From the NCBI RefSeq assembly GCF_014773365.1, contig NZ_JACWUN010000006.1, positions 1 to 64,000 of the forward strand: 64,000 nt of DNA. Direction: 5' to 3'. Within the stretch, counting starts at the first letter, position 1. The number at the start of each line of letters is the position of its first letter. This DNA is from Pelovirga terrestris (GTDB lineage Bacteria > Desulfobacterota > Desulfuromonadia > Desulfuromonadales > Geopsychrobacteraceae). Positions 1 to 64,000 of this stretch are shown piece by piece. The notes beneath the pieces are model-generated. The model ran no database searches and was not told the DNA's origin. It saw only the letters and a program-made list of their open reading frames with translations. The position numbers and the translations under genes were made by a program.

Positions 1-68
1 CGAAGCAAGGCTTCGAGAGCTTGTCGGTCTTGCGCTGTTAATTCGTATTTTTCATGAGTGCGTGCCAT
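1..68 (-). CDS. IS630-like transposase, N-terminal fragment cut by window edge
   Basis: An open frame starts at the ATG complementary to 66-68 and runs leftwards out of the window. It reads MARTHEKYELTAQDRQALEA and continues into LLR. This resembles the first residues of IS630-family transposases, which start with a short basic stretch followed by LT-x2-(E/D)-R-x-x-L-E-x-L and then a helix-turn-helix. Only about 22 residues are visible, so the family call is tentative and completeness cannot be judged. No obvious terminal inverted repeat could be fixed in the 74 bases between this start and the next gene. Confidence 0.45.
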   Translation of the reverse strand, partial: MARTHEKYELTAQDRQALEALL

Positions 69-142
69 GTTTGAAACTATAGCACAACTTCAATTTAAGC
101 AAAAGAACTAACCGCACGGGACACTAGTTCAGCAGGTATGGT

Positions 143-1747
143 TTACGCGTCTTGATTGTCTTTCCCTTCGCCCCGATCCCCAGTCCCTGTCCAGCCCGGA
201 TTTTCAACCGGCAGGAGGATACTGAATCGGGTGCCCACCCCTTCGGAACTCTGCACATCAACCTTGCCGCCATGGTTTTGAATGATACCATAGGTAACCG
301 ACAGGCCCAGGCCAAAGCCTTTCTGTGATTTGGTGGTGAAAAAAGGATCAAAAATCCGGTCCAGATGTTCACGACTGATACCGGTGCCGGTGTCTTCTAT
401 CGTAATGTGTACGCTATTCTCTGCCTCAAGGAAGTGTGTAGTGATGGTTAAGTTCCCTCCTTGCGGCATGGCCTGGCCGGCATTGATGATCATGTTGACA
501 AACACCTGCTGCCACTGATCGGCATCCAGCTCAATTTCAGGGATATCCTCGCCAAGCTGACAGACGATATCAACGTCCTGAAAAATCGACTGGTGGGAAA
601 CCAGCTCGAGGGTCTGGGAAATAATGGTATTGATAGAGGAGGGGGTTTTTTCTGGAACCGATTCGCGCGCGAACTCCAGTAAGCCCCGGACAATCTTGGC
701 GCAACGTCCGGTTTCCGCCACGATGAGGTCAAGGTTATCCTTGACCTGTGGTGGCAACTCTTTGTGTTTAGATGACAAGGAGGCAAACATCAGAATGCCG
801 GTCAGTGGGTTATTGATTTCGTGGGCGATCCCCGCGACCAGCTCTCCCATAGAAGCCAGCTTGGCTGATCTGATTAACTGGTTCTGGATTTCCTGCATTT
901 CTGCGGTGCGGACATCAACCTTCTGCTCGAGGGTTGCTCCCCAATCTCTTAGCTCCTCCTGGGCATGCTCCAGATTCTCTGCCATCTGATTAAAGGAGTG
1001 TCCGAGCTCGCCAATTTCATCTCTGGAAGGGTTCACGACCCGAGCATTAAGATGGCCTTGGGCAAGGGCCTTGGTTTCATGTAGCAATCCTTCGATCGGC
1101 TTACAGATATAACGTCTGGTCATCAGGTAATGACCAACCGACAGCAAAACCAGCATCACCAACGTAGACAGTAACACATCATTGTGGTGCACATGGGTCA
1201 AATAGGCCATCTGATCCAGGGAAATAACCATGTCGAGTACGCCGATTTTTTCCTGTTCAGGTGGATGGGCATGACAGGCCGCCGTTGAACAGTTTGGCTC
1301 ATTGTAAATCCCCCTGGTGACATTCATGTACTGGTATCCGGAAAGGGTCCGGATTCGATCCTGCGCCGGCACATTCACCAACGCTTCAGATTCAGAAATA
1401 TGGCAAAAAGTGCAACTCTCATCCTGAATGACTAATACACTACCAACCTCATCAGCATTGGTTGAAAAGCTGACAACCCCCTCGCGGCCGAGAATCCTTG
1501 CCCGCTTGATGCGCTTGCTCTCGCCCACCTCTTCCATCATCAGTTGCAGGTTATACCTGTCATTTTCCAGCATCAGGTGGTAGGAGTTACGTAACAGCAG
1601 ATCTGCCAGGGCATCAGCATCTTGGATGGAGGTTTCGGCAAATATTTTCTGAACTTGGGTAATGTGAAAGTATGAAGAGGTAAGCATGATCACCAGCAAA
1701 ATACAGCTGGAAAAAAATGTATACCTGATAGCCAAACGTACGCGCAT
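143..1747 (-). CDS. Membrane sensor histidine kinase with periplasmic c-type heme motifs and HAMP domain
   Basis: A 534-residue sensor kinase. A first membrane segment spans about residues 8-28 and a second about 191-208, enclosing a periplasmic domain of about 160 residues. That domain holds a canonical heme c motif CTFCH (112-116) and a second, longer-spaced motif CSTAACH (153-159), so it may bind one or two covalent hemes and sense redox state or a gas. A HAMP linker (about 210-265) and a coiled coil follow, then HisKA with phospho-acceptor H309 in AHEINNPL and HATPase_c with N box, DTGTGI and GLGLSV. The ATG is preceded by GGGAG at 6 bases. No response regulator lies beside it, so its partner is unknown. 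Heme attachment is inferred from the motifs. Confidence 0.9.
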   Translation of the reverse strand: MRVRLAIRYTFFSSCILLVIMLTSSYFHITQVQKIFAETSIQDADALADLLLRNSYHLMLENDRYNLQLMMEEVGESKRIKRARILGREGVVSFSTNADEVGSVLVIQDESCTFCHISESEALVNVPAQDRIRTLSGYQYMNVTRGIYNEPNCSTAACHAHPPEQEKIGVLDMVISLDQMAYLTHVHHNDVLLSTLVMLVLLSVGHYLMTRRYICKPIEGLLHETKALAQGHLNARVVNPSRDEIGELGHSFNQMAENLEHAQEELRDWGATLEQKVDVRTAEMQEIQNQLIRSAKLASMGELVAGIAHEINNPLTGILMFASLSSKHKELPPQVKDNLDLIVAETGRCAKIVRGLLEFARESVPEKTPSSINTIISQTLELVSHQSIFQDVDIVCQLGEDIPEIELDADQWQQVFVNMIINAGQAMPQGGNLTITTHFLEAENSVHITIEDTGTGISREHLDRIFDPFFTTKSQKGFGLGLSVTYGIIQNHGGKVDVQSSEGVGTRFSILLPVENPGWTGTGDRGEGKDNQDA

Positions 1748-1852
1748 CGCTCACTCCCAGTACAATGATACGGCAGGGACAACCACAAGTAACTCTAATA
1801 ATGCATTATTCGCGCCAATCCACAAGCAGGTCCGGCGGAACAGGCCACATTC

Positions 1853-3233
1853 TCACCTTTTATTGGGACCTCTGATGCGTCCTAAAGAACAACCAATGCC
1901 CACGACACAAAGACCGCTGAAGATCAACAGTGCCAGTCGCATACTGGCAAGAAACCGGGCCTGGGTGGCCAAGGTCACAGGTTGATCGTTCATCAGATGG
2001 GCAAAAATCAGGGTGATGATCATCATACTGGTCAGCATACCGAGGGTGCGCATGCTTGAATTCAGTCCGGAAGCCACCCCCAGGTATTTCGGCTCGACAC
2101 TGCCCATGATCAAGCTGACATTGGGGGAAGAGAAAAAGGCAAACCCCAACCCCAGCAACACCAGCAACAGATAAACCAGGGTGAGTTCGGATCCCGCATT
2201 AAGGGTCGAGGCGACGGCCAGACCCACAGCACACAGGGCCATCCCGGTGGTGGCCACGTAAGAAGCGGGAATCCGGTCGGATAAACGGCCGCAGAACGGG
2301 GAAAAGAGGGTCTGGACGATCGGTTGAACAATTAAAACAAGACCGGCCTGGGATGGACTCATCCCTTTGACGTATTGCAGATAAAGGCTCAAAAAGAAGG
2401 TGACACCAAAGGTCGCGGCGTAGTTGAACAGGGCCGCCAGGTTGCTCAGGGCGAAGACCCGATTATTGAGCAGCAAGTCGAGATTAAGGAGAGGATAGGG
2501 GTGGCGCGACTGCTGAACAAAGAACATCCCGAGCAGCAGATTGGCCAGCACCAGGGTCACCCAGGCCCAGTTGCTGCTGCTTAAATTGGTGACGCTGATC
2601 ACCAGCAGCATCACCGCTGTAGCGTAAGTTATCGCCCCACGCCAGTCGAAGGGCTCCCCTTTAGCGTCGGCCCATTCGGTTTTGATTTTGAGGCGGGTCA
2701 CGCCCCAGGTCAGCAAGCTTAAAGGAAAGATCAAGTAGAAGATGGAGCGCCAACCCAATATCTCAACCAGCAGGCCACCGACAAAAGGGCCGCAGGAGAT
2801 ACCGGCATAAACACTGGCGACAGCAATCCCCAGGGCCTTGCCGCGCTCGGTCACGGGAAAGGTCGAAACCAGCATCGCCATGGTCGTCGCCATCACCATG
2901 GCACCCCCCATCCCCTGTAAAAAGCGCAGAACGATGACGGTTTCGATAGACCAGGCCTGGGAAATCAGCCCCCCCATACCACCAAAAATCAGCAGACCGG
3001 TCTGAAAAATCCGGCGCCGGCCGTGAATGTCACCAAATCGGCCCATCGACAACAAAAAGATTGACGCCGACAAGACGTAGGTGGTTTCTACCAGCCCCAA
3101 CTGTAATGCGCTGGCGTTGAATTCGCGACCGATCACCGGTAGGGCAATGCCTACCGATGACATCATAAAAGGCATGAGAAAATGCGCCATGCAAACCGCA
3201 AACAGCACGGCGGAGCGTGAGACTTCCTGATTC
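1853..3233 (-). CDS. MFS drug-efflux-type transporter (DHA2/EmrB-QacA like)
   Basis: A hydrophobic 460-residue major facilitator protein; its ATG begins at 3235. The first membrane segment (AVLFAVCMAHFLMPFMMSS) is followed by IALPVIGREF and the loop 2-3 motif GRFGDIHGRRRIF, typical of proton-coupled drug exporters of the EmrB/QacA branch. Length and hydrophobicity suggest 12-14 membrane helices in the inner membrane. The start overlaps the stop of the S1-domain gene as ATGA, so the two are translationally coupled. Substrate cannot be predicted. The C-terminus ends in a short basic tail (RIRGPNKR). Confidence 0.85.
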
Positions 3234-4437
3234 ATTTAGGTTGACGACGCTCTTTTTTCTGCCGGCCGGCCTTGAGCAATTCCCCCAGGGTTCCCATGCC
3301 GCTGCCGCCAGTAGGGCCTTCACTGTAACTGGTTTCGGTCACCTCATCGACCGTTCCAGCCAGGGCCAGGGAGATCCGTTTTTCACCTTCATCAATTTTT
3401 TCAATCACCACCTTAAGCCGCTGCCCGACCTTGAGCAGATCCTGCGGGTGGCGGATACGCTGCCCGTCCCCCATCTTGGAAATATGCAACAGCCCGTCGA
3501 TCCCTTCTTCGAGGGTGACAAAGGCCCCGAACTGGGCCAGGCGACTGACCGTGCCCGAATATTGTCCACCGACCTGGTAGCTGCTCCCCACCTTGAGCCA
3601 GGGATCGGCCAGGGTATCGCGCAGGCTGAAGGAAAATTTGTTATTGGCCCAGTCGATTTTTTTGACAATCAGATCCAGCTGTTGGCCGATTTCCAGAATC
3701 GTGCTGATATCTTCCACCCGGCCGTAGCTGATTTCGGAAATCGGCAGCAATCCTTCAATCCCGCCGATATCGACAAAAGCGCCAAAATCACGCAGATTGG
3801 TGACCGTGCCACTGACCATCTGCCCCTCTTTGAGGGTCTGGCGTAACGCCTCGCGCTGCTCTTGGCGCTCTTCATCAAGCAATACCCGGTGAGAAACGAC
3901 GATATTCCGCCCGCGTTCGCCAAACTGGGTAATGCGAAAAGCGAGAGTACGCCCAATCAGTTCGCCCGCATCAAGTGGCCGCAAGCCGACCTGGGAAAAG
4001 GGGCAGAAGGCGCGGACATTGCCTGACAGGGCGACCTCATATCCCCCCTTGATCTCTTTGTCGATCCGCCCCTCAACCGGGATGCCGCCCTGATAGGCCT
4101 GCTGCAGCTGCTCGGTACCTGAGCCGGAACCACCGACCTTGGTGGTGAAACGCAATTCACCGTCCTTGCGCGAAATAAAATACACACTGAGCTGATCCCC
4201 GACCGCCGCTGTCAACTGCCCCTCGGCATCGAGCAGTTCTGCCGTCGCCAGCACCCCCTCACCCTTCTGACCGACATCAAGAAAGGTCCACTCGGCGCCG
4301 GTTTGCAGAATTGTTGCGGTGATCTTCATCCCCGCGTGCAATTCCCGGCCAACCCCGGCCAGGCTCGCTTCAAACATGGCGGCAAAGTCATCATCATCCA
4401 TACCCATCAATTCGTCGTTGTTGATATCATCATTCAT
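3232..4437 (-). CDS. S1 RNA-binding-domain protein (ribosomal protein S1 paralogue)
   Basis: A 401-residue protein with four OB-fold S1 repeats at about residues 37-100, 118-185, 205-275 and 290-360. The third and fourth carry the clear signature G-x-V-x-x-L/I-x-x-F-GAFV-D-I-x-G-I-EGLLPISEIS. True ribosomal S1 usually has six repeats and is longer, so this is a shorter S1-like RNA-binding protein, possibly acting in translation or RNA stability. The second in-frame ATG (4437) is chosen because AAAGGA lies 8 bases upstream of it, whereas it abuts the ATG at 4446. An acidic N-terminus (DDDDF) and a basic tail (KAGRQKKERRQPK) are visible. The following MFS gene overlaps by 4 bases. Confidence 0.85.
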   Translation of the reverse strand: MNDDINNDELMGMDDDDFAAMFEASLAGVGRELHAGMKITATILQTGAEWTFLDVGQKGEGVLATAELLDAEGQLTAAVGDQLSVYFISRKDGELRFTTKVGGSGSGTEQLQQAYQGGIPVEGRIDKEIKGGYEVALSGNVRAFCPFSQVGLRPLDAGELIGRTLAFRITQFGERGRNIVVSHRVLLDEERQEQREALRQTLKEGQMVSGTVTNLRDFGAFVDIGGIEGLLPISEISYGRVEDISTILEIGQQLDLIVKKIDWANNKFSFSLRDTLADPWLKVGSSYQVGGQYSGTVSRLAQFGAFVTLEEGIDGLLHISKMGDGQRIRHPQDLLKVGQRLKVVIEKIDEGEKRISLALAGTVDEVTETSYSEGPTGGSGMGTLGELLKAGRQKKERRQPK

Positions 4438-4616
4438 GTTAACCATCCTTTGGCGATTAGGCTGAGGGTTTTACGCGTCTCGCCGGCAAGACTACCTTGT
4501 TTATCCTTTCCAAGTAAACGCTGCAAATGGTCTTGGTGTGCAGTGGCTGAACCTGTTATCTTTATTTTTGATTGGTTACTCCAGGTACTGCCAACCCCAA
4601 CCCCCGGCGGCGCACC

Positions 4617-5315
4617 ATGAAACCCAAAAGCTGGCTGGAAAGTCTTAATTGCGCTATCGAGGGCATCCTCTGGGCGGCCAAAAGTGAGCGCCATGTTCGT
4701 TACCACCTGGTCGCGGCGCTGGCCGTGCTGTTCCTCGCCCTGTTCTTTCATGTATCAGCACTGGAATTTTTCCTGCTGGTGCTGGCGGCTATGCTGGTAC
4801 TCTTTGCAGAACTGATCAATACCGCCATCGAAACCGTTGTTGATCTGGTTTCTCCCGACTATCACGAACTCGCCAAGCTGGCCAAGGATGTTGCAGCCGG
4901 AGCCGTGCTGGTTACCAGTATCGGTGCCGTGGTGCTCGGATATCTGGTGCTGTCCGGCCATATCTTCCCGCTGTTTGACAGCTCCCAAACCCTCACCCGC
5001 GAACCTGGCGGCACGGTTCCGGTCGGCGCCCTGTTGGCGGTTATTATTCTGGTGATTCTCCTCAAGGCGCGCTTCAACCACGGTTCCCCCCTGCACGGAG
5101 GAATGCCCAGCGGTCATTCTGCCATCGCCTTTTCCATCGCCGTATCGACCCTGCTTTCCAGCGCAGGACTGCTGATCGGTCTACTGGTGCTGATTCTGGC
5201 ACTACTGGTCAGCCAGAGTCGACTGCTGATGGGCATCCATACCCCGCGCGAGGTTTTTCTTGGGGCTCTGTTGGGAGCGGTCGTTACCCTGTTGGCGTTT
5301 TTGCTGTTCGGCTGA
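4617..5315 (+). CDS. Diacylglycerol/undecaprenol kinase fused to PAP2 phosphatase domain
   Basis: A 232-residue membrane protein with two domains. Residues 1-110 match the DgkA family (small trimeric lipid kinase) with the active-site helix EL-INTAIE-VVDLVSP. The second half is a PAP2-type phosphatase with MPSGHSA and SRLLMGIHTPRE, matching PSGH and SR-x5-H-x3-(D/E). The first PAP2 motif is only loosely kept as KARFNHGSP. Members phosphorylate and dephosphorylate lipid alcohols such as undecaprenol or diacylglycerol, so the fusion probably serves lipid-carrier recycling. The ATG at 4617 fits the DgkA start; an upstream TTG at 4572 would add a proline-rich leader with no family match. No strong Shine-Dalgarno precedes either. 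Confidence 0.85.
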   Translation: MKPKSWLESLNCAIEGILWAAKSERHVRYHLVAALAVLFLALFFHVSALEFFLLVLAAMLVLFAELINTAIETVVDLVSPDYHELAKLAKDVAAGAVLVTSIGAVVLGYLVLSGHIFPLFDSSQTLTREPGGTVPVGALLAVIILVILLKARFNHGSPLHGGMPSGHSAIAFSIAVSTLLSSAGLLIGLLVLILALLVSQSRLLMGIHTPREVFLGALLGAVVTLLAFLLFG

Positions 5316-5339
5316 ACTCCCATTTGAAGTAGAGGAGCG

Positions 5340-5612
5340 ATGATGTCAATTTCAGGTAATCCGAAAAAATTTGCCCAGGCACTTTCCGACGGCTTTGTCC
5401 GCCTTTCGCCGCCCATGCTGAAAGGGCATACGCCGGGGCAGCTCAAAACCCTGCTCAGCAACCTTGAGATGGTGCAGCGTGAACTTCGACAAATACCGGT
5501 TTCCCTTGATGACGTTGACGCGGTAAAGCAGAAAAACTACCGCACGACTCGTCTTACTCAAGCTGAAATGATCCTGCGCACTTATTGTAAAAAAATGCGC
5601 ATCCCGCTTTAG
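5340..5612 (+). CDS. Small conserved-looking protein of unknown function
   Basis: A 90-residue soluble protein preceded by AGAGGAGC directly before two consecutive ATG codons (5340 and 5343); the second gives the better spacing. It has no signal peptide, membrane segment or cysteine pair; it contains a proline-glycine segment (SPPMLKGHTPGQLKT) and a basic helical C-terminus ending KKMRIPL. It follows the lipid kinase/phosphatase gene by 24 bases and is probably cotranscribed. No family is recognised. The good ribosome binding site supports it as a real gene. Confidence 0.6.
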   Translation: MMSISGNPKKFAQALSDGFVRLSPPMLKGHTPGQLKTLLSNLEMVQRELRQIPVSLDDVDAVKQKNYRTTRLTQAEMILRTYCKKMRIPL

Positions 5613-5619
5613 GCAAAAC

Positions 5620-5677
5620 GTAACTATTCAGCTCTGTCCTTGCCACAGGATCCAAAAGCCCGGTGCTGAACAGATAC
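5620..5677. repeat. Short copy (58 bp) of dispersed palindromic repeat family
   Basis: The element runs from GTAACTATTCAGC to GCTGAACAGATAC. The reverse complement of the right end, GTATCTGTTCAGC, matches the left end at 11 of 13 positions, so it has terminal inverted repeats. The interior CTGTCCTTGCCACAGGATCC resembles the right arm of the long copy at 12758-12903. It lies 7 bases after the stop of the 90-residue gene. Confidence 0.75.
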
Positions 5678-5821
5678 GGCATAACAATGGACCAATCAAA
5701 ACGACCTGCGCTATTACACATAGACGAGTGCAGATATTCAACCTTGCGATGATGTGCTTGCCGGGGTTACACTGCCCCGATAGTCATTTAACATCCGCCT
5801 TTACACGGCGTTGGAGAGCTT

Positions 5822-7927
5822 ATGTCCCGGTTCACAAAAACCATAGTTCACAGTTTCTTTATTGCTCTGATTTTTCTGCTTCCAACAGCTTCTGTCGGGT
5901 TGGCAGAGGAGCCGCTGAACACCAATCGTGCCCGCCTGCTTGGTCATATTCTGCACCAGCAACTGGGCAGTCAGCATTACAATCAGAACCTCAGCGCTAT
6001 GCAACTGTCGCAGACGGCTTTCGACCTCTACCTTAAACAGCTCGATCCGCAAAAACGTTTTCTGCTCCAGGAAGATGTCGAACAACTGCAGATTCACCGC
6101 AACCAGATCGAAAGTGCCATCAGCCGCGGCCGCCTGGATCTGCCGCTGGCCGGGCGAGAGCTATTGCAGGAGCGGATCAAGCAGGTCCAAACCATCACGG
6201 TCGCCATCCTCGATGAGCCCCTCGACCCTGATGCTGCTGAGGTCATTGAGACTGACCCGGACAAATATGAATTTGTTACCAACCTTGCAGAACTGCGGGA
6301 TTTCTGGCGTAGAAATATCAAATTTCAGATATTAAGTCGCTATATCAGCCTGCGCGAAATCGAGATCGGCCTTGATGATGAGGGTGAGCTTCTTCCTGTT
6401 GATGAAAAGACCCAAGCGGAACTGTTAACCCGGGCGCAGGAAAATGTTGTCAAATCCCACAACACTTTTTTAGAGCGGATGCTGGCGGAAACCGAGCAGG
6501 ATCATTACGATCGCTACCTCGACGCGATCGCCCGGGCCTATGATCCTCATACCAACTACTTGCCGCCAACCAGCAAAGAAGACTTTGATATCCAGATGAG
6601 TGGTTCGCTGGAAGGAATTGGAGCCACTCTGCGTGACGATGACGGCTTTATCCGCGTAGTCAAAGTGATTCCCGGTGGGGCTGCAGCTCGCCAGGGCCAA
6701 CTCGAGGCGGACGATATTATTCTCAAGGTTGCTGAAGGAACCGCGGAGCCGATTGAGGTCACCAATACCCGCCTGCGCGATGCGGTATCGCTGATTCGTG
6801 GCAAAAAGGGAACCGAGGTGCGCTTAACCCTGCGCAAACCGGACGGCCGGCGGCTGATAGTGCCGATTATTCGTGATGTTGTTGAAATTGAAGAATCTTT
6901 TGTCCAGAGTACGGTGATCGACGGAATCAATGGCAAACGTATCGGCTACGTCAAAATCCCCTCGTTCTACCGTGATCACAGTGGCAAAACCGAACGCAAC
7001 AGTACGGACGACACCCGCACGGAACTGATGCGTCTGCAACAGCAGGGAGTTTCCGGGTTGATTCTGGATCTGCGCAATAATGGCGGCGGCTCCCTGACCG
7101 ATGCAGTCAGTGTCAGTGGTCTGTTTATTGATGGTGGCCCGGTGGTTCAGGTGCGGGACGGTTCCGGGACGGTTCGTTCTTTGCGTGATGACGATAAGGA
7201 CGTTGCCTATAATGGCCCGCTGATTGTGCTGGTTAACCGCTTCAGCGCTTCGGCTTCGGAAATTCTAGCCGGCGCCCTGCAGGATTATGGCCGCGCCCTG
7301 ATCGTCGGTGATGAACACACCCACGGCAAGGGGACGGTTCAGGCAGTTCTTGATCTGGATCGCTTTATCCGGCTGCGTGGCATGTCTCAATATATGCCGT
7401 TAGGTGCGGCCAAGGTGACCATTCAGAAATTCTACCGGATTACCGGTGATTCAACCCAGGAGCGCGGTATTATCCCCGATATCATCCTGCCCTCCCGCCT
7501 CGATGGGCTTGAAAGTGGTGAAAAATATATGGACAATGCCCTGAGCTGGGATCGTATTGCCCCCGCCAACTATACTCTTTGGCAGAACCCGGTGGACAAC
7601 CTTGAAAAACTGCAACAACGCAGCCGGGAGAGGATCGATAACAGCGAGAAGTTTCTCAATATCAGACAGGCCGCACAGCGTGCTGCTAACCGTCGGGAAC
7701 TGACCACCCAATCCTTGCGTCTTGACGATATGCTTATGGAGCGCCGCCAATTACAGGAAGAAGAAAAAAACCTGAAAAATACCCCACACAGAATGCCCTC
7801 GGCGGATGTGGACAATGGTAACAAAAGTCGGGAAGAGGCGCTTATCGAGGCCCTCATCGATGACCCCTATGTTCAGGAAGGGAAAGAAATTCTTGCCGAT
7901 CTTCTATCCCTGCCCGCGGCTGCCTGA
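5822..7927 (+). CDS. prc: Carboxy-terminal processing (tail-specific) protease
   Basis: A 701-residue periplasmic S41 protease of the Prc/Tsp type. It has a signal peptide (residues 1-28), an N-terminal helical domain, a PDZ domain (about 240-330, with GIGATLRDDDGF and GGAAARQGQLEADD), the S41 core and a long C-terminal domain. The serine-lysine dyad is visible as the central Ser of SASAS (about S477) and the Lys of GKGTVQ (about K503). Such enzymes trim or degrade periplasmic proteins from their C-termini and, with a lipoprotein partner, tune peptidoglycan hydrolases. Length is close to that of E. coli Prc. A strong terminator follows 12 bases downstream. Confidence 0.93.
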   Translation: MSRFTKTIVHSFFIALIFLLPTASVGLAEEPLNTNRARLLGHILHQQLGSQHYNQNLSAMQLSQTAFDLYLKQLDPQKRFLLQEDVEQLQIHRNQIESAISRGRLDLPLAGRELLQERIKQVQTITVAILDEPLDPDAAEVIETDPDKYEFVTNLAELRDFWRRNIKFQILSRYISLREIEIGLDDEGELLPVDEKTQAELLTRAQENVVKSHNTFLERMLAETEQDHYDRYLDAIARAYDPHTNYLPPTSKEDFDIQMSGSLEGIGATLRDDDGFIRVVKVIPGGAAARQGQLEADDIILKVAEGTAEPIEVTNTRLRDAVSLIRGKKGTEVRLTLRKPDGRRLIVPIIRDVVEIEESFVQSTVIDGINGKRIGYVKIPSFYRDHSGKTERNSTDDTRTELMRLQQQGVSGLILDLRNNGGGSLTDAVSVSGLFIDGGPVVQVRDGSGTVRSLRDDDKDVAYNGPLIVLVNRFSASASEILAGALQDYGRALIVGDEHTHGKGTVQAVLDLDRFIRLRGMSQYMPLGAAKVTIQKFYRITGDSTQERGIIPDIILPSRLDGLESGEKYMDNALSWDRIAPANYTLWQNPVDNLEKLQQRSRERIDNSEKFLNIRQAAQRAANRRELTTQSLRLDDMLMERRQLQEEEKNLKNTPHRMPSADVDNGNKSREEALIEALIDDPYVQEGKEILADLLSLPAAA

Positions 7928-7939
7928 TCTCTGCTTCTT

Positions 7940-7983
7940 CCATCCAGTAGAACCGTTCTACCCTGTGCTACTGGATGGTTTTT
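7940..7983 (+). terminator. Intrinsic terminator of prc
   Basis: An 11-bp perfect stem, CCATCCAGTAG (7940-7950) with CTACTGGATGG (7968-7978), is followed directly by a run of T. It separates prc from the convergent znuA, whose stop is at 7989. Confidence 0.9.
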
Positions 7984-7988
7984 GTGTG

Positions 7989-8948
7989 TCACCTCAGGGT
8001 GCTCAGAATACTTGTAGCCATTGTCCTGATCAGGGAAAAATAAGCCTCCGGCCCCTCTGCCAGCTCCGCTCCCAACGGATCAAGAACCCCCGCTTTTGCC
8101 CCTGTCCCCTCTAGTACTGTGGCGACGATCCGAGACTGGAATTGCGGTTCGCTGAAAACCGCCCGGGCTCCCAATTCCGTTATTTTTCCCCGCACCTCTT
8201 TGATCCGGCGAGCGCCCGGCGAGCGCTCCGTATCAATGGTTACCGAGCCTACCGCATTCAACCTGAAATCCCGTTCAAAATACTGATAGGCATCATGGAA
8301 TACGATGTAAGGCGTTGAAGAAACCGGCGCCAGTTGCTGACGGACCTCCTGATACAATAGCTCGAGCTTTTTCTGCAGCTCTGCGGCATTTTTTTGGTAT
8401 TGAGCCTGATGGGACGGATCCATGTTACTCAATGTCACGGCAACATGATGGACAATCTCTTTGGCAACCAAGGGGCTGGTCCAGATATGATGGTTCAGTG
8501 ATTTGAGTGACGCATGGGCGTGATCGTCACCGTGGTGGGCATCCTTGTGGTCGTCACCCTGATGGTCATGGGCGTGACCTTCCCAGGGCCCCCCGGCGCG
8601 CACCGGCAACATCCGATCCTGCAGGTGGTCAGCAAGTTCCAGCTGTTGCGCTGACTTACCCAGGGTGGCCAGGGGGCGCTGTAAAAACGTTTCCAGCCCC
8701 TCGCCAACCCAGACCACCAGCCCTGCTTCCGCCAGCATCTGAGCCTCAGAGGGTCGTAGGGCATATCCATGGGGTGACCCAGCGCCCTTAACCAGCAATT
8801 GCGGCTCACCTACCCCTTCCATTACTGCTGCTACCAGGGAATGAATCGGCTTGATGCTGACAACAACACGGGGTACGGCTTGTTGTTGTGCCCATACCGC
8901 AGGGGCGAACCCACAGATCAGCAGCCATAACAAAAGGTGTCTCTTCAT
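7989..8948 (-). CDS. znuA: Zinc ABC transporter periplasmic binding protein
   Basis: A 319-residue cluster A-I metal-binding protein with a cleavable signal peptide (residues 1-20, ending AVWAQQ). After the motif RVVVSIKPIHSLV (metal-ligand His) comes a His/Asp-rich loop at about 120-145 (HDHQGDDHKDAHHGDDHAH), the hallmark of zinc-specific ZnuA proteins. Further ligands are expected in NHHIWTSP and in the C-terminal FSEPQFQ region. It is transcribed away from zur-znuC-znuB; the intervening 94 bases contain a Zur operator, so it should be derepressed under zinc limitation. Confidence 0.93.
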   Translation of the reverse strand: MKRHLLLWLLICGFAPAVWAQQQAVPRVVVSIKPIHSLVAAVMEGVGEPQLLVKGAGSPHGYALRPSEAQMLAEAGLVVWVGEGLETFLQRPLATLGKSAQQLELADHLQDRMLPVRAGGPWEGHAHDHQGDDHKDAHHGDDHAHASLKSLNHHIWTSPLVAKEIVHHVAVTLSNMDPSHQAQYQKNAAELQKKLELLYQEVRQQLAPVSSTPYIVFHDAYQYFERDFRLNAVGSVTIDTERSPGARRIKEVRGKITELGARAVFSEPQFQSRIVATVLEGTGAKAGVLDPLGAELAEGPEAYFSLIRTMATSILSTLR

Positions 8949-8989
8949 TGTTTTTCTCCGTAGGATAGGGTAGCATAAATCTTGAGTCG

Positions 8990-9011
8990 TAACGTTATAT
9001 TATAACATTTG
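8990..9011. promoter_or_regulatory. Zur operator between znuA and zur-znuCB
   Basis: The core GTTATA-T-TATAAC (8994-9006) is a perfect inverted repeat flanked by AAC on the left and ATTT on the right. It fits the gammaproteobacterial Zur box pattern GAAATGTTATA-N-TATAACATTTC with few mismatches. Its position between divergent zinc-uptake genes, one encoding Zur itself, supports autoregulated control of both transcripts. Confidence 0.85.
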
Positions 9012-9042
9012 CTGGAGTCAAGCGCTCCCCTGGAGAAAGAGG

Positions 9043-9540
9043 TTGTCCCTCTTGCATTCACCACGCTTTATCGATCCGGACCATGATCATCAACAGTGCG
9101 TCGCTAGTGCTTTATCCAAGGCCGAACAGATTTGTCTTGAGCAGGGGCAGCGCTTTACCAGCATCAGGCGCAAGGTGTTTGAACTGATCTGGCAGCAGCA
9201 TAAGCCGATCGGTGCATACCAGATTCTGGAGGAGCTGCAGCAGCAGGCACGCACCGCTCCCCCGACGGTCTACCGGGCCCTCGATTTTTTGCTGAACCTT
9301 GGTTTGATTCACCGGATTTCATCACTGAATGCCTTTGTCGGTTGTGTCCATCCCGGAGCGTCCCATGAGGGATATTTTCTCATCTGCACCTCCTGCCGGG
9401 CCTGCGCCGAACTCAGCACCCTTGCGATTACCCGCGAGATCAATCGCAGCGCCGGTCAGTGCGGCTTTGTCGTTCAGGATCGTCTGGTCGAGGTCATGGG
9501 ATTGTGCCCTGACTGTTCAACTGAGGTTAACCCGGCATGA
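9043..9540 (+). CDS. zur: Fur-family zinc uptake regulator
   Basis: A 165-residue Fur-family repressor. The N-terminal winged helix contains TSIRRKVFELIW and a recognition region TAPPTVYRALDFLLNLGLIH. The C-terminal half carries two structural-zinc cysteine pairs, C-T-S-C and C-P-D-C, and the regulatory histidines of the family. Linkage to znuABC and the Zur box identify it as Zur rather than Fur. The start is TTG; 9043 (GGAG 7 bases upstream) and 9052 (AGAGG 9 bases upstream) are both possible. It overlaps znuC by 4 bases. Confidence 0.9.
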   Translation: MSLLHSPRFIDPDHDHQQCVASALSKAEQICLEQGQRFTSIRRKVFELIWQQHKPIGAYQILEELQQQARTAPPTVYRALDFLLNLGLIHRISSLNAFVGCVHPGASHEGYFLICTSCRACAELSTLAITREINRSAGQCGFVVQDRLVEVMGLCPDCSTEVNPA

Positions 9541-10274
9541 CTGATACGAACAGCACATTGATTCAGGCCACTGATATTTACCTGGAGCTGGGCGGCAATG
9601 TCCTGCTGGAAGCAGTCAGCTTCGCGGTTCGTTCCGGGGAAATAGTGACCGTTATCGGCCCCAATGGTGCGGGGAAGACGACGCTGTTGCGGGTGGCTCT
9701 TGAGCTGCTGCGACCAAGCGCGGGAACCCTGTATCATCGTCCCCAGCTGACCATCGGCTATATGCCCCAGCGTTTACAGCTTGACCCGACCTTTCCCCTT
9801 TCGGTAAAGCGCTTTCTGTCCTTTGCCCGCAAGGGATGTGACGCTACCGCATTCCGAACCGTTCTAAAAGAGACCGGCGCTGACCATGTGATCGATGCTG
9901 CCATGCAACACCTTTCCGGCGGAGAACTGCAACGGGTACTGCTCTCCCGCGCGCTGTTACGTCAACCGGATCTGCTGGTTCTTGATGAGCCGGTGCAGGG
10001 GGTTGATGTCCATGGTCAGGTTGAACTCTATCAACTGATCGGCAAGATTCGTGATGAACGCAACTGCGGTGTCCTGATGGTCTCCCATGATCTGCACCTG
10101 GTAATGGCAGCCACCGACCGGGTCCTGTGTCTGAATCGTCACATCTGCTGCAGCGGTACCCCTGCCGTCGTCACCAGTGACCCTGAATACCTTAAAATGT
10201 ATGGCCACCTCGCCCTCTACCAACATGATCGGACCCATCATCATGACCATGGAGGCTGTTCTTGTGATCGATGA
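9537..10274 (+). CDS. znuC: Zinc ABC transporter ATP-binding subunit
   Basis: A 245-residue ABC ATPase with Walker A GPNGAGKTT, Q-loop region GYMPQRL, signature LSGGELQR, Walker B LLVLDEP and switch histidine in VSHDLH. It energises zinc uptake by ZnuB. It begins inside the zur stop (ATGA) and ends 11 bases into znuB. The C-terminus is rich in His and Cys (QHDRTHHHDHGGCSC), as often seen in ZnuC and possibly metal-binding. Confidence 0.93.
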   Translation: MTDTNSTLIQATDIYLELGGNVLLEAVSFAVRSGEIVTVIGPNGAGKTTLLRVALELLRPSAGTLYHRPQLTIGYMPQRLQLDPTFPLSVKRFLSFARKGCDATAFRTVLKETGADHVIDAAMQHLSGGELQRVLLSRALLRQPDLLVLDEPVQGVDVHGQVELYQLIGKIRDERNCGVLMVSHDLHLVMAATDRVLCLNRHICCSGTPAVVTSDPEYLKMYGHLALYQHDRTHHHDHGGCSCDR

Positions 10275-11052
10275 TTTTCTCCTGCGGGCACTGCTCGGCG
10301 GAATTGGCGTGGCTCTGGTCGCAGGGCCGTTCGGCGCCTTTGTGGTCTGGCGGCGTCTGGCCTATTTTGGTGACACCCTTGCCCACTCGTCGCTGCTCGG
10401 TGTTGCTCTGGGATTTTTACTGCACATCAACTTAACGCTGGGGGTGATTATTGTCTGTCAGCTGCTGGCCTTACTGCTGTTCTTCAGTCAGCGCCAGCGT
10501 CAACTGGCCGGCGACACCATGCTGGGGATCTTTGCTCACGGTGCCCTCTCCCTGGGCCTGGTCACCCTGGCCTTCATGCCCGACGTGCGCATTGACCTGA
10601 TGGCGTACCTGTTTGGTGACATTCTGGCTATCGGTAACAGCGATCTGCTGTGGATTTATCTCGGTGGCGGAGGGGCTCTGATCGCGCTGTTATGGCTGTG
10701 GCGACCGCTGTTGGCAATCACCATCCATGAGGATCTGGCGCGGGTCGAAGGGGTGCCGGTGACACGGATTAACGGTCTGTTCCTGGCCCTGATCGCTCTG
10801 ACTGTTGCGGTGATGATGAAGGTGGTGGGTTTGCTGCTGGTGACCTCCCTGCTGATCATCCCGGCAGCGACGGCGCGGCGCTTTGCCCGCAATCCGGAAA
10901 TGATGGCTCTGCTGGCCTGCCTGTTCGGATGTGCCTCCGTCGCCGGCGGACTCTACGGATCCTTTCAGTGGGATACGCCTACCGGGCCCAGTATTGTGGT
11001 CGCAGCTTGTATCCTTTTTGCTCTGAGCTATCTGGTTCCGGTCAAGCGCTGA
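10264..11052 (+). CDS. znuB: Zinc ABC transporter permease
   Basis: A 262-residue ABC-3 family permease with about eight membrane helices and the conserved segment GDTLAHSSLLGVALGF. The GTG at 10264 is preferred: GGAGG lies 8 bases upstream and the protein then begins MIDDFLLRALLGG, like other ZnuB. Longer readings upstream overlap znuC out of frame and add a non-membrane leader. It completes the zur-znuC-znuB operon. Confidence 0.92.
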   Translation: MIDDFLLRALLGGIGVALVAGPFGAFVVWRRLAYFGDTLAHSSLLGVALGFLLHINLTLGVIIVCQLLALLLFFSQRQRQLAGDTMLGIFAHGALSLGLVTLAFMPDVRIDLMAYLFGDILAIGNSDLLWIYLGGGGALIALLWLWRPLLAITIHEDLARVEGVPVTRINGLFLALIALTVAVMMKVVGLLLVTSLLIIPAATARRFARNPEMMALLACLFGCASVAGGLYGSFQWDTPTGPSIVVAACILFALSYLVPVKR

Positions 11053-11106
11053 CAGTTGATCTGAAGAAATCGGGCCGGCAGGTTCAGGCAAACAGCTCTT
11101 GTCTTT

Positions 11107-12027
11107 TTAGCAAGATATTTTTTCGCCACCGGCCAACAGTCGGTACAGCATATCCACCCGAGGCATCGTTACTCCGGCTGCAACGGCCCGTTGCAGCGGA
11201 ATCGCAAAGATCGCATCGAGCTCCAAAGGACGACCCTCTTCCCGGTCAATCTGCATACTTGGCCGGTAGTGATCCATCTGATCAGTCAAAGTAATCATCT
11301 GTTTGCTGAATATCGGGCCATCGATTTCGTTACTCAGGCCCTGGGCGTTGGCTCCGGCGATCACTTCCAGCATCAGCTCACGCACCAGCTCCCGGGTGTG
11401 TCCACCGGTGAGGAGTTCAGTGACATCCTGTCCCAACAATGCCGACAGGCCGTTGAAAGGAATATTCCAGACCAGCTTTTCCCAGCGTGCCCGGCGCAAA
11501 TCCGCTACCGCTTCGCAGGGGACCCCGGCATCTCGAAACATGGCGGCGAGCTTTTCACTGCGCGGGGTCAGCCCGGCGCCAAATTCACCGAGACGAATCC
11601 GTCCTTCGCCAAGATGGCAGACGACCCCCGGTTCTCCTCGATTGCTGCACAGAAAAGCGATACCACCCAGCACCCGTTCCGGGCCAAAGCTTTCTGCCAG
11701 CAGTTCCTCATTACCCAGACCATTCTGAAGGGTCAGAATGGCTGTTTCCTTTCCAATCAGGGGCCTCATCAACTCACCCATCTGAGCATTTGAGAAGGTT
11801 TTGAGACCTACAATAACCAAGTCTGCCACCCCGATTTCCTGCGGGGTTCTGAAGGCTTTGATCTGCGCCAGGTAAAAATCTCCATTGACCGAACGCACCT
11901 GCAAGCCGCCGGTAGTGATCGCCTGATAATCGCGCCGCAGTAAAAAACAAACATCGAGCCCGCTACGCTGCAACATAGCACCATAATACAGACCAAGGGC
12001 TCCAGCCCCAACAATGGCAATACGCAT
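11107..12027 (-). CDS. panE: Ketopantoate reductase family protein (2-dehydropantoate 2-reductase)
   Basis: A 306-residue NADPH-dependent reductase. The N-terminus MRIAIVGAGALGLYYG is a Rossmann GxGxxG motif; residues later carry LTLQNGLGNEE and the C-terminal helix region with KLVWNIPFN (conserved Lys and Asn of the family) and SMQIDREEGRPLELDAI, matching the SM-x-D-x2-x-GR-x-x-E signature. The family reduces 2-dehydropantoate to pantoate for coenzyme A synthesis, although paralogues with other 2-oxoacid substrates exist. The ATG at 12027 has GGGAGG 8 bases upstream. It is convergent with znuB. Confidence 0.85.
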   Translation of the reverse strand: MRIAIVGAGALGLYYGAMLQRSGLDVCFLLRRDYQAITTGGLQVRSVNGDFYLAQIKAFRTPQEIGVADLVIVGLKTFSNAQMGELMRPLIGKETAILTLQNGLGNEELLAESFGPERVLGGIAFLCSNRGEPGVVCHLGEGRIRLGEFGAGLTPRSEKLAAMFRDAGVPCEAVADLRRARWEKLVWNIPFNGLSALLGQDVTELLTGGHTRELVRELMLEVIAGANAQGLSNEIDGPIFSKQMITLTDQMDHYRPSMQIDREEGRPLELDAIFAIPLQRAVAAGVTMPRVDMLYRLLAGGEKISC

Positions 12028-12201
12028 TGTCTGACCTCCCTGCCGAGTGGTGAACAACTGAGGGAATCCTAGCACAGTCCCTGCAGCAGCTTTTAGTCAA
12101 AAACTTTCTTCCTATAAATCAGTGTGTTATCTAAAAATGAGGCATTGACGCCCGAGGCGACTTGTGCTATTGTCGGGAGGTCGAGCTAAAGGAGTACCAT
12201 T

Positions 12202-12681
12202 TTGTTTAAAATCGGTGATATGGCAGTATACCCGACCCAAGGGGTCGGGGTGATTGAAGATATCGAAGTCCGGGAATACTCCGGCCAAACCCTGAAGTAC
12301 TACATCCTGCGCCTGGTCGACAGCGATATGCGGATTATGGTTCCGGTCGGCAATGCCACCAGTGTCGGCATGCGCCAGCTGATCGATCAACAGCGGATTA
12401 CCGGCATTTTTGATGCCCTGGCCGAGCGCACCGAAAATGGCAAGATTGCCTCCTGGAGCCGCCGGCAACGTGAATATAACGACAAACTGAAGACTGGTAA
12501 CCTGCTGGAAGTTGCCGAGGTGTTGCGCGATCTGTACCAGATCAAGACATCCAAAGAGCTTTCTTATGGTGAAAAAAAGGTGCTTGAGCAGGCGCGCAAG
12601 TTGCTGGTGACCGAAGTCGCCCTCGCTCAGGGGGCCAAGGAAGATCAGGTCATGCAGCGGCTGGAAAATATCTTCCACTGA
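12202..12681 (+). CDS. carD: CarD/CdnL family RNA polymerase-binding regulator
   Basis: A 159-residue CarD-like protein. The N-terminal Tudor-like RNA polymerase interaction domain is seen as FKIGDMAVYPTQGVGVIEDI, with the helical DNA-contact domain behind it (LAERTENGKIASWSRRQREY, then LRDLYQIK and LSYGEKKVLEQARKLL). CdnL proteins stabilise open promoter complexes at rRNA and other promoters. The start codon is TTG with AAAGGAG 7 bases upstream. It precedes ispD, but a strong terminator and a repeat element separate the two. Confidence 0.92.
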   Translation: MFKIGDMAVYPTQGVGVIEDIEVREYSGQTLKYYILRLVDSDMRIMVPVGNATSVGMRQLIDQQRITGIFDALAERTENGKIASWSRRQREYNDKLKTGNLLEVAEVLRDLYQIKTSKELSYGEKKVLEQARKLLVTEVALAQGAKEDQVMQRLENIFH

Positions 12682-12717
12682 TTTTTCGCCATTACGAATT
12701 AGCGTTTCAAACAATCA

Positions 12718-12749
12718 AGACCAGGTGCTATAGTACCTGGTCTTTTTTT
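12718..12749 (+). terminator. Intrinsic terminator of carD
   Basis: The stem AGACCAGGT (12718-12726) pairs with ACCTGGTCT (12735-12743) over an 8-base loop and is followed by seven T. Confidence 0.92.
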
Positions 12750-12757
12750 AATCCAAG

Positions 12758-12903
12758 GTATCTGTTCAGCACCGGGCCTTTGAATCCTCTGTCAAGGGAC
12801 GCTTTTCGTCATCAAGGACCGCTTGTTGTCGCCGTCCATGGCGACAAAACCCCTTGCCACAGGATCCAAAGGCCCTGCGCGAAGGATCGTGCTGAATAGT
12901 TAC
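12758..12903. repeat. Long copy (146 bp) of dispersed palindromic repeat family
   Basis: The element runs from GTATCTGTTCAGCAC to GTGCTGAATAGTTAC, whose ends are inverted repeats. The arms are also self-complementary (GGGCCTTTGAATCC near the left, GGATCCAAAGGCCC near the right), and the centre is a perfect hairpin TTGTCGCC (12826-12833) with GGCGACAA (12840-12847). The core 12789-12862 is almost identical to 49551-49624. It fills the space between the carD terminator and the ispD ribosome binding site. Confidence 0.85.
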
Positions 12904-12920
12904 AATCCAAGGAGTTTGCA

Positions 12921-13658
12921 TTGCCAGCCCTGCCATTGCCAGAATTGAAGTCCATTGTGCTGATTCCAGCTGCTGGTTCGGGACGACGTATGGGCACCAC
13001 GACCAGCAAACAGTATCTTGAGCTTCAGGGCAAACCGCTGCTGGCCCACACCATCGCCCTGTTTGATCAGCACCCCCAGGTTGAAGCAATCTATCCCATT
13101 GTCCCTGCAGATGATCGCGAATACTGTCAACGTGAGATCCTTGACCGCTATCAATTCAAGTCTGTTCGACGCCTGATTGCCGGTGGCAGTGAACGTCAGG
13201 ATTCTGTTCGTAACGGACTGGCGGCCCTGATAGAAGATGGCTACAACCAACCAAGGCGTCCGATCCTGATTCATGATGGTGCCCGCCCCCTGTTCAATAC
13301 CGATTTGCTTGCAGCACTACTGAAGAGCATTGACGCTAACGGGGCCTGTATTATGGCTGTACCAGCGAAAGACACCATAAAGCAGGTCATTCAAGGACAG
13401 ATTGTCGACTCGCCGTCGCGTGATCAGTTGTGGCAGGCCCAGACTCCCCAAGGGTTTCATTTTGAGATTCTTGACAAGGCTTTTCACCTGCAAGCTTCTG
13501 ACGAGGGTCCCTCGACCGATGACGCCGCTCTGGTGGCCGCAGCTGGCTATGCCGTTCAGGTTCTGGCGGGGGAGGATCGTAACATTAAAATCACCACGCC
13601 GGCAGATCTGCTGATCGCTGCGGCGCTTCTTGACAGCTACCAGGAGAAATCGGCATGA
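12921..13658 (+). CDS. ispD: 2-C-methyl-D-erythritol 4-phosphate cytidylyltransferase
   Basis: A 245-residue nucleotidyltransferase of the non-mevalonate isoprenoid pathway that joins MEP to CTP. The signature [14 protein letters not shown] (nucleotide-binding, with conserved Arg and Lys), [12 protein letters not shown] and [11 protein letters not shown] are present, and TPQGF near the C-terminus is typical. The start is TTG at 12921 with AAGGAG 6 bases upstream, just after the long palindromic repeat. It overlaps ispF by 4 bases, so these two pathway enzymes are coupled. Confidence 0.95.
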
Positions 13659-14170
13659 TGCGCATTGGTCAGGGCTACGACGTTCATCAACTGGTACCAG
13701 GACGGCAACTGGTTCTTGGTGGGGTTACTATTGATTATGAGCTGGGGTTGCTGGGGCACTCTGATGCAGATGTGCTGCTACATGCCATCTGTGATGCCCT
13801 GTTAGGCGCTGTCGGTTTGGGGGATATTGGTCGCCATTTTCCTGACTCAGATGCAACCTACAAAGGGTGTGACAGCCGGGTGCTGCTACGCCGGGTGATG
13901 GAACTGATTGGCAAAGAGGGCTATCTGCTCGGCAATATTGACGCGACCATTGTCTGCCAGCAGCCCAAACTGGCGCCCCATATCCCCACCATGATGGCCA
14001 ACATTGCTGCAGATTGCCGGGTACCGCTGCAACAGGTCAATGTCAAAGCAACCACAACGGAACAGCTGGGCTTTTGTGGACGTGGCGAAGGAATTGCTGC
14101 TTATGCCGTCGCCCTGATCAACCGTCCATCCACCATAGAACGCGCGCGCCGTGCCGCGCTGTTAAGCTGA
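13655..14170 (+). CDS. ispF: 2-C-methyl-D-erythritol 2,4-cyclodiphosphate synthase
   Basis: A 171-residue IspF that cyclises CDP-ME-2-phosphate. It has the metal ligands in GYDVHQL and the conserved [19 protein letters not shown], the D-GRHFPD loop and the C-terminal [13 protein letters not shown]. The start overlaps the ispD stop; either of two consecutive ATGs (13655, 13658) could be used. It is slightly longer than typical because of a C-terminal tail after AVALIN ([15 protein letters not shown]). glnS follows after 14 bases. Confidence 0.95.
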
Positions 14171-14184
14171 TATCGAGGTAACCC

Positions 14185-15852
14185 ATGACCACCCCGGAGA
14201 TGGCATCAGGCTCCAACTTTATCCGTACCATCATCAGCGACGACCTCGCCAGTGGCCGCCGCAAAACCATCATTACCCGCTTTCCCCCTGAACCCAATGG
14301 TTATCTGCATATCGGTCACGCCAAAAGCATCTGTCTGAACTTTGGCCTGGCGCAGGAATTCGGTGGGCACTGTCATCTGCGCTTCGACGATACCAACCCG
14401 AGCAAAGAAGAGACGGAATATGTCGAGGCGATTAAAGAGGATGTCCAGTGGCTTGGCTTTGACTGGGGCAAACATCTTTATTACGCTTCCGATACCTTTG
14501 ATCAGCTCTACCTGTGGGCAATCGAACTGATTAAACAGGGGAAAGCCTACGTCGACAGCCAGAGCGCCGAGGACATGCGCGTTAATCGCGGCACCCTGAC
14601 CGAGCCCGGCGTTGCCAGCCCCTACCGTGACCGCTCCGTCACCGAGAACCTGGATCTCTTCGACCGGATGAAGCGGGGGGAATTCCCCGACGGCAGCCAT
14701 GTGTTGCGGGCAAAGATTGACATGGCCTCACCCAATATCAATCTGCGCGACCCCGCCATGTACCGGATTCTTCATGCCCATCATCATCGCAGCGGAGATA
14801 ACTGGTGTGTCTATCCAATGTACGACTATGCCCACGGCCAAGGGGATTCCATCGAAGGGGTGACCCATTCCATTTGTACCCTAGAGTTTGAGGATCACCG
14901 CCCCCTGTACGACTGGTTCCTTCGCGAACTGAACATCTTTGCCCCCCAGCAGATCGAATTTGCCCGCCTCAATCTGAGCTACACGGTGATGAGTAAGCGC
15001 AAGCTGCTGCAACTGGTCAAGGAAAACCATGTCAGCGGCTGGGACGATCCGCGCATGCCGACCCTGGTGGGCATGCGCCGGCGCGGCTATCCGCCGGCAG
15101 CGATCCGCACCTTCTGTGAGCGTATCGGCGTCGGCCGTGCGGCCAGCTGGATTGACCTTTCGGTGCTGGAAGATTGCGTACGCGAACAACTGAACGAAAC
15201 CGCGCCGCGCCGCCAGGTCGTTCTGGATCCCCTTAAGATCGTCATCAGCAACTACCCGAAGGGCCAAACGGAAGAGCTGGAGGCCGCCAATCATCCGCAG
15301 AATCCTCAAGCCGGGACACGGCTATTGCCCTTCTGCAACGAAATCTACATCGAGCGCGCTGATTTCATGGAAGACCCCCCAAAGAAGTTCTTTCGTCTGG
15401 GACCGGGCAGGGAGGTACGCCTGCGCAATGCCTATATTATCCGCTGTGATGAAGTGATCCGCGATGAGCAGGGGGAAGTGATCGAACTTCGCTGCAGTGC
15501 CGACCTTGACACCCTGGGGAAAAACCCGGCGGATGGGCGCAAGGTCAAAGGGATTATTCACTGGGTGTCCGCCCGCCATGCCAAACCAGTAGAGATCCGC
15601 CAGTATGATCGCCTGTTTCAACTCGAAAACCCGGATAAAGCGGATAACTTTCTTGTTGCCCTCAACCCGGAATCATTCCAGGTAACAGAGGGTTTAGCGG
15701 AACCAGGCCTGTTGAATGAGGAAATGGGCGCGACCTTTCAGTTTGAACGGGTCGGCTATTTTACTATCGACAGCAAGGATTCGCTTCCAGGACAGCCGGT
15801 GTTCAACCGCACCGTGACTCTGCGGGATACCTGGGAAAAGATTAAGGAATAA
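14185..15852 (+). CDS. glnS: Glutaminyl-tRNA synthetase
   Basis: A 555-residue class I synthetase charging tRNA-Gln directly. The HIGH motif is at residues 42-45 in [12 protein letters not shown] and the KMSKS equivalent is VMSKRKL at about 268. The C-terminal anticodon-binding beta-barrels follow in family order. A start at 14185 is supported by GAGGTAACC upstream and gives the usual GlnRS N-terminus. Many bacteria lack GlnRS and use the GatCAB amidotransferase instead, so its presence is phylogenetically informative. It sits in the ispDF-glnS-cysS cluster. Confidence 0.95.
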
Positions 15853-15906
15853 TATTTCACCACTTAAGGCATAGCGTTCTGTGCTTCCCTGTCAACCTAC
15901 GAAGCT

Positions 15907-15971
15907 GTCATGCTGCGCAAAGCAACGCGAAGTCGCAGAATCTATCTGGACCCTGCGGCTTCGCGCAGGGT
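15907..15971. repeat. Intergenic repeat-like segment with GC-rich hairpin
   Basis: Between glnS and cysS, GTCATGCTGCGCAAAGC and the following GCGAAGTCGCAGAATCTA resemble the widespread intergenic repeat type built on GTCATGCTGAGCG-x-AGCGAAG-x-ATCT. It ends in a perfect 8-bp hairpin ACCCTGCG (15950-15957) / CGCAGGGT (15964-15971). Only one copy is seen here, so repeat status is inferred from resemblance. No T tract follows, so it is not an ordinary terminator. Confidence 0.4.
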
Positions 15972-16024
15972 AAAAAAACAGGGTGGGGCTTGAATGGTAA
16001 TTTTGGTTTTTGGGAGATGATGAT

Positions 16025-17476
16025 ATGAGTTTACGTGTTTACAACACCTTGAGCGGCAAGAAAGAGGATTTTGAGCCTTTGGAGCCTGGCAAGGTCAAGA
16101 TGTATGTCTGCGGCGTGACCGTCTATGACTACTGCCACATCGGTCACGCCCGCGCCAATATTGTTTTCGATGTGATCTTCCGCTACCTGCAATACATCGG
16201 CTTCGACACCACCTACGTGCGTAACTACACCGATGTGGACGACAAGATCATCAACCGCGCCAACGAGCGGGGGATTCCGAGCCAGGAACTGGCCGAAGAA
16301 TTTATCCGCGCTTTCGATGAGGACATGGAGGCTTTAGGGTTAGTCAAACCGACCCATGAGCCCCGTGCCACCGCCTATATTGGTGAGATTATCGGCATCT
16401 GCCACCAACTGATCGACAAGGGTCTGGCGTACGAGGCCGGTGGCGATGTCTATTACCAGGTTGACGGCTTTCCCGACTATCTCAAGCTCTCCAAGCGCAA
16501 CAAGGATGAAATGCTCGCCGGAGCGCGGATTGCGCCGGGAGAGTTGAAACGCAACCCGATGGACTTCGCCTTGTGGAAAGCGGCCAAACCGGGTGAACCA
16601 AGCTGGGATTCCCCTTGGGGGCCGGGGCGACCAGGCTGGCACATTGAATGTTCGGCGATGAGCTCATCTCTGCTGGGAGACAGCTTTGATATCCACGGTG
16701 GTGGTCGCGACCTGATCTTTCCCCACCACGAGAATGAAATCGCCCAAAGCGAGGGGGCGAGCGGCAAACCGTTCGTCAAGTACTGGATTCACAACGGCTT
16801 TGTCAATGTCAATCAGGAGAAAATGAGTAAGTCCCTGGGTAATTTTTTCACCATCCGTGACATTCTCAAGGTCTACGATGCCGAAGTGGTACGCTTTTTC
16901 ATCCTCACCGCCCACTACCGCTCACCCATCGACTTTTCCGACCATAACCTTAAAGAAGCACGCACCGGCTTGAGCCGTTTCTACGAAGCCCTGCAGAGTG
17001 CGGAACACGCCACCGGTAGCATCCCTGCTGATCCAGTGACCCCTCCCAGTACCCTGGGGGCTGAACTCAAGCAGCAGTTTGTCGAGGCGATGAATGATGA
17101 CTTTAACAGCGCCCTGGCCATTGCCCATCTGTTTGAAGGGGTGCGCACCATGAATCGCCTGCTCGCCACCAAAAAGTTCGCTAAAAAACCGGAACTGGTC
17201 GTCCAGGTCAAGGATCTGCATACCACCATCATTGAACTGGGCAGCGTTCTGGGCATTCTTGGCTCACACCCGGCAGAGTGGCTTGAGCGGGTGCGCATGG
17301 CGGGACTGGCAGGGCTGGATATCAGTAAGGAAGAGATAGAGGCCCTGATCAACGAGCGTCTGGTGGCCCGTCAGATCAAGGATTTCGAGCGCAGCGATCA
17401 GATCCGCTCTGAACTGGAAGAACGTGGCATTGAACTACTGGATAGTCGTGAAGGAACGAACTGGAAGTTAAAATAA
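16025..17476 (+). CDS. cysS: Cysteinyl-tRNA synthetase
   Basis: A 483-residue class I synthetase. Zinc and catalytic motifs appear in order: [17 protein letters not shown] (first Zn Cys and the HIGH box), the C-S-A-M segment after [27 protein letters not shown] and KMSKSLGNF. The C-terminal DALR helices contain [16 protein letters not shown]. The ATG at 16025 matches the family start; GGGAGA lies about 7 bases upstream, while an upstream TTG would add five residues. It is the last gene of the ispD-ispF-glnS-cysS run. Confidence 0.96.
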
Positions 17477-17483
17477 AAAACGT

Positions 17484-17605
17484 GTAGATACTGCAAGGGG
17501 GTCGGGGCTCTCATAACAAGGGTGTCTGTCGCCAGGGATGGCGGCAGTCAAGCGGCCATGGACGGCGAAAAGCGTTCCTTGGTATGGGAGTCTCGACCCC
17601 ATACC
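17484..17605. repeat. Diverged long copy of the palindromic repeat family
   Basis: Starting at GTAGATACTG, it carries arms GGGGTCGGGGCTCTCATAA (17499 onward) and GGGAGTCTCGACCCC (17586-17600), which are near-complementary. The interior contains CAAGGGTGTCTGTCGCC, CCATGGACGGCGA and AAAAGCGTTCCTTGG, which match the long copies at 12758-12903 and 49521-49663 in reverse orientation. The right terminus is degraded. It lies between the convergent cysS and aminotransferase genes. Confidence 0.7.
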
Positions 17606-17619
17606 ACCTCACTACTTCA

Positions 17620-18489
17620 TTATACCAGTACCCCCATCCCCATATCCCGCTGCAACTCCCGGCGTAACTCCCGCGCCACCGGCCCAACCACGCCTTTACC
17701 GATAATAAAGTCATCTACCCGCACTACCGGCAACACCTCCAGAGAGGTAGAGGTAATAAAGACCTCGTCAGAATAGTGCAGATCCTGCAAACGGAATTCA
17801 CCACTGATCAGGCGCAACCCCAGCTTTTCTTCACACAGATGGATAATCGTTGAGCGCGTCACCCCTTCTAACAGACCGGTTGAGACATCAGGGGTAAAAA
17901 CCCAGCCACCACGCACCCAGAACAGATTGGAAGCCGACCCTTCGCACAGGTGGCCCCGACTGTTGAGCATGATCACCTCGATGGCCCCGGCGGCCCTGGC
18001 CTCGAGTTTACCAAGGAGACTGTTGAGGTTGCTGATGGATTTGATCTTGGGATTGATGGCCTCCGGCGCGTTGCGCCGGGTTTGCGCGACCGACAAAGAC
18101 ACCCCCTGGCGATACAGATCTTCATTCAGTCCTTTAAACTCGCGAGCAACGATCAGGCAGGTCAATGGGCTCTCCATATTGCGCAAAAAACCAATCTCCC
18201 CCGGTCCCCGGGTGATGGTGATACGAAAGTAACCATTGCTGATCTGATTGAGGCGCTGCAATTCCAGCAGCTTCTCCTCCAGGTCTGACTGCGAAAAGAT
18301 CACGGGGTAAGACAAGGATTGGGCCGATTGGGCCAGGCGCATATAGTGTAAAGGAAACTGGTAGAGCATGCCGTTAATCGAACGGAAACTCTCAAAAATT
18401 CCGTCTCCATAGAGAAACCCCTGGTCCAGTACCGAAATACAGGCCTGGTCTTCGGCGATAAATTGACCGTTCAGGTAGACGCAGTTCAT
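17620..18489 (-). CDS. Class IV PLP-dependent aminotransferase (BCAT / D-amino-acid aminotransferase / ADC lyase fold)
   Basis: A 289-residue fold-type IV PLP enzyme. It begins CVYLNGQFIAEDQACISVLDQGFLYGDGIFES, the family entry, and has the PLP-lysine region NPKIKSISNLNSLL followed by EVIMLNSRGHLCEGSASNLFWV and the C-terminal GVTRSTIIHLCEEKLGL. These residues fit branched-chain aminotransferase, D-alanine aminotransferase or aminodeoxychorismate lyase (PabC) about equally, so substrate is left open. The second of two ATGs is chosen because AAGGG lies 6 bases upstream of it. No pathway partner is adjacent. Confidence 0.85.
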   Translation of the reverse strand: MNCVYLNGQFIAEDQACISVLDQGFLYGDGIFESFRSINGMLYQFPLHYMRLAQSAQSLSYPVIFSQSDLEEKLLELQRLNQISNGYFRITITRGPGEIGFLRNMESPLTCLIVAREFKGLNEDLYRQGVSLSVAQTRRNAPEAINPKIKSISNLNSLLGKLEARAAGAIEVIMLNSRGHLCEGSASNLFWVRGGWVFTPDVSTGLLEGVTRSTIIHLCEEKLGLRLISGEFRLQDLHYSDEVFITSTSLEVLPVVRVDDFIIGKGVVGPVARELRRELQRDMGMGVLV

Positions 18490-18630
18490 CATAATCCCTT
18501 AAGCAACAGGTCATTGATAAAAGTTACACCGTTTTGCTGTTGACGTTGGCTTTCTTTAATGTTTATCTTCCAATAGACAGTCGGTTTTCGCACAATGGGA
18601 CAGGCTCTATTTAGAAGAGAGAAGGTCGCG

Positions 18631-18671
18631 GACTATTGACCGATTTTGGTTCAGCCATCCGGTCAATAGTC
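18631..18671. other. Strong hairpin downstream of the lipoprotein gene
   Basis: GACTATTGACCG (18631-18642) pairs perfectly with CGGTCAATAGTC (18660-18671). It lies just beyond the stop of the lipoprotein on the minus strand. No clear T tract follows on either strand, so it may be a 3'-end stabilising stem or a non-classical terminator. Confidence 0.55.
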
Positions 18672-18689
18672 ATTGTCTCTGACTGGTTA

Positions 18690-19403
18690 TTACTGTAGCG
18701 CTTCGGTACGAATTTCAAACGTTTCCAAAAGCCGCTTCAACATACGTTGGTCCTGCGGGTCTTGCAGATGGTCGTAGGTATAAAACCAGAACCAGTATGG
18801 CTGCGCATAACCAACCACTCCTTTAAATGTCTGGCGTTCGCCATGCTGGGTATAATCTATTTCAAAATAATGGGCGTGCTGGGTACCCTTGACCTGGACC
18901 GGACGATGATCTTCGACATGCTTGGTCCACCCTTCTGCGGTTACCCCTGACATTGCCGCCAGAGCCGAGCCGGCAATGTGACCAGCGGTCGGTTCAGGTT
19001 GCTGTGGTTTGAGTTTGGCAAAACTGAATAAAAAATGGGCCTCACTCCGGGTGTTCAAAAAATAAAGGTCCTTGCTGTTTTCAAAAAACCGGCGCGCACG
19101 CTCCATCGCCTCTGCTCTGGAGATCTGCTTCCCGGCGTTGATGGCATTCTCCTCTTCATGTTCGGCCTGATGCTCAATCATTTGCGCGGTGGCCTCGGTG
19201 GTAGCCTGCCAATGTTCCGGTAGAATTTCAAGAACAAGACCCAGATCGGAGCTAACCCGATGTAACTCAAACCCTGGGGCAATTGGAGCAGATAAGGCAA
19301 TAGCATTGACTGGATCTAACCTTTTAGCCGGGCCGGTACAGCCCACAGTGAGTACTAGTAAAAATAATAAAAACAGAAGCCTTGCTCGGGTAAAATATTT
19401 CAT
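18690..19403 (-). CDS. Lipoprotein of unknown function
   Basis: A 237-residue exported protein. The N-terminus is a lipoprotein signal peptide with lipobox LTVGC (Cys22), predicting lipid anchoring. The mature part contains a charged helical stretch with many Glu and Ala (MIEHQAEHEEENAINAGKQ) and then an alpha/beta segment rich in aromatic residues (GYAQPYWFWFYTYDH). No family is recognised. It is monocistronic: a divergent small lipoprotein gene lies upstream and a hairpin lies beyond the stop. Upstream bases are A/T-rich with a modest AAGGAAAA before the ATG. Confidence 0.7.
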   Translation of the reverse strand: MKYFTRARLLFLLFLLVLTVGCTGPAKRLDPVNAIALSAPIAPGFELHRVSSDLGLVLEILPEHWQATTEATAQMIEHQAEHEEENAINAGKQISRAEAMERARRFFENSKDLYFLNTRSEAHFLFSFAKLKPQQPEPTAGHIAGSALAAMSGVTAEGWTKHVEDHRPVQVKGTQHAHYFEIDYTQHGERQTFKGVVGYAQPYWFWFYTYDHLQDPQDQRMLKRLLETFEIRTEALQ

Positions 19404-19566
19404 TGTTTTTTCCTTTCATTTAAAAAATCATTCATCCATTTTGACACATATAACTGCTATCTACAAAACAGAATGTCATCATGACTACTTTTTAAGTTAA
19501 GCCGTTTGTTTAATTTTTAAAAAAAATCATAAATATGTATCAATTGTATCCCTGACTACATTCTTA

Positions 19567-19593
19567 TTGTCATTCGTCTCTTACTATTATAAT
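19567..19593 (+). promoter_or_regulatory. Candidate sigma70 promoter of the 50-residue lipoprotein gene
   Basis: A perfect -10 hexamer TATAAT is at 19588-19593. A -35-like TTGTCA is at 19567-19572 with a short 15-base spacer, so the -35 assignment is less certain. The start site would fall near 19600. Confidence 0.5.
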
Positions 19594-19602
19594 TAACTAG
19601 AC

Positions 19603-19616
19603 GACTCGATCGAGTC
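19603..19616. promoter_or_regulatory. Perfect 14-bp palindrome, candidate operator
   Basis: GACTCGATCGAGTC is its own reverse complement and lies where transcription of the small lipoprotein gene should begin, 29 bases before its ATG. The position immediately downstream of a consensus -10 element suits a repressor site. The regulator is unknown. Confidence 0.45.
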
Positions 19617-19644
19617 TTTTGATCTCTAAGAAAGGAGAAATACT

Positions 19645-19797
19645 ATGAAAAAGTTAGCTGGATGGAGTGTTTTGATCCTCATGGTTTTGGTTCTGTCCGC
19701 ATGTGGTGGCAAGCCCCTGATGGTCAAATGTCCCAACTGTGGTTCCGTATTTGATGCTCAGGAGCACATAATTGAACTGGATAAAACTAAAGGTTAA
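19645..19797 (+). CDS. Very small lipoprotein with CxxC motif
   Basis: A 50-codon gene: MKKLAGWSVLILMVLVLSAC is a complete lipoprotein signal peptide with lipobox LSAC (Cys20), leaving a mature part of 31 residues. The mature peptide contains C-P-N-C (Cys29, Cys32) in VKCPNCGSVFDA, a half zinc-ribbon-like knuckle that could bind metal as a dimer, and an acidic tail. It has AAAGGAGAAA before the ATG, a consensus -10 upstream and a strong terminator after the stop, so it is a self-contained transcription unit. Function is unknown; entericidin-type small lipoproteins are similar in size but lack the CxxC. Confidence 0.75.
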   Translation: MKKLAGWSVLILMVLVLSACGGKPLMVKCPNCGSVFDAQEHIIELDKTKG

Positions 19798-19810
19798 TGA
19801 ATGATTTTCT

Positions 19811-19856
19811 CCCATGTCGGATTTGACATCAGATCCGACATGGGACATTTTTCTGC
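19811..19856 (+). terminator. Intrinsic terminator of the small lipoprotein gene
   Basis: A perfect 12-bp stem, CCCATGTCGGAT (19811-19822) with ATCCGACATGGG (19833-19844), is followed by ACATTTTTC. The flanking bases extend the stem by one more pair. Confidence 0.85.
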
Positions 19857-19907
19857 CTTCCAGCTTTTTTCCTAAAAACCGCATTATCCTGATAAATTAT
19901 GCCGCTA

Positions 19908-20660
19908 TCACCCAAGTCCCTCCGGAAGCAACTCGTACAAATACCAGGTAATTTCACTGAACAGATCAAAGAACAGCAAAATCCCTGTAACCATCAGCAG
20001 CAAACCAGTGATCAGTTCCAGCAGGTGCATATGCTTTTTCAACCGGTCAAAAATGCCGACCAGACGGTTAAATGCAAGGGCAGATAGAATAAAAGGGATG
20101 CCCAGTCCGGCGGAATAAAAGCTAAGCAGAATGGTGCCTTGTTCGACACTGCCGCCACTACCGGCAACAACCGCCAGAATAGCTCCCAGAATCGGTCCGA
20201 CACAGGGAGTCCAGCCGGCAGCGAAAACAATACCGATCAGAAAGGTACCCATCAGTCCGGCCGGTTTATGCTGCAGATGGATCTGCTTTTGCCGCAACAG
20301 AAAGCCGAAGCGATAAATACCGCTCAAGTGGATTCCAAACAGAAAGATCAGCACCCCGCCCGCTTGCTGAATCACTCCCAGAGCATCGCGCAGATAAAAG
20401 TTGATAGATGCGGAGGCCAGGCCCGTCAGAGCCCCAAGGGCGATAAAAACCAGAGAAAACCCGGCAACAAACAGCAACGCGTGCCATAAAACGTGGATTC
20501 GTCCAGCGGGCGGCGTTTGTTCGTCTTTGAGGTCAGCAAAGGAAAGTCCTGAGATATAGGTCAGATAGGCAGGCACCAGAGGCAACACGCAAGGGGACAA
20601 AAACGACAGGACGCCGGCAAAAAAAGCGACCACGATGGTAATATCAGCACCAGCACCCAT
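19908..20660 (-). CDS. ccdA: CcdA-type thiol-disulfide transmembrane protein
   Basis: A 250-residue membrane protein of the DsbD/CcdA family with about six or seven helices. The two redox cysteines are in the conserved LSPCVLPLVPAY (Cys24) and GWTPCVGPILGA contexts. CcdA carries electrons from cytoplasmic thioredoxin across the membrane to periplasmic thioredoxin-like proteins, for cytochrome c maturation or thiol repair. The gene for a TlpA-like periplasmic partner lies 22 bases upstream in the same operon. The exported MsrA and MsrB nearby would also need such reducing power. Confidence 0.92.
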   Translation of the reverse strand: MGAGADITIVVAFFAGVLSFLSPCVLPLVPAYLTYISGLSFADLKDEQTPPAGRIHVLWHALLFVAGFSLVFIALGALTGLASASINFYLRDALGVIQQAGGVLIFLFGIHLSGIYRFGFLLRQKQIHLQHKPAGLMGTFLIGIVFAAGWTPCVGPILGAILAVVAGSGGSVEQGTILLSFYSAGLGIPFILSALAFNRLVGIFDRLKKHMHLLELITGLLLMVTGILLFFDLFSEITWYLYELLPEGLG

Positions 20661-20682
20661 AATTATTTTCCCTGCCTGCTGC

Positions 20683-21195
20683 TTATTCTGCCAGCAAAGG
20701 GGTTATTACCTCTGAGACTGAAAGACCCATCCAGTCCTGTGTTCCATAAAACACCTGGACAATTGTTCCATCACGATCCATGACAAAGCTCTGCGGATAA
20801 CTTAATACGCCATAGGATCTGTGCATTGTCCCTTGCTCATCCCGTAAAACAGTCAAACTAAGAGGGAATTTTTTTAGATATCTTTCTACCGACCGTTTTT
20901 TTTCTCCTGTGACCGCAAGAATTTTTAGCCCCTGATTTTTTTTATCCTGATAAAGTTGATCCATCGACGGCTTCTCCTGGCGGCAGGGGGGACAGTAGCT
21001 TGCCCAGAAGTTAATAATGACCACCTGTCCCTGATAATCCGCCAAGGTTCTCTGAATACCTCGATGATCCAAAACAGCAAAATCCGGTGCTGCATCTCCA
21101 ACTTTCAAGGCCATGGCAGCCGTAGCGGAAAGACATAATAGAATGAGGGTTAGTGCTGTACAGCAGATTCTCTTCAAGGAATAACAGCTTTTCAT
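20683..21195 (-). CDS. Periplasmic TlpA/ResA-like thioredoxin
   Basis: A 170-residue thioredoxin-fold protein with an N-terminal signal sequence (residues 1-29). The redox motif is CPPC (Cys68, Cys71) in INFWASYCPPCRQEKPSM, and the cis-proline region is seen as LSYPQSFVMDRDG. Such proteins reduce apocytochrome c or other periplasmic disulfides and receive electrons from CcdA, encoded next in the operon. The ATG (21195) is preceded by AGGAGTC. Confidence 0.9.
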   Translation of the reverse strand: MKSCYSLKRICCTALTLILLCLSATAAMALKVGDAAPDFAVLDHRGIQRTLADYQGQVVIINFWASYCPPCRQEKPSMDQLYQDKKNQGLKILAVTGEKKRSVERYLKKFPLSLTVLRDEQGTMHRSYGVLSYPQSFVMDRDGTIVQVFYGTQDWMGLSVSEVITPLLAE

Positions 21196-21372
21196 AGTTA
21201 GACTCCTGACTGATTTTTCAACTTGATTTCATATTAAACCGCTGTTTGTCTTCTTAAAATATAAGCTGGCATACTATTGGCCCATGGGGATGATATTTAA
21301 CCACTTTTTATTTTTTTAAACAGATGAAAACCTGTTAGAGCTAGGATCTTGGTGATTATCAGGAGAAGATCG

Positions 21373-22053
21373 ATGCAGGATAAAATCTGGTACCTCAAAA
21401 ATACCGACGGGGTTTTCGCCACCCTCAATGATGAGGACAAGACCTATCTGGCCGGCATCAGTAAAATGGAGGAATGTCGGCGTGGACAACCTTTTTATCT
21501 GCCGAAGGATGTCAGCGATAAAATCTATCTGGTCAAAAAGGGGAAGGTCAGACTGGGGATGGTTAATGCGAACGGAGATGAAATCAGCCTTGATGTTCTT
21601 GGTCCCGGTGAACTCTTTGGTGAGCTGGCCGTTGCTGATGAAAAACGCCGATCACACTTCGCCGAAGCAACCGAAGACAGCCTGGTCTGTATTTTTTCGC
21701 GGGCCGACTTTCAACAGTTTTTAACCGAGCACCCGGAGTTGACCTTTAATGTCATGAAAATGATCGGCTTCAGGATGCGCGAAATGGAAATAAGGCTTCA
21801 GGATCTGACCTTTAAATCGGTGGGCGAACGGTTGAAAACCATCCTGTTACGCCTGGCCGAGCGTCATGGTATTGAGGAAGCCGGCGGCATCAGGTTGACG
21901 ATTACCCAGAAGGACATTGCCTGCCTGGTAGGAGCTACCCGCGAAGCAGTTGCGGAAGAAATCGCCCGCTTCAAACGTGCCGGGCTACTGGAAACGGCTT
22001 ACCGCTCTTTGTTGATTCCGGACCTTGAGGCTTTAAAAAAACAAGAACGATAA
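21373..22053 (+). CDS. Crp/Fnr family transcriptional regulator
   Basis: A 226-residue regulator with an N-terminal cyclic-nucleotide-like sensor domain (residues about 20-140, with GELFGELAVADEKRRSHFAEA) and a C-terminal winged helix (LTITQKDIACLVGATREAVAEEIARF, recognition helix included). It lacks the N-terminal cysteine cluster expected of an FNR iron-sulfur sensor, so a small ligand or heme is more likely. The ATG at 21373 has AGGAG 7 bases upstream. It is divergent from the ccdA-tlpA operon, which it may control. Its TAA stop lies within a terminus of the palindromic repeat family. Confidence 0.88.
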   Translation: MQDKIWYLKNTDGVFATLNDEDKTYLAGISKMEECRRGQPFYLPKDVSDKIYLVKKGKVRLGMVNANGDEISLDVLGPGELFGELAVADEKRRSHFAEATEDSLVCIFSRADFQQFLTEHPELTFNVMKMIGFRMREMEIRLQDLTFKSVGERLKTILLRLAERHGIEEAGGIRLTITQKDIACLVGATREAVAEEIARFKRAGLLETAYRSLLIPDLEALKKQER

Positions 22054-22079
22054 CTATTCAGCTCTACCCTGGCGCAGGT
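22050..22079. repeat. Solo terminus of the palindromic repeat family
   Basis: ATAACTATTCAGCTCT at the end of the Crp-type gene matches the left end of the copy at 5620 (GTAACTATTCAGCTCT), followed by CCTGGCGCAGG, like the right-arm sequence near that end in other copies. No matching right end was found, so it appears truncated. The TAA of the terminus is the stop codon of the gene. Confidence 0.55.
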
Positions 22080-22195
22080 TAACCGATGGAGGCCTGAGTT
22101 CAAGGGCTGTCTTTTCAGCGTATCATGGTTGCAGCAACGCCTGCATATCGCGGAAGACGTCGCTAATCACCATGAATTTAGATCGTACGTACCCG

Positions 22196-22792
22196 TTATG
22201 GCCGTTCTTTCCCCCAGACCTGATCAAGAAATTTGTCACGACCGGAGCCGTAGCGGTAGTAGCGATAACGCAGGGGATTCTTCTTGTAGTAATCTTGGTG
22301 ATACTCCTCGGCCGGGTAGAAGGGGGCGGCAGGGAGGATCTCGGTGACGATCGGCTGGTCGAAAATCCCTGAGGCGGCAAGTTCATTGCGTGATTGTTCC
22401 GCGATCAGTCGTTGCTGTTCATCCAGATAAAAAATTGCGCTGCGGTAATGTTGGCCACGGTCGACAAACTGACCACCGCCATCGGTGGGGTTGATCTGGC
22501 GCCAAAAGATATGGAGGAGCTGCTTATAGCTGACCAGTTGAGGATCAAAGTGGATTTCGACTGCTTCAACGTGGCCGGTGCTGCCGGCGGTGACCTGCTC
22601 GTAGGAGGGGTTTGGTACCTGACCTCCGGTGAAACCTGAGATCACTTCAGTCACTCCGTCGAGCTGTTCAAAAGGTAATTCCATGCACCAGAAGCAGCCG
22701 CCGGCAAAAATCGCTCGTTGTGGCGCGGATTCATCCGCCAGTGCAACGGTGGTAAACGTCAGGAACAGGATCGTCAGAAATATTTTTATCAT
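22196..22792 (-). CDS. msrA: Exported peptide methionine sulfoxide reductase A
   Basis: A 198-residue MsrA with a signal peptide (residues 1-20). The catalytic motif GGCFWCME (nucleophile Cys33, plus Cys36) is followed by [22 protein letters not shown] and the [10 protein letters not shown] segment. It reduces the S epimer of methionine sulfoxide in proteins. The signal peptide suggests periplasmic repair of oxidised proteins. msrB lies 43 bases upstream in the same orientation, forming a complete repair pair. Confidence 0.94.
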
Positions 22793-22835
22793 TTAATCAC
22801 CAGGGGATTCCTACAGGCCGATTCGCGAACCGCCC

Positions 22836-23408
22836 CTACAATGGATGAAAGGTCAGGGATGTGGAATTGATACAGTGGCGCTTACCCGTTGGCGGAGGCC
22901 CGTCATCAAACACATGCCCCAGATGCGATTCGCAGCGACGGCAGATCAGTTCATTGCGGGTCATGAACAGGCGCCGGTCAAGGCGGGTAGCGACATTTTC
23001 CGGAGCGACCGCCTGATAATAGCTGGGCCAGCCGCTACCGGAGTCAAATTTATGATCAGAGTGGTAGAGGTCATTGCCGCAACCGGCACAGCGATAGACG
23101 CCACGCTCCTTGTTGCCAAGCAGAGCGCCGGTAAAGGCACGTTCGGTGCCTTCTTCCCGCAGAACATTGTACTGTTGCGGCGTCAGCAATTGGCGCCACT
23201 CGGCCTCACTGCGGATAACTTTTTCCACGTCTATGTAGGCCCCTTGTTCAACAGAAAAAACCCTCACGGTTGATTCGTCGTTATTCATGATTTTATCCTT
23301 CTCTGCTTGTGTCGAAAATCCCTGGGACGCCAGCCATAACATCCCCAGTTGTGAAGCCAATAATGTTACAAGCTGTCGTCTGGTAACAGAAGCTGTGAAA
23401 ATTTTCAT
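22836..23408 (-). CDS. msrB: Exported peptide methionine sulfoxide reductase B
   Basis: A 190-residue MsrB for the R epimer of methionine sulfoxide. Two zinc CxxC pairs (CAGC and CRRC), the fold core FDSGSGWPSYYQ and the catalytic Cys in GKRHCINSTSLTF are visible. The N-terminus TRRQLVTLLASQLGMLWLA has a twin-arginine followed by a hydrophobic stretch, so export is likely, either by Tat or as a Sec anchor. An internal ATG (MNNDESTV) would give a cytosolic form. It is followed by the exported msrA. Confidence 0.92.
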   Translation of the reverse strand: MKIFTASVTRRQLVTLLASQLGMLWLASQGFSTQAEKDKIMNNDESTVRVFSVEQGAYIDVEKVIRSEAEWRQLLTPQQYNVLREEGTERAFTGALLGNKERGVYRCAGCGNDLYHSDHKFDSGSGWPSYYQAVAPENVATRLDRRLFMTRNELICRRCESHLGHVFDDGPPPTGKRHCINSTSLTFHPL

Positions 23409-23586
23409 TTTTCAATGCCTTGGATTAATAGTTGACCTTTTTACTTGTATTATCTGGTGCTGACGCATATAAATGCAAGGGTTCCAATAAATATTAACGC
23501 TCACACAATTAATATTAAAAGTGATGACCTCGGTTGTTGGTTTGTGTTAACTATTTTTGCAACCCAAACCGGCAAGGAGAATGGCC

Positions 23587-24363
23587 ATGCCACCCAAATG
23601 TAAAGTGACACTCTTGTTGACTACCGCCCTGATGTTTTTGCTCACCCTGAGCACAACCTCTTTTGCCGATGAACTGCTGTCGATTAAGGCAGGCTATCAG
23701 CTCCTGAGCCCTGAAGGCTCCATTGCCGGAACCGACAACGGTGTCGGGCAAAAGATCGACGTCCGTCGCGACCTGGATCTGGATGACAGCGGTGGACTCA
23801 CCGGTGAGGTCGCCCTGCAGTTGGGCAATTCCCGCCTCGCATTTAACTACCTGCCGATCAGCTTTTCCGGTACCGGTACCCTCAAGGTTAGTGGAACATT
23901 CAAAGGTCAAAGTTTTTCGGTTAACGATCGAGTAGAAAGCGAACTGGATATCGCCCTTTACGATATCGGTTACACCTACTTTTTGCTCAATCTGGATGAT
24001 CTTCCGATCCGTCTGCAACTTGGTCTGGAGTTGGCGGTTAAGATTGCCGATGCTGAAGTGATGTTGAGAAATCTAACAAATGTATTTGAGGAAAAAGAAT
24101 CAGCGCTGGTGCCAATTCCCACGGTTGGCGTGCGTGGGCGCGTCGCCCTGGCCGACTTTCTTGGTCTGGTTGGGCGGGTAGGCTATATGGAATACGATAA
24201 TAATCAGTTTCTGGATGCCGAAGCCCAGGTGGAATTTTCGCCACTTCCTACCCTTGGTCTCTACGCCGGTTATCGCTATTTTGATCTGAAGGTTGATGAG
24301 AGTGACCTGTTTCTGGAAACAGAATTTTCCGGGCCATTTGGCGGGTTGTTCGTGCGTTTCTGA
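23587..24363 (+). CDS. Outer-membrane beta-barrel protein of unknown function
   Basis: A 258-residue protein with a signal peptide (cleavage after TSFA) and a mature part of alternating hydrophobic strands ending in FSGPFGGLFVRF. The terminal aromatic residue is the usual signal for outer-membrane insertion. Strands such as SRLAFNYLPISFSGTGTLKV and LGLYAGYRYFDLKV suggest a small barrel of roughly 8-12 strands. The ATG at 23587 is chosen since AAGGAG ends 7 bases before it; two nearer upstream starts are too close or lack a site. A terminator follows. No specific family is recognised. Confidence 0.75.
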   Translation: MPPKCKVTLLLTTALMFLLTLSTTSFADELLSIKAGYQLLSPEGSIAGTDNGVGQKIDVRRDLDLDDSGGLTGEVALQLGNSRLAFNYLPISFSGTGTLKVSGTFKGQSFSVNDRVESELDIALYDIGYTYFLLNLDDLPIRLQLGLELAVKIADAEVMLRNLTNVFEEKESALVPIPTVGVRGRVALADFLGLVGRVGYMEYDNNQFLDAEAQVEFSPLPTLGLYAGYRYFDLKVDESDLFLETEFSGPFGGLFVRF

Positions 24364-24394
24364 CCCAGTCTGATCAATTGTGCTCAATGTCATG

Positions 24395-24428
24395 CGGCCA
24401 CTTCACTTTATTTTGGGGTGGCCGTTTT
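24395..24428 (+). terminator. Intrinsic terminator of the beta-barrel gene
   Basis: The stem CGGCCAC (24395-24401) pairs with GTGGCCG (24418-24424) and is followed by TTTT. Confidence 0.7.
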
Positions 24429-24509
24429 GCATCTGCTTGCCATTATCCGTTATGCTGGAGCTGTTGTAACCTCATGGGATAACCGAGCGCATTGAAAAGG
24501 ATCTGACTG

Positions 24510-24866
24510 ATGGCAGCAAAAGTGATTCCGATAAAAAAATCGCAAGCGCAGATAGAACAGATTATTGATGAGGCCTTGGCGAAGCATCCCCCTGACCAGA
24601 ACCCGGAAGTGATCAATTGTTTAAAGACAGAACTTGAAAAAATTATTGAAACGTACTTTATTGAAGATGTTCCGGAAATCTCGCTGAAACTTCCATCAGA
24701 TCTGACCCAGCAGCAGTTTGATGAAATAAAAAAGGGTTTAGGTCAGCTGGTTGACTGCTATAATCAACAGATGCTCGAACGCTCCAGTCTGGTGTTCCGT
24801 GATCTTTATCGGGCTAAACTGGAAATCTGCCGATTGAGACATCAGTATCAGGCCATGGACAACTAG
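24510..24866 (+). CDS. Small helical protein of unknown function
   Basis: A 118-residue soluble, mostly helical protein, charged at both ends, with two cysteines outside any motif (INCLKTE and LVDCYNQ) and one more in EICRLRHQ. No signal peptide or known domain is seen. The start (AAAGGATCTG before the ATG) is acceptable. It stands 40 bases before the flavin disulfide reductase gene and could be in its operon. No function is assigned. Confidence 0.6.
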   Translation: MAAKVIPIKKSQAQIEQIIDEALAKHPPDQNPEVINCLKTELEKIIETYFIEDVPEISLKLPSDLTQQQFDEIKKGLGQLVDCYNQQMLERSSLVFRDLYRAKLEICRLRHQYQAMDN

Positions 24867-24907
24867 ACAGCTAAGGTTGGCCAACGTCATTTACCCTTGC
24901 CTTATTA

Positions 24908-26314
24908 ATGGAAAAAACAAAGATGCCCACTTCTTTTGACCTGATTGTTCTTGGAGCTGGTACGACGGCATTTGCCGGCGCTCGTATTGCTGCGGCTGCT
25001 GGTAAAAAGGTGTTGATGATCGAGCAATCCCACTTGGGCGGCACCTGTGTCAATTGGGGGTGCATTCCCAGTAAAACCCTGATTCACAAGGCCGAGATGT
25101 ACCATGGCGCGCGCAAGGGGGAAGGCTGGGGGCTGAACCTGCAGGCCGGCGCGCCGCATTGCGGGACCCTGATGCCGTTAAAGCAAAAGGCGGTGGTGAC
25201 GGTGCGTGAAACCCACTATCAGCGTGAGGTGGACCAGTCACCTAATATCAAGGTCATCAAGGCGCGTGGACATTTTATTTCCCCATGTGAAATAGATGCC
25301 GGTGGCACCATTTACAGTGCTCCACATATGTTGATCGCCACCGGCGGTGAGCCACGTGTTGTGCCGATCCCCGGCCTTGACACGGTCAACTTTCTCACCA
25401 GTTACAACGCCCTGCATCTCCCCTGTTTTCCCCAATCGATAGTCATTCTCGGTGGCGGTGTCATCGCCTTGGAGATGGGACAGATGTTTGCCCGCTTCGG
25501 TACCCGGGTCACCATTCTCGAACGTGGACCGCGTCTGCTGGCTGAGTTCGATCTGCGTCTGACAGAATTGTTTCGCATGATGCTTGAGCAGGAAGGTGTG
25601 GAGATCCTCTGCAACGTCGAGGCCCAACGGGTGGAAAAACACGGCGACAATACCTGCCTGTTTGCTTTGATTAACGGGGCGGAGGTCGGCTTTAGTGCCG
25701 AACGGCTGATGCTTGCCATCGGGACCTCGCCGGTAACCAAAAATCTTGGACTGGAAGAGATTGGCGTGGAAACTGATCAGGCCGGTTTTATCAAGGTTGA
25801 TCGTCAGTTACGTACCAACGTGCCGGGAATTTGGGCGGCCGGCGATGTGACCGGCGCGCCGCTGATTGCGCCGGCGGGGGCGCGGGAAGCCCAGATTGCC
25901 GTTAAGAACATCCTTGATCCAAGCGGCAATCATTCCATCGACCATCGGTTTTCCCCGATGGCGGTTTTTGTTGATCCCGAGTTTGCCACCGTTGGTCTCA
26001 CGAACATCCAGGCCGAAGCGCAGGGCTATAGCGTTCTGACCACGTATGTTGATCTCGAGCGGGTGCCCAAGGCGCATGTTATGGGGGAAATGTTGGGCGG
26101 CGTGCTGCTTACCGCCGAACAGGGGACCGGAAAGATTCTCGGTGTCCAGATGCTCTGCCCGCGGGCAGCCGACATCATCCACGAGGCGACCCTGGCAATC
26201 CGTTTTGGCCTGTCGGTGGTCGATTTAAGTACCACGGTTCACGTTTATCCGAGTATCAGTGATGGCCTGCGTCAGGCCGCGCGCGATAATGCCCAGATGC
26301 AGGGGCTGATCTGA
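24908..26314 (+). CDS. FAD-dependent pyridine nucleotide-disulfide oxidoreductase (mercuric reductase-like)
   Basis: A 468-residue class I disulfide reductase. FAD-binding LIVLGAGTTAFAGARIAAAAG opens the protein, the redox pair is in GGTCVNWGCIPSK (Cys47, Cys52), the NAD(P) site is IVILGGGVIALEMGQ, and a second FAD motif is GIWAAGDVT. The C-terminal dimer domain ends HVYPSISDGLRQAARD, with the His-Tyr-Pro replacing HAHPT of lipoamide dehydrogenases. It resembles mercuric reductase-type proteins but has neither an HMA domain nor the C-terminal Cys pair of true MerA, so mercury reduction is not claimed. An in-frame ATG six codons in is also possible. Confidence 0.85.
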   Translation: MEKTKMPTSFDLIVLGAGTTAFAGARIAAAAGKKVLMIEQSHLGGTCVNWGCIPSKTLIHKAEMYHGARKGEGWGLNLQAGAPHCGTLMPLKQKAVVTVRETHYQREVDQSPNIKVIKARGHFISPCEIDAGGTIYSAPHMLIATGGEPRVVPIPGLDTVNFLTSYNALHLPCFPQSIVILGGGVIALEMGQMFARFGTRVTILERGPRLLAEFDLRLTELFRMMLEQEGVEILCNVEAQRVEKHGDNTCLFALINGAEVGFSAERLMLAIGTSPVTKNLGLEEIGVETDQAGFIKVDRQLRTNVPGIWAAGDVTGAPLIAPAGAREAQIAVKNILDPSGNHSIDHRFSPMAVFVDPEFATVGLTNIQAEAQGYSVLTTYVDLERVPKAHVMGEMLGGVLLTAEQGTGKILGVQMLCPRAADIIHEATLAIRFGLSVVDLSTTVHVYPSISDGLRQAARDNAQMQGLI

Positions 26315-26467
26315 CTCGGCCCGATGCCTCCAACAGAATGGTACTAATTAAGCCTCTCTTGACTCATTAAATCGGGTATTTCAGCTACCTGATCCTTCCT
26401 CCGTTGGCCAACTCATGTTATAAAGTCACAGATTTTGTTCGGAAATCCTGACCGGCAATGAGGTGTT

Positions 26468-28435
26468 ATGGTCCGCATATTTTCCCGTTTTCTCAACAGA
26501 ATGAAAATTCGCTGGAAAATGCTGGTAATTATCCTGCCCCTGATCATCGTACCGATTTTTCTGCTCGGTGCAATTATTGGGTACGTCGCAACCCGCCAGG
26601 CTTATGAGGGATTGACGCAAGTCAGTCGTGCCGACCTTGATCATATGGCGAGCTTTACCCTCGACCTGCTGGAAAATCATCATCGCCAGTTTGAGGTGTA
26701 TCGTGATGACAAGAAGAAAATTGTTGAACAGGAGATGAAAAGCCTGGTTGAGCTGGCTTTCGGTGTGATCAATGAGCAGCAGCGCCGACAGCGGATCGGT
26801 CAGATCGATCTTGAGTCTGCCCAACAGGCGGTGGGTAATAGTTTCAAGGAAGTCAGTATCGGTACCAGCGGGTATCTGTTCGCCATGACCGGCAGCGGAA
26901 TGTTGACCGTACATCCGGCGCGTGAAGGGGAAGACATCAGCGCTGCGCAGGATGAAAACGGCTGGTTGTTTATTCAAGAGATGAAACAGCGGGCCCTGGC
27001 GAGTGCGCCGGGGGAAGTCCTTTATACCATCTATCCCTGGCACAATGAGTTACCCGGCGACCGTCGTCCGCGCCGCAAGATTGTCGCCTTTCGCTATTGT
27101 CATACCTGGGACTGGATCGTTGCTGCCGGCGGCTATCTGGATGAAACCTATGATGACCCGACCTTTGAGCAGAACGCCATGGCCCTGTTGGGCCAACAGA
27201 TCAAAAGCAAAAAGGTCGGTCAGACCGGATATATCTACACGATGACCGGAGATGGTACCCTGACTATTCATCCTGACGCTGAAGGTGAAAATCTGCTGCA
27301 TGCTACCGATCTTGACGGGCGGGCCTTTATTGTCGAGATGGCGCAGCAGCGTGATGGCTGGATTCGTTACCCCTGGCGTGGCCCGCAGGATACAAAAAAC
27401 CGGATGAAAATTGTTCGTTATCGCTACTTTGAGCCCTGGGACTGGATCGTTGCGGTTGGCAGCTATGAGGATGAATTCTATCGGGCGGCTAACGATCTTA
27501 AGTGGCGCATTGCCCTGCACGTGTTGTTGCTGCCGTTGATTATCGGTCTGGTGGCGACCGCCCTGCTCGCCCTGGCGGCGAAGGTTCTGACCGATCCGAT
27601 CCAGCGGATGATCAGTGTCATGCGCAAGGTACGTCAGGGTCGGCTTGATGAGCAGATGTCGGTGGAAAGTCAGGATGAATTGGGTGAACTGGCCATCGCT
27701 TTTAACCGTATGACGCGGATGTTGCGGAAGAACAAGGAGATGGAAGCAGCGCTGGCGCAGCAGGGGAAAATGGCATCCCTCGGGGTGCTTTCATCCGGGG
27801 TAGCACATGAAATCAATAATCCTCTGGGGGTGATTCTTGGTTATGCCGGGTATCTGGAGAAGAAGATTCCGGAAGATGACCCCAATTACAGCTTTATTCA
27901 TGAGATCAAGCGGGAGAGCAAGCGCTGCAAAAAAATTGTTCAGGATCTGCTCAGCTACTCCCGCACCCCCAAGCCGGCACTGGAACCCACCGATATCAAT
28001 CGTTTGCTGCGCCAGATTATCGATTTTGCCGGCAACCACATGGATATGAACCATGTGCAGATTGTTCAGAATTTTACCGACGACCTACCGATGATTGCGG
28101 CCGATGGTGACCAACTGCGCCAGGTTGCTATCAACCTGCTGCTTAATGCCGGAGCAGCTTCTCAACCGGGGAAACAGGTCAGCGTGGCCACCAGTATCGA
28201 AGATGATCGCTATATCCGGATCGAGTTTGCCGATCAGGGAGAAGGCATCAGCGAAGGAAATCTGGACAAGATTTTTGAGCCCTTTTTTACCACCAAGGCG
28301 CGTGGTACCGGCTTAGGTCTGGCGATTACCAAACAGATCATTGATATGCACCAGGGTCAGGTCACCATCGACTCGGAGATTGGTAGAGGCACTCGGGTGA
28401 TTATCCGCCTGCCGTTGGTACGTGAGGAATATTGA
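26468..28435 (+). CDS. Dual-Cache sensor histidine kinase
   Basis: A 655-residue membrane kinase. After a first helix (about 17-38) the periplasmic region has two similar single-Cache units, about residues 55-225 and 240-350, both ending in CHTWDWIVAAGGY or YFEPWDWIVAVGSY; these domains commonly bind small carboxylates. A second helix (about 350-375), HAMP, HisKA with H447 in GVAHEINNPLG, and HATPase_c with GTGLGLAITKQI follow. The sigma54 activator gene begins 24 bases later, making a two-component pair. The convergent carboxylate-type transporter operon beyond it has a sigma54 promoter, so acetate or a related acid is a plausible signal; this is inference. Confidence 0.92.
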   Translation: MVRIFSRFLNRMKIRWKMLVIILPLIIVPIFLLGAIIGYVATRQAYEGLTQVSRADLDHMASFTLDLLENHHRQFEVYRDDKKKIVEQEMKSLVELAFGVINEQQRRQRIGQIDLESAQQAVGNSFKEVSIGTSGYLFAMTGSGMLTVHPAREGEDISAAQDENGWLFIQEMKQRALASAPGEVLYTIYPWHNELPGDRRPRRKIVAFRYCHTWDWIVAAGGYLDETYDDPTFEQNAMALLGQQIKSKKVGQTGYIYTMTGDGTLTIHPDAEGENLLHATDLDGRAFIVEMAQQRDGWIRYPWRGPQDTKNRMKIVRYRYFEPWDWIVAVGSYEDEFYRAANDLKWRIALHVLLLPLIIGLVATALLALAAKVLTDPIQRMISVMRKVRQGRLDEQMSVESQDELGELAIAFNRMTRMLRKNKEMEAALAQQGKMASLGVLSSGVAHEINNPLGVILGYAGYLEKKIPEDDPNYSFIHEIKRESKRCKKIVQDLLSYSRTPKPALEPTDINRLLRQIIDFAGNHMDMNHVQIVQNFTDDLPMIAADGDQLRQVAINLLLNAGAASQPGKQVSVATSIEDDRYIRIEFADQGEGISEGNLDKIFEPFFTTKARGTGLGLAITKQIIDMHQGQVTIDSEIGRGTRVIIRLPLVREEY

Positions 28436-28459
28436 TATGATATGTCAGGGGAATGAGGA

Positions 28460-29836
28460 ATGACGGCAAAACAGATCATGGTTGTTGATAATGAAGAGGG
28501 GTTGTGCCGGATGATGGCAGCGGTGTTGATGGACGATGGTCATGCTGTGCGCACCTTTACCGACCCCCTTGAAGCGGTCGAGATGTTTCGCCCCGGGGTG
28601 TGGGACCTGGTCATCAGCGACATCAAGATGCCGGGGATCGACGGCCTCGAAGTGCTGCTGCGGATCAAGGCCAAGGACGCTGATATCCCGGTGATCATGA
28701 TTACCGCTTTTGCCACCGTCGATATGTCGATTCAGGCGTTGCGCAAAGGGGCTTACGATATGCTGACCAAGCCCTTTGAGCCGGATGAGCTGTTGTTTCG
28801 GGTGCGCAACGCCCTCAAGCATAACCAGTTGCTCAGCGAGAATGAGCAACTGCGCCAGGAGCTTGCCGGGAAGTTTAATTTTGACAAGATCATTGGTACC
28901 TCGACGATTCTTCAGCAGCTGCTGGAAAAGGTCAAAAAAGTCGCGGTGCGCGACACCTCCGCCCTGATCACCGGCGAATCCGGTACCGGCAAGGAGTTGA
29001 TCGCCCAGGCGATTCATTACAATTCCCCGCGCAAGGAAAAGCCCTTCATTGCCATCAACTGTGGCGCGATCCCCGATTCGGTGATGGAAAGCGAACTGTT
29101 CGGTCACAAAAAGGGGGCCTTTACCGGAGCTGATACCGACAAGGAGGGGCTGTTAAAGGCGGCCGATGGTGGGACCCTGTTCCTCGATGAAATCGGCAAC
29201 CTGCCTCTTAATGTTCAAAAAACCCTGCTGCGTTTCCTCCAGGAGCAGGAATTCCGGCGGATTGGTGATACCAGCCCGACGCGGGTCGATGTCCGGCTCA
29301 TCTCCGCGACCAACTCCGATCTGGAAAAAGAAGTGGAACAGGGAACCTTCCGCGAGGATCTGTTCTATCGCCTCAATGTCATTAATCTGCACCTGCCGCC
29401 ATTGCGTCAGCGTCAGCCCGATATTTTGCTGCTGGCTGCCTACTTTATTCGTGAACAGAATCGCAAGTTCGCGACCAATATCAGTGGCTTGTCACCGGCG
29501 GCGCAACAGGCGGCCACCAGTTACAACTGGCCGGGAAATATCCGTCAGTTGAAAAATGTCATTGAAGCCTGTATCACCATTGAAACCGAGGACCAGATCA
29601 GTTTGACGACTCTGGCCCAGTTTATCGATATTGAAGAGGTGTCCGCCGGCGCTGATGATTACAATAATGCCCTGGCACGTTTTGAAATCGATTATCTGCG
29701 CCAGTTGCTCAGTGCCGCTGGAGGGAATATCGAGGAAGCAGCCGTCAAGGCGGGGATGAATATGGCAACAATTTATCGGAAGATGAAAAAATACGGTCTG
29801 CGCAAGGAAGATTTGCTCGGCGATAAGGGGAAGTAA
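28460..29836 (+). CDS. NtrC-family sigma54-dependent response regulator
   Basis: A 458-residue regulator with a receiver domain (phospho-acceptor D54 in VISDIKMPG), a AAA+ domain with Walker A GESGTGKE, the sigma54-contact loop GAFTGA and Walker B GGTLFLDEIGN, and a C-terminal Fis-type helix-turn-helix (NIEEAAVKAGMNMATIYRKM). It should activate sigma54 promoters when phosphorylated by the adjacent Cache kinase. The best candidate target is the -24/-12 promoter at 32681-32697. The gene converges on the small membrane protein gene with 8 bases between stops. Confidence 0.94.
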   Translation: MTAKQIMVVDNEEGLCRMMAAVLMDDGHAVRTFTDPLEAVEMFRPGVWDLVISDIKMPGIDGLEVLLRIKAKDADIPVIMITAFATVDMSIQALRKGAYDMLTKPFEPDELLFRVRNALKHNQLLSENEQLRQELAGKFNFDKIIGTSTILQQLLEKVKKVAVRDTSALITGESGTGKELIAQAIHYNSPRKEKPFIAINCGAIPDSVMESELFGHKKGAFTGADTDKEGLLKAADGGTLFLDEIGNLPLNVQKTLLRFLQEQEFRRIGDTSPTRVDVRLISATNSDLEKEVEQGTFREDLFYRLNVINLHLPPLRQRQPDILLLAAYFIREQNRKFATNISGLSPAAQQAATSYNWPGNIRQLKNVIEACITIETEDQISLTTLAQFIDIEEVSAGADDYNNALARFEIDYLRQLLSAAGGNIEEAAVKAGMNMATIYRKMKKYGLRKEDLLGDKGK

Positions 29837-29844
29837 AGCAGGAA

Positions 29845-30183
29845 TCAGCCAAACCCAAACATTTCAAGAAGGGAAACGCCCACCGGTTTCATAATCCACA
29901 GGCCCAGAGCACACATGATCAGGATGACCATCACCCAGTTGAGAATCTGGGTACGCAGAGCCCAGTTTGGCTCGGGGCGAGGCTTGCCGTTTTTATCTTT
30001 ACGTTCTGCTCTCACCCGGCTGCGGGCCATACCGCGCAACAGGCGCCCGGATGACAGAAAAATGACTGCCGAAACGACAAATTGCGGCATAACGTCGGTG
30101 CTGACCACGCCCGATGCCACCAGGATGGCATAGTAAGCCAGAGCAACCAGCCCCAGTAATGTCATTTGTTGTGCAGGACTCAT
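29845..30183 (-). CDS. Small inner-membrane protein of unknown function
   Basis: A 112-residue protein with helices at about residues 7-27, 32-48 and 81-108. Between the second and third is a basic cytoplasmic loop (RSRVRAERKDKNGKPRPEP). No domain is recognised. It lies 126 bases downstream of the AceTr-like gene on the same strand and may be the third gene of the transporter operon or have its own promoter; paired TGCGAA words lie 31-44 bases before its ATG. Confidence 0.65.
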   Translation of the reverse strand: MSPAQQMTLLGLVALAYYAILVASGVVSTDVMPQFVVSAVIFLSSGRLLRGMARSRVRAERKDKNGKPRPEPNWALRTQILNWVMVILIMCALGLWIMKPVGVSLLEMFGFG

Positions 30184-30213
30184 GCTACCCCGTTATGTTC
30201 GCAGGCGCGTTTT

Positions 30214-30227
30214 TGCGAATCTGCGAA
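30214..30227. promoter_or_regulatory. Paired TGCGAA words upstream of the small membrane gene
   Basis: TGCGAA-TC-TGCGAA gives two words eight bases apart, with an inverted third word TTCGCA at 30198-30203. The same 14-base arrangement, TGC-R-x-A-N2-TGCGAA, occurs at 32781-32794 (minus) and 32953-32966 in the control region of the transporter operon. Candidate regulator site. Confidence 0.4.
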
Positions 30228-30309
30228 AAGGAAATTTACATCCGGAATTTACAACCGGTGGTTTGCCCTCTGAAAAAAATATCCTAAAACAGCGTTTGAG
30301 GCAAGCCTG

Positions 30310-30912
30310 TTACTTGTCTTCCCCTTCCCATTCTTCATTCCAGTGGCCCAGGGGAATAACGTCCTGCCCTCTGCTTTCATTGATTGTCTGGGCAACTGCG
30401 ATATACATGGCCGTTGCTGAAGCGATAAAACCGCACAAGCAGCCCAGCAGCAGAAAGACTTGATCCTCCCTGAGGTGATTCATCGACAGTGCCAGCAAGG
30501 AACACATGATCGCGCCGTACAGAGTTTGCACGGCTATACTGCGGCGAAAACTACCAAGGAATAAAATGGCTGCAAACAGGGCCCACAGGCTTAAATAGGA
30601 AAACATGGTCATAGCGTTGGGGTGACGCCCAAGACCCAGTTCCGGAAAAATTTCGTAACTGATCAACGATAGCCAGAAAAATCCGAAGGGGAGTAAGGTT
30701 GCGGCCGCTCGGGGGTGCCCCTGCTGATGACTGCGTAAGCCGTAGGTTAGTTGAATCACCCCGCCGCACACCAGGATGATCCCGCTCAGCAGGACCGGCG
30801 GACGGTAGGGCCCCAGCAGGCTGAACAGATAGATCAGCAGTGAAGCAGCCAGAGCCAGAAGGGCTGGAGTAGGGAGTTCGTGCTGGATGGCTTGAGGTGC
30901 TGGTGCAGTCAT
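30310..30912 (-). CDS. AceTr/SatP-like (GPR1/FUN34/YaaH) membrane protein
   Basis: A 200-residue protein with six predicted helices. The segment LSGIILVCGGVIQLTYGL and the following LLPFGFFWLSL match the acetate-succinate transporter fold (in SatP: G-x3-F-x-x-YG-x-FW-x-S). The N-terminal N-P-A-P-L-G substrate motif of SatP is absent, so it is a divergent member. The ATG at 30912 has GGAG 5 bases upstream. It follows the OFA-type transporter by 73 bases, with a hairpin between them. Acetate or another short carboxylate is the likely substrate, by family and context. Confidence 0.75.
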   Translation of the reverse strand: MTAPAPQAIQHELPTPALLALAASLLIYLFSLLGPYRPPVLLSGIILVCGGVIQLTYGLRSHQQGHPRAAATLLPFGFFWLSLISYEIFPELGLGRHPNAMTMFSYLSLWALFAAILFLGSFRRSIAVQTLYGAIMCSLLALSMNHLREDQVFLLLGCLCGFIASATAMYIAVAQTINESRGQDVIPLGHWNEEWEGEDK

Positions 30913-30931
30913 GTCAGCTCCAGTAAAAGGG

Positions 30932-30961
30932 AAGACAGCCCTCGCAATGGAGGGCTGTCTT
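30932..30961 (-). terminator. Hairpin between OFA-type and AceTr-like genes (attenuator or partial terminator)
   Basis: A perfect 12-bp stem AAGACAGCCCTC (30932-30943) / GAGGGCTGTCTT (30950-30961) with a 6-base loop. On the transcribed minus strand it is followed by CCCTTTTAC, an imperfect U tract, so it probably lowers expression of the downstream gene or protects upstream mRNA. Confidence 0.65.
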
Positions 30962-30985
30962 TTAGCACCATGAAGGGGTGGACGG

Positions 30986-32641
30986 TTAGTCGCGTACTTG
31001 TTCCAGGACCAGATCTTCGTCTTCGACAAAGATCGGTGCCGTTGCCGGTACGGCTGCTTTTTGTGGACGCAGTGACATGGCCATCATCGCTCCGACCAGC
31101 AACAGAACGCCGGCGACCATGAAGGAGCTTTCCATGCCACCGTATTTAGCGTTGAGTAGCGCTGACACTTTGACCAGCACAAAGGCGCCGATGCCCCAGG
31201 AGGAAAAGAGAATACCATAGTTCATCCCGTAGTTTTTGGCACCCCAGAAATCCTTGGCAAAAGAGGGGAACAGGGACAGGTTAGAACCGTAGTTAAAGCC
31301 GATAAAGGTTGCCAGCAGGGTCACCAGCAGGGCGCCGGAACCGGCTCCGGAGACAACCGGAATGGCAGCAAACATCAAAGCAGCCTGGAAGACCAGCATC
31401 AGGGTCAGGGTTGAGGCACGACCAATCTTGTCCGACAGGATTCCTGCAACAATCCGTCCTGCAGCATTACCAATGGCCATAACCGCCACGGCAATAAAGG
31501 CCATTTCGCCCATGCTTTGTTTGGCGATGCCGGCGATACTGCCGATGACCATCAGGCCGGCACCGGCACCGATGAAGAAGGTCAGCCACAGGGTGTAAAA
31601 ACGACCTTCTTTGAGCATTTGAGTCGCCCCAACATCGACCGTAGGTGCTGCAGGGGTGGTTTTAGCGCTGGAAGCTGTATCTTTCGTAGCGGCGGCAAAA
31701 CCGGCCGGGGGGTTGGTAAGCAGCATCGACATACCACATACAATGACAATGAAGGCGACCCCGAGGATCATCATGGTACTATGCAAACCATACTGGCCCA
31801 GCAGGTATTGAGACAGTGGTGCCAGATAAACCGGAGCAATGCCGAAGCCGGAGACAACGATCCCGGCAATCAGACCGGTTTTGGCTGGAGAAAACCACTT
31901 CAGAGCCGGCGGCGTTGCGGCCGAGTAGCCGAAGCCGATACCAAGGCCGGCCAGGACACCGAAGCCCAGCACCCAGCCCCAGTAACTCGACGTCATGGAA
32001 CAAACGATAAAGCCGGCTCCTACCAGCAGACCACCGAGAATGGCGGTCAGGCGTGGGCCAACCTTGTCCTGCATCTTGCCACCAAGAATCATCGATAAAG
32101 CAAAGGCCAGGCAGGCAGTAGCGTAGGGGTCGCCCGAGCCGGCAAACAATTTACTGATTTCACCCTTGAGCATACTATAGGCATAGAGAATGCCCAGGGC
32201 CAGGTTGATGCCGAGTCCGGCAAAGACAACTTGCTTGCCACGATTTTTGATGGTTTCCGGTTTCATCACTTCTCTCTCCTCTGGTGTTATGACATGAGAT
32301 TGTTGAATGGACATCACACGATTCAGGCGATGGAACAAAGGCCATTTATTGTCAAATTTGATGGCAAGAGGGATCCGCACCCTCCCGGCAACCTCTCTTT
32401 GTGCCGGTTTTGCATAGGCGTAGAGTGGCTGGGCTTCTTCAATTCCCTTGGGGATGGCTTCAGCCGGGTTCACTTGCGCCAGGATCTCCGGGTAGCGTTC
32501 GGTCAGACTGGGAAACTTGTCACATTCCCGGTATCTGCTCGAGCAGTAATGAGACATGGCAACAACGTCGTAAGGAGAAACATAGTCTTCACCGACGTCG
32601 CAGAATTTTTGGTCTTGATCAAAGTAGGGGCAGATGGCCAT
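30986..32641 (-). CDS. OFA-family MFS transporter with cysteine-rich N-terminal domain
   Basis: A 551-residue protein. The C-terminal 420 residues are an oxalate/formate antiporter-type MFS carrier with 12 helices (FAGLGINLALGILYAYSML, GKMQDKVGPR, GFGIAPVYLAPL). The first about 130 residues are an unusual cytoplasmic extension with four cysteines (Cys4, 14, 33, 40) spaced C-x9-C-x18-C-x6-C, able to bind zinc or an iron-sulfur cluster, and a following basic segment. GAGGAG lies 7 bases before the ATG, and a sigma54 -24/-12 element lies about 40 bases upstream. With the AceTr-like gene it forms a carboxylate-type transport operon. Confidence 0.88.
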   Translation of the reverse strand: MAICPYFDQDQKFCDVGEDYVSPYDVVAMSHYCSSRYRECDKFPSLTERYPEILAQVNPAEAIPKGIEEAQPLYAYAKPAQREVAGRVRIPLAIKFDNKWPLFHRLNRVMSIQQSHVITPEEREVMKPETIKNRGKQVVFAGLGINLALGILYAYSMLKGEISKLFAGSGDPYATACLAFALSMILGGKMQDKVGPRLTAILGGLLVGAGFIVCSMTSSYWGWVLGFGVLAGLGIGFGYSAATPPALKWFSPAKTGLIAGIVVSGFGIAPVYLAPLSQYLLGQYGLHSTMMILGVAFIVIVCGMSMLLTNPPAGFAAATKDTASSAKTTPAAPTVDVGATQMLKEGRFYTLWLTFFIGAGAGLMVIGSIAGIAKQSMGEMAFIAVAVMAIGNAAGRIVAGILSDKIGRASTLTLMLVFQAALMFAAIPVVSGAGSGALLVTLLATFIGFNYGSNLSLFPSFAKDFWGAKNYGMNYGILFSSWGIGAFVLVKVSALLNAKYGGMESSFMVAGVLLLVGAMMAMSLRPQKAAVPATAPIFVEDEDLVLEQVRD

Positions 32642-32680
32642 GGCAGTTCTCCTCGGGTGCGATTGTATGACCTTCTTTAA

Positions 32681-32697
32681 GGCAACCTGTGTGCCAA
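32681..32697 (-). promoter_or_regulatory. Sigma54 (-24/-12) promoter of the OFA-type transporter operon
   Basis: On the minus strand the sequence reads TTGGCAC-ACAGG-TTGCC, matching the consensus TGGCAC-N5-TTGC(A/T) except at the last base. The start site would be near 32670, giving a leader of about 29 bases with a good Shine-Dalgarno. The nearest sigma54 activator gene is at 28460-29836. Confidence 0.8.
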
Positions 32698-32780
32698 TCT
32701 GTGAAAAAAAATACCCTCAATAATTCCAAATAGTTAAGAGCTAATGTGCGATTGGTCAAAAACACCGTGACGAGGGCATT

Positions 32781-32794
32781 TTCGCACATTTGCA
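32781..32794 (-). promoter_or_regulatory. Candidate upstream activator site 1
   Basis: On the minus strand: TGCAAA-TG-TGCGAA, two half-sites eight bases apart. It is centred about 117 bases upstream of the predicted sigma54 start site, the usual distance for an enhancer-binding protein. Confidence 0.45.
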
Positions 32795-32952
32795 ATTGCT
32801 GCAGGGGGAGGGTAGCCTCCTTTTAACTCGGAACAGAAAAGAAGTTTTATTTCTAACCACTTGAAAATAGGTAAAGATTTCAATAAAACCAATTAGGAAA
32901 GGCTGCAATCAGAACAGCGGTTTGTACTTGTGATGTCTGCCGAAGATTTTTT

Positions 32953-32966
32953 TGCAGAATTGCGAA
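32953..32966 (+). promoter_or_regulatory. Candidate activator site 2
   Basis: TGCAGA-AT-TGCGAA with the same spacing as the site at 32781-32794. It is about 290 bases from the sigma54 start site and about 90 bases from the ATG of the divergent adenosyltransferase gene, so it could serve either. Confidence 0.4.
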
Positions 32967-33053
32967 TTTGTGGGGCTGGTCACCGGGTTGATATTTCCGT
33001 ACACTTAACAACCCGATGATGTGTTCAAATGCAAAAATTCAGAGAGGTGTATT

Positions 33054-33620
33054 ATGCCGACACTAGATCAGATTATGACCCGCGGCGGCGACAAAGGCCA
33101 GACCAGTCTGGTTGATGGAACCCGTATTTCCAAGGCTTCGCAGCGGGTAAAAACCTACGGGACCGTCGATGAGCTCAATTCAGTGCTGGGGCTGGTGCGC
33201 TGTGAAGAGATGCCGGCAGGGATCAAGGACAAGCTGCTGCAGGTGCAGAACGAACTGTTTAATCTGGGGGGAGAGCTGGCGACTCCTGCCGACAGTGAAT
33301 TTGCTGCGCGCATACCCAACGTCCACCAGGGACAGATTGACGCCCTGGAAAGCTGGCTCGAAGAGGCCAGATCGCAAATTGAACCAGCCCGGAACTTTGT
33401 CCTGCCCGGAGGCACCCGCGCCGCTTCACTCTTCCATCTGGCCCGCACCGTCACCCGCCGCTGTGAACGCGAGCTGGTTGCCTTGGCTGAAATGGAACAG
33501 ATTAATCCCCTGTGCCTGGGTTTTCTCAATCGTCTTTCCGATCTCTGCTTTGTCTGGGCCCGGCTTTGCAACGACGGCGGCAAGGCAGATATCTTCTGGC
33601 AACCGGGGGAACATCGATGA
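33054..33620 (+). CDS. Cob(I)alamin adenosyltransferase (PduO type)
   Basis: A 188-residue ATR that makes adenosylcobalamin from cob(I)alamin and ATP. The N-terminal ATP motif TRGGDKGQTSL, the helix KTYGTVDELNSVLGL and the R-x3-RRCERELV segment of the PduO-type family are present. The ATG at 33054 has AGAGAGGTG 4-12 bases upstream and yields the family start MPTLDQIMTRGGD; a longer upstream reading adds eleven unmatched residues. The product would support B12-dependent mutases such as methylmalonyl-CoA mutase. rsmE follows after 10 bases. Confidence 0.93.
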   Translation: MPTLDQIMTRGGDKGQTSLVDGTRISKASQRVKTYGTVDELNSVLGLVRCEEMPAGIKDKLLQVQNELFNLGGELATPADSEFAARIPNVHQGQIDALESWLEEARSQIEPARNFVLPGGTRAASLFHLARTVTRRCERELVALAEMEQINPLCLGFLNRLSDLCFVWARLCNDGGKADIFWQPGEHR

Positions 33621-33630
33621 CGCGACAGGT

Positions 33631-34344
33631 ATGAATCTGATCTTGCTCGACGACAACGATTTTATTGATGATCATCGTGTGAGGTTAAGTGATCGCCGTT
33701 TCGATCACATCACTGGCTTGCTGGGCAAGGACCTGGGTGACCATTTGCGCACTGGGCGGATCAACGGTCTGATGGGGCAAGGGGTGATTGAGGCTATTGA
33801 TTCCACCGGTCTGACCTTGACGGTTCATCTTGATCAACAGCCACCAGCTCCGCTGGCGGTGACACTGCTGCTGGCTTTGCCGCGCCCGAAAATGCTGCGG
33901 CGACTGTTGCGCGGGATCACCAGTATGGGGGTTAAATCTCTCTATCTAATCAATAGTTATCGGGTCGATAAAAGTTACTGGAGCAGTCCGTTGCTGCACC
34001 CTGGCAAGATGAGAGAGCAACTCTGCCTGGGCCTCGAGCAGGGGTGCGATACGGTCCTGCCGCAGGTTCATTTGTGCCCGCGCTTCCGCCCCTTTGTCGA
34101 GGATGAACTGCCCGGCATCAGTAGCAGCACCATCAACCTGGTGGCTCATCCCGGGGGGGATGATGGCGCCTTTCCCTATCAACCACAGGTTCCCGCTTGT
34201 CTTGCGGTTGGCCCGGAAGGGGGCTTTATCCCCTACGAAATTGAAAAACTCAAACAGGCCGATTTCGGGGCAGTTCATTTTGGCGAGCGTATTTTAACGG
34301 TGGAGACGGTGGTGCCGGCGCTGTTGTCACGCTTTGTCCGCTAG
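33631..34344 (+). CDS. rsmE: 16S rRNA (uracil1498-N3)-methyltransferase
   Basis: A 237-residue SPOUT methyltransferase that modifies U1498 of 16S rRNA. An N-terminal PUA-like domain is followed by the knotted fold, with the SAM loop LAVGPEGGFIPYEIEKL and the C-terminal GERILTVETVVPALLS. The open frame extends upstream, but that part overlaps the adenosyltransferase gene out of frame and is an artefact; the ATG at 33631 gives the normal start MNLILLDDNDF. Confidence 0.93.
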   Translation: MNLILLDDNDFIDDHRVRLSDRRFDHITGLLGKDLGDHLRTGRINGLMGQGVIEAIDSTGLTLTVHLDQQPPAPLAVTLLLALPRPKMLRRLLRGITSMGVKSLYLINSYRVDKSYWSSPLLHPGKMREQLCLGLEQGCDTVLPQVHLCPRFRPFVEDELPGISSSTINLVAHPGGDDGAFPYQPQVPACLAVGPEGGFIPYEIEKLKQADFGAVHFGERILTVETVVPALLSRFVR

Positions 34345-34428
34345 ATCCTTTACGATGAGCGTGGCTGGTAGTATGAACAACAGTCCAGCAACCCATGATG
34401 TTTTTGCGCCGCCATCAACCAATGGAAT

Positions 34429-35439
34429 ATGACAATGATATTAGAAGAATGGGGCTGGGCGACAGATTTTGCGGAAGCTTTTGCCCCCTTTAATGACGGT
34501 CGTCATCTGCCGGCACGGGTGATTCGCGGGGAGAAAAATTATTTTCGGGTACTTTCTCCGGTTGGTGAACTGACTGTCCGCTTTACCGGAAAGATCCGCC
34601 ACCACGCCGGTGGTCGTCCGGATCTACCGGTCGTCGGTGACTGGGTGGTAGTTGCTCCTCAAGGGCAGGAGCGAGGCACCATCGTTGCCCAGCTTCCGCG
34701 CCGCAATTCCTTTTCGCGCAATCTGTCTGGTCGACGTAAAGGCAAGGAGCAGCGGGCCGAGGAGCAGGTGATCGCCGCCAATGTTGATCTGGTGATCATT
34801 GTCAGCGGTCTCGATCAGGATTTCAATCTGCGCCGGATTGAGCGTTATCTGACCCTGGTCAGCAGCAGCGGCGCTGCCGCGGTGTTGATTCTCAACAAAG
34901 CTGACCTGTGCCCTGACCCTGCAGTTTGTGTTAAAGAGGTCAAAAATGTTGCCGGCACAACTCCGGTAGTTGTTTGCTCGGCGTTGGAACCGCTGCAGCT
35001 ATTGCCCCTGCAGCAGTATCTGAAACCGGGCCAAACCGTGGCATTCCTCGGTTCCTCCGGGGTAGGCAAGTCAACGATCGTCAATGGGCTACTCGGCGAG
35101 GATCGCCAGAAAATCGCGGCGGTCAGCAGTTCCGACGGTAAAGGACGTCACACCACCACCCATCGTGAACTGTTTCTGCTGCCACAAGGGGGGGTTTTAA
35201 TGGATAATCCCGGCATGCGCGAATTGCATCTGTGGGGGGAGAGTGCCGACCTGGAGGAGTCGTTTGCCGACATTCTCACCCTGGCGCAAAAGTGCCGCTT
35301 TCGCAATTGCAGCCATGACCATGAGCCGGGCTGCGCCGTGCAACAGGCGGCAGTTGCGGGAACCCTCGACAGCGATCGCCTGGCCAGTTATCTCAAGCTG
35401 AAAAATGAACTCCATGCCCTGGGTCGAGGTAGAAAGTAA
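34429..35439 (+). CDS. rsgA: Ribosome small-subunit-dependent GTPase A
   Basis: A 336-residue circularly permuted GTPase acting late in 30S assembly. Order of motifs: OB-fold N-terminus, G4 LNKAD, then G1 GSSGVGKST, G3 DNPGMREL (D-x-P-G) and the C-terminal zinc knuckle built from C-R-F-R-N-C-S-H and a later Cys. These are the RsgA/YjeQ hallmarks. A second ATG two codons in is also possible. It follows rsmE by 84 bases; both act on the small subunit. Confidence 0.94.
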   Translation: MTMILEEWGWATDFAEAFAPFNDGRHLPARVIRGEKNYFRVLSPVGELTVRFTGKIRHHAGGRPDLPVVGDWVVVAPQGQERGTIVAQLPRRNSFSRNLSGRRKGKEQRAEEQVIAANVDLVIIVSGLDQDFNLRRIERYLTLVSSSGAAAVLILNKADLCPDPAVCVKEVKNVAGTTPVVVCSALEPLQLLPLQQYLKPGQTVAFLGSSGVGKSTIVNGLLGEDRQKIAAVSSSDGKGRHTTTHRELFLLPQGGVLMDNPGMRELHLWGESADLEESFADILTLAQKCRFRNCSHDHEPGCAVQQAAVAGTLDSDRLASYLKLKNELHALGRGRK

Positions 35440-35459
35440 ACCCGTCAGCCGCCGGCTTT

Positions 35460-35765
35460 TCAGGTAGCGGATCGCTTTTCTTCAACGCTGCGGATTTTGT
35501 CCTGCATGCTCTGCTCCCGATCGATACGTGTCCCCAGCCTGATGGTGGTGCTGATGCGCGGGGCACCTGCGGCATGAATATCTTCATGACAGCGCTTGAT
35601 CGCGGCGAACACCTGATCAAAATCTCCCTCAATATTCGTGCCGTAGGCGTGCAGATTGATTGTTAGTCCGGCGTCTTCGAGGATTTTCTGACAGCGCGCG
35701 ATATAGCTGGAAACGGACACCCCCACCCCCAGGGGGACGACACAGAGATCGACGATCACCTTCAT
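35460..35765 (-). CDS. MTH1187/YkoF-like thiamine-binding family protein
   Basis: A 101-residue protein of the MTH1187 (DUF77) family: it opens MKVIVDLCVVPLGVGVSVS and continues with the conserved IARCQKILEDAGL and HAYGTNIEGDFDQVF. Family members form ferredoxin-like tetramers, and some bind thiamine or hydroxymethylpyrimidine. AAAGGAG lies 9 bases before the ATG at 35765; the longer frame upstream has no family match. The C-terminal 20 residues are charged and variable. Confidence 0.85.
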   Translation of the reverse strand: MKVIVDLCVVPLGVGVSVSSYIARCQKILEDAGLTINLHAYGTNIEGDFDQVFAAIKRCHEDIHAAGAPRISTTIRLGTRIDREQSMQDKIRSVEEKRSAT

Positions 35766-35986
35766 GATATTGGGCTCCTTTGTCTGGTCGGGTTGGTATT
35801 CTGGTACCGGTAGTATAGCTCTCCCTTGACGTGCCGGCCAGCACTTGGTGGGGCACAATACGGCATTAAGACTCCGAAAATCTCCCATCAGAAAGAATAA
35901 TCTGTTATATTCATCGGTTCATGGCAGACTTAAATCGTAGCAAAGTCATCGTTCGTCAACCCTGACACAGAAAAAAAGAGGTAGCA

Positions 35987-37027
35987 ATGCAGAATTGGGG
36001 ACAAGGTCCTTCCGGGGAAGACCTGGAGAAAAAGGTCATCGACATGACCAATCGCTTTAAAGAAAAAATGCAACTGGATCCCAAAAAGAGTATGCGGCCG
36101 ATTATCCTTATTGTGGCCGTGCTGGTGATCATTATTGGTGTTTACAGCAGTATGTACGAAGTTAATACCGAAGAAACCGGTGTGGTGCTGCGGTTTGGCA
36201 AATTTGCCACCTTCTCCGAGCCGGGCCTGCACTTCAAGGTGCCTTTCGGCATCGATCAGGTTTTTCTGGTACCGACCGGGCGAGTGCTGAAAGAAGAATT
36301 CGGCTTCCGGTCTGCAGGATCGGGTGTTCGTCCCACCCTTTCCACGCGCGGCCTGGAGGAAGAATCTCTGACCCTGACCGGTGACTTGAACGTCAGTGAC
36401 ATCAAGTGGATTGTTCAGTACCAGATTCGTGACCCCTATAAGTATGTCTTTAAAATCCACGATCCTGTCGGCACGATCCGCGATGTTTCCGAAGCCATGG
36501 TGCGCCGGGCGGTGGGTAACGCCAATGTAACCGAAGTTCTGACCACGGAACGGGTGTCACTGGCGCTGAAGGTTGAGGAGACCCTGCAGGAAACCCTCGA
36601 TAATTACGATATCGGCGTACAGATTGTCACCGTCCGCTTTCAGGATGTCACGCCGCCCGATCCGGTCAAGGGTGCCTTCAACGAGGTCAACGAATCCGAG
36701 CAGCAAAAGGAAAGTCTGATCCTGCAGGCGCGCGCCCAGTTCAACCAGGAAGTTCCGCGCGCCCGTGGTGAAGCCCAGAGAGCGTTGCAGGAAGCCGAAG
36801 GTTATGCCGTAGAGCGGGTTAATCGCGCCCGCGGTGAAACCAATCGGTTCCTGTCCCTGCTCACCGAATATAAACGCGCGCCCGAGGTGACCCGTCAGCG
36901 GATTTTTATCGAAACCATGGAGCAGGTCCTGCCCCAGCTCGATGAAACCTACATCATGGATGATATTAACGGTGGCGCACTACCTTTGCTGCCCCTGCGC
37001 AAAATCACGGAAGGAGCCGCCCGATGA
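35987..37027 (+). CDS. hflK: FtsH protease regulator HflK
   Basis: A 346-residue SPFH/band-7 membrane protein. The N-terminus is a short glycine-containing cytoplasmic segment (NWGQGPSGEDLEKK), followed by one membrane helix (about 37-55) and the SPFH domain with EETGVVLRFGKF and PGLHFKVPFG. The coiled coil contains ARGEAQRALQEAEGYAVERVNRARGET, typical of HflK. With HflC it forms a periplasmic cage around FtsH. AAAGAGG lies before the ATG, and hflC starts within its stop codon. Confidence 0.95.
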   Translation: MQNWGQGPSGEDLEKKVIDMTNRFKEKMQLDPKKSMRPIILIVAVLVIIIGVYSSMYEVNTEETGVVLRFGKFATFSEPGLHFKVPFGIDQVFLVPTGRVLKEEFGFRSAGSGVRPTLSTRGLEEESLTLTGDLNVSDIKWIVQYQIRDPYKYVFKIHDPVGTIRDVSEAMVRRAVGNANVTEVLTTERVSLALKVEETLQETLDNYDIGVQIVTVRFQDVTPPDPVKGAFNEVNESEQQKESLILQARAQFNQEVPRARGEAQRALQEAEGYAVERVNRARGETNRFLSLLTEYKRAPEVTRQRIFIETMEQVLPQLDETYIMDDINGGALPLLPLRKITEGAAR

Positions 37028-37956
37028 AAAACGGATTATTGGTTGTTATTATTCTGGCGGCTGTTCTTGTCGGCCAGGACGCATTTTATACAGTGAACGA
37101 AGCCGAACAGGTGGTCATTACCCAGTTCGGCGATCCGGTACGTACTGTTACTGACTCGGGGCTGAACTTTAAACTCCCCTTTGTCCAGAACGTCAACCGT
37201 TTTGAAAAACGCATCCTCAAGTGGGATGGTGATCCCAATCAGATTCCGACCAAGGATATGCGTTTTATCTGGGTGAATACCACCGCCCGTTGGCGGATTA
37301 CCGATCCGCTGGTTTTTTACCGAACCGTTTTCAATATCCAGGGGGGCTTGAGTCGCCTCGACAATATCCTCGATTCAGTGGTGCGTGACGCGGTCTCCAG
37401 TCACTTGCTGGCCGAACTGGTGCGCGGCAGTGATTACAAGGCTGACGCAGGTGAAGCCTTTGAGGTAGATGGTAAAGAGATCGGGGCGGATGAAATGATC
37501 GGTCGCGAAACCATTATCCGTGATGTGCTCTCCCGCGCCAGTTCCAGTACCCCGGCTTACGGGATTGAACTGGTCGATATCCAGATCAAACGCATCAACT
37601 ACGTGGAGCAGGTACGTGAGCGGGTCTATGAACGGATGATCAACGAGCGTAAACAGGTTGCGGCTCGCTATCGGTCGGAAGGTGAAGGGGAAAAGGCCAA
37701 TATTCTAGGCGAAATGGATCTGCAACTGCAGCAGATCCGCTCCGAAGCGCACCGCAAGGTTCTGGAAACTCGCGGTAACGCCGATGCTCAGGCCGCCGCA
37801 ATTTATGCTGATGCTTACAATCAGGACAAAGAGCTCTATGCCTTTTTACGGACGATGGAATCCTACCAGAAAACCCTGACCAAAAATGGCAAACTGGTGA
37901 TCTCCGCAGATTCCGACTATTATAAATACCTGCGCACGCGCGATGCCGGATTTTAG
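37024..37956 (+). CDS. hflC: FtsH protease regulator HflC
   Basis: A 310-residue partner of HflK. A membrane helix at residues 3-20 leads directly into the SPFH domain (TVNEAEQVVITQFGDPVR and SGLNFKLPFVQNV). The C-terminal helix has RSEGEGEKANILGEMD and ADAQAAAIYADAYNQD, as in HflC. A 4-base overlap couples it to hflK. A terminator follows. Confidence 0.95.
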   Translation: MKNGLLVVIILAAVLVGQDAFYTVNEAEQVVITQFGDPVRTVTDSGLNFKLPFVQNVNRFEKRILKWDGDPNQIPTKDMRFIWVNTTARWRITDPLVFYRTVFNIQGGLSRLDNILDSVVRDAVSSHLLAELVRGSDYKADAGEAFEVDGKEIGADEMIGRETIIRDVLSRASSSTPAYGIELVDIQIKRINYVEQVRERVYERMINERKQVAARYRSEGEGEKANILGEMDLQLQQIRSEAHRKVLETRGNADAQAAAIYADAYNQDKELYAFLRTMESYQKTLTKNGKLVISADSDYYKYLRTRDAGF

Positions 37957-37982
37957 CCGGTAACATCCGTTACAACACCCTG

Positions 37983-38027
37983 AAACGTCGCCGTATCAGC
38001 CTTTGCTGGTCGGTGGCGTTTTTTTTT
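37983..38027 (+). terminator. Intrinsic terminator of hflK-hflC
   Basis: AAACGTCGCC (37983-37992) pairs with GGTGGCGTTT (38012-38021) with two G-T pairs, followed by an eight- or nine-base T run. Confidence 0.88.
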
Positions 38028-38100
38028 GAAAGGTCGCCATCCTGGGGTTACACAAGATCACAAGAAATCATCTGACTAATTACAGAGTTGAGTAAATTCC

Positions 38101-39036
38101 ATGGCTAAAATGATCGTCACCACCACCGAAGCCGGTTTATCGCTGGAAGATTTTCTCCAGCAGCGGGTTGCGGCGGCTCCAGCAGCTTATCTACGCAAGC
38201 TGGTGAAAGATGGAAAAATCTGCCGCAGTGAGGATACCGCTGGTGCATTAGTTGCTGGCGAGCACATCATCCTGCCAGACAGTCGCCGCCTCGTCGATTT
38301 ACTGACACTAAGCGAAAAGATGTCGGTAACGGTTCTGTACGAAAGCGAGCATCTGCTCATTCTCGATAAGCCATCGGGATTGGCGACTCATGCCGGACAG
38401 GGGCATGAAGAGGATAATTTGACGGCGCGAGTGGCAGGCTTGCTCCATCGGCGCGGAGAACCCTTCGTGGCGGCACCGATTCAACGCCTTGACCGTGAAA
38501 CTTCCGGCGTGGTGCTGTTCGGTAAGGGGAAAAAGAGCTGTTCGGTACTTGGCAAGATGATGATGAACGCACCGGTCAAAAAAACCTATCTGGCGTTGGT
38601 CAAAGGGAACCTTACCACTGCCGGCACCATAACTACTGAGATTCCAGCCAAGGGCAAAAGCAAAACAGCGGTCACCAGTTATCTGGTGCTGGCCGCCAAT
38701 GACAGTGCCTCCCTGCTGCAGATTGAATTAAAGACTGGGCGCCAGCATCAGATTCGCCGCCAGTTTCAGCAAATCGGCCATCCCCTTTTTGGTGATCGCC
38801 GTTACTGCGGCCCCTGCCCCGATAACCTGCCCCGGCTGTTTCTGCACTGCCGGCAGCTGGCATTTGACGATCCCTTCACCAATACCCCTGTGAAAATCAC
38901 ATCACCCGTGCCGCAAAACCTCAGAACTTTTCTAGAGGATTTGAATGTTGAACTCCATCGTTGCAATCGTCATTTCGGCGTCGAAGGCAACTATCCCTGC
39001 GTCAGTTTAAACCTAAACAAGGACGTTATCCAGTAA
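38101..39036 (+). CDS. RluA-family pseudouridine synthase
   Basis: A 311-residue RNA pseudouridine synthase. An S4-like N-terminal region (LEDFLQQRV, AYLRKLVKDGKICR) precedes the catalytic domain. The catalytic aspartate is D131 in QRLDRETSG; the usual preceding His of HRLD is Gln here. LKTGRQHQIRRQFQQIGHPLFGDRRY is the second family signature. The C-terminal 30 residues after the fold (LHRCNRHFGVEGNYPC...) are unusual. Target rRNA or tRNA site cannot be set. Confidence 0.9.
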   Translation: MAKMIVTTTEAGLSLEDFLQQRVAAAPAAYLRKLVKDGKICRSEDTAGALVAGEHIILPDSRRLVDLLTLSEKMSVTVLYESEHLLILDKPSGLATHAGQGHEEDNLTARVAGLLHRRGEPFVAAPIQRLDRETSGVVLFGKGKKSCSVLGKMMMNAPVKKTYLALVKGNLTTAGTITTEIPAKGKSKTAVTSYLVLAANDSASLLQIELKTGRQHQIRRQFQQIGHPLFGDRRYCGPCPDNLPRLFLHCRQLAFDDPFTNTPVKITSPVPQNLRTFLEDLNVELHRCNRHFGVEGNYPCVSLNLNKDVIQ

Positions 39037-39096
39037 ATCGCTTTGATCCTTGGGACACCGGGGGCAAAGAAGCCAATCTGAGCGGAACTGGATCTT

Positions 39097-40626
39097 TCAT
39101 CCTGTTTTTCGATCCAGCCCCCGATACTGAATCGCTTCACTTAAGTGTATCCGGCCGATCTGGTCGCTGCCGGCCAGATCGGCGATGGTGCGCGCGAGCT
39201 TGAGGATACGGGTGTAACTGCGGGCTGACAGACCGAGCTTGTCGGTAACCTGTTCCAACAGGGCGTCGCCATGCGCGTCGAGTTTACAGAAGCGGCGGAT
39301 ATGGCGCGCCTGCATCTGGCTGTTGGCGTGGAGGCCGAAGGGAGCAAGACGCCGGCGCTGGCGATCGCGGGCCTGGTTGACGCGTTCACGGATGGCGCCA
39401 CTTGCTTCACCGGCGGCAACATCGGTGAGATCCTTGTGGGTGACACGAGGCACCTCGACGTGAAGATCGATGCGGTCGAGCAACGGGCCGGAGAGTTTGC
39501 TGCGGTAACGCTGCAGTAGCGGCGGGGTGCAGGTGCAGTCGTGCACCGTGTCTCCCAAAAAGCCGCAGGGGCAGGGGTTCATGGCAGCAACGAGCATAAA
39601 GTCGGCCGGATAGGTCAGGCTCAACGCCGCGCGACTGATACTGACCTGGCCGTCTTCCAGGGGTTGCCGCAACATCTCCAGCACGTTCTTTTTAAACTCG
39701 GGAAATTCATCGAGAAATAAAATGCCGCGATGGGCCAGGGAGACTTCACCAGGCCGCGGGTACGAGCCTCCACCGATCAGTCCGGCATCGGAAATAGTGT
39801 GATGGGGGGAACGGAACGGGCGCTGACGCACCAGGGCATTGTTGCGCGACAGTAGGCCGGCGACGGAATGAATCTTGGTGGTTTCAAGCGCTTCTTCAAA
39901 AGAAAAATCAGGCAAAATCGTAGGGAGGCGCCGCGCCAGCATGGTTTTGCCGGACCCGGGTGGCCCACTCATCAGGATGTTGTGGGAGCCGGCCGCCGCG
40001 ACTTCAAGGGCGCGCTTGACGTGCTCCTGGCCGCGCACTTCAGCAAAATCCTCAGCGTCAGTGGTTAGTGAGGTTGTCAACGTAGCTGGAGGCATGGCGA
40101 AGGGGGAGAATTCTTTTTCGCCGTTAATCAGGCAGACAGCTTCAGCCAGATCGCGCACCGGATAGATAGCCGGCCCGGCGACGATGGCCCCTTCCTCGGC
40201 ATTGTCCAGCGCCAGGATCAGCGCTTGATCGCCCCAGTCGCGGGCGACAACGGCAATTGGCAGAACCCCGCGCACCGGCTTGACCTGACCATCAAGGGAC
40301 AGTTCACCAAGGAGGATGAAATTTTTCAGGCGTTCGGCATCGACAATGCCGGTGGCGGCCAGCAGGCCGATGGCAATGGGAAGATCAAAAGCGGCACCGT
40401 CCTTACGGATATCGGCGGGAGCAAGATTGATGGTGATGCGCCGCGCTGGAAACTCGTAACCGGAATTCTTGATAGCTGACTTGACTCGGTCCTTGCTCTC
40501 TTTAACGGCACCTTCGGGCAGGCCGACCGTAGCAAATTGCGGCAACCCCTGAGCGATATCGACTTCAACGGTCACCGGGTAGGCATTAATGCCGATCAGG
40601 GCTCCGGATGTAACTTTAGCGAGCAT
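39097..40626 (-). CDS. comM: YifB/ComM family Mg-chelatase-like AAA+ ATPase
   Basis: A 509-residue protein with an N-terminal Lon-like fold (KVTSGALIGINAYPVTVEVDI to about residue 165), a AAA+ module with Walker A GPPGSGKTM, Walker B GILFLDEFPEF and sensor segment VAAMNPCPCG, and a C-terminal Mg_chelatase_C domain (LSARSYTRILKLARTIADL). ComM homologues are hexameric helicases that promote branch migration during natural transformation. The zinc-like C-P-C-G plus later C-x-C residues are conserved in the family. No competence genes are nearby. Confidence 0.92.
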   Translation of the reverse strand: MLAKVTSGALIGINAYPVTVEVDIAQGLPQFATVGLPEGAVKESKDRVKSAIKNSGYEFPARRITINLAPADIRKDGAAFDLPIAIGLLAATGIVDAERLKNFILLGELSLDGQVKPVRGVLPIAVVARDWGDQALILALDNAEEGAIVAGPAIYPVRDLAEAVCLINGEKEFSPFAMPPATLTTSLTTDAEDFAEVRGQEHVKRALEVAAAGSHNILMSGPPGSGKTMLARRLPTILPDFSFEEALETTKIHSVAGLLSRNNALVRQRPFRSPHHTISDAGLIGGGSYPRPGEVSLAHRGILFLDEFPEFKKNVLEMLRQPLEDGQVSISRAALSLTYPADFMLVAAMNPCPCGFLGDTVHDCTCTPPLLQRYRSKLSGPLLDRIDLHVEVPRVTHKDLTDVAAGEASGAIRERVNQARDRQRRRLAPFGLHANSQMQARHIRRFCKLDAHGDALLEQVTDKLGLSARSYTRILKLARTIADLAGSDQIGRIHLSEAIQYRGLDRKTG

Positions 40627-40684
40627 GTCCCCCCCCTTCCTGCTCTTATGTCAGACTGTAATAAACGTTCTTGAGCTTTGACAA

Positions 40685-41623
40685 TCAGGACGCTTGATTG
40701 AGTTCGTAGATCAGTTTTTCTGCCATGATAGCAGCAACAGCGCCATCGCCAACAGCAGTGGAAACCTGTTTGAGGACCGAAGTACGGCAGTCGCCGGCGG
40801 CATAGATTCCTGGAACATTGGTAATGGTATCTTCGCCGCAACGGATATAACCATCTTCATCCAGGTGAAGCAGTCCTTTGACAAAATGAGTTGTAGGGGT
40901 AATCCCGATGGCAACAAACATGCCGTTTAGCTCAACCTGACGGCACGAACCGGTTTTCATATCGCACAAAACGGCTCCGGTAAGACCGCTGTTGTCCGAT
41001 ATAAATTTTTCGACTACGGAGTTCCAGACCATTTCGATCTTGTCGTTGGCATAAATACGCTCCTGAAGAATTTTGGTGGCACGCAACTGATCGCGACGAT
41101 GCACCATGTAGACCTTGCTGGCAAAGCGCGTTAAAAATAAAGCTTCTTCTGCGGCTGTGTCGCCACCACCGATCACGGCGATAGGCTGGTTGCGGAAAAA
41201 AGCGCCGTCGCAGGTGGCACAATAGGAGACCCCTTTGCCAACCAGGGCGGCTTCGCCGTCAATTCCCAGTTTACGCGGAATCACTCCGGTAGCGACGATC
41301 ACTGCCTTGCAGGTCATTTCCTTGCCATCAACCAACAGGGTTTTGCTGGCGCCATTGTCAATGATCTTTTCGACGGTGCCGTAAGCGATTTCCAGACCGA
41401 ACTCAACACTGTGCTCCTGAAAACGCATCATCAGTTCCGGTCCTTCGATACCGCCAGGATAACCGGGCCAGTTTTCCACCAAAGTGGTGGTCATCATCTG
41501 GCCACCAAGGATCATTTTTTCGATCATCAGGGATTTTAAACAAGCGCGCGATGCGTAGAGACCGGCAGTCATTCCCGCCGGCCCGCCGCCAATGATAATG
41601 ACATCGTAATCGGTGGTGCTCAT
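40685..41623 (-). CDS. trxB: Thioredoxin-disulfide reductase
   Basis: A 312-residue low-molecular-weight thioredoxin reductase. FAD motif DVIIIGGGPAGMTAGLYASRA, redox motif CATCDG, NADPH motif AVIGGGDTAAEEALFL and the C-terminal FAD segment GIYAAGDCR are all in place. The ATG at 41623 gives the family start; AGGAG lies about 12 bases upstream, somewhat far. It supplies electrons to thioredoxin and so, through CcdA, to periplasmic thiol proteins. Confidence 0.95.
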   Translation of the reverse strand: MSTTDYDVIIIGGGPAGMTAGLYASRACLKSLMIEKMILGGQMMTTTLVENWPGYPGGIEGPELMMRFQEHSVEFGLEIAYGTVEKIIDNGASKTLLVDGKEMTCKAVIVATGVIPRKLGIDGEAALVGKGVSYCATCDGAFFRNQPIAVIGGGDTAAEEALFLTRFASKVYMVHRRDQLRATKILQERIYANDKIEMVWNSVVEKFISDNSGLTGAVLCDMKTGSCRQVELNGMFVAIGITPTTHFVKGLLHLDEDGYIRCGEDTITNVPGIYAAGDCRTSVLKQVSTAVGDGAVAAIMAEKLIYELNQAS

Positions 41624-41783
41624 AATAATCGTTGACTCCTTCAAGCGATGCATTCGTTTAATACCGATGCGAATTCTTGCATAATTATGGTGAAAATGGA
41701 ATAGCTTGCAGCCAGACAATTCCGTTGCGTATGATGTGTTCTGTTCAGCGATGTTGAGATTTTTTATGGTGGGAGGCAGCAGG

Positions 41784-42110
41784 TTGAAATTTATTCGTTT
41801 TATCTTGTGGGTGGTGTTGGCCCTGATACTGGTTGTGATGATCGATCAACTGGCGATAAAACGCCACTTTACCACTCCTGTATTAAAGGAGGTCCAGGTT
41901 TTTTATCGTGATTTTCGTTCGCGGTTACTGACCTTGGGGCGCACCGATGACCGCATCGGCCAGACTATTGAGGTGCAAAAAGATTTTTCTGATGAGGAGG
42001 CTTCGTCGCGCTATATCTATGTTGATGCTGCCGGGGTGTTGCATTTTGCCGACAGCCTCAACCAGGTGCCACCGGCCTATCGTCAGAGTGCGCAGCGTTT
42101 GGCTCCCTAG
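41784..42110 (+). CDS. Small membrane-anchored protein with DUF4124-like tail
   Basis: A 108-residue protein with one N-terminal membrane helix (FILWVVLALILVVMID) and a soluble C-terminal part. The segment YIYVDAAGVLHFADSLNQVP resembles DUF4124-type repeats (W-x-D-x-x-G-x-x-H-F-S-D). The TTG at 41784 is preferred because GGAGG lies 7 bases upstream. Function is unknown; likely periplasm-facing. Confidence 0.65.
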   Translation: MKFIRFILWVVLALILVVMIDQLAIKRHFTTPVLKEVQVFYRDFRSRLLTLGRTDDRIGQTIEVQKDFSDEEASSRYIYVDAAGVLHFADSLNQVPPAYRQSAQRLAP

Positions 42111-42130
42111 TCTGTGCTCACACTTGTTCG

Positions 42131-42916
42131 TTAAGGGGTGCCGTAAATATCGGCGCGCCGATCATGCAGGATCTTGATCTGATCGCGATAGATCTGCATT
42201 TCTGCAACATCACAATCAGCGATCAGCTCGATATCCTCTTCTGCGGCTTCTGCGAGGATCGTTCCCAGTGGCGAGATGATACGGCTGAGGCCACAAAAAT
42301 CCAGCTTTCCCTGCACCCGACAGCAGTTAGCGGCAACGACAAAAAGTTGATTTTCTATCGCCCGGGCACGTAACAGGGTCTGCCAGTGTTCCCCTCGTGG
42401 CTTGGGCCATTCCGCCGGGACGCAGATGATTTCGGCCCCTTCCAGCGCAAGCTTGCGGAAAAGCTCTGGAAAACGCAGATCATAGCAGATGGCAACGCCG
42501 ACTCTGCCCACAGAGGTGTCAACGACGAGGCTCCGACTGCCCGAGCCGAGGTGGCGGTCCTCACCCATGGCGGAAAAAAGGTGGAGCTTGCGATAGCTGC
42601 CGACGACTTTCCCATGATCAATGACATAGGCGGTATTGTAGATTTTTCCAGCGCTCAACTCCGGCAGGCTGCCGACACTGACCAACCCCAGTTCTGCGCA
42701 TAGTTGTTGCAAATCTGTGACAATCTCGGGGGTGTGTTGGGCCAGGGTGGGTAGGTGGCGGTAGTCGTAGCCGGTGCTCCACATCTCAGGCAGGACGGCT
42801 AGCTGACCATTGGCAGCAGCGACCCGCCGCAGAGCGGCAGCGACCTGTTTGCGGTTGCTGTCGATGTTTCCCAGAGCAATGTTGAACTGAATGGCGGCAC
42901 AGCGCAGTTGTTTCAT
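42131..42916 (-). CDS. Nitrilase-superfamily carbon-nitrogen hydrolase (omega-amidase-like)
   Basis: A 261-residue hydrolase with the Glu-Lys-Cys triad: E in VLPEMWSTGYD, K in SYRKLHLF and C in AICYDLRFPELFR. The order and spacing, and AEWPKPRGEHWQTLLRARAIENQ near the C-terminal side, fit the Nit2/omega-amidase branch (deamination of 2-oxoglutaramate or similar amides) rather than true nitrilases. It is divergent from the Mrp operon. Substrate is inferred from family only. Confidence 0.88.
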   Translation of the reverse strand: MKQLRCAAIQFNIALGNIDSNRKQVAAALRRVAAANGQLAVLPEMWSTGYDYRHLPTLAQHTPEIVTDLQQLCAELGLVSVGSLPELSAGKIYNTAYVIDHGKVVGSYRKLHLFSAMGEDRHLGSGSRSLVVDTSVGRVGVAICYDLRFPELFRKLALEGAEIICVPAEWPKPRGEHWQTLLRARAIENQLFVVAANCCRVQGKLDFCGLSRIISPLGTILAEAAEEDIELIADCDVAEMQIYRDQIKILHDRRADIYGTP

Positions 42917-43009
42917 GAAAAGATCTCCCTGGGTCAGATAGAAAAGTGTTTTATTTTCACTGGGGATATCGACAATAAGTAATGCCCCAATTCTCTGTGG
43001 TAATTTGAT

Positions 43010-43035
43010 GAAAACAGCCCATAGAGGCTGTTTTC
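43010..43035. other. Hairpin in the Mrp operon leader region
   Basis: A perfect 10-bp stem GAAAACAGCC (43010-43019) / GGCTGTTTTC (43026-43035) in the 274-base space before mrpA. On the plus strand it is followed by CGCC, so it is not an obvious terminator; it could be a protein or RNA regulatory element or a remnant terminator on the other strand. Confidence 0.4.
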
Positions 43036-43190
43036 CGCCACCAGTGTGCCATCGTATAGTAGCGTTTTACAAACAGTGGTTTCGATAATTCTTGCTTTTG
43101 CTCCCCGAATTGAATACCTTTTTGGACGGTATTTTTTATACCATTGAATCGTCTTTGGTAACAAATGCAAAGCCCGAGAAGGATGAACTA

Positions 43191-46019
43191 ATGACTCTTG
43201 CATTGATCCCTTTGCTCCCCTTGTTAGGAGCGCTCATCCCCTCCCTGTTTCGCAGTCGCAATCTGAATGCTTTGAGTGCTGGAGCAATCGCCGGCATCTC
43301 GATGCTGCTGTTGCTGCTGCAAGCACCGGCGGTCTTTAATGGCGAGATGCCGCTGGCGAGTTGGAGTTGGATTCCCGCTATTGGACTGAATTTCGCTTTT
43401 CGGGTCAGCGGTTTTGGTTTCATGTTTGCTTTTTTGATCCTCGGCATCGGTTTGCTGATTGTTCTTTACGCCCGTTTTTATATTTCAGCTGATGACCCGA
43501 TGGGGCGTTTTTATTCTTACCTGTTGCTGTTTATGGGATCAATGCTGGGGATCGTTCTGTCGGAAAACATCATGTTGCTGATGATGTTCTGGGAATTGAC
43601 CAGTATCAGCTCGTTTCTGCTGATCGGCTTCTGGAGCTACCGTACCGATGCCCGTGAGGGGGCACGTCAGGCCCTGGTGATTACCGGCGGCGGCGGTTTG
43701 GCAATGATCGCCGGCTTTCTTCTGCTCGGTCATATCGTCGGTAGTTTTGAACTGACAACCATTTTGGCTGCAAAAGAGATTATTCATGCCCATCACCTTT
43801 ATCCAATCACCCTTATTCTGATCCTGCTCGGCGCCTTTACCAAGTCGGCACAGTTTCCCTTCCAGTTCTGGCTGCCTCACGCCATGGCGGCACCGACGCC
43901 GGTGAGTGCTTATCTTCATTCTGCAACCATGGTCAAGGCCGGAGTGTTTTTGCTGGCACTACTGTTTCCGGTACTATCAGGCAGTTCCCTGTGGTTTTAT
44001 ATTGTGACGCCCGTTGGTCTGATCACATTTATGTTTGCTGCTTACATGGCCATGTTCAAAGATGATCTTAAGGGGCTGCTGGCCTATTCCACGGTCAGCC
44101 ACCTCGGCCTGATTACCTTGCTGCTTGGGCTCGGCAGCCCGCTGGCGGCTTTTACCGCGGTCTTTCACATCCTCAATCACGCCACCTTTAAGGCCGGCTT
44201 GTTCATGCTTGCCGGGATTATCGATCACGAGACGGGTACCCGTGATATGAAACGGCTGTCGGGCTTATGGAAGTATATGCCGATTACCGGCACCCTGACC
44301 ATGATCGGTAGTGCATCCATGGCTGGAGTCCCCCTGTTTAACGGCTTTTTGAGTAAAGAAATGTTTCTGGCGGAAACCCTGGAGCCCAACCTGTTCGGTG
44401 CTTTCAGTTGGATCGTACCGCTCGGGGCTACTCTGGCGGCAATTTTTGCCGTGGCCTACTCGATCCGCATGGTGCATGACGTTTTTTTCAAGGAGCCCTT
44501 CACCAATCTGCCGAAAAAGCCCCATGAGCCACCCCACGGCATGCGTCTGCCGGCCGAAATTCTGATGACCCTCTGTGTTCTGGTCGGCCTGTTCCCCATG
44601 ACCCTGGCGGCGCCTATGGTCAATATGGCTGCCGGCAGCATCCTCGGCGCAGCGACCCCCGACTACCACATTGCCATCTGGCATGGTCTCAACATGGCGC
44701 TGGCGATGAGTGTCATTGCCCTGGCTGGTGGCGCCGTTTTTTATCTGCAGCGCCTGCGCCTGTTTGATTCCCACCGTTGGTGTATGCGCTATTGTGACGG
44801 AAAAGCGACTTTTGAGGCCCTTATCCGTGGCCTGGTACAGGGTGGCAGAACGTTGACCGGCCTGATGGAAAACGGCTCATTACAGCGTTACATTGCCCTG
44901 CTGGTAGGAGCCGTGTTCGTGCTGGGCGCGAGTCCGTTTTTTGGGTCAAGTGTGCCTTTTATCGGTCCTTTGGCCATGTCGTCAGTCGATCCGGTAACCC
45001 TGATCATGGGCTTGGTGTTGATCGTTTGTACTGTGGCAACGGTGGTGAATCATCGTAACCGGATTTTGTCGATTATCATGCTCGGTTCTGTCGGACTGAT
45101 CGTTTCACTGTCTTTTATCCGATTTTCGGCACCGGATCTCGCCCTGACCCAGATTTCCGTTGAGGTGGTCACTATTATTCTGCTGATGATGGCGCTGCAT
45201 CTGCTGCCGCGCACCACTCCGGTGGAGTCGAGCAGTGTTCGACGCGGACGTGATATCGGCTTGTCTGTGCTGGCGGGCGGTGGAGCTGCGGCTCTGATGT
45301 TGGCGGTACTGTCACGTCCCTACGATACCATTGCCGGATATTTTCTCGAGAACAGCAAGCCTGGTGGCGGTGGTACCAATGTGGTTAACGTCATTCTGGT
45401 TGACTTTCGGGGGTTTGATACCCTGGGTGAAATTACCGTGCTGGTGATTGCCGGCCTGGTGATTTACGCCATGCTGCATAATTTTGAGCTGACCGCACCC
45501 GGAATTGACGCGCTGGGACGCCCTTGGGTTCAGGATCGCTTTCCGATGATTTTGGCGCAGATTACCCGGCCATTGATGCCGTTGGCGCTATTGTTTGCCG
45601 CCTATATTTTCCTGCGTGGACACAATGAACCGGGCGGCGGTTTTATTGCCGGCCTGATCGTCGCGTCGGTACTGATCCTCCAGTATATTTCCAGCGGGAT
45701 TGTCTGGACCCGCCCACGGCTGACTGTCGATAATCACATCATTATGGCCTGGGGTTTGGTGATCGCGGTGTTGACCGGGGTTGGCAGCTGGGTGATCGGT
45801 TACCCGTTTTTGACCACCAGTTTTACTTACCTGACCTGGCCATTGGTTGGCAAATTTGAGGTGGCCAGCGCTATCGCTTTCGACCTTGGCGTGTTTCTGG
45901 CGGTGGTCGGTTCGGTGATGCTCATACTGGTGAAGCTGGGATCGATGAATTCGAAGGATGCCGAAATCGTGTCCGCCAGCGTGCAAAAAGCCAAAGAAAA
46001 AAAAGAAGGAGCACACTAA
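43191..46019 (+). CDS. mrpA: Na+/H+ antiporter Mrp subunit A fused to subunit B
   Basis: A 942-residue polytopic subunit. The first about 500 residues are complex-I NuoL/M-like proton channel sequence (GAFTKSAQFPFQFWLPHAMAAPTPVSAYLHSA, and the GVPLFNGFLSKEMF segment), followed by MrpA-specific helices with VEVVTIILL, and a C-terminal MnhB-type domain (LRGHNEPGGGFIAGL). Thus the B subunit is fused, as in group 2 or bicistronic-reduced Mrp systems. The ATG at 43191 has GAGAAGGA 7 bases upstream. It exchanges cytoplasmic Na+ for H+ together with the C-G subunits. Confidence 0.93.
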   Translation: MTLALIPLLPLLGALIPSLFRSRNLNALSAGAIAGISMLLLLLQAPAVFNGEMPLASWSWIPAIGLNFAFRVSGFGFMFAFLILGIGLLIVLYARFYISADDPMGRFYSYLLLFMGSMLGIVLSENIMLLMMFWELTSISSFLLIGFWSYRTDAREGARQALVITGGGGLAMIAGFLLLGHIVGSFELTTILAAKEIIHAHHLYPITLILILLGAFTKSAQFPFQFWLPHAMAAPTPVSAYLHSATMVKAGVFLLALLFPVLSGSSLWFYIVTPVGLITFMFAAYMAMFKDDLKGLLAYSTVSHLGLITLLLGLGSPLAAFTAVFHILNHATFKAGLFMLAGIIDHETGTRDMKRLSGLWKYMPITGTLTMIGSASMAGVPLFNGFLSKEMFLAETLEPNLFGAFSWIVPLGATLAAIFAVAYSIRMVHDVFFKEPFTNLPKKPHEPPHGMRLPAEILMTLCVLVGLFPMTLAAPMVNMAAGSILGAATPDYHIAIWHGLNMALAMSVIALAGGAVFYLQRLRLFDSHRWCMRYCDGKATFEALIRGLVQGGRTLTGLMENGSLQRYIALLVGAVFVLGASPFFGSSVPFIGPLAMSSVDPVTLIMGLVLIVCTVATVVNHRNRILSIIMLGSVGLIVSLSFIRFSAPDLALTQISVEVVTIILLMMALHLLPRTTPVESSSVRRGRDIGLSVLAGGGAAALMLAVLSRPYDTIAGYFLENSKPGGGGTNVVNVILVDFRGFDTLGEITVLVIAGLVIYAMLHNFELTAPGIDALGRPWVQDRFPMILAQITRPLMPLALLFAAYIFLRGHNEPGGGFIAGLIVASVLILQYISSGIVWTRPRLTVDNHIIMAWGLVIAVLTGVGSWVIGYPFLTTSFTYLTWPLVGKFEVASAIAFDLGVFLAVVGSVMLILVKLGSMNSKDAEIVSASVQKAKEKKEGAH

Positions 46020-46355
46020 ATGGAGCTGTTGTTTTCCATCTGTCTGGGCGTGATGATCGCCTGTGGTGTTTATCTGATGCTGCGAGGGCGAACCTTTCCG
46101 GTGATTCTCGGTTTGACCTTGCTTGGTTACGCGGTAAATATGTTTTTATTTGTCAGCGGGCGGCTGCACACCAATCTGCCGGCGGTTATTTCGCCTGAGC
46201 GCGCCCAATATGCAGACCCTTTGCCCCAGGCGTTGGTACTGACGGCCATTGTTATCGGTTTTGCCATGGTCGCATTTGTCGTGGTTTTGGCCTTGCGGGC
46301 CAGTGGTGAGCTTGGCTCCGATCATGTTGACGGTCGCAAGGAGAACGAATCATGA
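46020..46355 (+). CDS. mrpC: Na+/H+ antiporter Mrp subunit C
   Basis: A 111-residue NuoK-like subunit with three helices (CLGVMIACGVYLMLRG, ILGLTLLGYAVNMFLFVSG, QALVLTAIVIGFAMVAFVVVLAL). The highly conserved D-P-L-P-Q-A-L-V-L-T-A-I-V-I motif is present. Start and mrpA stop overlap as TAAATG. Confidence 0.94.
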   Translation: MELLFSICLGVMIACGVYLMLRGRTFPVILGLTLLGYAVNMFLFVSGRLHTNLPAVISPERAQYADPLPQALVLTAIVIGFAMVAFVVVLALRASGELGSDHVDGRKENES

Positions 46356-47920
46356 ACCATTTGATAGTTGCTCCCTTGCTGCTGCCATTGTTGATGGGAG
46401 CGATCATCGTTCTTGCAGTAAATCGCAGTATGGCCCTGCATCGTACCCTGGGGCTGATCAGTTCCCTGCTGGTAACTCTGATTACCGGTGCCTTATTGTA
46501 TCAGGCGGCTACCGGTCCGATTCAGATGTATGTCCTTGGTGACTGGAGTCCACCTTTCGGCATCATCATGGTACTCGATCGGTTAAGTGCGATGATGATT
46601 TTTATTACCTCCCTGCTGGCTTTTCTTTGTCTGCTGTATGCGGTGAAAGGCACCGATGAGCAGGGGAAAAACTTTCACGCCCTGTTTCAGTTTCAGCTGC
46701 TTGGCATCAACGGTGCCTTTCTGACCGGTGATATTTTTAATCTCTTCGTCTTTTTCGAGATCATGCTGCTGGCATCATACGGGCTGGTGCTGCACGGCGG
46801 CGGTGCCCGACGCACCAAGGCCGGCATGCACTACGTTATGCTTAATCTGGTGGGTTCCAGTGTGTTTCTGATCGGGGTGGGTATCCTTTATGGCCTGCTC
46901 GGATCCTTAAATATGGCAGATATGGCGGTACGTCTGGCTCACGCCCCGTCCGATAATGCGGCGCTGCTGCAGGCTGGCGGGTTGATCCTGTTCGGGGTTT
47001 TTGCCCTCAAGGCGGCACTGCTTCCACTCTATTTCTGGTTGCCCAACGCCTACGGCTTTACCAGCGCCCCGGTGGCCGCCCTGTTTGCGGTCATGACCAA
47101 GGTTGGGGTTTACGTCATCCTGCGCGTTTACACATTGATATTTGGAGATCACGCCGGAGTTGCTGCCAATGTCCTTGAGCCGTGGCTGCTACCGGTCGCG
47201 CTGGTAACCCTGGTCGCCGGCTCTATCGGCGTTGTCGCCAGTCGTGACCTGCGCCAGACAATTGCTTATATGGTGGTCGCTTCGGTCGGCACCCTGCTGG
47301 CCGTGATCGGTACCTTCGGTGTCGATGCTATCGCAGCAGCCATTGTCTATCTGCCTCATACCACCTTTATGACCGCCGCCATGTTTCTGATCGCGGATAT
47401 GATCCGCCAGCAACGTCTTGATGCCGGTGCGGCCTTGACTCCTGATCGGCCGGTTGGGCAGGAACGGTTACTGGGACTGTTGTTTTTAGGCGCCGCAGTG
47501 GCGATTGGCGGCTTGCCGCCGTTAAGCGGATTTACTGCCAAGGTGACGATGCTGATGGGGGTACAGTCCCATGCTGCCGCACCCTGGATCTGGTCGCTGG
47601 TACTGATTGGTGGACTGTTGGGGCTGATCGCCCTCGGGCGTGCCGGTAGTGTGATCTTCTGGAAAACCATACCTCTTGATGACAGTGGTGTCGACGCCTT
47701 TTCCAAGGAACCTCATGCCAATATCCCGCGTTACAGTGCCGGCTATGTCTTCCCGGTATTGATTCTTCTGGCGATCAGCCCACTTTTGGTATTGTTCGGT
47801 GGTCCCTTAAGTGATTTCGGCTACGCTGTCGCAGCCCAGATCAGCCAGCCGGTTTATTACATAGAGGCGGTACTCGGTAGTGATGCCGTAGCTGCATTGA
47901 TGTCAGCAGGAGGTCGCTAA
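46352..47920 (+). CDS. mrpD: Na+/H+ antiporter Mrp subunit D
   Basis: A 522-residue antiporter-like subunit homologous to NuoN/M. The key helices are seen: the conserved glutamate in FVFFEIMLLASYGLV and the lysine in ALKAALLPLYFWLPNAYGF, with the later helix GGLPPLSGFTAKV. It overlaps mrpC by 4 bases and mrpE by 1. Confidence 0.94.
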   Translation: MNHLIVAPLLLPLLMGAIIVLAVNRSMALHRTLGLISSLLVTLITGALLYQAATGPIQMYVLGDWSPPFGIIMVLDRLSAMMIFITSLLAFLCLLYAVKGTDEQGKNFHALFQFQLLGINGAFLTGDIFNLFVFFEIMLLASYGLVLHGGGARRTKAGMHYVMLNLVGSSVFLIGVGILYGLLGSLNMADMAVRLAHAPSDNAALLQAGGLILFGVFALKAALLPLYFWLPNAYGFTSAPVAALFAVMTKVGVYVILRVYTLIFGDHAGVAANVLEPWLLPVALVTLVAGSIGVVASRDLRQTIAYMVVASVGTLLAVIGTFGVDAIAAAIVYLPHTTFMTAAMFLIADMIRQQRLDAGAALTPDRPVGQERLLGLLFLGAAVAIGGLPPLSGFTAKVTMLMGVQSHAAAPWIWSLVLIGGLLGLIALGRAGSVIFWKTIPLDDSGVDAFSKEPHANIPRYSAGYVFPVLILLAISPLLVLFGGPLSDFGYAVAAQISQPVYYIEAVLGSDAVAALMSAGGR

Positions 47921-48420
47921 TGCAAGGTAACCGTTGGATCCCTCATCCGTTAATGACCGTTGCGCTGATTGTTTTGTGGCTGTTACTCAATAACACCTAT
48001 TCCTTTGGCCATATTCTGCTTGGTACCCTGCTGGGAATCATGATCCCCTGGTTTACTAATCGCTTCTGGCCGGAGCGCCCGCGGATTTGCAAGCGCCGCT
48101 TGTTTCTAAGGTTCTTTTTCATGACTTTTGTTTATGATGTCGTCATGTCCAACATCAATGTGGTGCGCCTGATTCTTAAGCCCGATATTTCAACTCTGCA
48201 ACCCAAGTTTATTGAGGTACCCCTTGATATTGATGATCCGATGGTGATTTCTATCCTCGCCAACGTTATTTCCATGACTCCGGGAACCGTATCGAGTGAA
48301 ATCAGTGCTGACCATAAGACCTTGATCGTTCACGGCCTTAATGTGCCCGATGAGCAAGCGGCGATTGCTCAGATAAAGTCCCGCTATGAAGCCACTCTCA
48401 AGGAGATTTTCACATGCTGA
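47920..48420 (+). CDS. mrpE: Na+/H+ antiporter Mrp subunit E
   Basis: A 166-residue subunit with two N-terminal helices and a cytoplasmic domain. DVVMSNINVVRLIL followed by the long soluble part with NVISMTPGTVSSEIS is the MrpE signature. It begins inside the mrpD stop (TAATG). Confidence 0.93.
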   Translation: MQGNRWIPHPLMTVALIVLWLLLNNTYSFGHILLGTLLGIMIPWFTNRFWPERPRICKRRLFLRFFFMTFVYDVVMSNINVVRLILKPDISTLQPKFIEVPLDIDDPMVISILANVISMTPGTVSSEISADHKTLIVHGLNVPDEQAAIAQIKSRYEATLKEIFTC

Positions 48421-48683
48421 ATGTCGCCCTGGTGATCGCATTTGTGTTTATGACTCTGGCCCAGTTATTGAACCTCTATCGTTTGTTCAAGGGGCCAAGC
48501 CTGCCGGATCGGATCCTGGCATTGGATACCATGTATATCAACGCGTTAGCCCTGTTTGTATTGTTGGGTATCTATTTTGATACGGCAACCTACTTCGAGG
48601 CAGCGTTGATTATTGCCGTGATGGGTTTTATCAGTACGGTGGCGACCAGCAAGTACCTGATGCGTGGCGATATCGTTGAATAA
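48414..48683 (+). CDS. mrpF: Na+/H+ antiporter Mrp subunit F
   Basis: An 89-residue three-helix subunit; RLFKGPSLPDRILALDTMYINALAL is the conserved MrpF loop and helix, with the buried Asp. It overlaps mrpE by 7 bases. MrpF mutants in other bacteria affect Na+ and cholate resistance. Confidence 0.93.
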   Translation: MLNVALVIAFVFMTLAQLLNLYRLFKGPSLPDRILALDTMYINALALFVLLGIYFDTATYFEAALIIAVMGFISTVATSKYLMRGDIVE

Positions 48684-48698
48684 ATCGAGGAGTTTGAC

Positions 48699-49016
48699 AT
48701 GATCGTTGTGGAGATTCTGGTCTCTTTCTTTTTGATAATCGGAGCCTTTTTTGCACTGGCCGGCTCCATCGGTCTGTTTCGCCTGCAGGACTTTTTCACT
48801 CGTCTGCATGGACCGACCAAGGCAACTACTCTGGGGGTTGGCAGCATGGCCATTGCCTCGGCCATTTATTTCAGCTTTCTCAAAGAAGGCTTAAGCCTGC
48901 ACGAAGTGCTGATCACTCTGTTTCTGTTTATCACCGCTCCGGTCAGTGCCCATTTTCTTGCCAAAGCAGCGCGTCATCAACGTCTGCACGAGGATAAAGA
49001 TCATCCCGAAACCTGA
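48699..49016 (+). CDS. mrpG: Na+/H+ antiporter Mrp subunit G
   Basis: A 105-residue three-helix subunit with the diagnostic GSIGLFRLQDFFTRLHGPTKATTLGV and ITAPVSAHFLAKAA. It completes the antiporter as A(B)-C-D-E-F-G. It follows mrpF by 15 bases with AGGAG before the start. A hairpin lies 33 bases downstream. Confidence 0.94.
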   Translation: MIVVEILVSFFLIIGAFFALAGSIGLFRLQDFFTRLHGPTKATTLGVGSMAIASAIYFSFLKEGLSLHEVLITLFLFITAPVSAHFLAKAARHQRLHEDKDHPET

Positions 49017-49048
49017 GATGGATGTTCCGCACGATTGAATCTATGACG

Positions 49049-49076
49049 GCTGCAATCACTTCTTCGTGATTGCAGC
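49049..49076. other. Hairpin downstream of mrpG
   Basis: A perfect 11-bp stem GCTGCAATCAC (49049-49059) / GTGATTGCAGC (49066-49076) with loop TTCTTC. No T tract follows on the plus strand, so it may stabilise or end the operon in a factor-dependent way. Confidence 0.5.
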
Positions 49077-49140
49077 TGCTCGCGGTGAGTCGTGAGCGTT
49101 TACGGCAGGACTGGCAACTTGGTCATGAAAGGATTAAAAA

Positions 49141-49521
49141 ATGAAAAAGAGCAATCGCGTAGTTTTGGTATGGATGGTCGTTGCCTGTTTGTCTGTGCCG
49201 GTGCTGGCGGCCCCCGGTGGCGGTCGTGGCGGCGGCGGAGTTGGTGCCGCAGGAAGTAGCGGGGCGCCGCAAGCCGTGCAGCAGCGGGTTGAACAAAAAC
49301 AGCAGATGCAGCAGCAGCGCGTGGAACAACATCGTGAAATGCAACAACAGCGGGTCGAATCGAATCAGCAAATGCAGCGGCAGCGGGCTGAGCAGAATCA
49401 ATCAGAACGGCTGCAATTGCGCCAAGAACGTCGCGAACTTGACGGGGAACAACGGCAGGAGCGTTCACAGTTACGGGTCCGGGATCCTCAGCAGCCAATT
49501 ACTCCTGCGTTAAACGAATAG
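49141..49521 (+). CDS. Exported low-complexity Gln/Arg-rich protein
   Basis: A 126-residue protein with a signal peptide (to about AAPGGG), a glycine-rich stretch (GGGRGGGGVGAAGSSG) and a central region of imperfect repeats built on QQQRVEQ, with alternating Met, Glu and Arg. It is highly charged and probably helical, and resembles exported Spy-like or DUF-type proteins in composition, though no domain can be named. A later Arg/Glu segment LQLRQERRELDGEQ follows. AGGATT lies before the ATG. Its TAG stop ends at the first base of a palindromic repeat. Confidence 0.6.
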   Translation: MKKSNRVVLVWMVVACLSVPVLAAPGGGRGGGGVGAAGSSGAPQAVQQRVEQKQQMQQQRVEQHREMQQQRVESNQQMQRQRAEQNQSERLQLRQERRELDGEQRQERSQLRVRDPQQPITPALNE

Positions 49522-49663
49522 TAGCTATCCAGTCCTGGATCGGGGTTCCTGTGTCAAGGGACGCTTTTCGTCATCCCTGACCGCTTGTTGTCGCCGTCCA
49601 TGGCGACAAACACCCTTGCCACAGAAACCCCGACCCTGCGCAAGGACAGTGGTGAATAGTTAC
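49521..49663. repeat. Long copy (143 bp) of dispersed palindromic repeat family
   Basis: From GTAGCTATCCAGTCC to GGTGAATAGTTAC, with inverted-repeat ends and inner arms CGGGGTTCC / GAAACCCCG. Central hairpin TTGTCGCC (49588-49595) / GGCGACAA (49602-49609) is identical to that of the copy at 12758. The core 49551-49624 differs from 12789-12862 at only a few bases. Confidence 0.85.
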
Positions 49664-49714
49664 AATGAATAATACAGAGTTATTTACTTGTCGGTTGAGA
49701 TTGTAAGCTGAAGG

Positions 49715-49754
49715 GTCATGGGGCCAGGGTGAGTTTCACCTCTGGCCCCATGAC
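49715..49754. other. Very stable hairpin downstream of the long repeat
   Basis: GTCATGGGGCCAG (49715-49727) pairs with CTGGCCCCATGAC (49742-49754), and further GGTGA/TCACC pairing shortens the loop. It may be a terminator for the minus-strand membrane gene or an RNA 3' end, although the T tract is weak on both strands. Confidence 0.5.
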
Positions 49755-49817
49755 TATTTGGGTATCTGGTTAGCCCCTTTACTCAAGTTGTTCGGGCAGA
49801 CAGCCAGACTTGGGCCG

Positions 49818-50594
49818 TTATTTTTCATGATGCCGGGAGGCAAGGTCGCTTCTCCATTGAGCTTTCATCTTGCGGTAGCGTTGATTGAGCCAGAGAATCA
49901 TCAGAACCACAAAGACGATACCACCGATAGTCAGCCAGGGGTTGTCGCGATCAAGATAGCGATTGATCAGGGTGGCTCCAAAGTACATGAGCGAGCAGCC
50001 AACCGCGCTGCCGGTTACAACACCGAAAAAGGTGCCGAGGCGGGACATCCCCAGCAGCCGCCCAAAAATGGAACCGCCGACGCTGCCGGTGGCCGCCAGT
50101 GGAAAGACGCAGAAGGCAACAATGCCGGCAAAGGTGGCGCTTTTCATCCACGGATTGCTGGCAAGAATAAATTTCCCGTCTTCCTGTAATTCTTCCAGCT
50201 TGTTGCCAAGCAGCGGCAGACGGTACAAAAAGCCGATATGGAAAGCGAGCAGACAAGCCACCATCACGTCCATGTAAAACACCAGAAAGGCAAGCTCCCC
50301 GGAAGAGAAAAAGCGCGCAGCTTGTTGAACGGCCTCTTGCATCACGTCATCGACAGCGCTGTAGGTTTCGCCTGTTGTGCTGGAGCTGCCACTCAGAATG
50401 ACAAAGCGACCAAAGAAAAAAAATACCGCTGCTGCTGTCAGTAGCAGGGTTTTCACAAAGGGCCAGCCGTGTTCGAGGTAAAACAGCACCAATAGCCCCA
50501 GAGACAGGGCAAAGGGGGCAATCAGGGTAAAAAACCAGACAAAGCCAAGTTGTTTGCGGTCAGTATCGCCTGGTCCAGGATTGATCACGGGCAT
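49818..50594 (-). CDS. Small multidrug-export-family-like integral membrane protein
   Basis: A 258-residue protein with about five or six helices. The segment FCVFPLAATGSVGGSIFGRLLGMSR and the following GVVTGSAVGCSLMYF resemble the COG2426 putative small multidrug export proteins. An alternative TTG start at 50693 adds 33 residues that look like a signal sequence; neither start has a convincing Shine-Dalgarno, so the N-terminus is uncertain. Function in drug export is a family name only. Confidence 0.7.
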   Translation of the reverse strand: MPVINPGPGDTDRKQLGFVWFFTLIAPFALSLGLLVLFYLEHGWPFVKTLLLTAAAVFFFFGRFVILSGSSSTTGETYSAVDDVMQEAVQQAARFFSSGELAFLVFYMDVMVACLLAFHIGFLYRLPLLGNKLEELQEDGKFILASNPWMKSATFAGIVAFCVFPLAATGSVGGSIFGRLLGMSRLGTFFGVVTGSAVGCSLMYFGATLINRYLDRDNPWLTIGGIVFVVLMILWLNQRYRKMKAQWRSDLASRHHEK

Positions 50595-50818
50595 TGGTTT
50601 CCGGTTGTGATTTTCGGTTTGTTGGCGCAACGTTTCGCCCCTCAGCGATGGTAGTGACAGCAGCCAGGTCGCAATGACAACGATACTGCTCAAAGATAAG
50701 GAATTTAGCTTATCAGTGCGGGATTGTTCAAGTATGATCGGTCGCAGGGCCGTTGATTTTTCACGCCATGGTGCGGTCTACCAGATCTGATGTTGTCAGA
50801 TTGCCGATAAGGGATTGA

Positions 50819-51958
50819 TTGTCCGTGAGCTCTCTGTATTTCCATATTCCCTTCTGCCGCAAGCGTTGCCGCTATTGCGATTTCTTTTCAACGACGGCCG
50901 GCACCGGCGAGCGTGACATCTATGTTGATCTGCTGTGTCGGCATTTAACGCTGATCTCTGGAGACGATCAGACCTTCAGCCCACTGAATACCATATACTT
51001 TGGCGGTGGCACCCCGTCGTTGCTCACGGCCAAACAGTTGGCCCAGTTATTGGGGACCTGCCATAACCTGTTTGGTCTGAACGCCACGGCGGAAGTAACC
51101 CTTGAGGTTAATCCCGCCACCTTCGGCGGCAATTATCTTCAGCAGGTACGCCAGCTCGGTGTTAATCGTTTATCTATCGGTATTCAGTCTTTTGATGACC
51201 GGCAACTGCAGCAGCTTGGGCGCTGTCACGACGGTCAACAGGCCCAGTCTGCTGTGACCGCCGCTCGCGCTGCCGGATTTGATAATATCAGCCTCGATCT
51301 GATGTTTGCCCTGCCGGGGCAGAACAGCAATGATCTGAAGCGAGAGATCGACCAGCTGTTGCAACTGGAACCTGAACACATTTCAGTCTACGGACTGACC
51401 ATTGAAGAAGGAACCGAATTTGCTCGGTGGCGCCTTCAGGGGCAGCTCAAAGTACCGGATGATGAGGAGTACGCCGGTCAGTACGAGTTCTTGCGCATAC
51501 GTTTTACCGCCGCCGGCTACGAACACTATGAGGTGTCGAACTTTGCCCGTCCAGGACATCGCTGTCGGCATAATCAGTGCTACTGGCAGCGACGCACGTG
51601 TCTGGCTGTCGGTGCGGGGGGCCACAGTTTTGTTGAATCCGGCTATGGTGCACGCCGGCATGTGCCGGCCGATCTGGTGCGTTATCGCAAGTTCCTGGAG
51701 GCAGGAGCAGACCCCGCTGAATTGCTTGAGCAGTTTGACCGTAAAGGGGCAATGGCCGAGACCGCTTATCTTGCCCTGCGCACCAGCGATGGCCTTGGTC
51801 TGGCGGCTTTTGAGCAGCGTTTTGGTGAATCTTTACAACAGGTTTTTCCAGACGCCCTTGCTCAGTTGCAGGGCTCTTTGGTGTTCGATAATGGGCGGGT
51901 GGTCCTGCTGCCACAGCATTGGTTGATCTATGATCATCTGATCGCGTCCTTTTTTTAA
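50819..51958 (+). CDS. hemW: Radical SAM heme chaperone HemW
   Basis: A 379-residue radical SAM protein. The N-terminus SLYFHIPFCRKRCRYCDF has the CX3CX2C cluster motif (Cys13, 17, 20), and NTIYFGGGTPSLL and GVNRLSIGIQSFDD follow. It lacks the extra Cys of the oxygen-independent coproporphyrinogen oxidase HemN (CXXXCXXC-C-type), which fits HemW, a heme-insertion chaperone. The start is TTG 50819, with AAGGG upstream, or GTG 50825. hrcA follows in the same direction with its own promoter. Confidence 0.9.
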   Translation: MSVSSLYFHIPFCRKRCRYCDFFSTTAGTGERDIYVDLLCRHLTLISGDDQTFSPLNTIYFGGGTPSLLTAKQLAQLLGTCHNLFGLNATAEVTLEVNPATFGGNYLQQVRQLGVNRLSIGIQSFDDRQLQQLGRCHDGQQAQSAVTAARAAGFDNISLDLMFALPGQNSNDLKREIDQLLQLEPEHISVYGLTIEEGTEFARWRLQGQLKVPDDEEYAGQYEFLRIRFTAAGYEHYEVSNFARPGHRCRHNQCYWQRRTCLAVGAGGHSFVESGYGARRHVPADLVRYRKFLEAGADPAELLEQFDRKGAMAETAYLALRTSDGLGLAAFEQRFGESLQQVFPDALAQLQGSLVFDNGRVVLLPQHWLIYDHLIASFF

Positions 51959-51999
51959 AGAGTCCATGCGGCCTGGTCGGCGCTTTGCCCGGTTAGATC

Positions 52000-52028
52000 T
52001 TGACAAAGGGTATTAGCGTTGTTAATCT
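52000..52028 (+). promoter_or_regulatory. Sigma70 promoter of the hrcA-grpE-dnaK operon
   Basis: TTGACA (52000-52005), a 17-base spacer and TAATCT (52023-52028). The start site would fall at about 52035, inside the CIRCE repeat, as usual for HrcA-repressed promoters. Confidence 0.8.
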
Positions 52029-52034
52029 GCGGTA

Positions 52035-52061
52035 TTAGCACTCGAGCTGGTTGAGTGCTAA
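52035..52061. promoter_or_regulatory. CIRCE element (HrcA operator)
   Basis: A perfect TTAGCACTC-N9-GAGTGCTAA inverted repeat, the canonical HrcA binding site, 34 bases before the hrcA start codon. Confidence 0.97.
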
Positions 52062-52095
52062 CATAAATGGGTCAGGGTATGGTGGAGTTGTGTTG

Positions 52096-53124
52096 ATGGC
52101 TGAATTGAATGAGCGTAGCCAGAAAATCCTGGAAGCGATCGTCAAGGATTATATTGCTTCCGCAGAGCCGGTAGGCAGTCGTGCCATTAGTCGCAGGCAT
52201 CACTTTAACCTGTCACCGGCGTCGGTGCGCAATGTCATGGCTGATCTTGAAGAGATGGGTCTGCTCTGCTCACCTCATACTTCGGCCGGGCGGATTCCGA
52301 CGGAAAAGGGGTTTCAGTATTATATCGACTCCCTGTTGCAGATTCGTGATTTGAGCGACAAGGAAAAGAAGCAGTTACGAAGTAGCTACCGTTTTTCCGG
52401 CATGAAGATGGAAGATATCATGCAGGAGGTCGGGCGGATTCTTTCGGGTTTATCCAAATACGCAGGGCTGGTGATGGTGCCGAAGTTTGCAACCACGGTC
52501 TTCCGTCAGATAGAATTCGTCCGTTTGTCCCATGGCCGTCTGCTGGTGATCTATGTGTCTGAAACCGGACTGGTACAAAACAAGGTGATCTCGGCTACTG
52601 CTGATATTGATCAGCGCGAGTTGGAAAAAATCAGCAATTATCTGAATCGAGAGCTTAATGGACTGACCATTAACCAGGTGCGGGAAAAACTGAAAAAAGA
52701 GATGCAGGATGAAATGACTCTCTATGATCAGTTACGCAAAAGAGCCTTGAGCTTGTCTTTTGCCGCCCTGCAGGACGAGATTGAGGATCAACTCTACGTT
52801 ACCGGTACCTCGTTGATGTTGGAGCAGCCTGAATTTTCGTCGCCGGATCAGATGCGGCGTCTGATCCAGACCTTTGAAAGCAAAAAAATTCTGATAGACT
52901 TACTCGATCGCAGCCAGTCAGCTCAGGGAGTGCAGATTTTTATCGGCAGTGAAGTCGATTTGAAGGGTTGCAGCCTCATTTCAGCGAATTTTTCCAATCG
53001 AAAAGGTGCGATAGGCGCTCTGGGTGTGGTCGGACCGATGCGTATGGACTATTCCCAGGTTGTGCCCATTGTTGATTTTACCGCCCAATTGGTTAGCCGT
53101 GTGCTTGATCGGGAAGCGGAATAA
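52096..53124 (+). CDS. hrcA: Heat-inducible transcription repressor HrcA
   Basis: A 342-residue repressor. The winged helix contains KDYIASAEPVGSRAISRRH and LSPASVRNVMADLEEMGLL; the central HrcA domain includes FATTVFRQIEFVRLS and LVIYVSETGLVQNKVI, and the C-terminal TGTSLMLEQPEF. The ATG at 52096 gives the normal N-terminus MAELNERSQKIL; the longer reading upstream runs through the CIRCE element. It represses its own operon and releases it upon heat shock. Confidence 0.96.
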   Translation: MAELNERSQKILEAIVKDYIASAEPVGSRAISRRHHFNLSPASVRNVMADLEEMGLLCSPHTSAGRIPTEKGFQYYIDSLLQIRDLSDKEKKQLRSSYRFSGMKMEDIMQEVGRILSGLSKYAGLVMVPKFATTVFRQIEFVRLSHGRLLVIYVSETGLVQNKVISATADIDQRELEKISNYLNRELNGLTINQVREKLKKEMQDEMTLYDQLRKRALSLSFAALQDEIEDQLYVTGTSLMLEQPEFSSPDQMRRLIQTFESKKILIDLLDRSQSAQGVQIFIGSEVDLKGCSLISANFSNRKGAIGALGVVGPMRMDYSQVVPIVDFTAQLVSRVLDREAE

Positions 53125-53144
53125 ATACATCAAAAAGGAGATGA

Positions 53145-53750
53145 ATGACTGTGGGTAAAAAGACCGAACAAAGTGCAGCAGATCAGGTTGCCGAGAACCC
53201 TGCCGAGGGTCTTCAGCCCGAGGCTGAACCCCTCGTGGAAAATAGCGATCTGGAGCAGCAGTTGACCCAAGCCCTTGAAGAGAAGCAGCGGTTACATGAG
53301 CAGTATCTAAGAACCCTTGCGGACATGGACAACCTGCGCAAACGCACAGCCCGCGAAAAAGAAGAGACTGCCAAGTTTGCTAATGAAGGAATCCTGCGTG
53401 ATATTCTGCCGGTGATTGACAATCTCGAACGGGCCTTGGAACATTCGGATAAAGCCGAAGACAGCGGGGGGCTATTTGAGGGCGTCCGCATGACCCTGAC
53501 CCAGTTCAACCAGGTGCTCAGCCGGTTCGGGGTGGAGACCATTGAATCTGTCGGCAAACCCTTTGACCCCGCTTATCATCAGGCGATGGGGCAGTTGGAG
53601 TCAGCTGACCATCCGGTTAACACGGTGATGGTGGAGATGCAGAAGGGCTACCAACTTAATGAACGTTTGCTGCGCCCAGCTTTTGTGCTGGTGGCAAAGT
53701 CGCCGGAACAAAAGCTTTCAGCAGCCGACGATGACAACAAAACTACCTGA
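53145..53750 (+). CDS. grpE: Nucleotide exchange factor GrpE
   Basis: A 201-residue GrpE with an acidic disordered N-terminus (about 1-45), a long dimerising helix (EEKQRLHEQYLRTLADMDNLRKR) and the C-terminal beta-domain with FGVETIESVGKPFDPAYHQAM and a conserved NERLLRPAFVLVA ending. It releases ADP from DnaK. Its start ATG has AAGGAG 5 bases upstream; it lies 20 bases after hrcA. Confidence 0.96.
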   Translation: MTVGKKTEQSAADQVAENPAEGLQPEAEPLVENSDLEQQLTQALEEKQRLHEQYLRTLADMDNLRKRTAREKEETAKFANEGILRDILPVIDNLERALEHSDKAEDSGGLFEGVRMTLTQFNQVLSRFGVETIESVGKPFDPAYHQAMGQLESADHPVNTVMVEMQKGYQLNERLLRPAFVLVAKSPEQKLSAADDDNKTT

Positions 53751-53786
53751 TATCAGGGAAAAAGGATCTAGGGAGGAAACAACATC

Positions 53787-55694
53787 ATGGGTAAAGTTAT
53801 TGGTATTGATTTAGGCACCACCAACTCCTGCGTCGCCATCATGGAAGGTGGCGAGCCGGTTGTTATTGCAAACTCGGAGGGGGCACGCACAACCCCGTCC
53901 ATGGTGGCATTCACCGAGTCGGGTGAGCGTCTGGTTGGTCAACAGGCCAAACGTCAGGCGGTGACCAATCCGGAGAACACACTGTTTGCCATCAAGCGTC
54001 TGATCGGCCGCAAGTTTACTTCGGAGGCCGTACAAAAAGACATGAAAATCAGCCCCTTCAAGATTATTGAGGCGGACAATGGCGATGCCTGGGTCCAGGT
54101 GCGGGAAAAGAAATACAGCGCGCCGGAAATCTCAGCCATGGTGCTGCAGAAGATGAAGCAGACCGCCGAGGACTACCTTGGGGAAAAAGTCACCGATGCG
54201 GTTATTACCGTGCCGGCCTACTTCAACGATTCCCAGCGCCAGGCCACCAAGGACGCCGGCAAGATCGCCGGTCTTAACGTCCTGCGTATCATCAACGAGC
54301 CAACCGCAGCGTCTCTGGCTTACGGCCTCGATAAAAAGAACGAAATGACCATCGCGGTTTTTGACCTCGGTGGCGGTACCTTCGATGTTTCCATTCTCGA
54401 TCTGGGTGATGGGGTCTTTGAGGTTAAGTCAACTAACGGCGATACCTTCCTTGGTGGTGAGGATTTTGACCAGTTGATCATCGACTATGTCGCCAATGAA
54501 TTCAAAAAAGATCAGGGAATCGACCTGCGTAACGACAAGATGGCCCTGCAACGCTTGAAGGAAGGGGCTGAAAAGGCCAAGATTGAGTTGTCTTCATCGA
54601 TGGAGACCGACATTAATCTTCCTTTTATTACCGCGGATCAGTCGGGACCGAAGCACTTGAACATCAAACTGTCTCGTTCAAAGCTTGAAAGTATCTGCAG
54701 CGGCCTGCTCGACAAGCTGGTGGGTCCCTGCAAGATGGCCCTGAAGGATGCCGGTCTGTCAGCCGGCGACATCCAGGAAGTGGTGCTGGTTGGCGGAATG
54801 ACCCGTATGCCGGCGGTACAGGAGCGGGTCAAAGAGATCTTTGGCAGAACCCCAAGCAGGGGAGTCAACCCTGACGAGGTTGTTGCTATCGGTGCAGCGA
54901 TTCAGGGTGGAGTGTTGACCGGTGATGTCAAGGATGTCCTGCTCCTCGATGTCACCCCATTGTCTCTGGGGATTGAAACCCTCGGCGGGGTCATGACCAA
55001 GCTGATCGAGAAGAATACCACGGTTCCGTGTAAGAAGAGCCAGGTGTTTTCCACCGCTGCCGACAATCAGCCGGCGGTGTCGGTTCACGTCCTCCAGGGT
55101 GAGCGTGAGATGGCCAATGATAACAAGACCATCGGAAACTTTGAACTGGTTGGTCTGCCCCCCGCGCCGCGCGGCGTGCCGCAGATCGAAGTGACCTTCG
55201 ATATTGACGCTAATGGCATTCTGCACGTATCAGCCAAGGATCTGGGAACCGGTAAGGAGCAGTCGATCCAGATCACTGCTTCCAGTGGTTTATCCGAGGC
55301 AGAAATTCAGCAGATGGTCAAGGATGCTGAACTCCATGCCGGTGATGACAAAAAGAAACGTGAACTGATTGAAGCCCGCAACCAGGCTGATGGTTTAGCT
55401 TACACAACGGAAAAATCCCTGGCCGAGCATGGTGAAAAGGTTGATAGTGACACCAAGGCAAAGATTCAGGAGGCCCTGGATGAGCTGAAAAAAGCGATTG
55501 AAGGGGATGACGCGGAGCTGATCAAGAAAAAAAGTGAGGCCCTCGCCCAGGTTTCTCATAAACTTGCTGAGGTGATGTATTCCCAGGGCCAGGAAGATGC
55601 CGGTGCTCCCGGCAGCGAGGGGACGACAGCTGAGGACTCAGCCAAGGACGACGTCGTTGAGGCCGAATTCGAGGACGTAGACGACAAGAAGTAA
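53787..55694 (+). CDS. dnaK: Chaperone DnaK (Hsp70)
   Basis: A 635-residue Hsp70. The ATPase domain begins [20 protein letters not shown], and includes [20 protein letters not shown] and [13 protein letters not shown]; the peptide-binding domain follows [17 protein letters not shown], and the C-terminus ends with the acidic EFEDVDDKK motif used by co-chaperones. AGGGAGGAAAC lies before the ATG. The hairpin downstream separates it from dnaJ. Confidence 0.98.
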
Positions 55695-55709
55695 ATTGCT
55701 AACCGGGCC

Positions 55710-55752
55710 GGACGCTGACCTTGCTGATCATTGGTCGGCGTTCGCCTTTTTT
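55710..55752 (+). terminator. Intrinsic terminator/attenuator between dnaK and dnaJ
   Basis: GGACGCTGACC (55710-55720) pairs with GGTCGGCGTTC (55733-55743) including two G-T pairs, and is followed by GCC and six T. It likely lets only part of transcription continue into dnaJ. Confidence 0.75.
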
Positions 55753-55769
55753 CTGTCTGGATAATTATT

Positions 55770-56882
55770 TTGGTAAAATCTGACTATTACGAGATCCTGG
55801 AAGTCAACCGTAACGCCAGTGAAACGGAAATAAAAAAAGCCTATCGGCGCTTAGCGGTGCAATACCACCCGGATAAAAACCCAGGTAACAAGGAAGCTGA
55901 AAATAAATTCAAGGAGCTCTCCGAGGCTTACGCGGTTCTTTCCGACCCCCAGAAGCGGGCAACCTATGATCAGTTTGGTCACGCCGGGGTTAACGGTGCC
56001 GGCGGCTTCTCAGGCGGTGGCTTCGATTTCGGCGGCGCACCTTTTGAGGATATTTTCGGTGATATCTTTGGCGATATCTTCGGTGGCTCACGGCGCCCCG
56101 GACGTGGCCGTCGTGGTGATGACCTGCGTTACAACCTGACCATCAGTTTCGAAGAAGCGGCATTTGGGGCCGAAAAGAAACTGCAGCTGCCGCGCAGTCA
56201 GCCGTGTGAAAGCTGCCAGGGCAGTGGCGCTCGCAGTGGAACCTCACCTCAGACCTGTTCAACCTGCCGCGGTGCCGGTCAGGTACGTTATCAGCAGGGG
56301 TTTTTCACCATGACCCGCCCCTGTCCTGACTGTCACGGTGAAGGAAAAACGATCAAAGATCCCTGCCCCGATTGTAAAGGCAGTGGTCGCGTCAAACAAA
56401 AGCGCACCTTGCCCCTTAATGTGCCCGCCGGGGTGGAAAATGGTACCCGCCTGAAACTTAGTGGCGAAGGGGAGATGGGCAGTCAGGGTGGTGCTCCTGG
56501 TGATCTGTACGTTGTGATCAGCGTCAAAAAACATCCGATCTTTGAACGCGATGGTCAGGATGTGATTTGTGAGGTGCCGATTTCTTTTGTCCAGGCCGCC
56601 CTTGGTTGCGAACTCGAGGTTCCCACCCTTGAAGGTCGGGTCAACCTTAAAGTGCCGGCGGGGACCCAGAGCGGGAAGATTTTTAAATTGTCGGGCAAGG
56701 GGATTGTCGCTCTGCAAGGTTATGGCCGTGGCGATCAGCTGGTGGTATTGCGGGTCGAGGTTCCCACTAAACTCAATGCGCGTCAAAAAGAACTACTCGA
56801 AGATTTTGCCAAAGCTGGTGGCGAAGAAATCCATCCCCAGGGGAAGGGTTTCTTTGATAAGGTGAAAGAACTGTTCGACTGA
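55770..56882 (+). CDS. dnaJ: Chaperone DnaJ (Hsp40)
   Basis: A 370-residue class I J-protein. J domain with HPD in [10 protein letters not shown], a Gly/Phe-rich region ([22 protein letters not shown]), and four zinc-finger CxxCxGxG repeats ([32 protein letters not shown]), then C-terminal substrate domains. The start is the TTG at 55770, giving the standard [12 protein letters not shown]; the longer frame upstream overlaps the terminator region. No strong Shine-Dalgarno precedes the TTG, consistent with lower production than DnaK. Confidence 0.94.
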
Positions 56883-56922
56883 CATTTTTTGGTTGGTGCA
56901 GCGCTTTCAACATGGAGTACCG

Positions 56923-58770
56923 ATGAAGCGATTCACTTTTGTGTTTCTCTTGCTGTTAGGCCTGTGTTTGTGCCCGGGGTGGTCGAGTGTGGCAACCGCC
57001 GCTGAGGTTGAGCGTGGCCTGGAGCTTTATCAATTGGGGCGCTATGATCAGGCCCTCGCGGTACTGCGTGAACAGATTCGTAACGCGCCTGAAAATATTG
57101 ACACAGGCCGTGCTTTTGCCTTGATCGGTAGAATTCTGACCGAGCGACAGCAGTATCCCGAGGTCATTCTCTATCTGCAGCGTACCCCTGAGGTGTTACG
57201 CAGCCCTGAGATCGATTTACACCATGGCCACGCCCTGGGGGCTACCGGCCATGGTGCCGAAGCGCTGCGCATGTTGCAACCGCTGATCGGCGAGCCTTTG
57301 ACTCCGGCGGATCAGGGGCTTCTGTTCCAATCTCTGGCCCGCGCAGCTATCGCTGAAGATCAGCCGTTATTTGCCTTGTACTATGTGCACCAGGAACTGG
57401 CCCTGGAGGCTGACCGGGAGACGGTTCTGGTAAGGGCGCGACAGCTGCTGCAGAATCGTTTGTCTGATATTGACCTGGCCGAAGCAGCTTTTATGTGGCA
57501 GGGGACAGAGATCGGTCAGGATGCCCGACTGCAACTTGCCCGGCGGGCGCTGGCACGGCAGAATTCACAAGCGGCAAGAGAGCAGCTGGAAAACCTCTTT
57601 GCGCTCGGTGTCCCTTTCCCTTACTGGCAGGAAGCCGAGGATCTGTTGCAACGTACCCGGGACGATGGCTGGCTCAATCGCAACGCCATCGGGGTGTTGC
57701 TGCCCCTGTCAGGGCCATATGCTTTTTATGGTGAAATGGTTAAAAACGGCCTTGAACTGGCTCTGGCAGAACACAATAAGACCCGTTTTCCCGTGCGTTT
57801 TATCTACCGTGACAGCGCCGGCACTGTGCCCACTGCCCGTCTGGTTAGCGGGCTGGCCAATGAAGATCGGGTGATCGGCGTTATCGGTCCACTGCTCAGT
57901 GCTGATGCTATGGATGCAGCCCGTGAAGCCCAGCGGCAGATGGTGCCGCTGTTGGCGTTGGCGCAGACCGAGGGGCTACCTCAGGTTGGTAACTTTATAT
58001 TTCGTGATACGGTCACTGCGGAACAGCAGGTAGCGGCCCTGGTCGATTATGCCAAAGCTGACCAGCGCATCAGTTTTTCGGTGTTGCGTCCGCAGACCCG
58101 TAGTGGCGAGCAGATGACCCGGCTGTTTGAAACGATGGTACGCCGTAGTGGAGGGGAACTGGTTGATGTTATCAGCTACCCGGAGGGAACCACCGATTTT
58201 CGCGGGCAGATTGAGCAATTGCTCTGGTCCAATCGCAGCCGACCGATTTCTGAAGAAAAAAGAGGCGGCCTTGAACCGCCCGAATATCCCCTGCCCCCTT
58301 TCCATTCCCTGTTTATTCCCGATTTTGCTGAAAATATCAGTCTGATTGCGCCGCAGTTGATGTTTTATGGCATCAAGGATGTGCTGTTGCTCGGGATCAA
58401 TGGTTGGTATTCGCCGGAACTGATCAATCGTGCCGGTCGTTTTCTGGATAATGCGGTATTTGTTGAGGCTTTTTATGCCGATAGCAGGACCCCGGAGGTG
58501 CGACGTTTTGTCAGTCTGTACCGCAGTACCTATGGTGAGGAGCCAAGTATTCTCGAAGCTCAGGCCTTTGATGCGGCGAGCCTGATGCTGGCTACCGTTG
58601 ATCGGTCGGAAGTAGCTAATCGCGAGGACCTGCGGATCGCTTTACTGAATATTGATGATATTCGTGGCGTAACCGGCACCAGGGGGTTTGATCTGGAGGG
58701 CGAGGCGATCAAGGAGCTCAACCTGCTGGGGGTGCAACGGGGTCGTCTGGTCCAGAAATCCAAGCCATAG
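56923..58770 (+). CDS. Periplasmic binding-fold protein with TPR-like N-terminus (LpoA/YraM-like penicillin-binding protein activator)
   Basis: A 615-residue exported protein. A signal peptide (about 1-25) is followed by helical repeats (about 30-250: GLELYQLGRYDQALAVLREQ) and a periplasmic-binding-protein domain of the type I fold (from GVLLPLSGPYAFYGEMVKNG, with VIGVIGPLLSADAM). This arrangement matches the LpoA/penicillin-binding-protein-activator family in which TPR modules precede a binding-fold domain, but the lipobox Cys of LpoA is not evident (CLCPGW precedes cleavage). An amino-acid-binding role is also possible. GGAG lies 5 bases before the ATG. Confidence 0.75.
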   Translation: MKRFTFVFLLLLGLCLCPGWSSVATAAEVERGLELYQLGRYDQALAVLREQIRNAPENIDTGRAFALIGRILTERQQYPEVILYLQRTPEVLRSPEIDLHHGHALGATGHGAEALRMLQPLIGEPLTPADQGLLFQSLARAAIAEDQPLFALYYVHQELALEADRETVLVRARQLLQNRLSDIDLAEAAFMWQGTEIGQDARLQLARRALARQNSQAAREQLENLFALGVPFPYWQEAEDLLQRTRDDGWLNRNAIGVLLPLSGPYAFYGEMVKNGLELALAEHNKTRFPVRFIYRDSAGTVPTARLVSGLANEDRVIGVIGPLLSADAMDAAREAQRQMVPLLALAQTEGLPQVGNFIFRDTVTAEQQVAALVDYAKADQRISFSVLRPQTRSGEQMTRLFETMVRRSGGELVDVISYPEGTTDFRGQIEQLLWSNRSRPISEEKRGGLEPPEYPLPPFHSLFIPDFAENISLIAPQLMFYGIKDVLLLGINGWYSPELINRAGRFLDNAVFVEAFYADSRTPEVRRFVSLYRSTYGEEPSILEAQAFDAASLMLATVDRSEVANREDLRIALLNIDDIRGVTGTRGFDLEGEAIKELNLLGVQRGRLVQKSKP

Positions 58771-58779
58771 CTCTGTCTT

Positions 58780-58836
58780 GCTATCTGTTCAGCACTGGAT
58801 TGACAGACCCTGGCAAGGACAGTAGTGCATAGATAC
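58780..58836. repeat. Short copy (57 bp) of dispersed palindromic repeat family
   Basis: From GCTATCTGTTCAGCACT to AGTAGTGCATAGATAC, ends as inverted repeats; interior GACAGACCCTGGCAAGGACAG resembles the right arm of the other copies. It lies 9 bases after the stop of the LpoA-like gene. Confidence 0.7.
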
Positions 58837-58852
58837 CTGCCTTGGCTCTTGT

Positions 58853-59917
58853 TCAGGAAGATCGCGGCAACAATTCAAGGGCGCGTGAGCGCCACGAAAG
58901 CACGCCGATCTGGATGTGCATGCGCGCTGCAAGCTGGGGAAAATCACTACCGATGACGTTGGCAGCAAAATTAGCAAGGAAGCGCGATTTCAGTTCAGCG
59001 CGCGCGCGATCCATTCCGATTCCTTCGTAGGGAACCGACGTAAATAGCAAAAAGCCATCGTCGGGAATCCGTCCGGCAGTCATATTCCCCTCAATAATCC
59101 CTGCCGCTTTACGAATCGGATCTGCCAGGTCCGGGCTGTAGGGCCCAATAATCAGTGCCAGATTCGGCGTATGCAGAAAGTCGAAGCCGCGCCCCAGGCA
59201 GATCATCCATTCCCGATGTTCTACATCCAGCAACCGACAGGTGTTGCGTACCTCGGCAATGCGCTTAATATTCCCCTGCAGCAAGGGGAGCAGGTCGTGC
59301 TGCATCTGTTCCGGCATGTCGGGAAACATGCTTGCGATCTTGTGATCCAGCGCTGGTATGTCAGCCGGTGAAAGGGTTGACAGGTCGAGAAGTTCATCCT
59401 CAGCCCCATGCAGGATCAGGGCATCATCATCTGTTTCATAGCCACAGAGAAGAGGATAGATGGTGCCGTGGCGGTTGCCAAAGATATATTCCGCCTGTTG
59501 CTTGATTTCCCGGCAATGGGCGAGGGCAGCTGCAGTATCACAGTCAAAACCTCCACATCCACGGCGGTCATCTCCACGGGAAAAGTGATAGGTGATGAAA
59601 AACAGAACCTGGTGGCCGGCCGCCAGCATGCGGTGAACTTCCGCCGCCAGGACTTCTCCCAGATGCGGCCAGCCGAGGTTAAACATACCGCCAAGGTTAC
59701 GGAAGGGCTGGATGATGCCGGGCGGGGTACCGGTAGCAACCGGGATATTGATGCGCCCGTCCATACATTTAAGGACCATAATCGCAGTGGGGTATTTGGC
59801 GAGATAAAATTCCCGGGCCAGGCTGGCATCAGGACTGCGAAACTCAGCGGTGTGACGTTGAGCGAGATCCTGTAGCCAGGCGATGCGTTCGGCAATCGGT
59901 TGTTGATGAATCAGCAT
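58853..59917 (-). CDS. Carbonic-anhydrase-like protein with CsoSCA-type zinc-site pattern
   Basis: A 354-residue soluble protein. It has the beta-class-like Cys-x-Asp-x-Arg triad C51-D53-R55 (in LKCMDGRIN) and a second ligand group H111 and C121 in YHFSRGDDRRGCGGF. In carboxysomal carbonic anhydrase (CsoSCA) the zinc ligands are likewise one Cys in a C-x-D-x-R motif and a His and Cys about 11 apart, so a zinc enzyme hydrating CO2 is plausible, but no carboxysome genes are nearby. An ordinary beta carbonic anhydrase gene lies just upstream on the same strand. Catalytic activity is not shown by the sequence. Confidence 0.7.
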   Translation of the reverse strand: MLIHQQPIAERIAWLQDLAQRHTAEFRSPDASLAREFYLAKYPTAIMVLKCMDGRINIPVATGTPPGIIQPFRNLGGMFNLGWPHLGEVLAAEVHRMLAAGHQVLFFITYHFSRGDDRRGCGGFDCDTAAALAHCREIKQQAEYIFGNRHGTIYPLLCGYETDDDALILHGAEDELLDLSTLSPADIPALDHKIASMFPDMPEQMQHDLLPLLQGNIKRIAEVRNTCRLLDVEHREWMICLGRGFDFLHTPNLALIIGPYSPDLADPIRKAAGIIEGNMTAGRIPDDGFLLFTSVPYEGIGMDRARAELKSRFLANFAANVIGSDFPQLAARMHIQIGVLSWRSRALELLPRSS

Positions 59918-59944
59918 GCCTAGCTCTCACCTGAAAGAGTCATG

Positions 59945-60628
59945 TTAGTCGACTTTTTGGCCTTCAGTCGGGGGGCTGTAACGCTCAACCAGGATTTCAA
60001 ACTCAGCAGTTAACTGATTGTAGCAGCGCAGCTGGCCGGTGCCGATATTGTAGTACCAGCCATGCAGGCTCAGTTGGCCACGGTTGACCCGTTCACGCAC
60101 CCAGGGAAAAGTCATCAGGTTTTTTAACGAAACGAGGATCGATTCCTTTTCACAGGCGCGTAGCTGTTTTTCCTCCGGCGCGTCGACAAGGTCCTGCAGC
60201 ACCTTGTCGCGAGCAGAAGCGGCAATGCTGACCCATTTGCTGATGAATTCACCGGCAATCTCCCCTTTGGCGCTCTTCATCAAGGCGTTGATGCCACCGC
60301 ATTGGGAGTGCCCCAGGATGATGATGTCAGAGACATTGAGATAGCAGACGGCATATTCTATCGTTGAACTGACACCATGGTAGTCATCACTTTTGGCATC
60401 GCTTTTAACGTAAGGGGGAACCAGATTGGCAATATTGCGCAGAATAAACAGATCACCGGGGGCACAGGCAGTCAGCAGCGCCGGATCGACCCGGGAATCG
60501 CAACAGCCGATCAGCAGGGCCTGCGGCCTTTGACCGGCAGCCAGAGAGGTTGCGAGTTCAGCGTTTTCGCCAAAGTGCTGTTTTTGAAAAACGCCAATCC
60601 CATCGAGAAATTTACTCACGTCCGCCAT
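59945..60628 (-). CDS. Beta-class carbonic anhydrase
   Basis: A 227-residue enzyme. Zinc ligands and catalytic dyad: C42, D44 and R46 in GCCDSRVDP, H107 and C110 in GHSQCGG. It is of the bacterial Can type and converts CO2 and bicarbonate. The ATG is followed by a regular N-terminal helix (SKFLDGIGVFQKQHFG). It stands 27 bases upstream of the second carbonic-anhydrase-like gene, in what looks like one operon. Upstream 60629-60893 is a divergent spacer with no further element that I could define. Confidence 0.94.
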   Translation of the reverse strand: MADVSKFLDGIGVFQKQHFGENAELATSLAAGQRPQALLIGCCDSRVDPALLTACAPGDLFILRNIANLVPPYVKSDAKSDDYHGVSSTIEYAVCYLNVSDIIILGHSQCGGINALMKSAKGEIAGEFISKWVSIAASARDKVLQDLVDAPEEKQLRACEKESILVSLKNLMTFPWVRERVNRGQLSLHGWYYNIGTGQLRCYNQLTAEFEILVERYSPPTEGQKVD

Positions 60629-60893
60629 GATTCCATCTCCATCGAATGTAATATGGGCTGAATAGTAGCATAAAAAAAACGCTAAAACACTGTTTTTTCA
60701 GCTCTTGCGGTGAGGCAGAAAAGCGAAAAAAGTAAAAGAATTCAGCTGTGATCGTTGTTGGCAATGCAAATGGCTTCCAGTGAAGAACTTGTGATATGCT
60801 GCAGCGGCAAGTCTTTAGCAGATGATCCATCGCAATAATAACCTGGCCTGACGTTCGAAAGAATTGGTCATACAAAAAAAGCAGGGGAGCAAG

Positions 60894-61973
60894 ATGTCAA
60901 GTCAATTTGGACGGCTATTCAATATCAGTACCTTTGGCGAGTCCCACTGTTACGGGGTCGGAGTCAGTGTCGATGGGGTGCCGGCGCGGATGTCCCTGTG
61001 CGAAGCCGATATCCAACGTCAACTTGACCGGCGTCGCCCGGGCGGTAACCAACTCGGCACGGAACGTAACGAAGCTGATCAGGTGATGATTCTTTCCGGG
61101 GTTGAAAAGGGTCTGACCCTGGGTACCCCCATCGGGATGCTGGTGAAAAATAAGGATCAGCGTCCTGCTGACTATGGTTCCATGAGCGAGATTCCCCGGC
61201 CGTCTCATGCTGATTATACCTATCGGATGAAATACGGGATTCACGCTTCCAGTGGGGGGGGGCGCTCCAGTGCGCGGGAAACCATCGGACGGGTTGCCGC
61301 CGGCGCGATTGCTGATAAGTTTCTGCGTGAACACTATGGCATTGACATTGTCGCCTGGGTCAGTGGCGTCGGACAACAAGCCAGCGCTGCCATCAACATG
61401 GAGACGATCCAGCGTGATCAGGTTGATGAATACGCCATCCGCTGTCCTGACCCGGGTGCGGCAGAGAAGATGACCCGGGAGATTGTCGCCGCCCGGGAAA
61501 GTAAGGATTCCGTCGGCGGAGTGATTACCTGTGTCTGCCGTAACCTGCCGGTGGGGCTGGGCGAACCGGCCTTTGATCGCCTGGAGGCACTGCTTGCCCA
61601 TGCGATGTTATCGATTCCGGCGACCAAGGGTTTTGAAATTGGTTCCGGTTTTGCCGGTGCCCAGCGACACGGATCGGAGCATAATGACCCATTTGTTCGC
61701 AAAGGTGAGCGCCTTGGTACAGTGACCAATAACAGTGGCGGCGTTCAGGGGGGGATTTCCAATGGCGAGCCGGTCTGGTTTCGCGTTGCTTTCAAGCCGC
61801 CGGCAACGATTGGTCTGGCCCAGCAGACGGTCGATTATACCGGTAACCCGGTGACCCTCGAAGCCAAGGGGCGCCATGATCCTTGTGTGGTACCACGCGC
61901 GGTGCCGATTGTCGAAAGCATGGCGGCGCTGGTTCTGGCCGACCTGGCCCTGATCCAGAAGATGAGAAACTGA
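60894..61973 (+). CDS. aroC: Chorismate synthase
   Basis: A 359-residue FMN-dependent enzyme that makes chorismate, the branch point to aromatic amino acids and folate. It has [19 protein letters not shown] and [16 protein letters not shown] at the start, then [21 protein letters not shown] and the conserved C-terminal [14 protein letters not shown] and [12 protein letters not shown]. The ATG at 60894 has AGGGGAGC upstream and the family start. Confidence 0.96.
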
Positions 61974-62027
61974 TGGGGAGCCTTCGCCTGAAGGTTGCTG
62001 ATCCGGGGATTCCCGGCGAAAGTACAA

Positions 62028-62894
62028 ATGATTATTGACTGGTATCCCGGCCACATGAAGAAGGCCCGGGCGCAGATTATTGAGATCCTGCCGAAGGTTG
62101 ATCTGGTTCTCGAGGTCCTTGATGCACGCCTGCCTGTTAGCAGCTCCAATCCGCTGCTGGAGCGTCTGCGCGGGCAGAAGCCGTGCATCAAGATTCTTAA
62201 CAAGAAAGATCTGGCTGATCCGAACATCACCCGCGCCTGGTTGCGCCTGCTGGAAAAGCAGCAGCAGGTCAAAGCCCTGGCGCTGGAGGCCAAGGACCGG
62301 CGTGATGTTGGTTTGATTCCCAAACTCTGTCGTAGCGTGCTGGCGCAACGATTCAAAGCCGGCAAGCCCCTGAGGGTGATGGTGGTGGGAATCCCCAATG
62401 TCGGCAAGTCAACTTTGATTAATACCCTGGCCGGTAAAAAAATGGCCCGAGTCGGAGATAAGCCGGCGATTACCACCACCACCCAGCAGATCGACCTGCG
62501 CAACGGGATCCTGCTGCTCGACACTCCCGGCATCTTGTGGCCGGTCCTCGACAACCTTGGCGGAGCCGGTCGACTGGCCGCCAGCGGGGCCCTTGGTGAA
62601 GCGGCCTACGCGACCCTTGAGGTGGCGCTGGCGACCCTGGACTATTTGCGGGAACACTACCCGCAGCAAGTAAAGAATCGCTATCAGCTGGAGGACTTAT
62701 CGGGAGCTGCGCTGTCCCTCCTGGAGCAGATTGGCCGTGGCCGTGGTTGCCTGGTCAGCGGGGGCGAGGTCGATCTGCATCGTGCTGCAGAAATGTTCTT
62801 GCGCGATCTGCGCGCAAATAAAATTGGCCGTATCAGTCTGGAACGTCCGACTGAAGATGCGAGCGCTTTTGACCAGTATCAGGAGTCTGAATGA
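62028..62894 (+). CDS. YlqF/RbgA-type ribosome biogenesis GTPase
   Basis: A 288-residue circularly permuted GTPase. G4 (ILNKKDLAD) comes first, then G1 GIPNVGKSTLIN and G3 DTPGIL; the N-terminus DWYPGHMKKARAQI is diagnostic of YlqF/RbgA, involved in late 50S assembly. The ATG at 62028 gives this conserved start; the frame upstream is open for eleven more residues without support. It overlaps the RRM gene by 4 bases. Confidence 0.93.
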   Translation: MIIDWYPGHMKKARAQIIEILPKVDLVLEVLDARLPVSSSNPLLERLRGQKPCIKILNKKDLADPNITRAWLRLLEKQQQVKALALEAKDRRDVGLIPKLCRSVLAQRFKAGKPLRVMVVGIPNVGKSTLINTLAGKKMARVGDKPAITTTTQQIDLRNGILLLDTPGILWPVLDNLGGAGRLAASGALGEAAYATLEVALATLDYLREHYPQQVKNRYQLEDLSGAALSLLEQIGRGRGCLVSGGEVDLHRAAEMFLRDLRANKIGRISLERPTEDASAFDQYQESE

Positions 62895-63232
62895 AACGCA
62901 ACACCGCCTATCGGGATATTTTCGTCAGTGACCTGCCCTACGAAATTAGTGAGGAAGAAATTAAACAGCTGTTCGCCCTGTGCGGCAGCGTCCAGTCGGT
63001 GCAACTGGTACGTGATGCCCGCGGTGAGTTCAAGGGACTGGCTTATGTGCGCATGGCCAGTGCCAAAGAAACCCGCGAAGCTATTAATACCCTCGATGGC
63101 ACCAATTTGTCTGGTCGTTACATCAAAGTCAGCGAAGCGCGTACCAAGGAAGAGCGCAGTGAAGAAAGTGCGGTAATGCCGGAAAAAGCACGGCGGCGTC
63201 GTCCTATCCCGGGGCGTAAAAAGGTGCGTTAA
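62891..63232 (+). CDS. Small RRM RNA-binding protein
   Basis: A 113-residue single RRM protein. RNP2 is DIFVSDLPYEI and RNP1 is FKGLAYVRM; a basic tail RRRRPIPGRKKVR follows. Bacterial RRM proteins of this size bind single-stranded RNA or are cold-induced. It is translationally coupled to the GTPase gene, suggesting a shared role in RNA or ribosome maturation. Confidence 0.9.
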   Translation: MKRNTAYRDIFVSDLPYEISEEEIKQLFALCGSVQSVQLVRDARGEFKGLAYVRMASAKETREAINTLDGTNLSGRYIKVSEARTKEERSEESAVMPEKARRRRPIPGRKKVR

Positions 63233-63262
63233 ACCGCTTTTTGCTGATCAACAAGGTGATCC

Positions 63263-63865
63263 ATGAATGACAGCAGGTACAGCCGCGAAAAGTGGGATCA
63301 GCGTTGGCAGGAAAAGGCGGCCTTGCCTGCAGGGCAACCGGACGACTGGTTATTGCGGGTTCTGCCGCATCTACCGGACTTGGGGGAAGCTCTTGATCTT
63401 GCCTGCGGTATGGGGCGCAATGCACTGGTTCTGGCGCGAGCTGGTTATCAGGTGACCGCGGTCGATTTTTCCCCGGTCGCCCTCGATCTGCTCAGTGGGG
63501 TGGCGGCGCAGGAAGGCCTGCCGGTTGCGGTGGAGTGCGCCGATCTGGAGACCGGTGACTATCGGGTTGCCCCGGCTTCCTATGATCTGGGGTTGCAGTT
63601 CTATTATCTCCACCGCCCGCTATTGCCCCTATTGCAGGATGCTGTACGGCCCGGGGGCTACATGGTTGTACGTACCTTCAGTCAGGCGGGGGAGGAGCGT
63701 TTCGGGCCGGTTAATCGGGAGATCTCATTTGCCCCGGGTGAATTGCTCAACCTTTTTTCCAACTGGGAGATCTTGCTCTACGAGGAAGGGCTTGAGCCCT
63801 CACGCAAGGGGGGATCCTTAGTCGGGCTGTTCGCTCGCAAACAAAACGGCAGTGCTGATACTTGA
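63263..63865 (+). CDS. SAM-dependent methyltransferase (class I)
   Basis: A 200-residue methyltransferase. The start MNDSRYSREKWDQRWQEKA leads to motif I ALDLACGMGRNALVLARAG and VTAVDFSPVALDLL, as in TehB-like methyltransferases. Acceptor is unknown. It lies 30 bases after the RRM gene. Confidence 0.88.
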   Translation: MNDSRYSREKWDQRWQEKAALPAGQPDDWLLRVLPHLPDLGEALDLACGMGRNALVLARAGYQVTAVDFSPVALDLLSGVAAQEGLPVAVECADLETGDYRVAPASYDLGLQFYYLHRPLLPLLQDAVRPGGYMVVRTFSQAGEERFGPVNREISFAPGELLNLFSNWEILLYEEGLEPSRKGGSLVGLFARKQNGSADT

Positions 63866-63882
63866 CCCTGGAGGTTGCGTCA

Positions 63883-64000
63883 ATGTCTGAAGAGGCAACA
63901 TTTTTTTTGCCGGTGCGGGATTACTGTCACCACAACCTGATTACCTGCAGTATCAATGACTCGGTCATTGCCGCAGCCCAGTTGATGCGTGAACGCAAGA
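63883..64000 (+). CDS. CBS-domain protein, N-terminal part cut by window edge
   Basis: An ATG at 63883, after GGAGG, opens a frame reading into a CBS domain (LPVRDYCHHNLITCSINDS, then VIAAAQLMRERK), matching the CBS pattern V-x-D-x-M-x(6)-V-x-P-D-x-S-V-x-E-A-x-x-L-M. Only 39 residues are visible. It may be a nucleotidyltransferase or other regulator with CBS pairs; this cannot be decided here. Confidence 0.75.
   Translation, partial: MSEEATFFLPVRDYCHHNLITCSINDSVIAAAQLMRERK

Follow-up and report, generated by a model that had tools for sequence, protein, structure and literature searches.

A non-carboxysomal CsoSCA homologue of the CsoSCA2 family beside a beta-carbonic anhydrase gene in Pelovirga terrestris

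The gene pair and its zinc-site residues

The stretch of DNA analysed here (the window) comprises 64,000 nucleotides of Pelovirga terrestris contig NZ_JACWUN010000006.1 and contains a pair of adjacent genes on the reverse strand (Table 1). The original prediction had placed a C51-x-D53-x-R55 motif together with H111 and C121 in the 354-residue product of the second gene of the pair, and a normal beta-carbonic anhydrase 27 bases upstream on the same strand; the residues lie at these positions, and the upstream neighbour is indeed a beta-carbonic anhydrase of the ordinary type, matching Pro_CA at E 6.1e-49. Judged by its sequence and predicted fold, the 354-residue protein is a non-carboxysomal homologue of the carboxysomal carbonic anhydrase CsoSCA, and such free-standing homologues have been named CsoSCA2 in a study that describes them as yet to be studied (PMC9164163). 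An AGGTGA-like sequence, read directly, precedes the ATG of the second gene and the pair is probably co-transcribed as one operon; a promoter and terminator scan of the pair gave about the number expected from shuffled sequence. Neither the RuBisCO large subunit (PF00016) nor the shell family (PF00936) was matched in the 3.1-Mb genome (listed completeness 99.99%), in searches that were positive in control genomes; the original prediction had noted that no shell or RuBisCO genes are near the pair. About 10 kb from the pair, at 45003-49016 of the window (+ strand), lies a run of genes resembling a Mrp-type multisubunit cation/proton antiporter, which was recognised by eye and by a BLAST match at 27%.

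Table 1. Features of the gene pair, in window coordinates.
Feature	Position	Strand	Description
CsoSCA2-type protein gene (non-carboxysomal CsoSCA homologue)	58853..59917	-	354-aa ORF; predicted zinc-site residues C51, H111, C121; D53-R55 dyad
Intergenic gap, 27 bases	59918..59944	-	Shine-Dalgarno-like AGGTGA, read directly
Canonical beta-carbonic anhydrase gene	59945..60628	-	227-aa ORF; CCDSR, GHSQCGG; only Pro_CA match in the whole genome

The five residues C51, D53, R55, H111 and C121 are invariant in all 100 non-carboxysomal rows that we aligned (92 distinct sequences, eight rows being the same gene from two collections) and in all five carboxysomal-type CsoSCA rows. The loose pattern C.D.R-x(40,80)-H-x(6,12)-C appeared in 97 of 20000 shuffles of the 354-residue protein and was absent from the other 751 genes called in the 81 loci described below; the five-residue site is more than chance. 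The His and the second Cys are separated by 9 residues in the 100 non-carboxysomal rows (99 by pattern, the hundredth by reading), by 10 in all five rows of carboxysomal type and by 2 in the adjacent beta-carbonic anhydrase. In the second half, residues 287-312, which appear to match the H111-C121 region of the first half, contain neither His nor Cys; sequence and secondary structure together suggest that this half is without a zinc site and is the counterpart of the defunct half of CsoSCA. One cysteine of the second half, Cys240 (codon 59198-59200, - strand), stands at a place resembling that of the putative zinc ligand C51; it is kept in 100 of 100 non-carboxysomal rows and missing from all five carboxysomal-type rows, and may be left over from a second zinc site since lost, or may have a structural or redox role.

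Kinship with CsoSCA in sequence and predicted fold

The protein scores low against curated profiles. Pfam CsoSCA_cat reached 14.6 bits against a cut-off of 21.5, and TIGR02701 reached 25.9 bits (E 4e-6) against an equivalog cut-off of 241.05; CsoSCA_N and CsoSCA_C did not match the protein, nor did Pro_CA at E<=1. Searched as a single sequence, it had no phmmer match among PDB sequences and none in the plasmid collection, and PHROGs returned a chance-level match alone (E 0.098). A profile of the protein with 16 homologues that are 53-91% identical (alignment A1, 17 sequences, no carboxysomal sequence among them) gave five matches among PDB sequences at E<=10, all of them CsoSCA, the best at 3.2e-6. 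The larger alignment A4 holds 74 sequences, including five carboxysomal-type rows that are all of carboxysomal length (502-540 aa), of which only L140 was observed next to a CsoS2 gene; profile-profile comparison (hhalign) against these five gave 97.7% at E 1.4e-12. CsoSCA_cat matched 60 of the 74 rows of A4, and CsoSCA_N and CsoSCA_C matched five rows each, a number equal to that of the carboxysomal-type rows. At the E-value matched to the Pfam cut-off, 9 of the 17 close homologues pass and the window's protein fails, showing that present curated models miss such members. When the Pfam model (PF20686) was searched in eight carrier genomes, four were positive with one match each, in every case the CsoSCA2-type gene, and these included Aromatoleum and Accumulibacter regalis; the search missed A. 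phosphatis, whose protein exceeds the cut-off when scanned directly, so that absence in this search means little. The corresponding TIGR02701 genome search had no match and is uninformative, because it was also silent in the control genomes and failed to detect even the window's own gene. A 42-row tree separated the five carboxysomal-type forms from the remaining 37 with 100/100 support; its bootstrap was not settled, and a long branch lies between the two groups. The window's protein grouped in it with its Desulfuromonadales relatives.

Two structural models were built. The first, from A1, had a pLDDT of 74.7 and a pTM of 0.74 and was weak around parts of the zinc site; the second, from A4, had a pLDDT of 90.3 and a pTM of 0.87, and its alignment includes five carboxysomal-type sequences where that of the first includes none. 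The five top Foldseek matches were CsoSCA with both models, in the same ranking and with lower confidence for the first. For the second model, which spans both CsoSCA halves (residues 1-354), the five CsoSCA chains matched at E 4.5e-16 to 2.9e-15 and the fused tandem beta-carbonic anhydrase of Porphyridium at 1.1e-5. VIA-align superposed it on CsoSCA with Z of 29.7, 28.9 and 27.7 over 332-341 residues at 3.2-3.3 A, compared with a Z of 18.0 for the Porphyridium enzyme and at most 10.3 for the other rows, single beta-carbonic anhydrases among them. The structure prediction against CsoSCA and beta-carbonic anhydrases that had been proposed as a check was thus favourable, as both models match CsoSCA clearly better than other beta-carbonic anhydrases; with the site residues invariant, the PDB profile matching CsoSCA only and the fold aligning at Z 27.7-29.7, the description as a CsoSCA-like zinc-site protein held.

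The fold comparison also bears on the idea that a carbonic-anhydrase fold is used here for another small substrate, for example COS or CS2, like the known hydrolases with a beta-carbonic anhydrase fold. COS hydrolase (3vqj, 3vrk) and CS2 hydrolase (3ten) do appear in the fold comparison, at Z 8.8-10.1; however, CsoSCA matches far better and every CsoSCA site residue is retained, and we consider such a substrate highly improbable. Against a CsoSCA-type carbonic anhydrase, which we favour, stand the weak Pfam score, the empty single-sequence PDB search and the inclusion of carboxysomal-type sequences in the alignment of the better model.

With regard to regulation, D246 of the window's protein aligns with D409 of the Halothiobacillus enzyme and K469 of the Cyanobium enzyme in the PDB alignment, the number 409 resting on a chain offset of 28 and on the Halothiobacillus zinc ligand, which we take to be His242. 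Column 246 holds D in 99 of the 100 non-carboxysomal rows and E in the remaining one, and E in all five rows of carboxysomal type. In Cyanobium, CsoSCA depends on RuBP by way of K469, whereas the Halothiobacillus enzyme, with D409 at this place, is constitutive (PMC11086599). Because the protein carries D246, as in the constitutive enzyme and unlike K469 of Cyanobium, RuBP should be unneeded, and we predict that the protein is RuBP-independent.

Distribution and gene neighbourhoods

A search of genome contigs found relatives encoded in 331 of 361 pattern-matching stretches, and 81 loci were studied, namely the best 80 of the 331 and the window. These best 80 include Desulfuromonadales, Rhodocyclaceae, Accumulibacter, Sulfuricella, Magnetococcales, Desulfobulbaceae and one Sumerlaeota. 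Of 60 relatives, counting the window's own genome, 15 gave a match, 14 of them a full-length copy and one a 51-residue fragment; phylum-wide, 6 of 297 genomes match, and for the class to which an Accumulibacter genome belongs the figure is 9 of 274, five of these being weak matches to proteins of carboxysomal length. The proposal of a free-standing, under-described family was therefore right in that homologues are numerous outside carboxysome loci, but the family has already been named in print. Two imperfect copies were seen: one CsoSCA2 gene (L019/L020, G118:C4:9019-10049) is split across two overlapping reading frames by a frameshift in the genome or the assembly, and the fragment (L015, G034:C126:2024-2176) is 49% identical to the C-terminal end of CsoSCA2 and is perhaps a relict.

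The patchy occurrence among the 60 relatives and the split copy in G118 could be read as signs that the gene is a relict of a carboxysome locus since lost, now decaying or silent. This reading is difficult to reconcile with the 14 full-length copies among these relatives, which are free of inner stops, with site residues invariant in 92 distinct sequences, or with carboxysomal-type forms that stand apart from all other rows at 100/100 in the tree, and we give it hardly any credence.

Among the 14 full-length carriers, 13 have a beta-carbonic anhydrase and 13 have no RuBisCO. The idea that CsoSCA2 replaces the beta-carbonic anhydrase was rejected, as 13 of the 14 carriers have both enzymes; the question of why such a cell would need a second cytosolic carbonic anhydrase also counts against the explanation that we favour. 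Six of the seven genomes without Pro_CA are likewise without full-length CsoSCA2. The only full-length carrier lacking a beta-carbonic anhydrase, G043 (L014), is listed as 100% complete; it gave no Pro_CA match, its CsoSCA2 is about 54% identical, and it is a candidate genome in which CsoSCA2 may be a main carbonic anhydrase.

The neighbourhood survey of homologues that had been recommended was run over the 81 loci (best 80 of 331 and the window) and found no universal partner. Genes were called by a codon-usage gene caller, whose calls are rough (the beta-carbonic anhydrase of L024 was lost, although present in its twin L004), and the Pfam tallies cover 71 of 77 upstream and 75 of 79 downstream genes, those of L030, L060, L076, L082, L100 and the window being dropped upstream and those of L038, L088, L096 and the window downstream as short, doubtful, end-cut or already known. 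There was no conserved operon partner across these loci; CysN lies upstream in 14 of 81, a SpoU-type methylase downstream in 16 of 75 and NAD synthase in 4 of 75, and these neighbours are mostly lineage-bound. The neighbouring beta-carbonic anhydrase, to which the original prediction had drawn attention, is present at the window but is not a family trait: of the four genomes of the window's genus, three have the pairing (G000, G001, G003), which occurs nowhere else among the 14 full-length carriers and is almost confined to the genus. An independent, divergently oriented pairing occurs in a betaproteobacterial MAG (L049), with a beta-carbonic anhydrase 48.8% identical.

Genes for inorganic carbon or ion translocation were found within the stretch read in 9 of the 81 loci: DabA with antiporter-like genes (L069, L081, L094, L099), SulP (L072, L076) and Ehr-type operons (L092, L100, L049), with L076 and L100 counted here though dropped from the upstream tally. 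One representative of each kind of neighbour was checked by Pfam and the others by BLAST. In L092 and L100, the CsoSCA2 gene is embedded in an Ehr-type operon with antiporter-like subunits and a hydrogenase-like large subunit, lying in L092 between two HyfB-like genes at 21 and 102 bases; in L049, it lies between the Ehr-type operon and the beta-carbonic anhydrase gene. The large subunits of these three operons have no CxxC and therefore look like hydrogenase-related complexes rather than hydrogenases, such complexes being described as without Ni-Fe ligands (PMC6349859). Ehr-type operons that embed or flank a CsoSCA2 gene, with antiporter-like subunits and a hydrogenase-like large subunit without CxxC, are seen in the stretches L157 (G635:C7:14000-30000), L158 and L159, with a SulP permease-like gene, recognised by eye, at the far end of L158. 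Outside the nine loci, L075 and L084 have antiporter-like genes akin to those beside DabA, and no DabA in the stretch read. One copy of DabA is present in 23 of the 47 carrier genomes searched, and by our own arithmetic four cases of DabA near the carbonic anhydrase gene compare with about 0.1 expected if it were randomly placed; three of these four loci form one clade in the 42-row tree.

The excess of DabA, the position of the gene in L092 and the nine loci as a whole would suit a specialised carbonic anhydrase in the service of energised uptake of inorganic carbon or of ion transport; CsoSCA2 would then supply or drain CO2 and bicarbonate at DabA-antiporter, SulP or Ehr-type membrane complexes and not serve general metabolism. 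Yet 72 of the 81 loci, the window among them, have no such gene in the stretch read, three of the four DabA cases trace to a single clade, and L023 and L024, from relatives of the window's genus, are without DabA, and such a dedicated role is unlikely. Cyanobacterial NDH-1 complexes take up CO2, and it is at most a tentative suggestion, drawn from a minority of loci and not from the window itself, that CsoSCA2 provides the soluble, catalytic component of another energised CO2/bicarbonate module beside DabA-DabB and NDH-1; if so, the window's copy would be a member acting apart from such a complex. Among open-licence papers, we found none containing both 'energy-converting hydrogenase related' and 'carbonic anhydrase'.

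Proposed function and comparison with known systems

On the evidence of sequence and model, the window's protein is most probably a free-standing carbonic anhydrase of the CsoSCA type (divergent beta), constitutive, RuBP-independent and cytosolic. It would be a fused pseudo-dimer with an active first half and a dead copy as its second half; zinc is predicted to be held by C51, H111, C121 and a water, and the D53-R55 dyad would keep the Asp off the metal. Because there is no CsoSCA N-terminal domain and no RuBisCO or shell gene was found, the protein should work free in the cytosol, where it would interconvert CO2 and bicarbonate alongside the beta-carbonic anhydrase encoded in what is probably the same operon. 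Two features, D246 and the lack of the N-terminal domain, together predict no RuBP dependence and no RuBisCO binding. We infer co-transcription, location and physiological role and, from the site and the fold, zinc binding, catalysis and a role with CO2 and bicarbonate.

Canonical beta-carbonic anhydrases share with the window's protein the C-x-D-x-R motif, the fold of the half and an RN-[IL] motif after C-x-D-x-R (FRNLGG here, LRNIAN in the neighbouring enzyme). They differ in matching Pro_CA and in a His-Cys gap of 2, whereas the window's protein has no Pro_CA match, a gap of 9 and a fused duplicate of which one half appears dead. Carboxysomal CsoSCA (PDB 2FGY, 9G4T, 8THM) is nearer, with the fold of the catalytic and C-terminal halves, the five site residues and a long His-Cys spacing in common. 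It has, however, a CsoSCA_N domain and is encoded in a cso locus together with RuBisCO and shell genes, none of which was found for the window's protein or genome; its His-Cys gap is 10, and identity in the structural alignment is about 19%. The window's protein sits outside a cso locus and outside the carboxysomal clade, across the 100/100 branch.

The protein is a new member of the published CsoSCA2 family, an identification that we infer from host, anatomy and Pfam match rather than from the published sequences. As described in PMC9164163, the compact CsoSCA2 variant consists of a 40-residue N-terminal part with an active and a defunct domain, and Accumulibacter phosphatis is among the hosts; the phylum list there does not name Desulfobacterota or Desulfuromonadales, and its text has neither 'desulf' nor 'geobacter', with 'Delta' occurring as a figure label. 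The documented range of non-carboxysomal CsoSCA now extends to Desulfuromonadales. PMC11086599 describes a non-cso cluster that lacks the N-terminal hook and whose neighbours include hydrogenases and permeases, and calls these isoforms uncharacterized, and in PMC12646314 CsoSCA2 serves as an outgroup; we found no activity data for any CsoSCA2 member in open-licence papers. Carboxysomal CsoSCA may have arisen from CsoSCA2-like proteins (PMC9164163), so that a compact form found where the genome gives no RuBisCO match is a fair subject for asking what role the fold had before carboxysomes. Compared with CsoSCA2 as published, the window's member lies below the Pfam cut-off and is paired with a beta-carbonic anhydrase. 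Like CsoSCA2 and the non-cso cluster, it is free-standing and compact with a short N-terminal part (about 40 residues in CsoSCA2, not 144; here 50 residues before C51, with no CsoSCA_N), has one apparently intact zinc site with an Asp-Arg dyad and a seemingly defunct second half, and finds its best structural match in CsoSCA.
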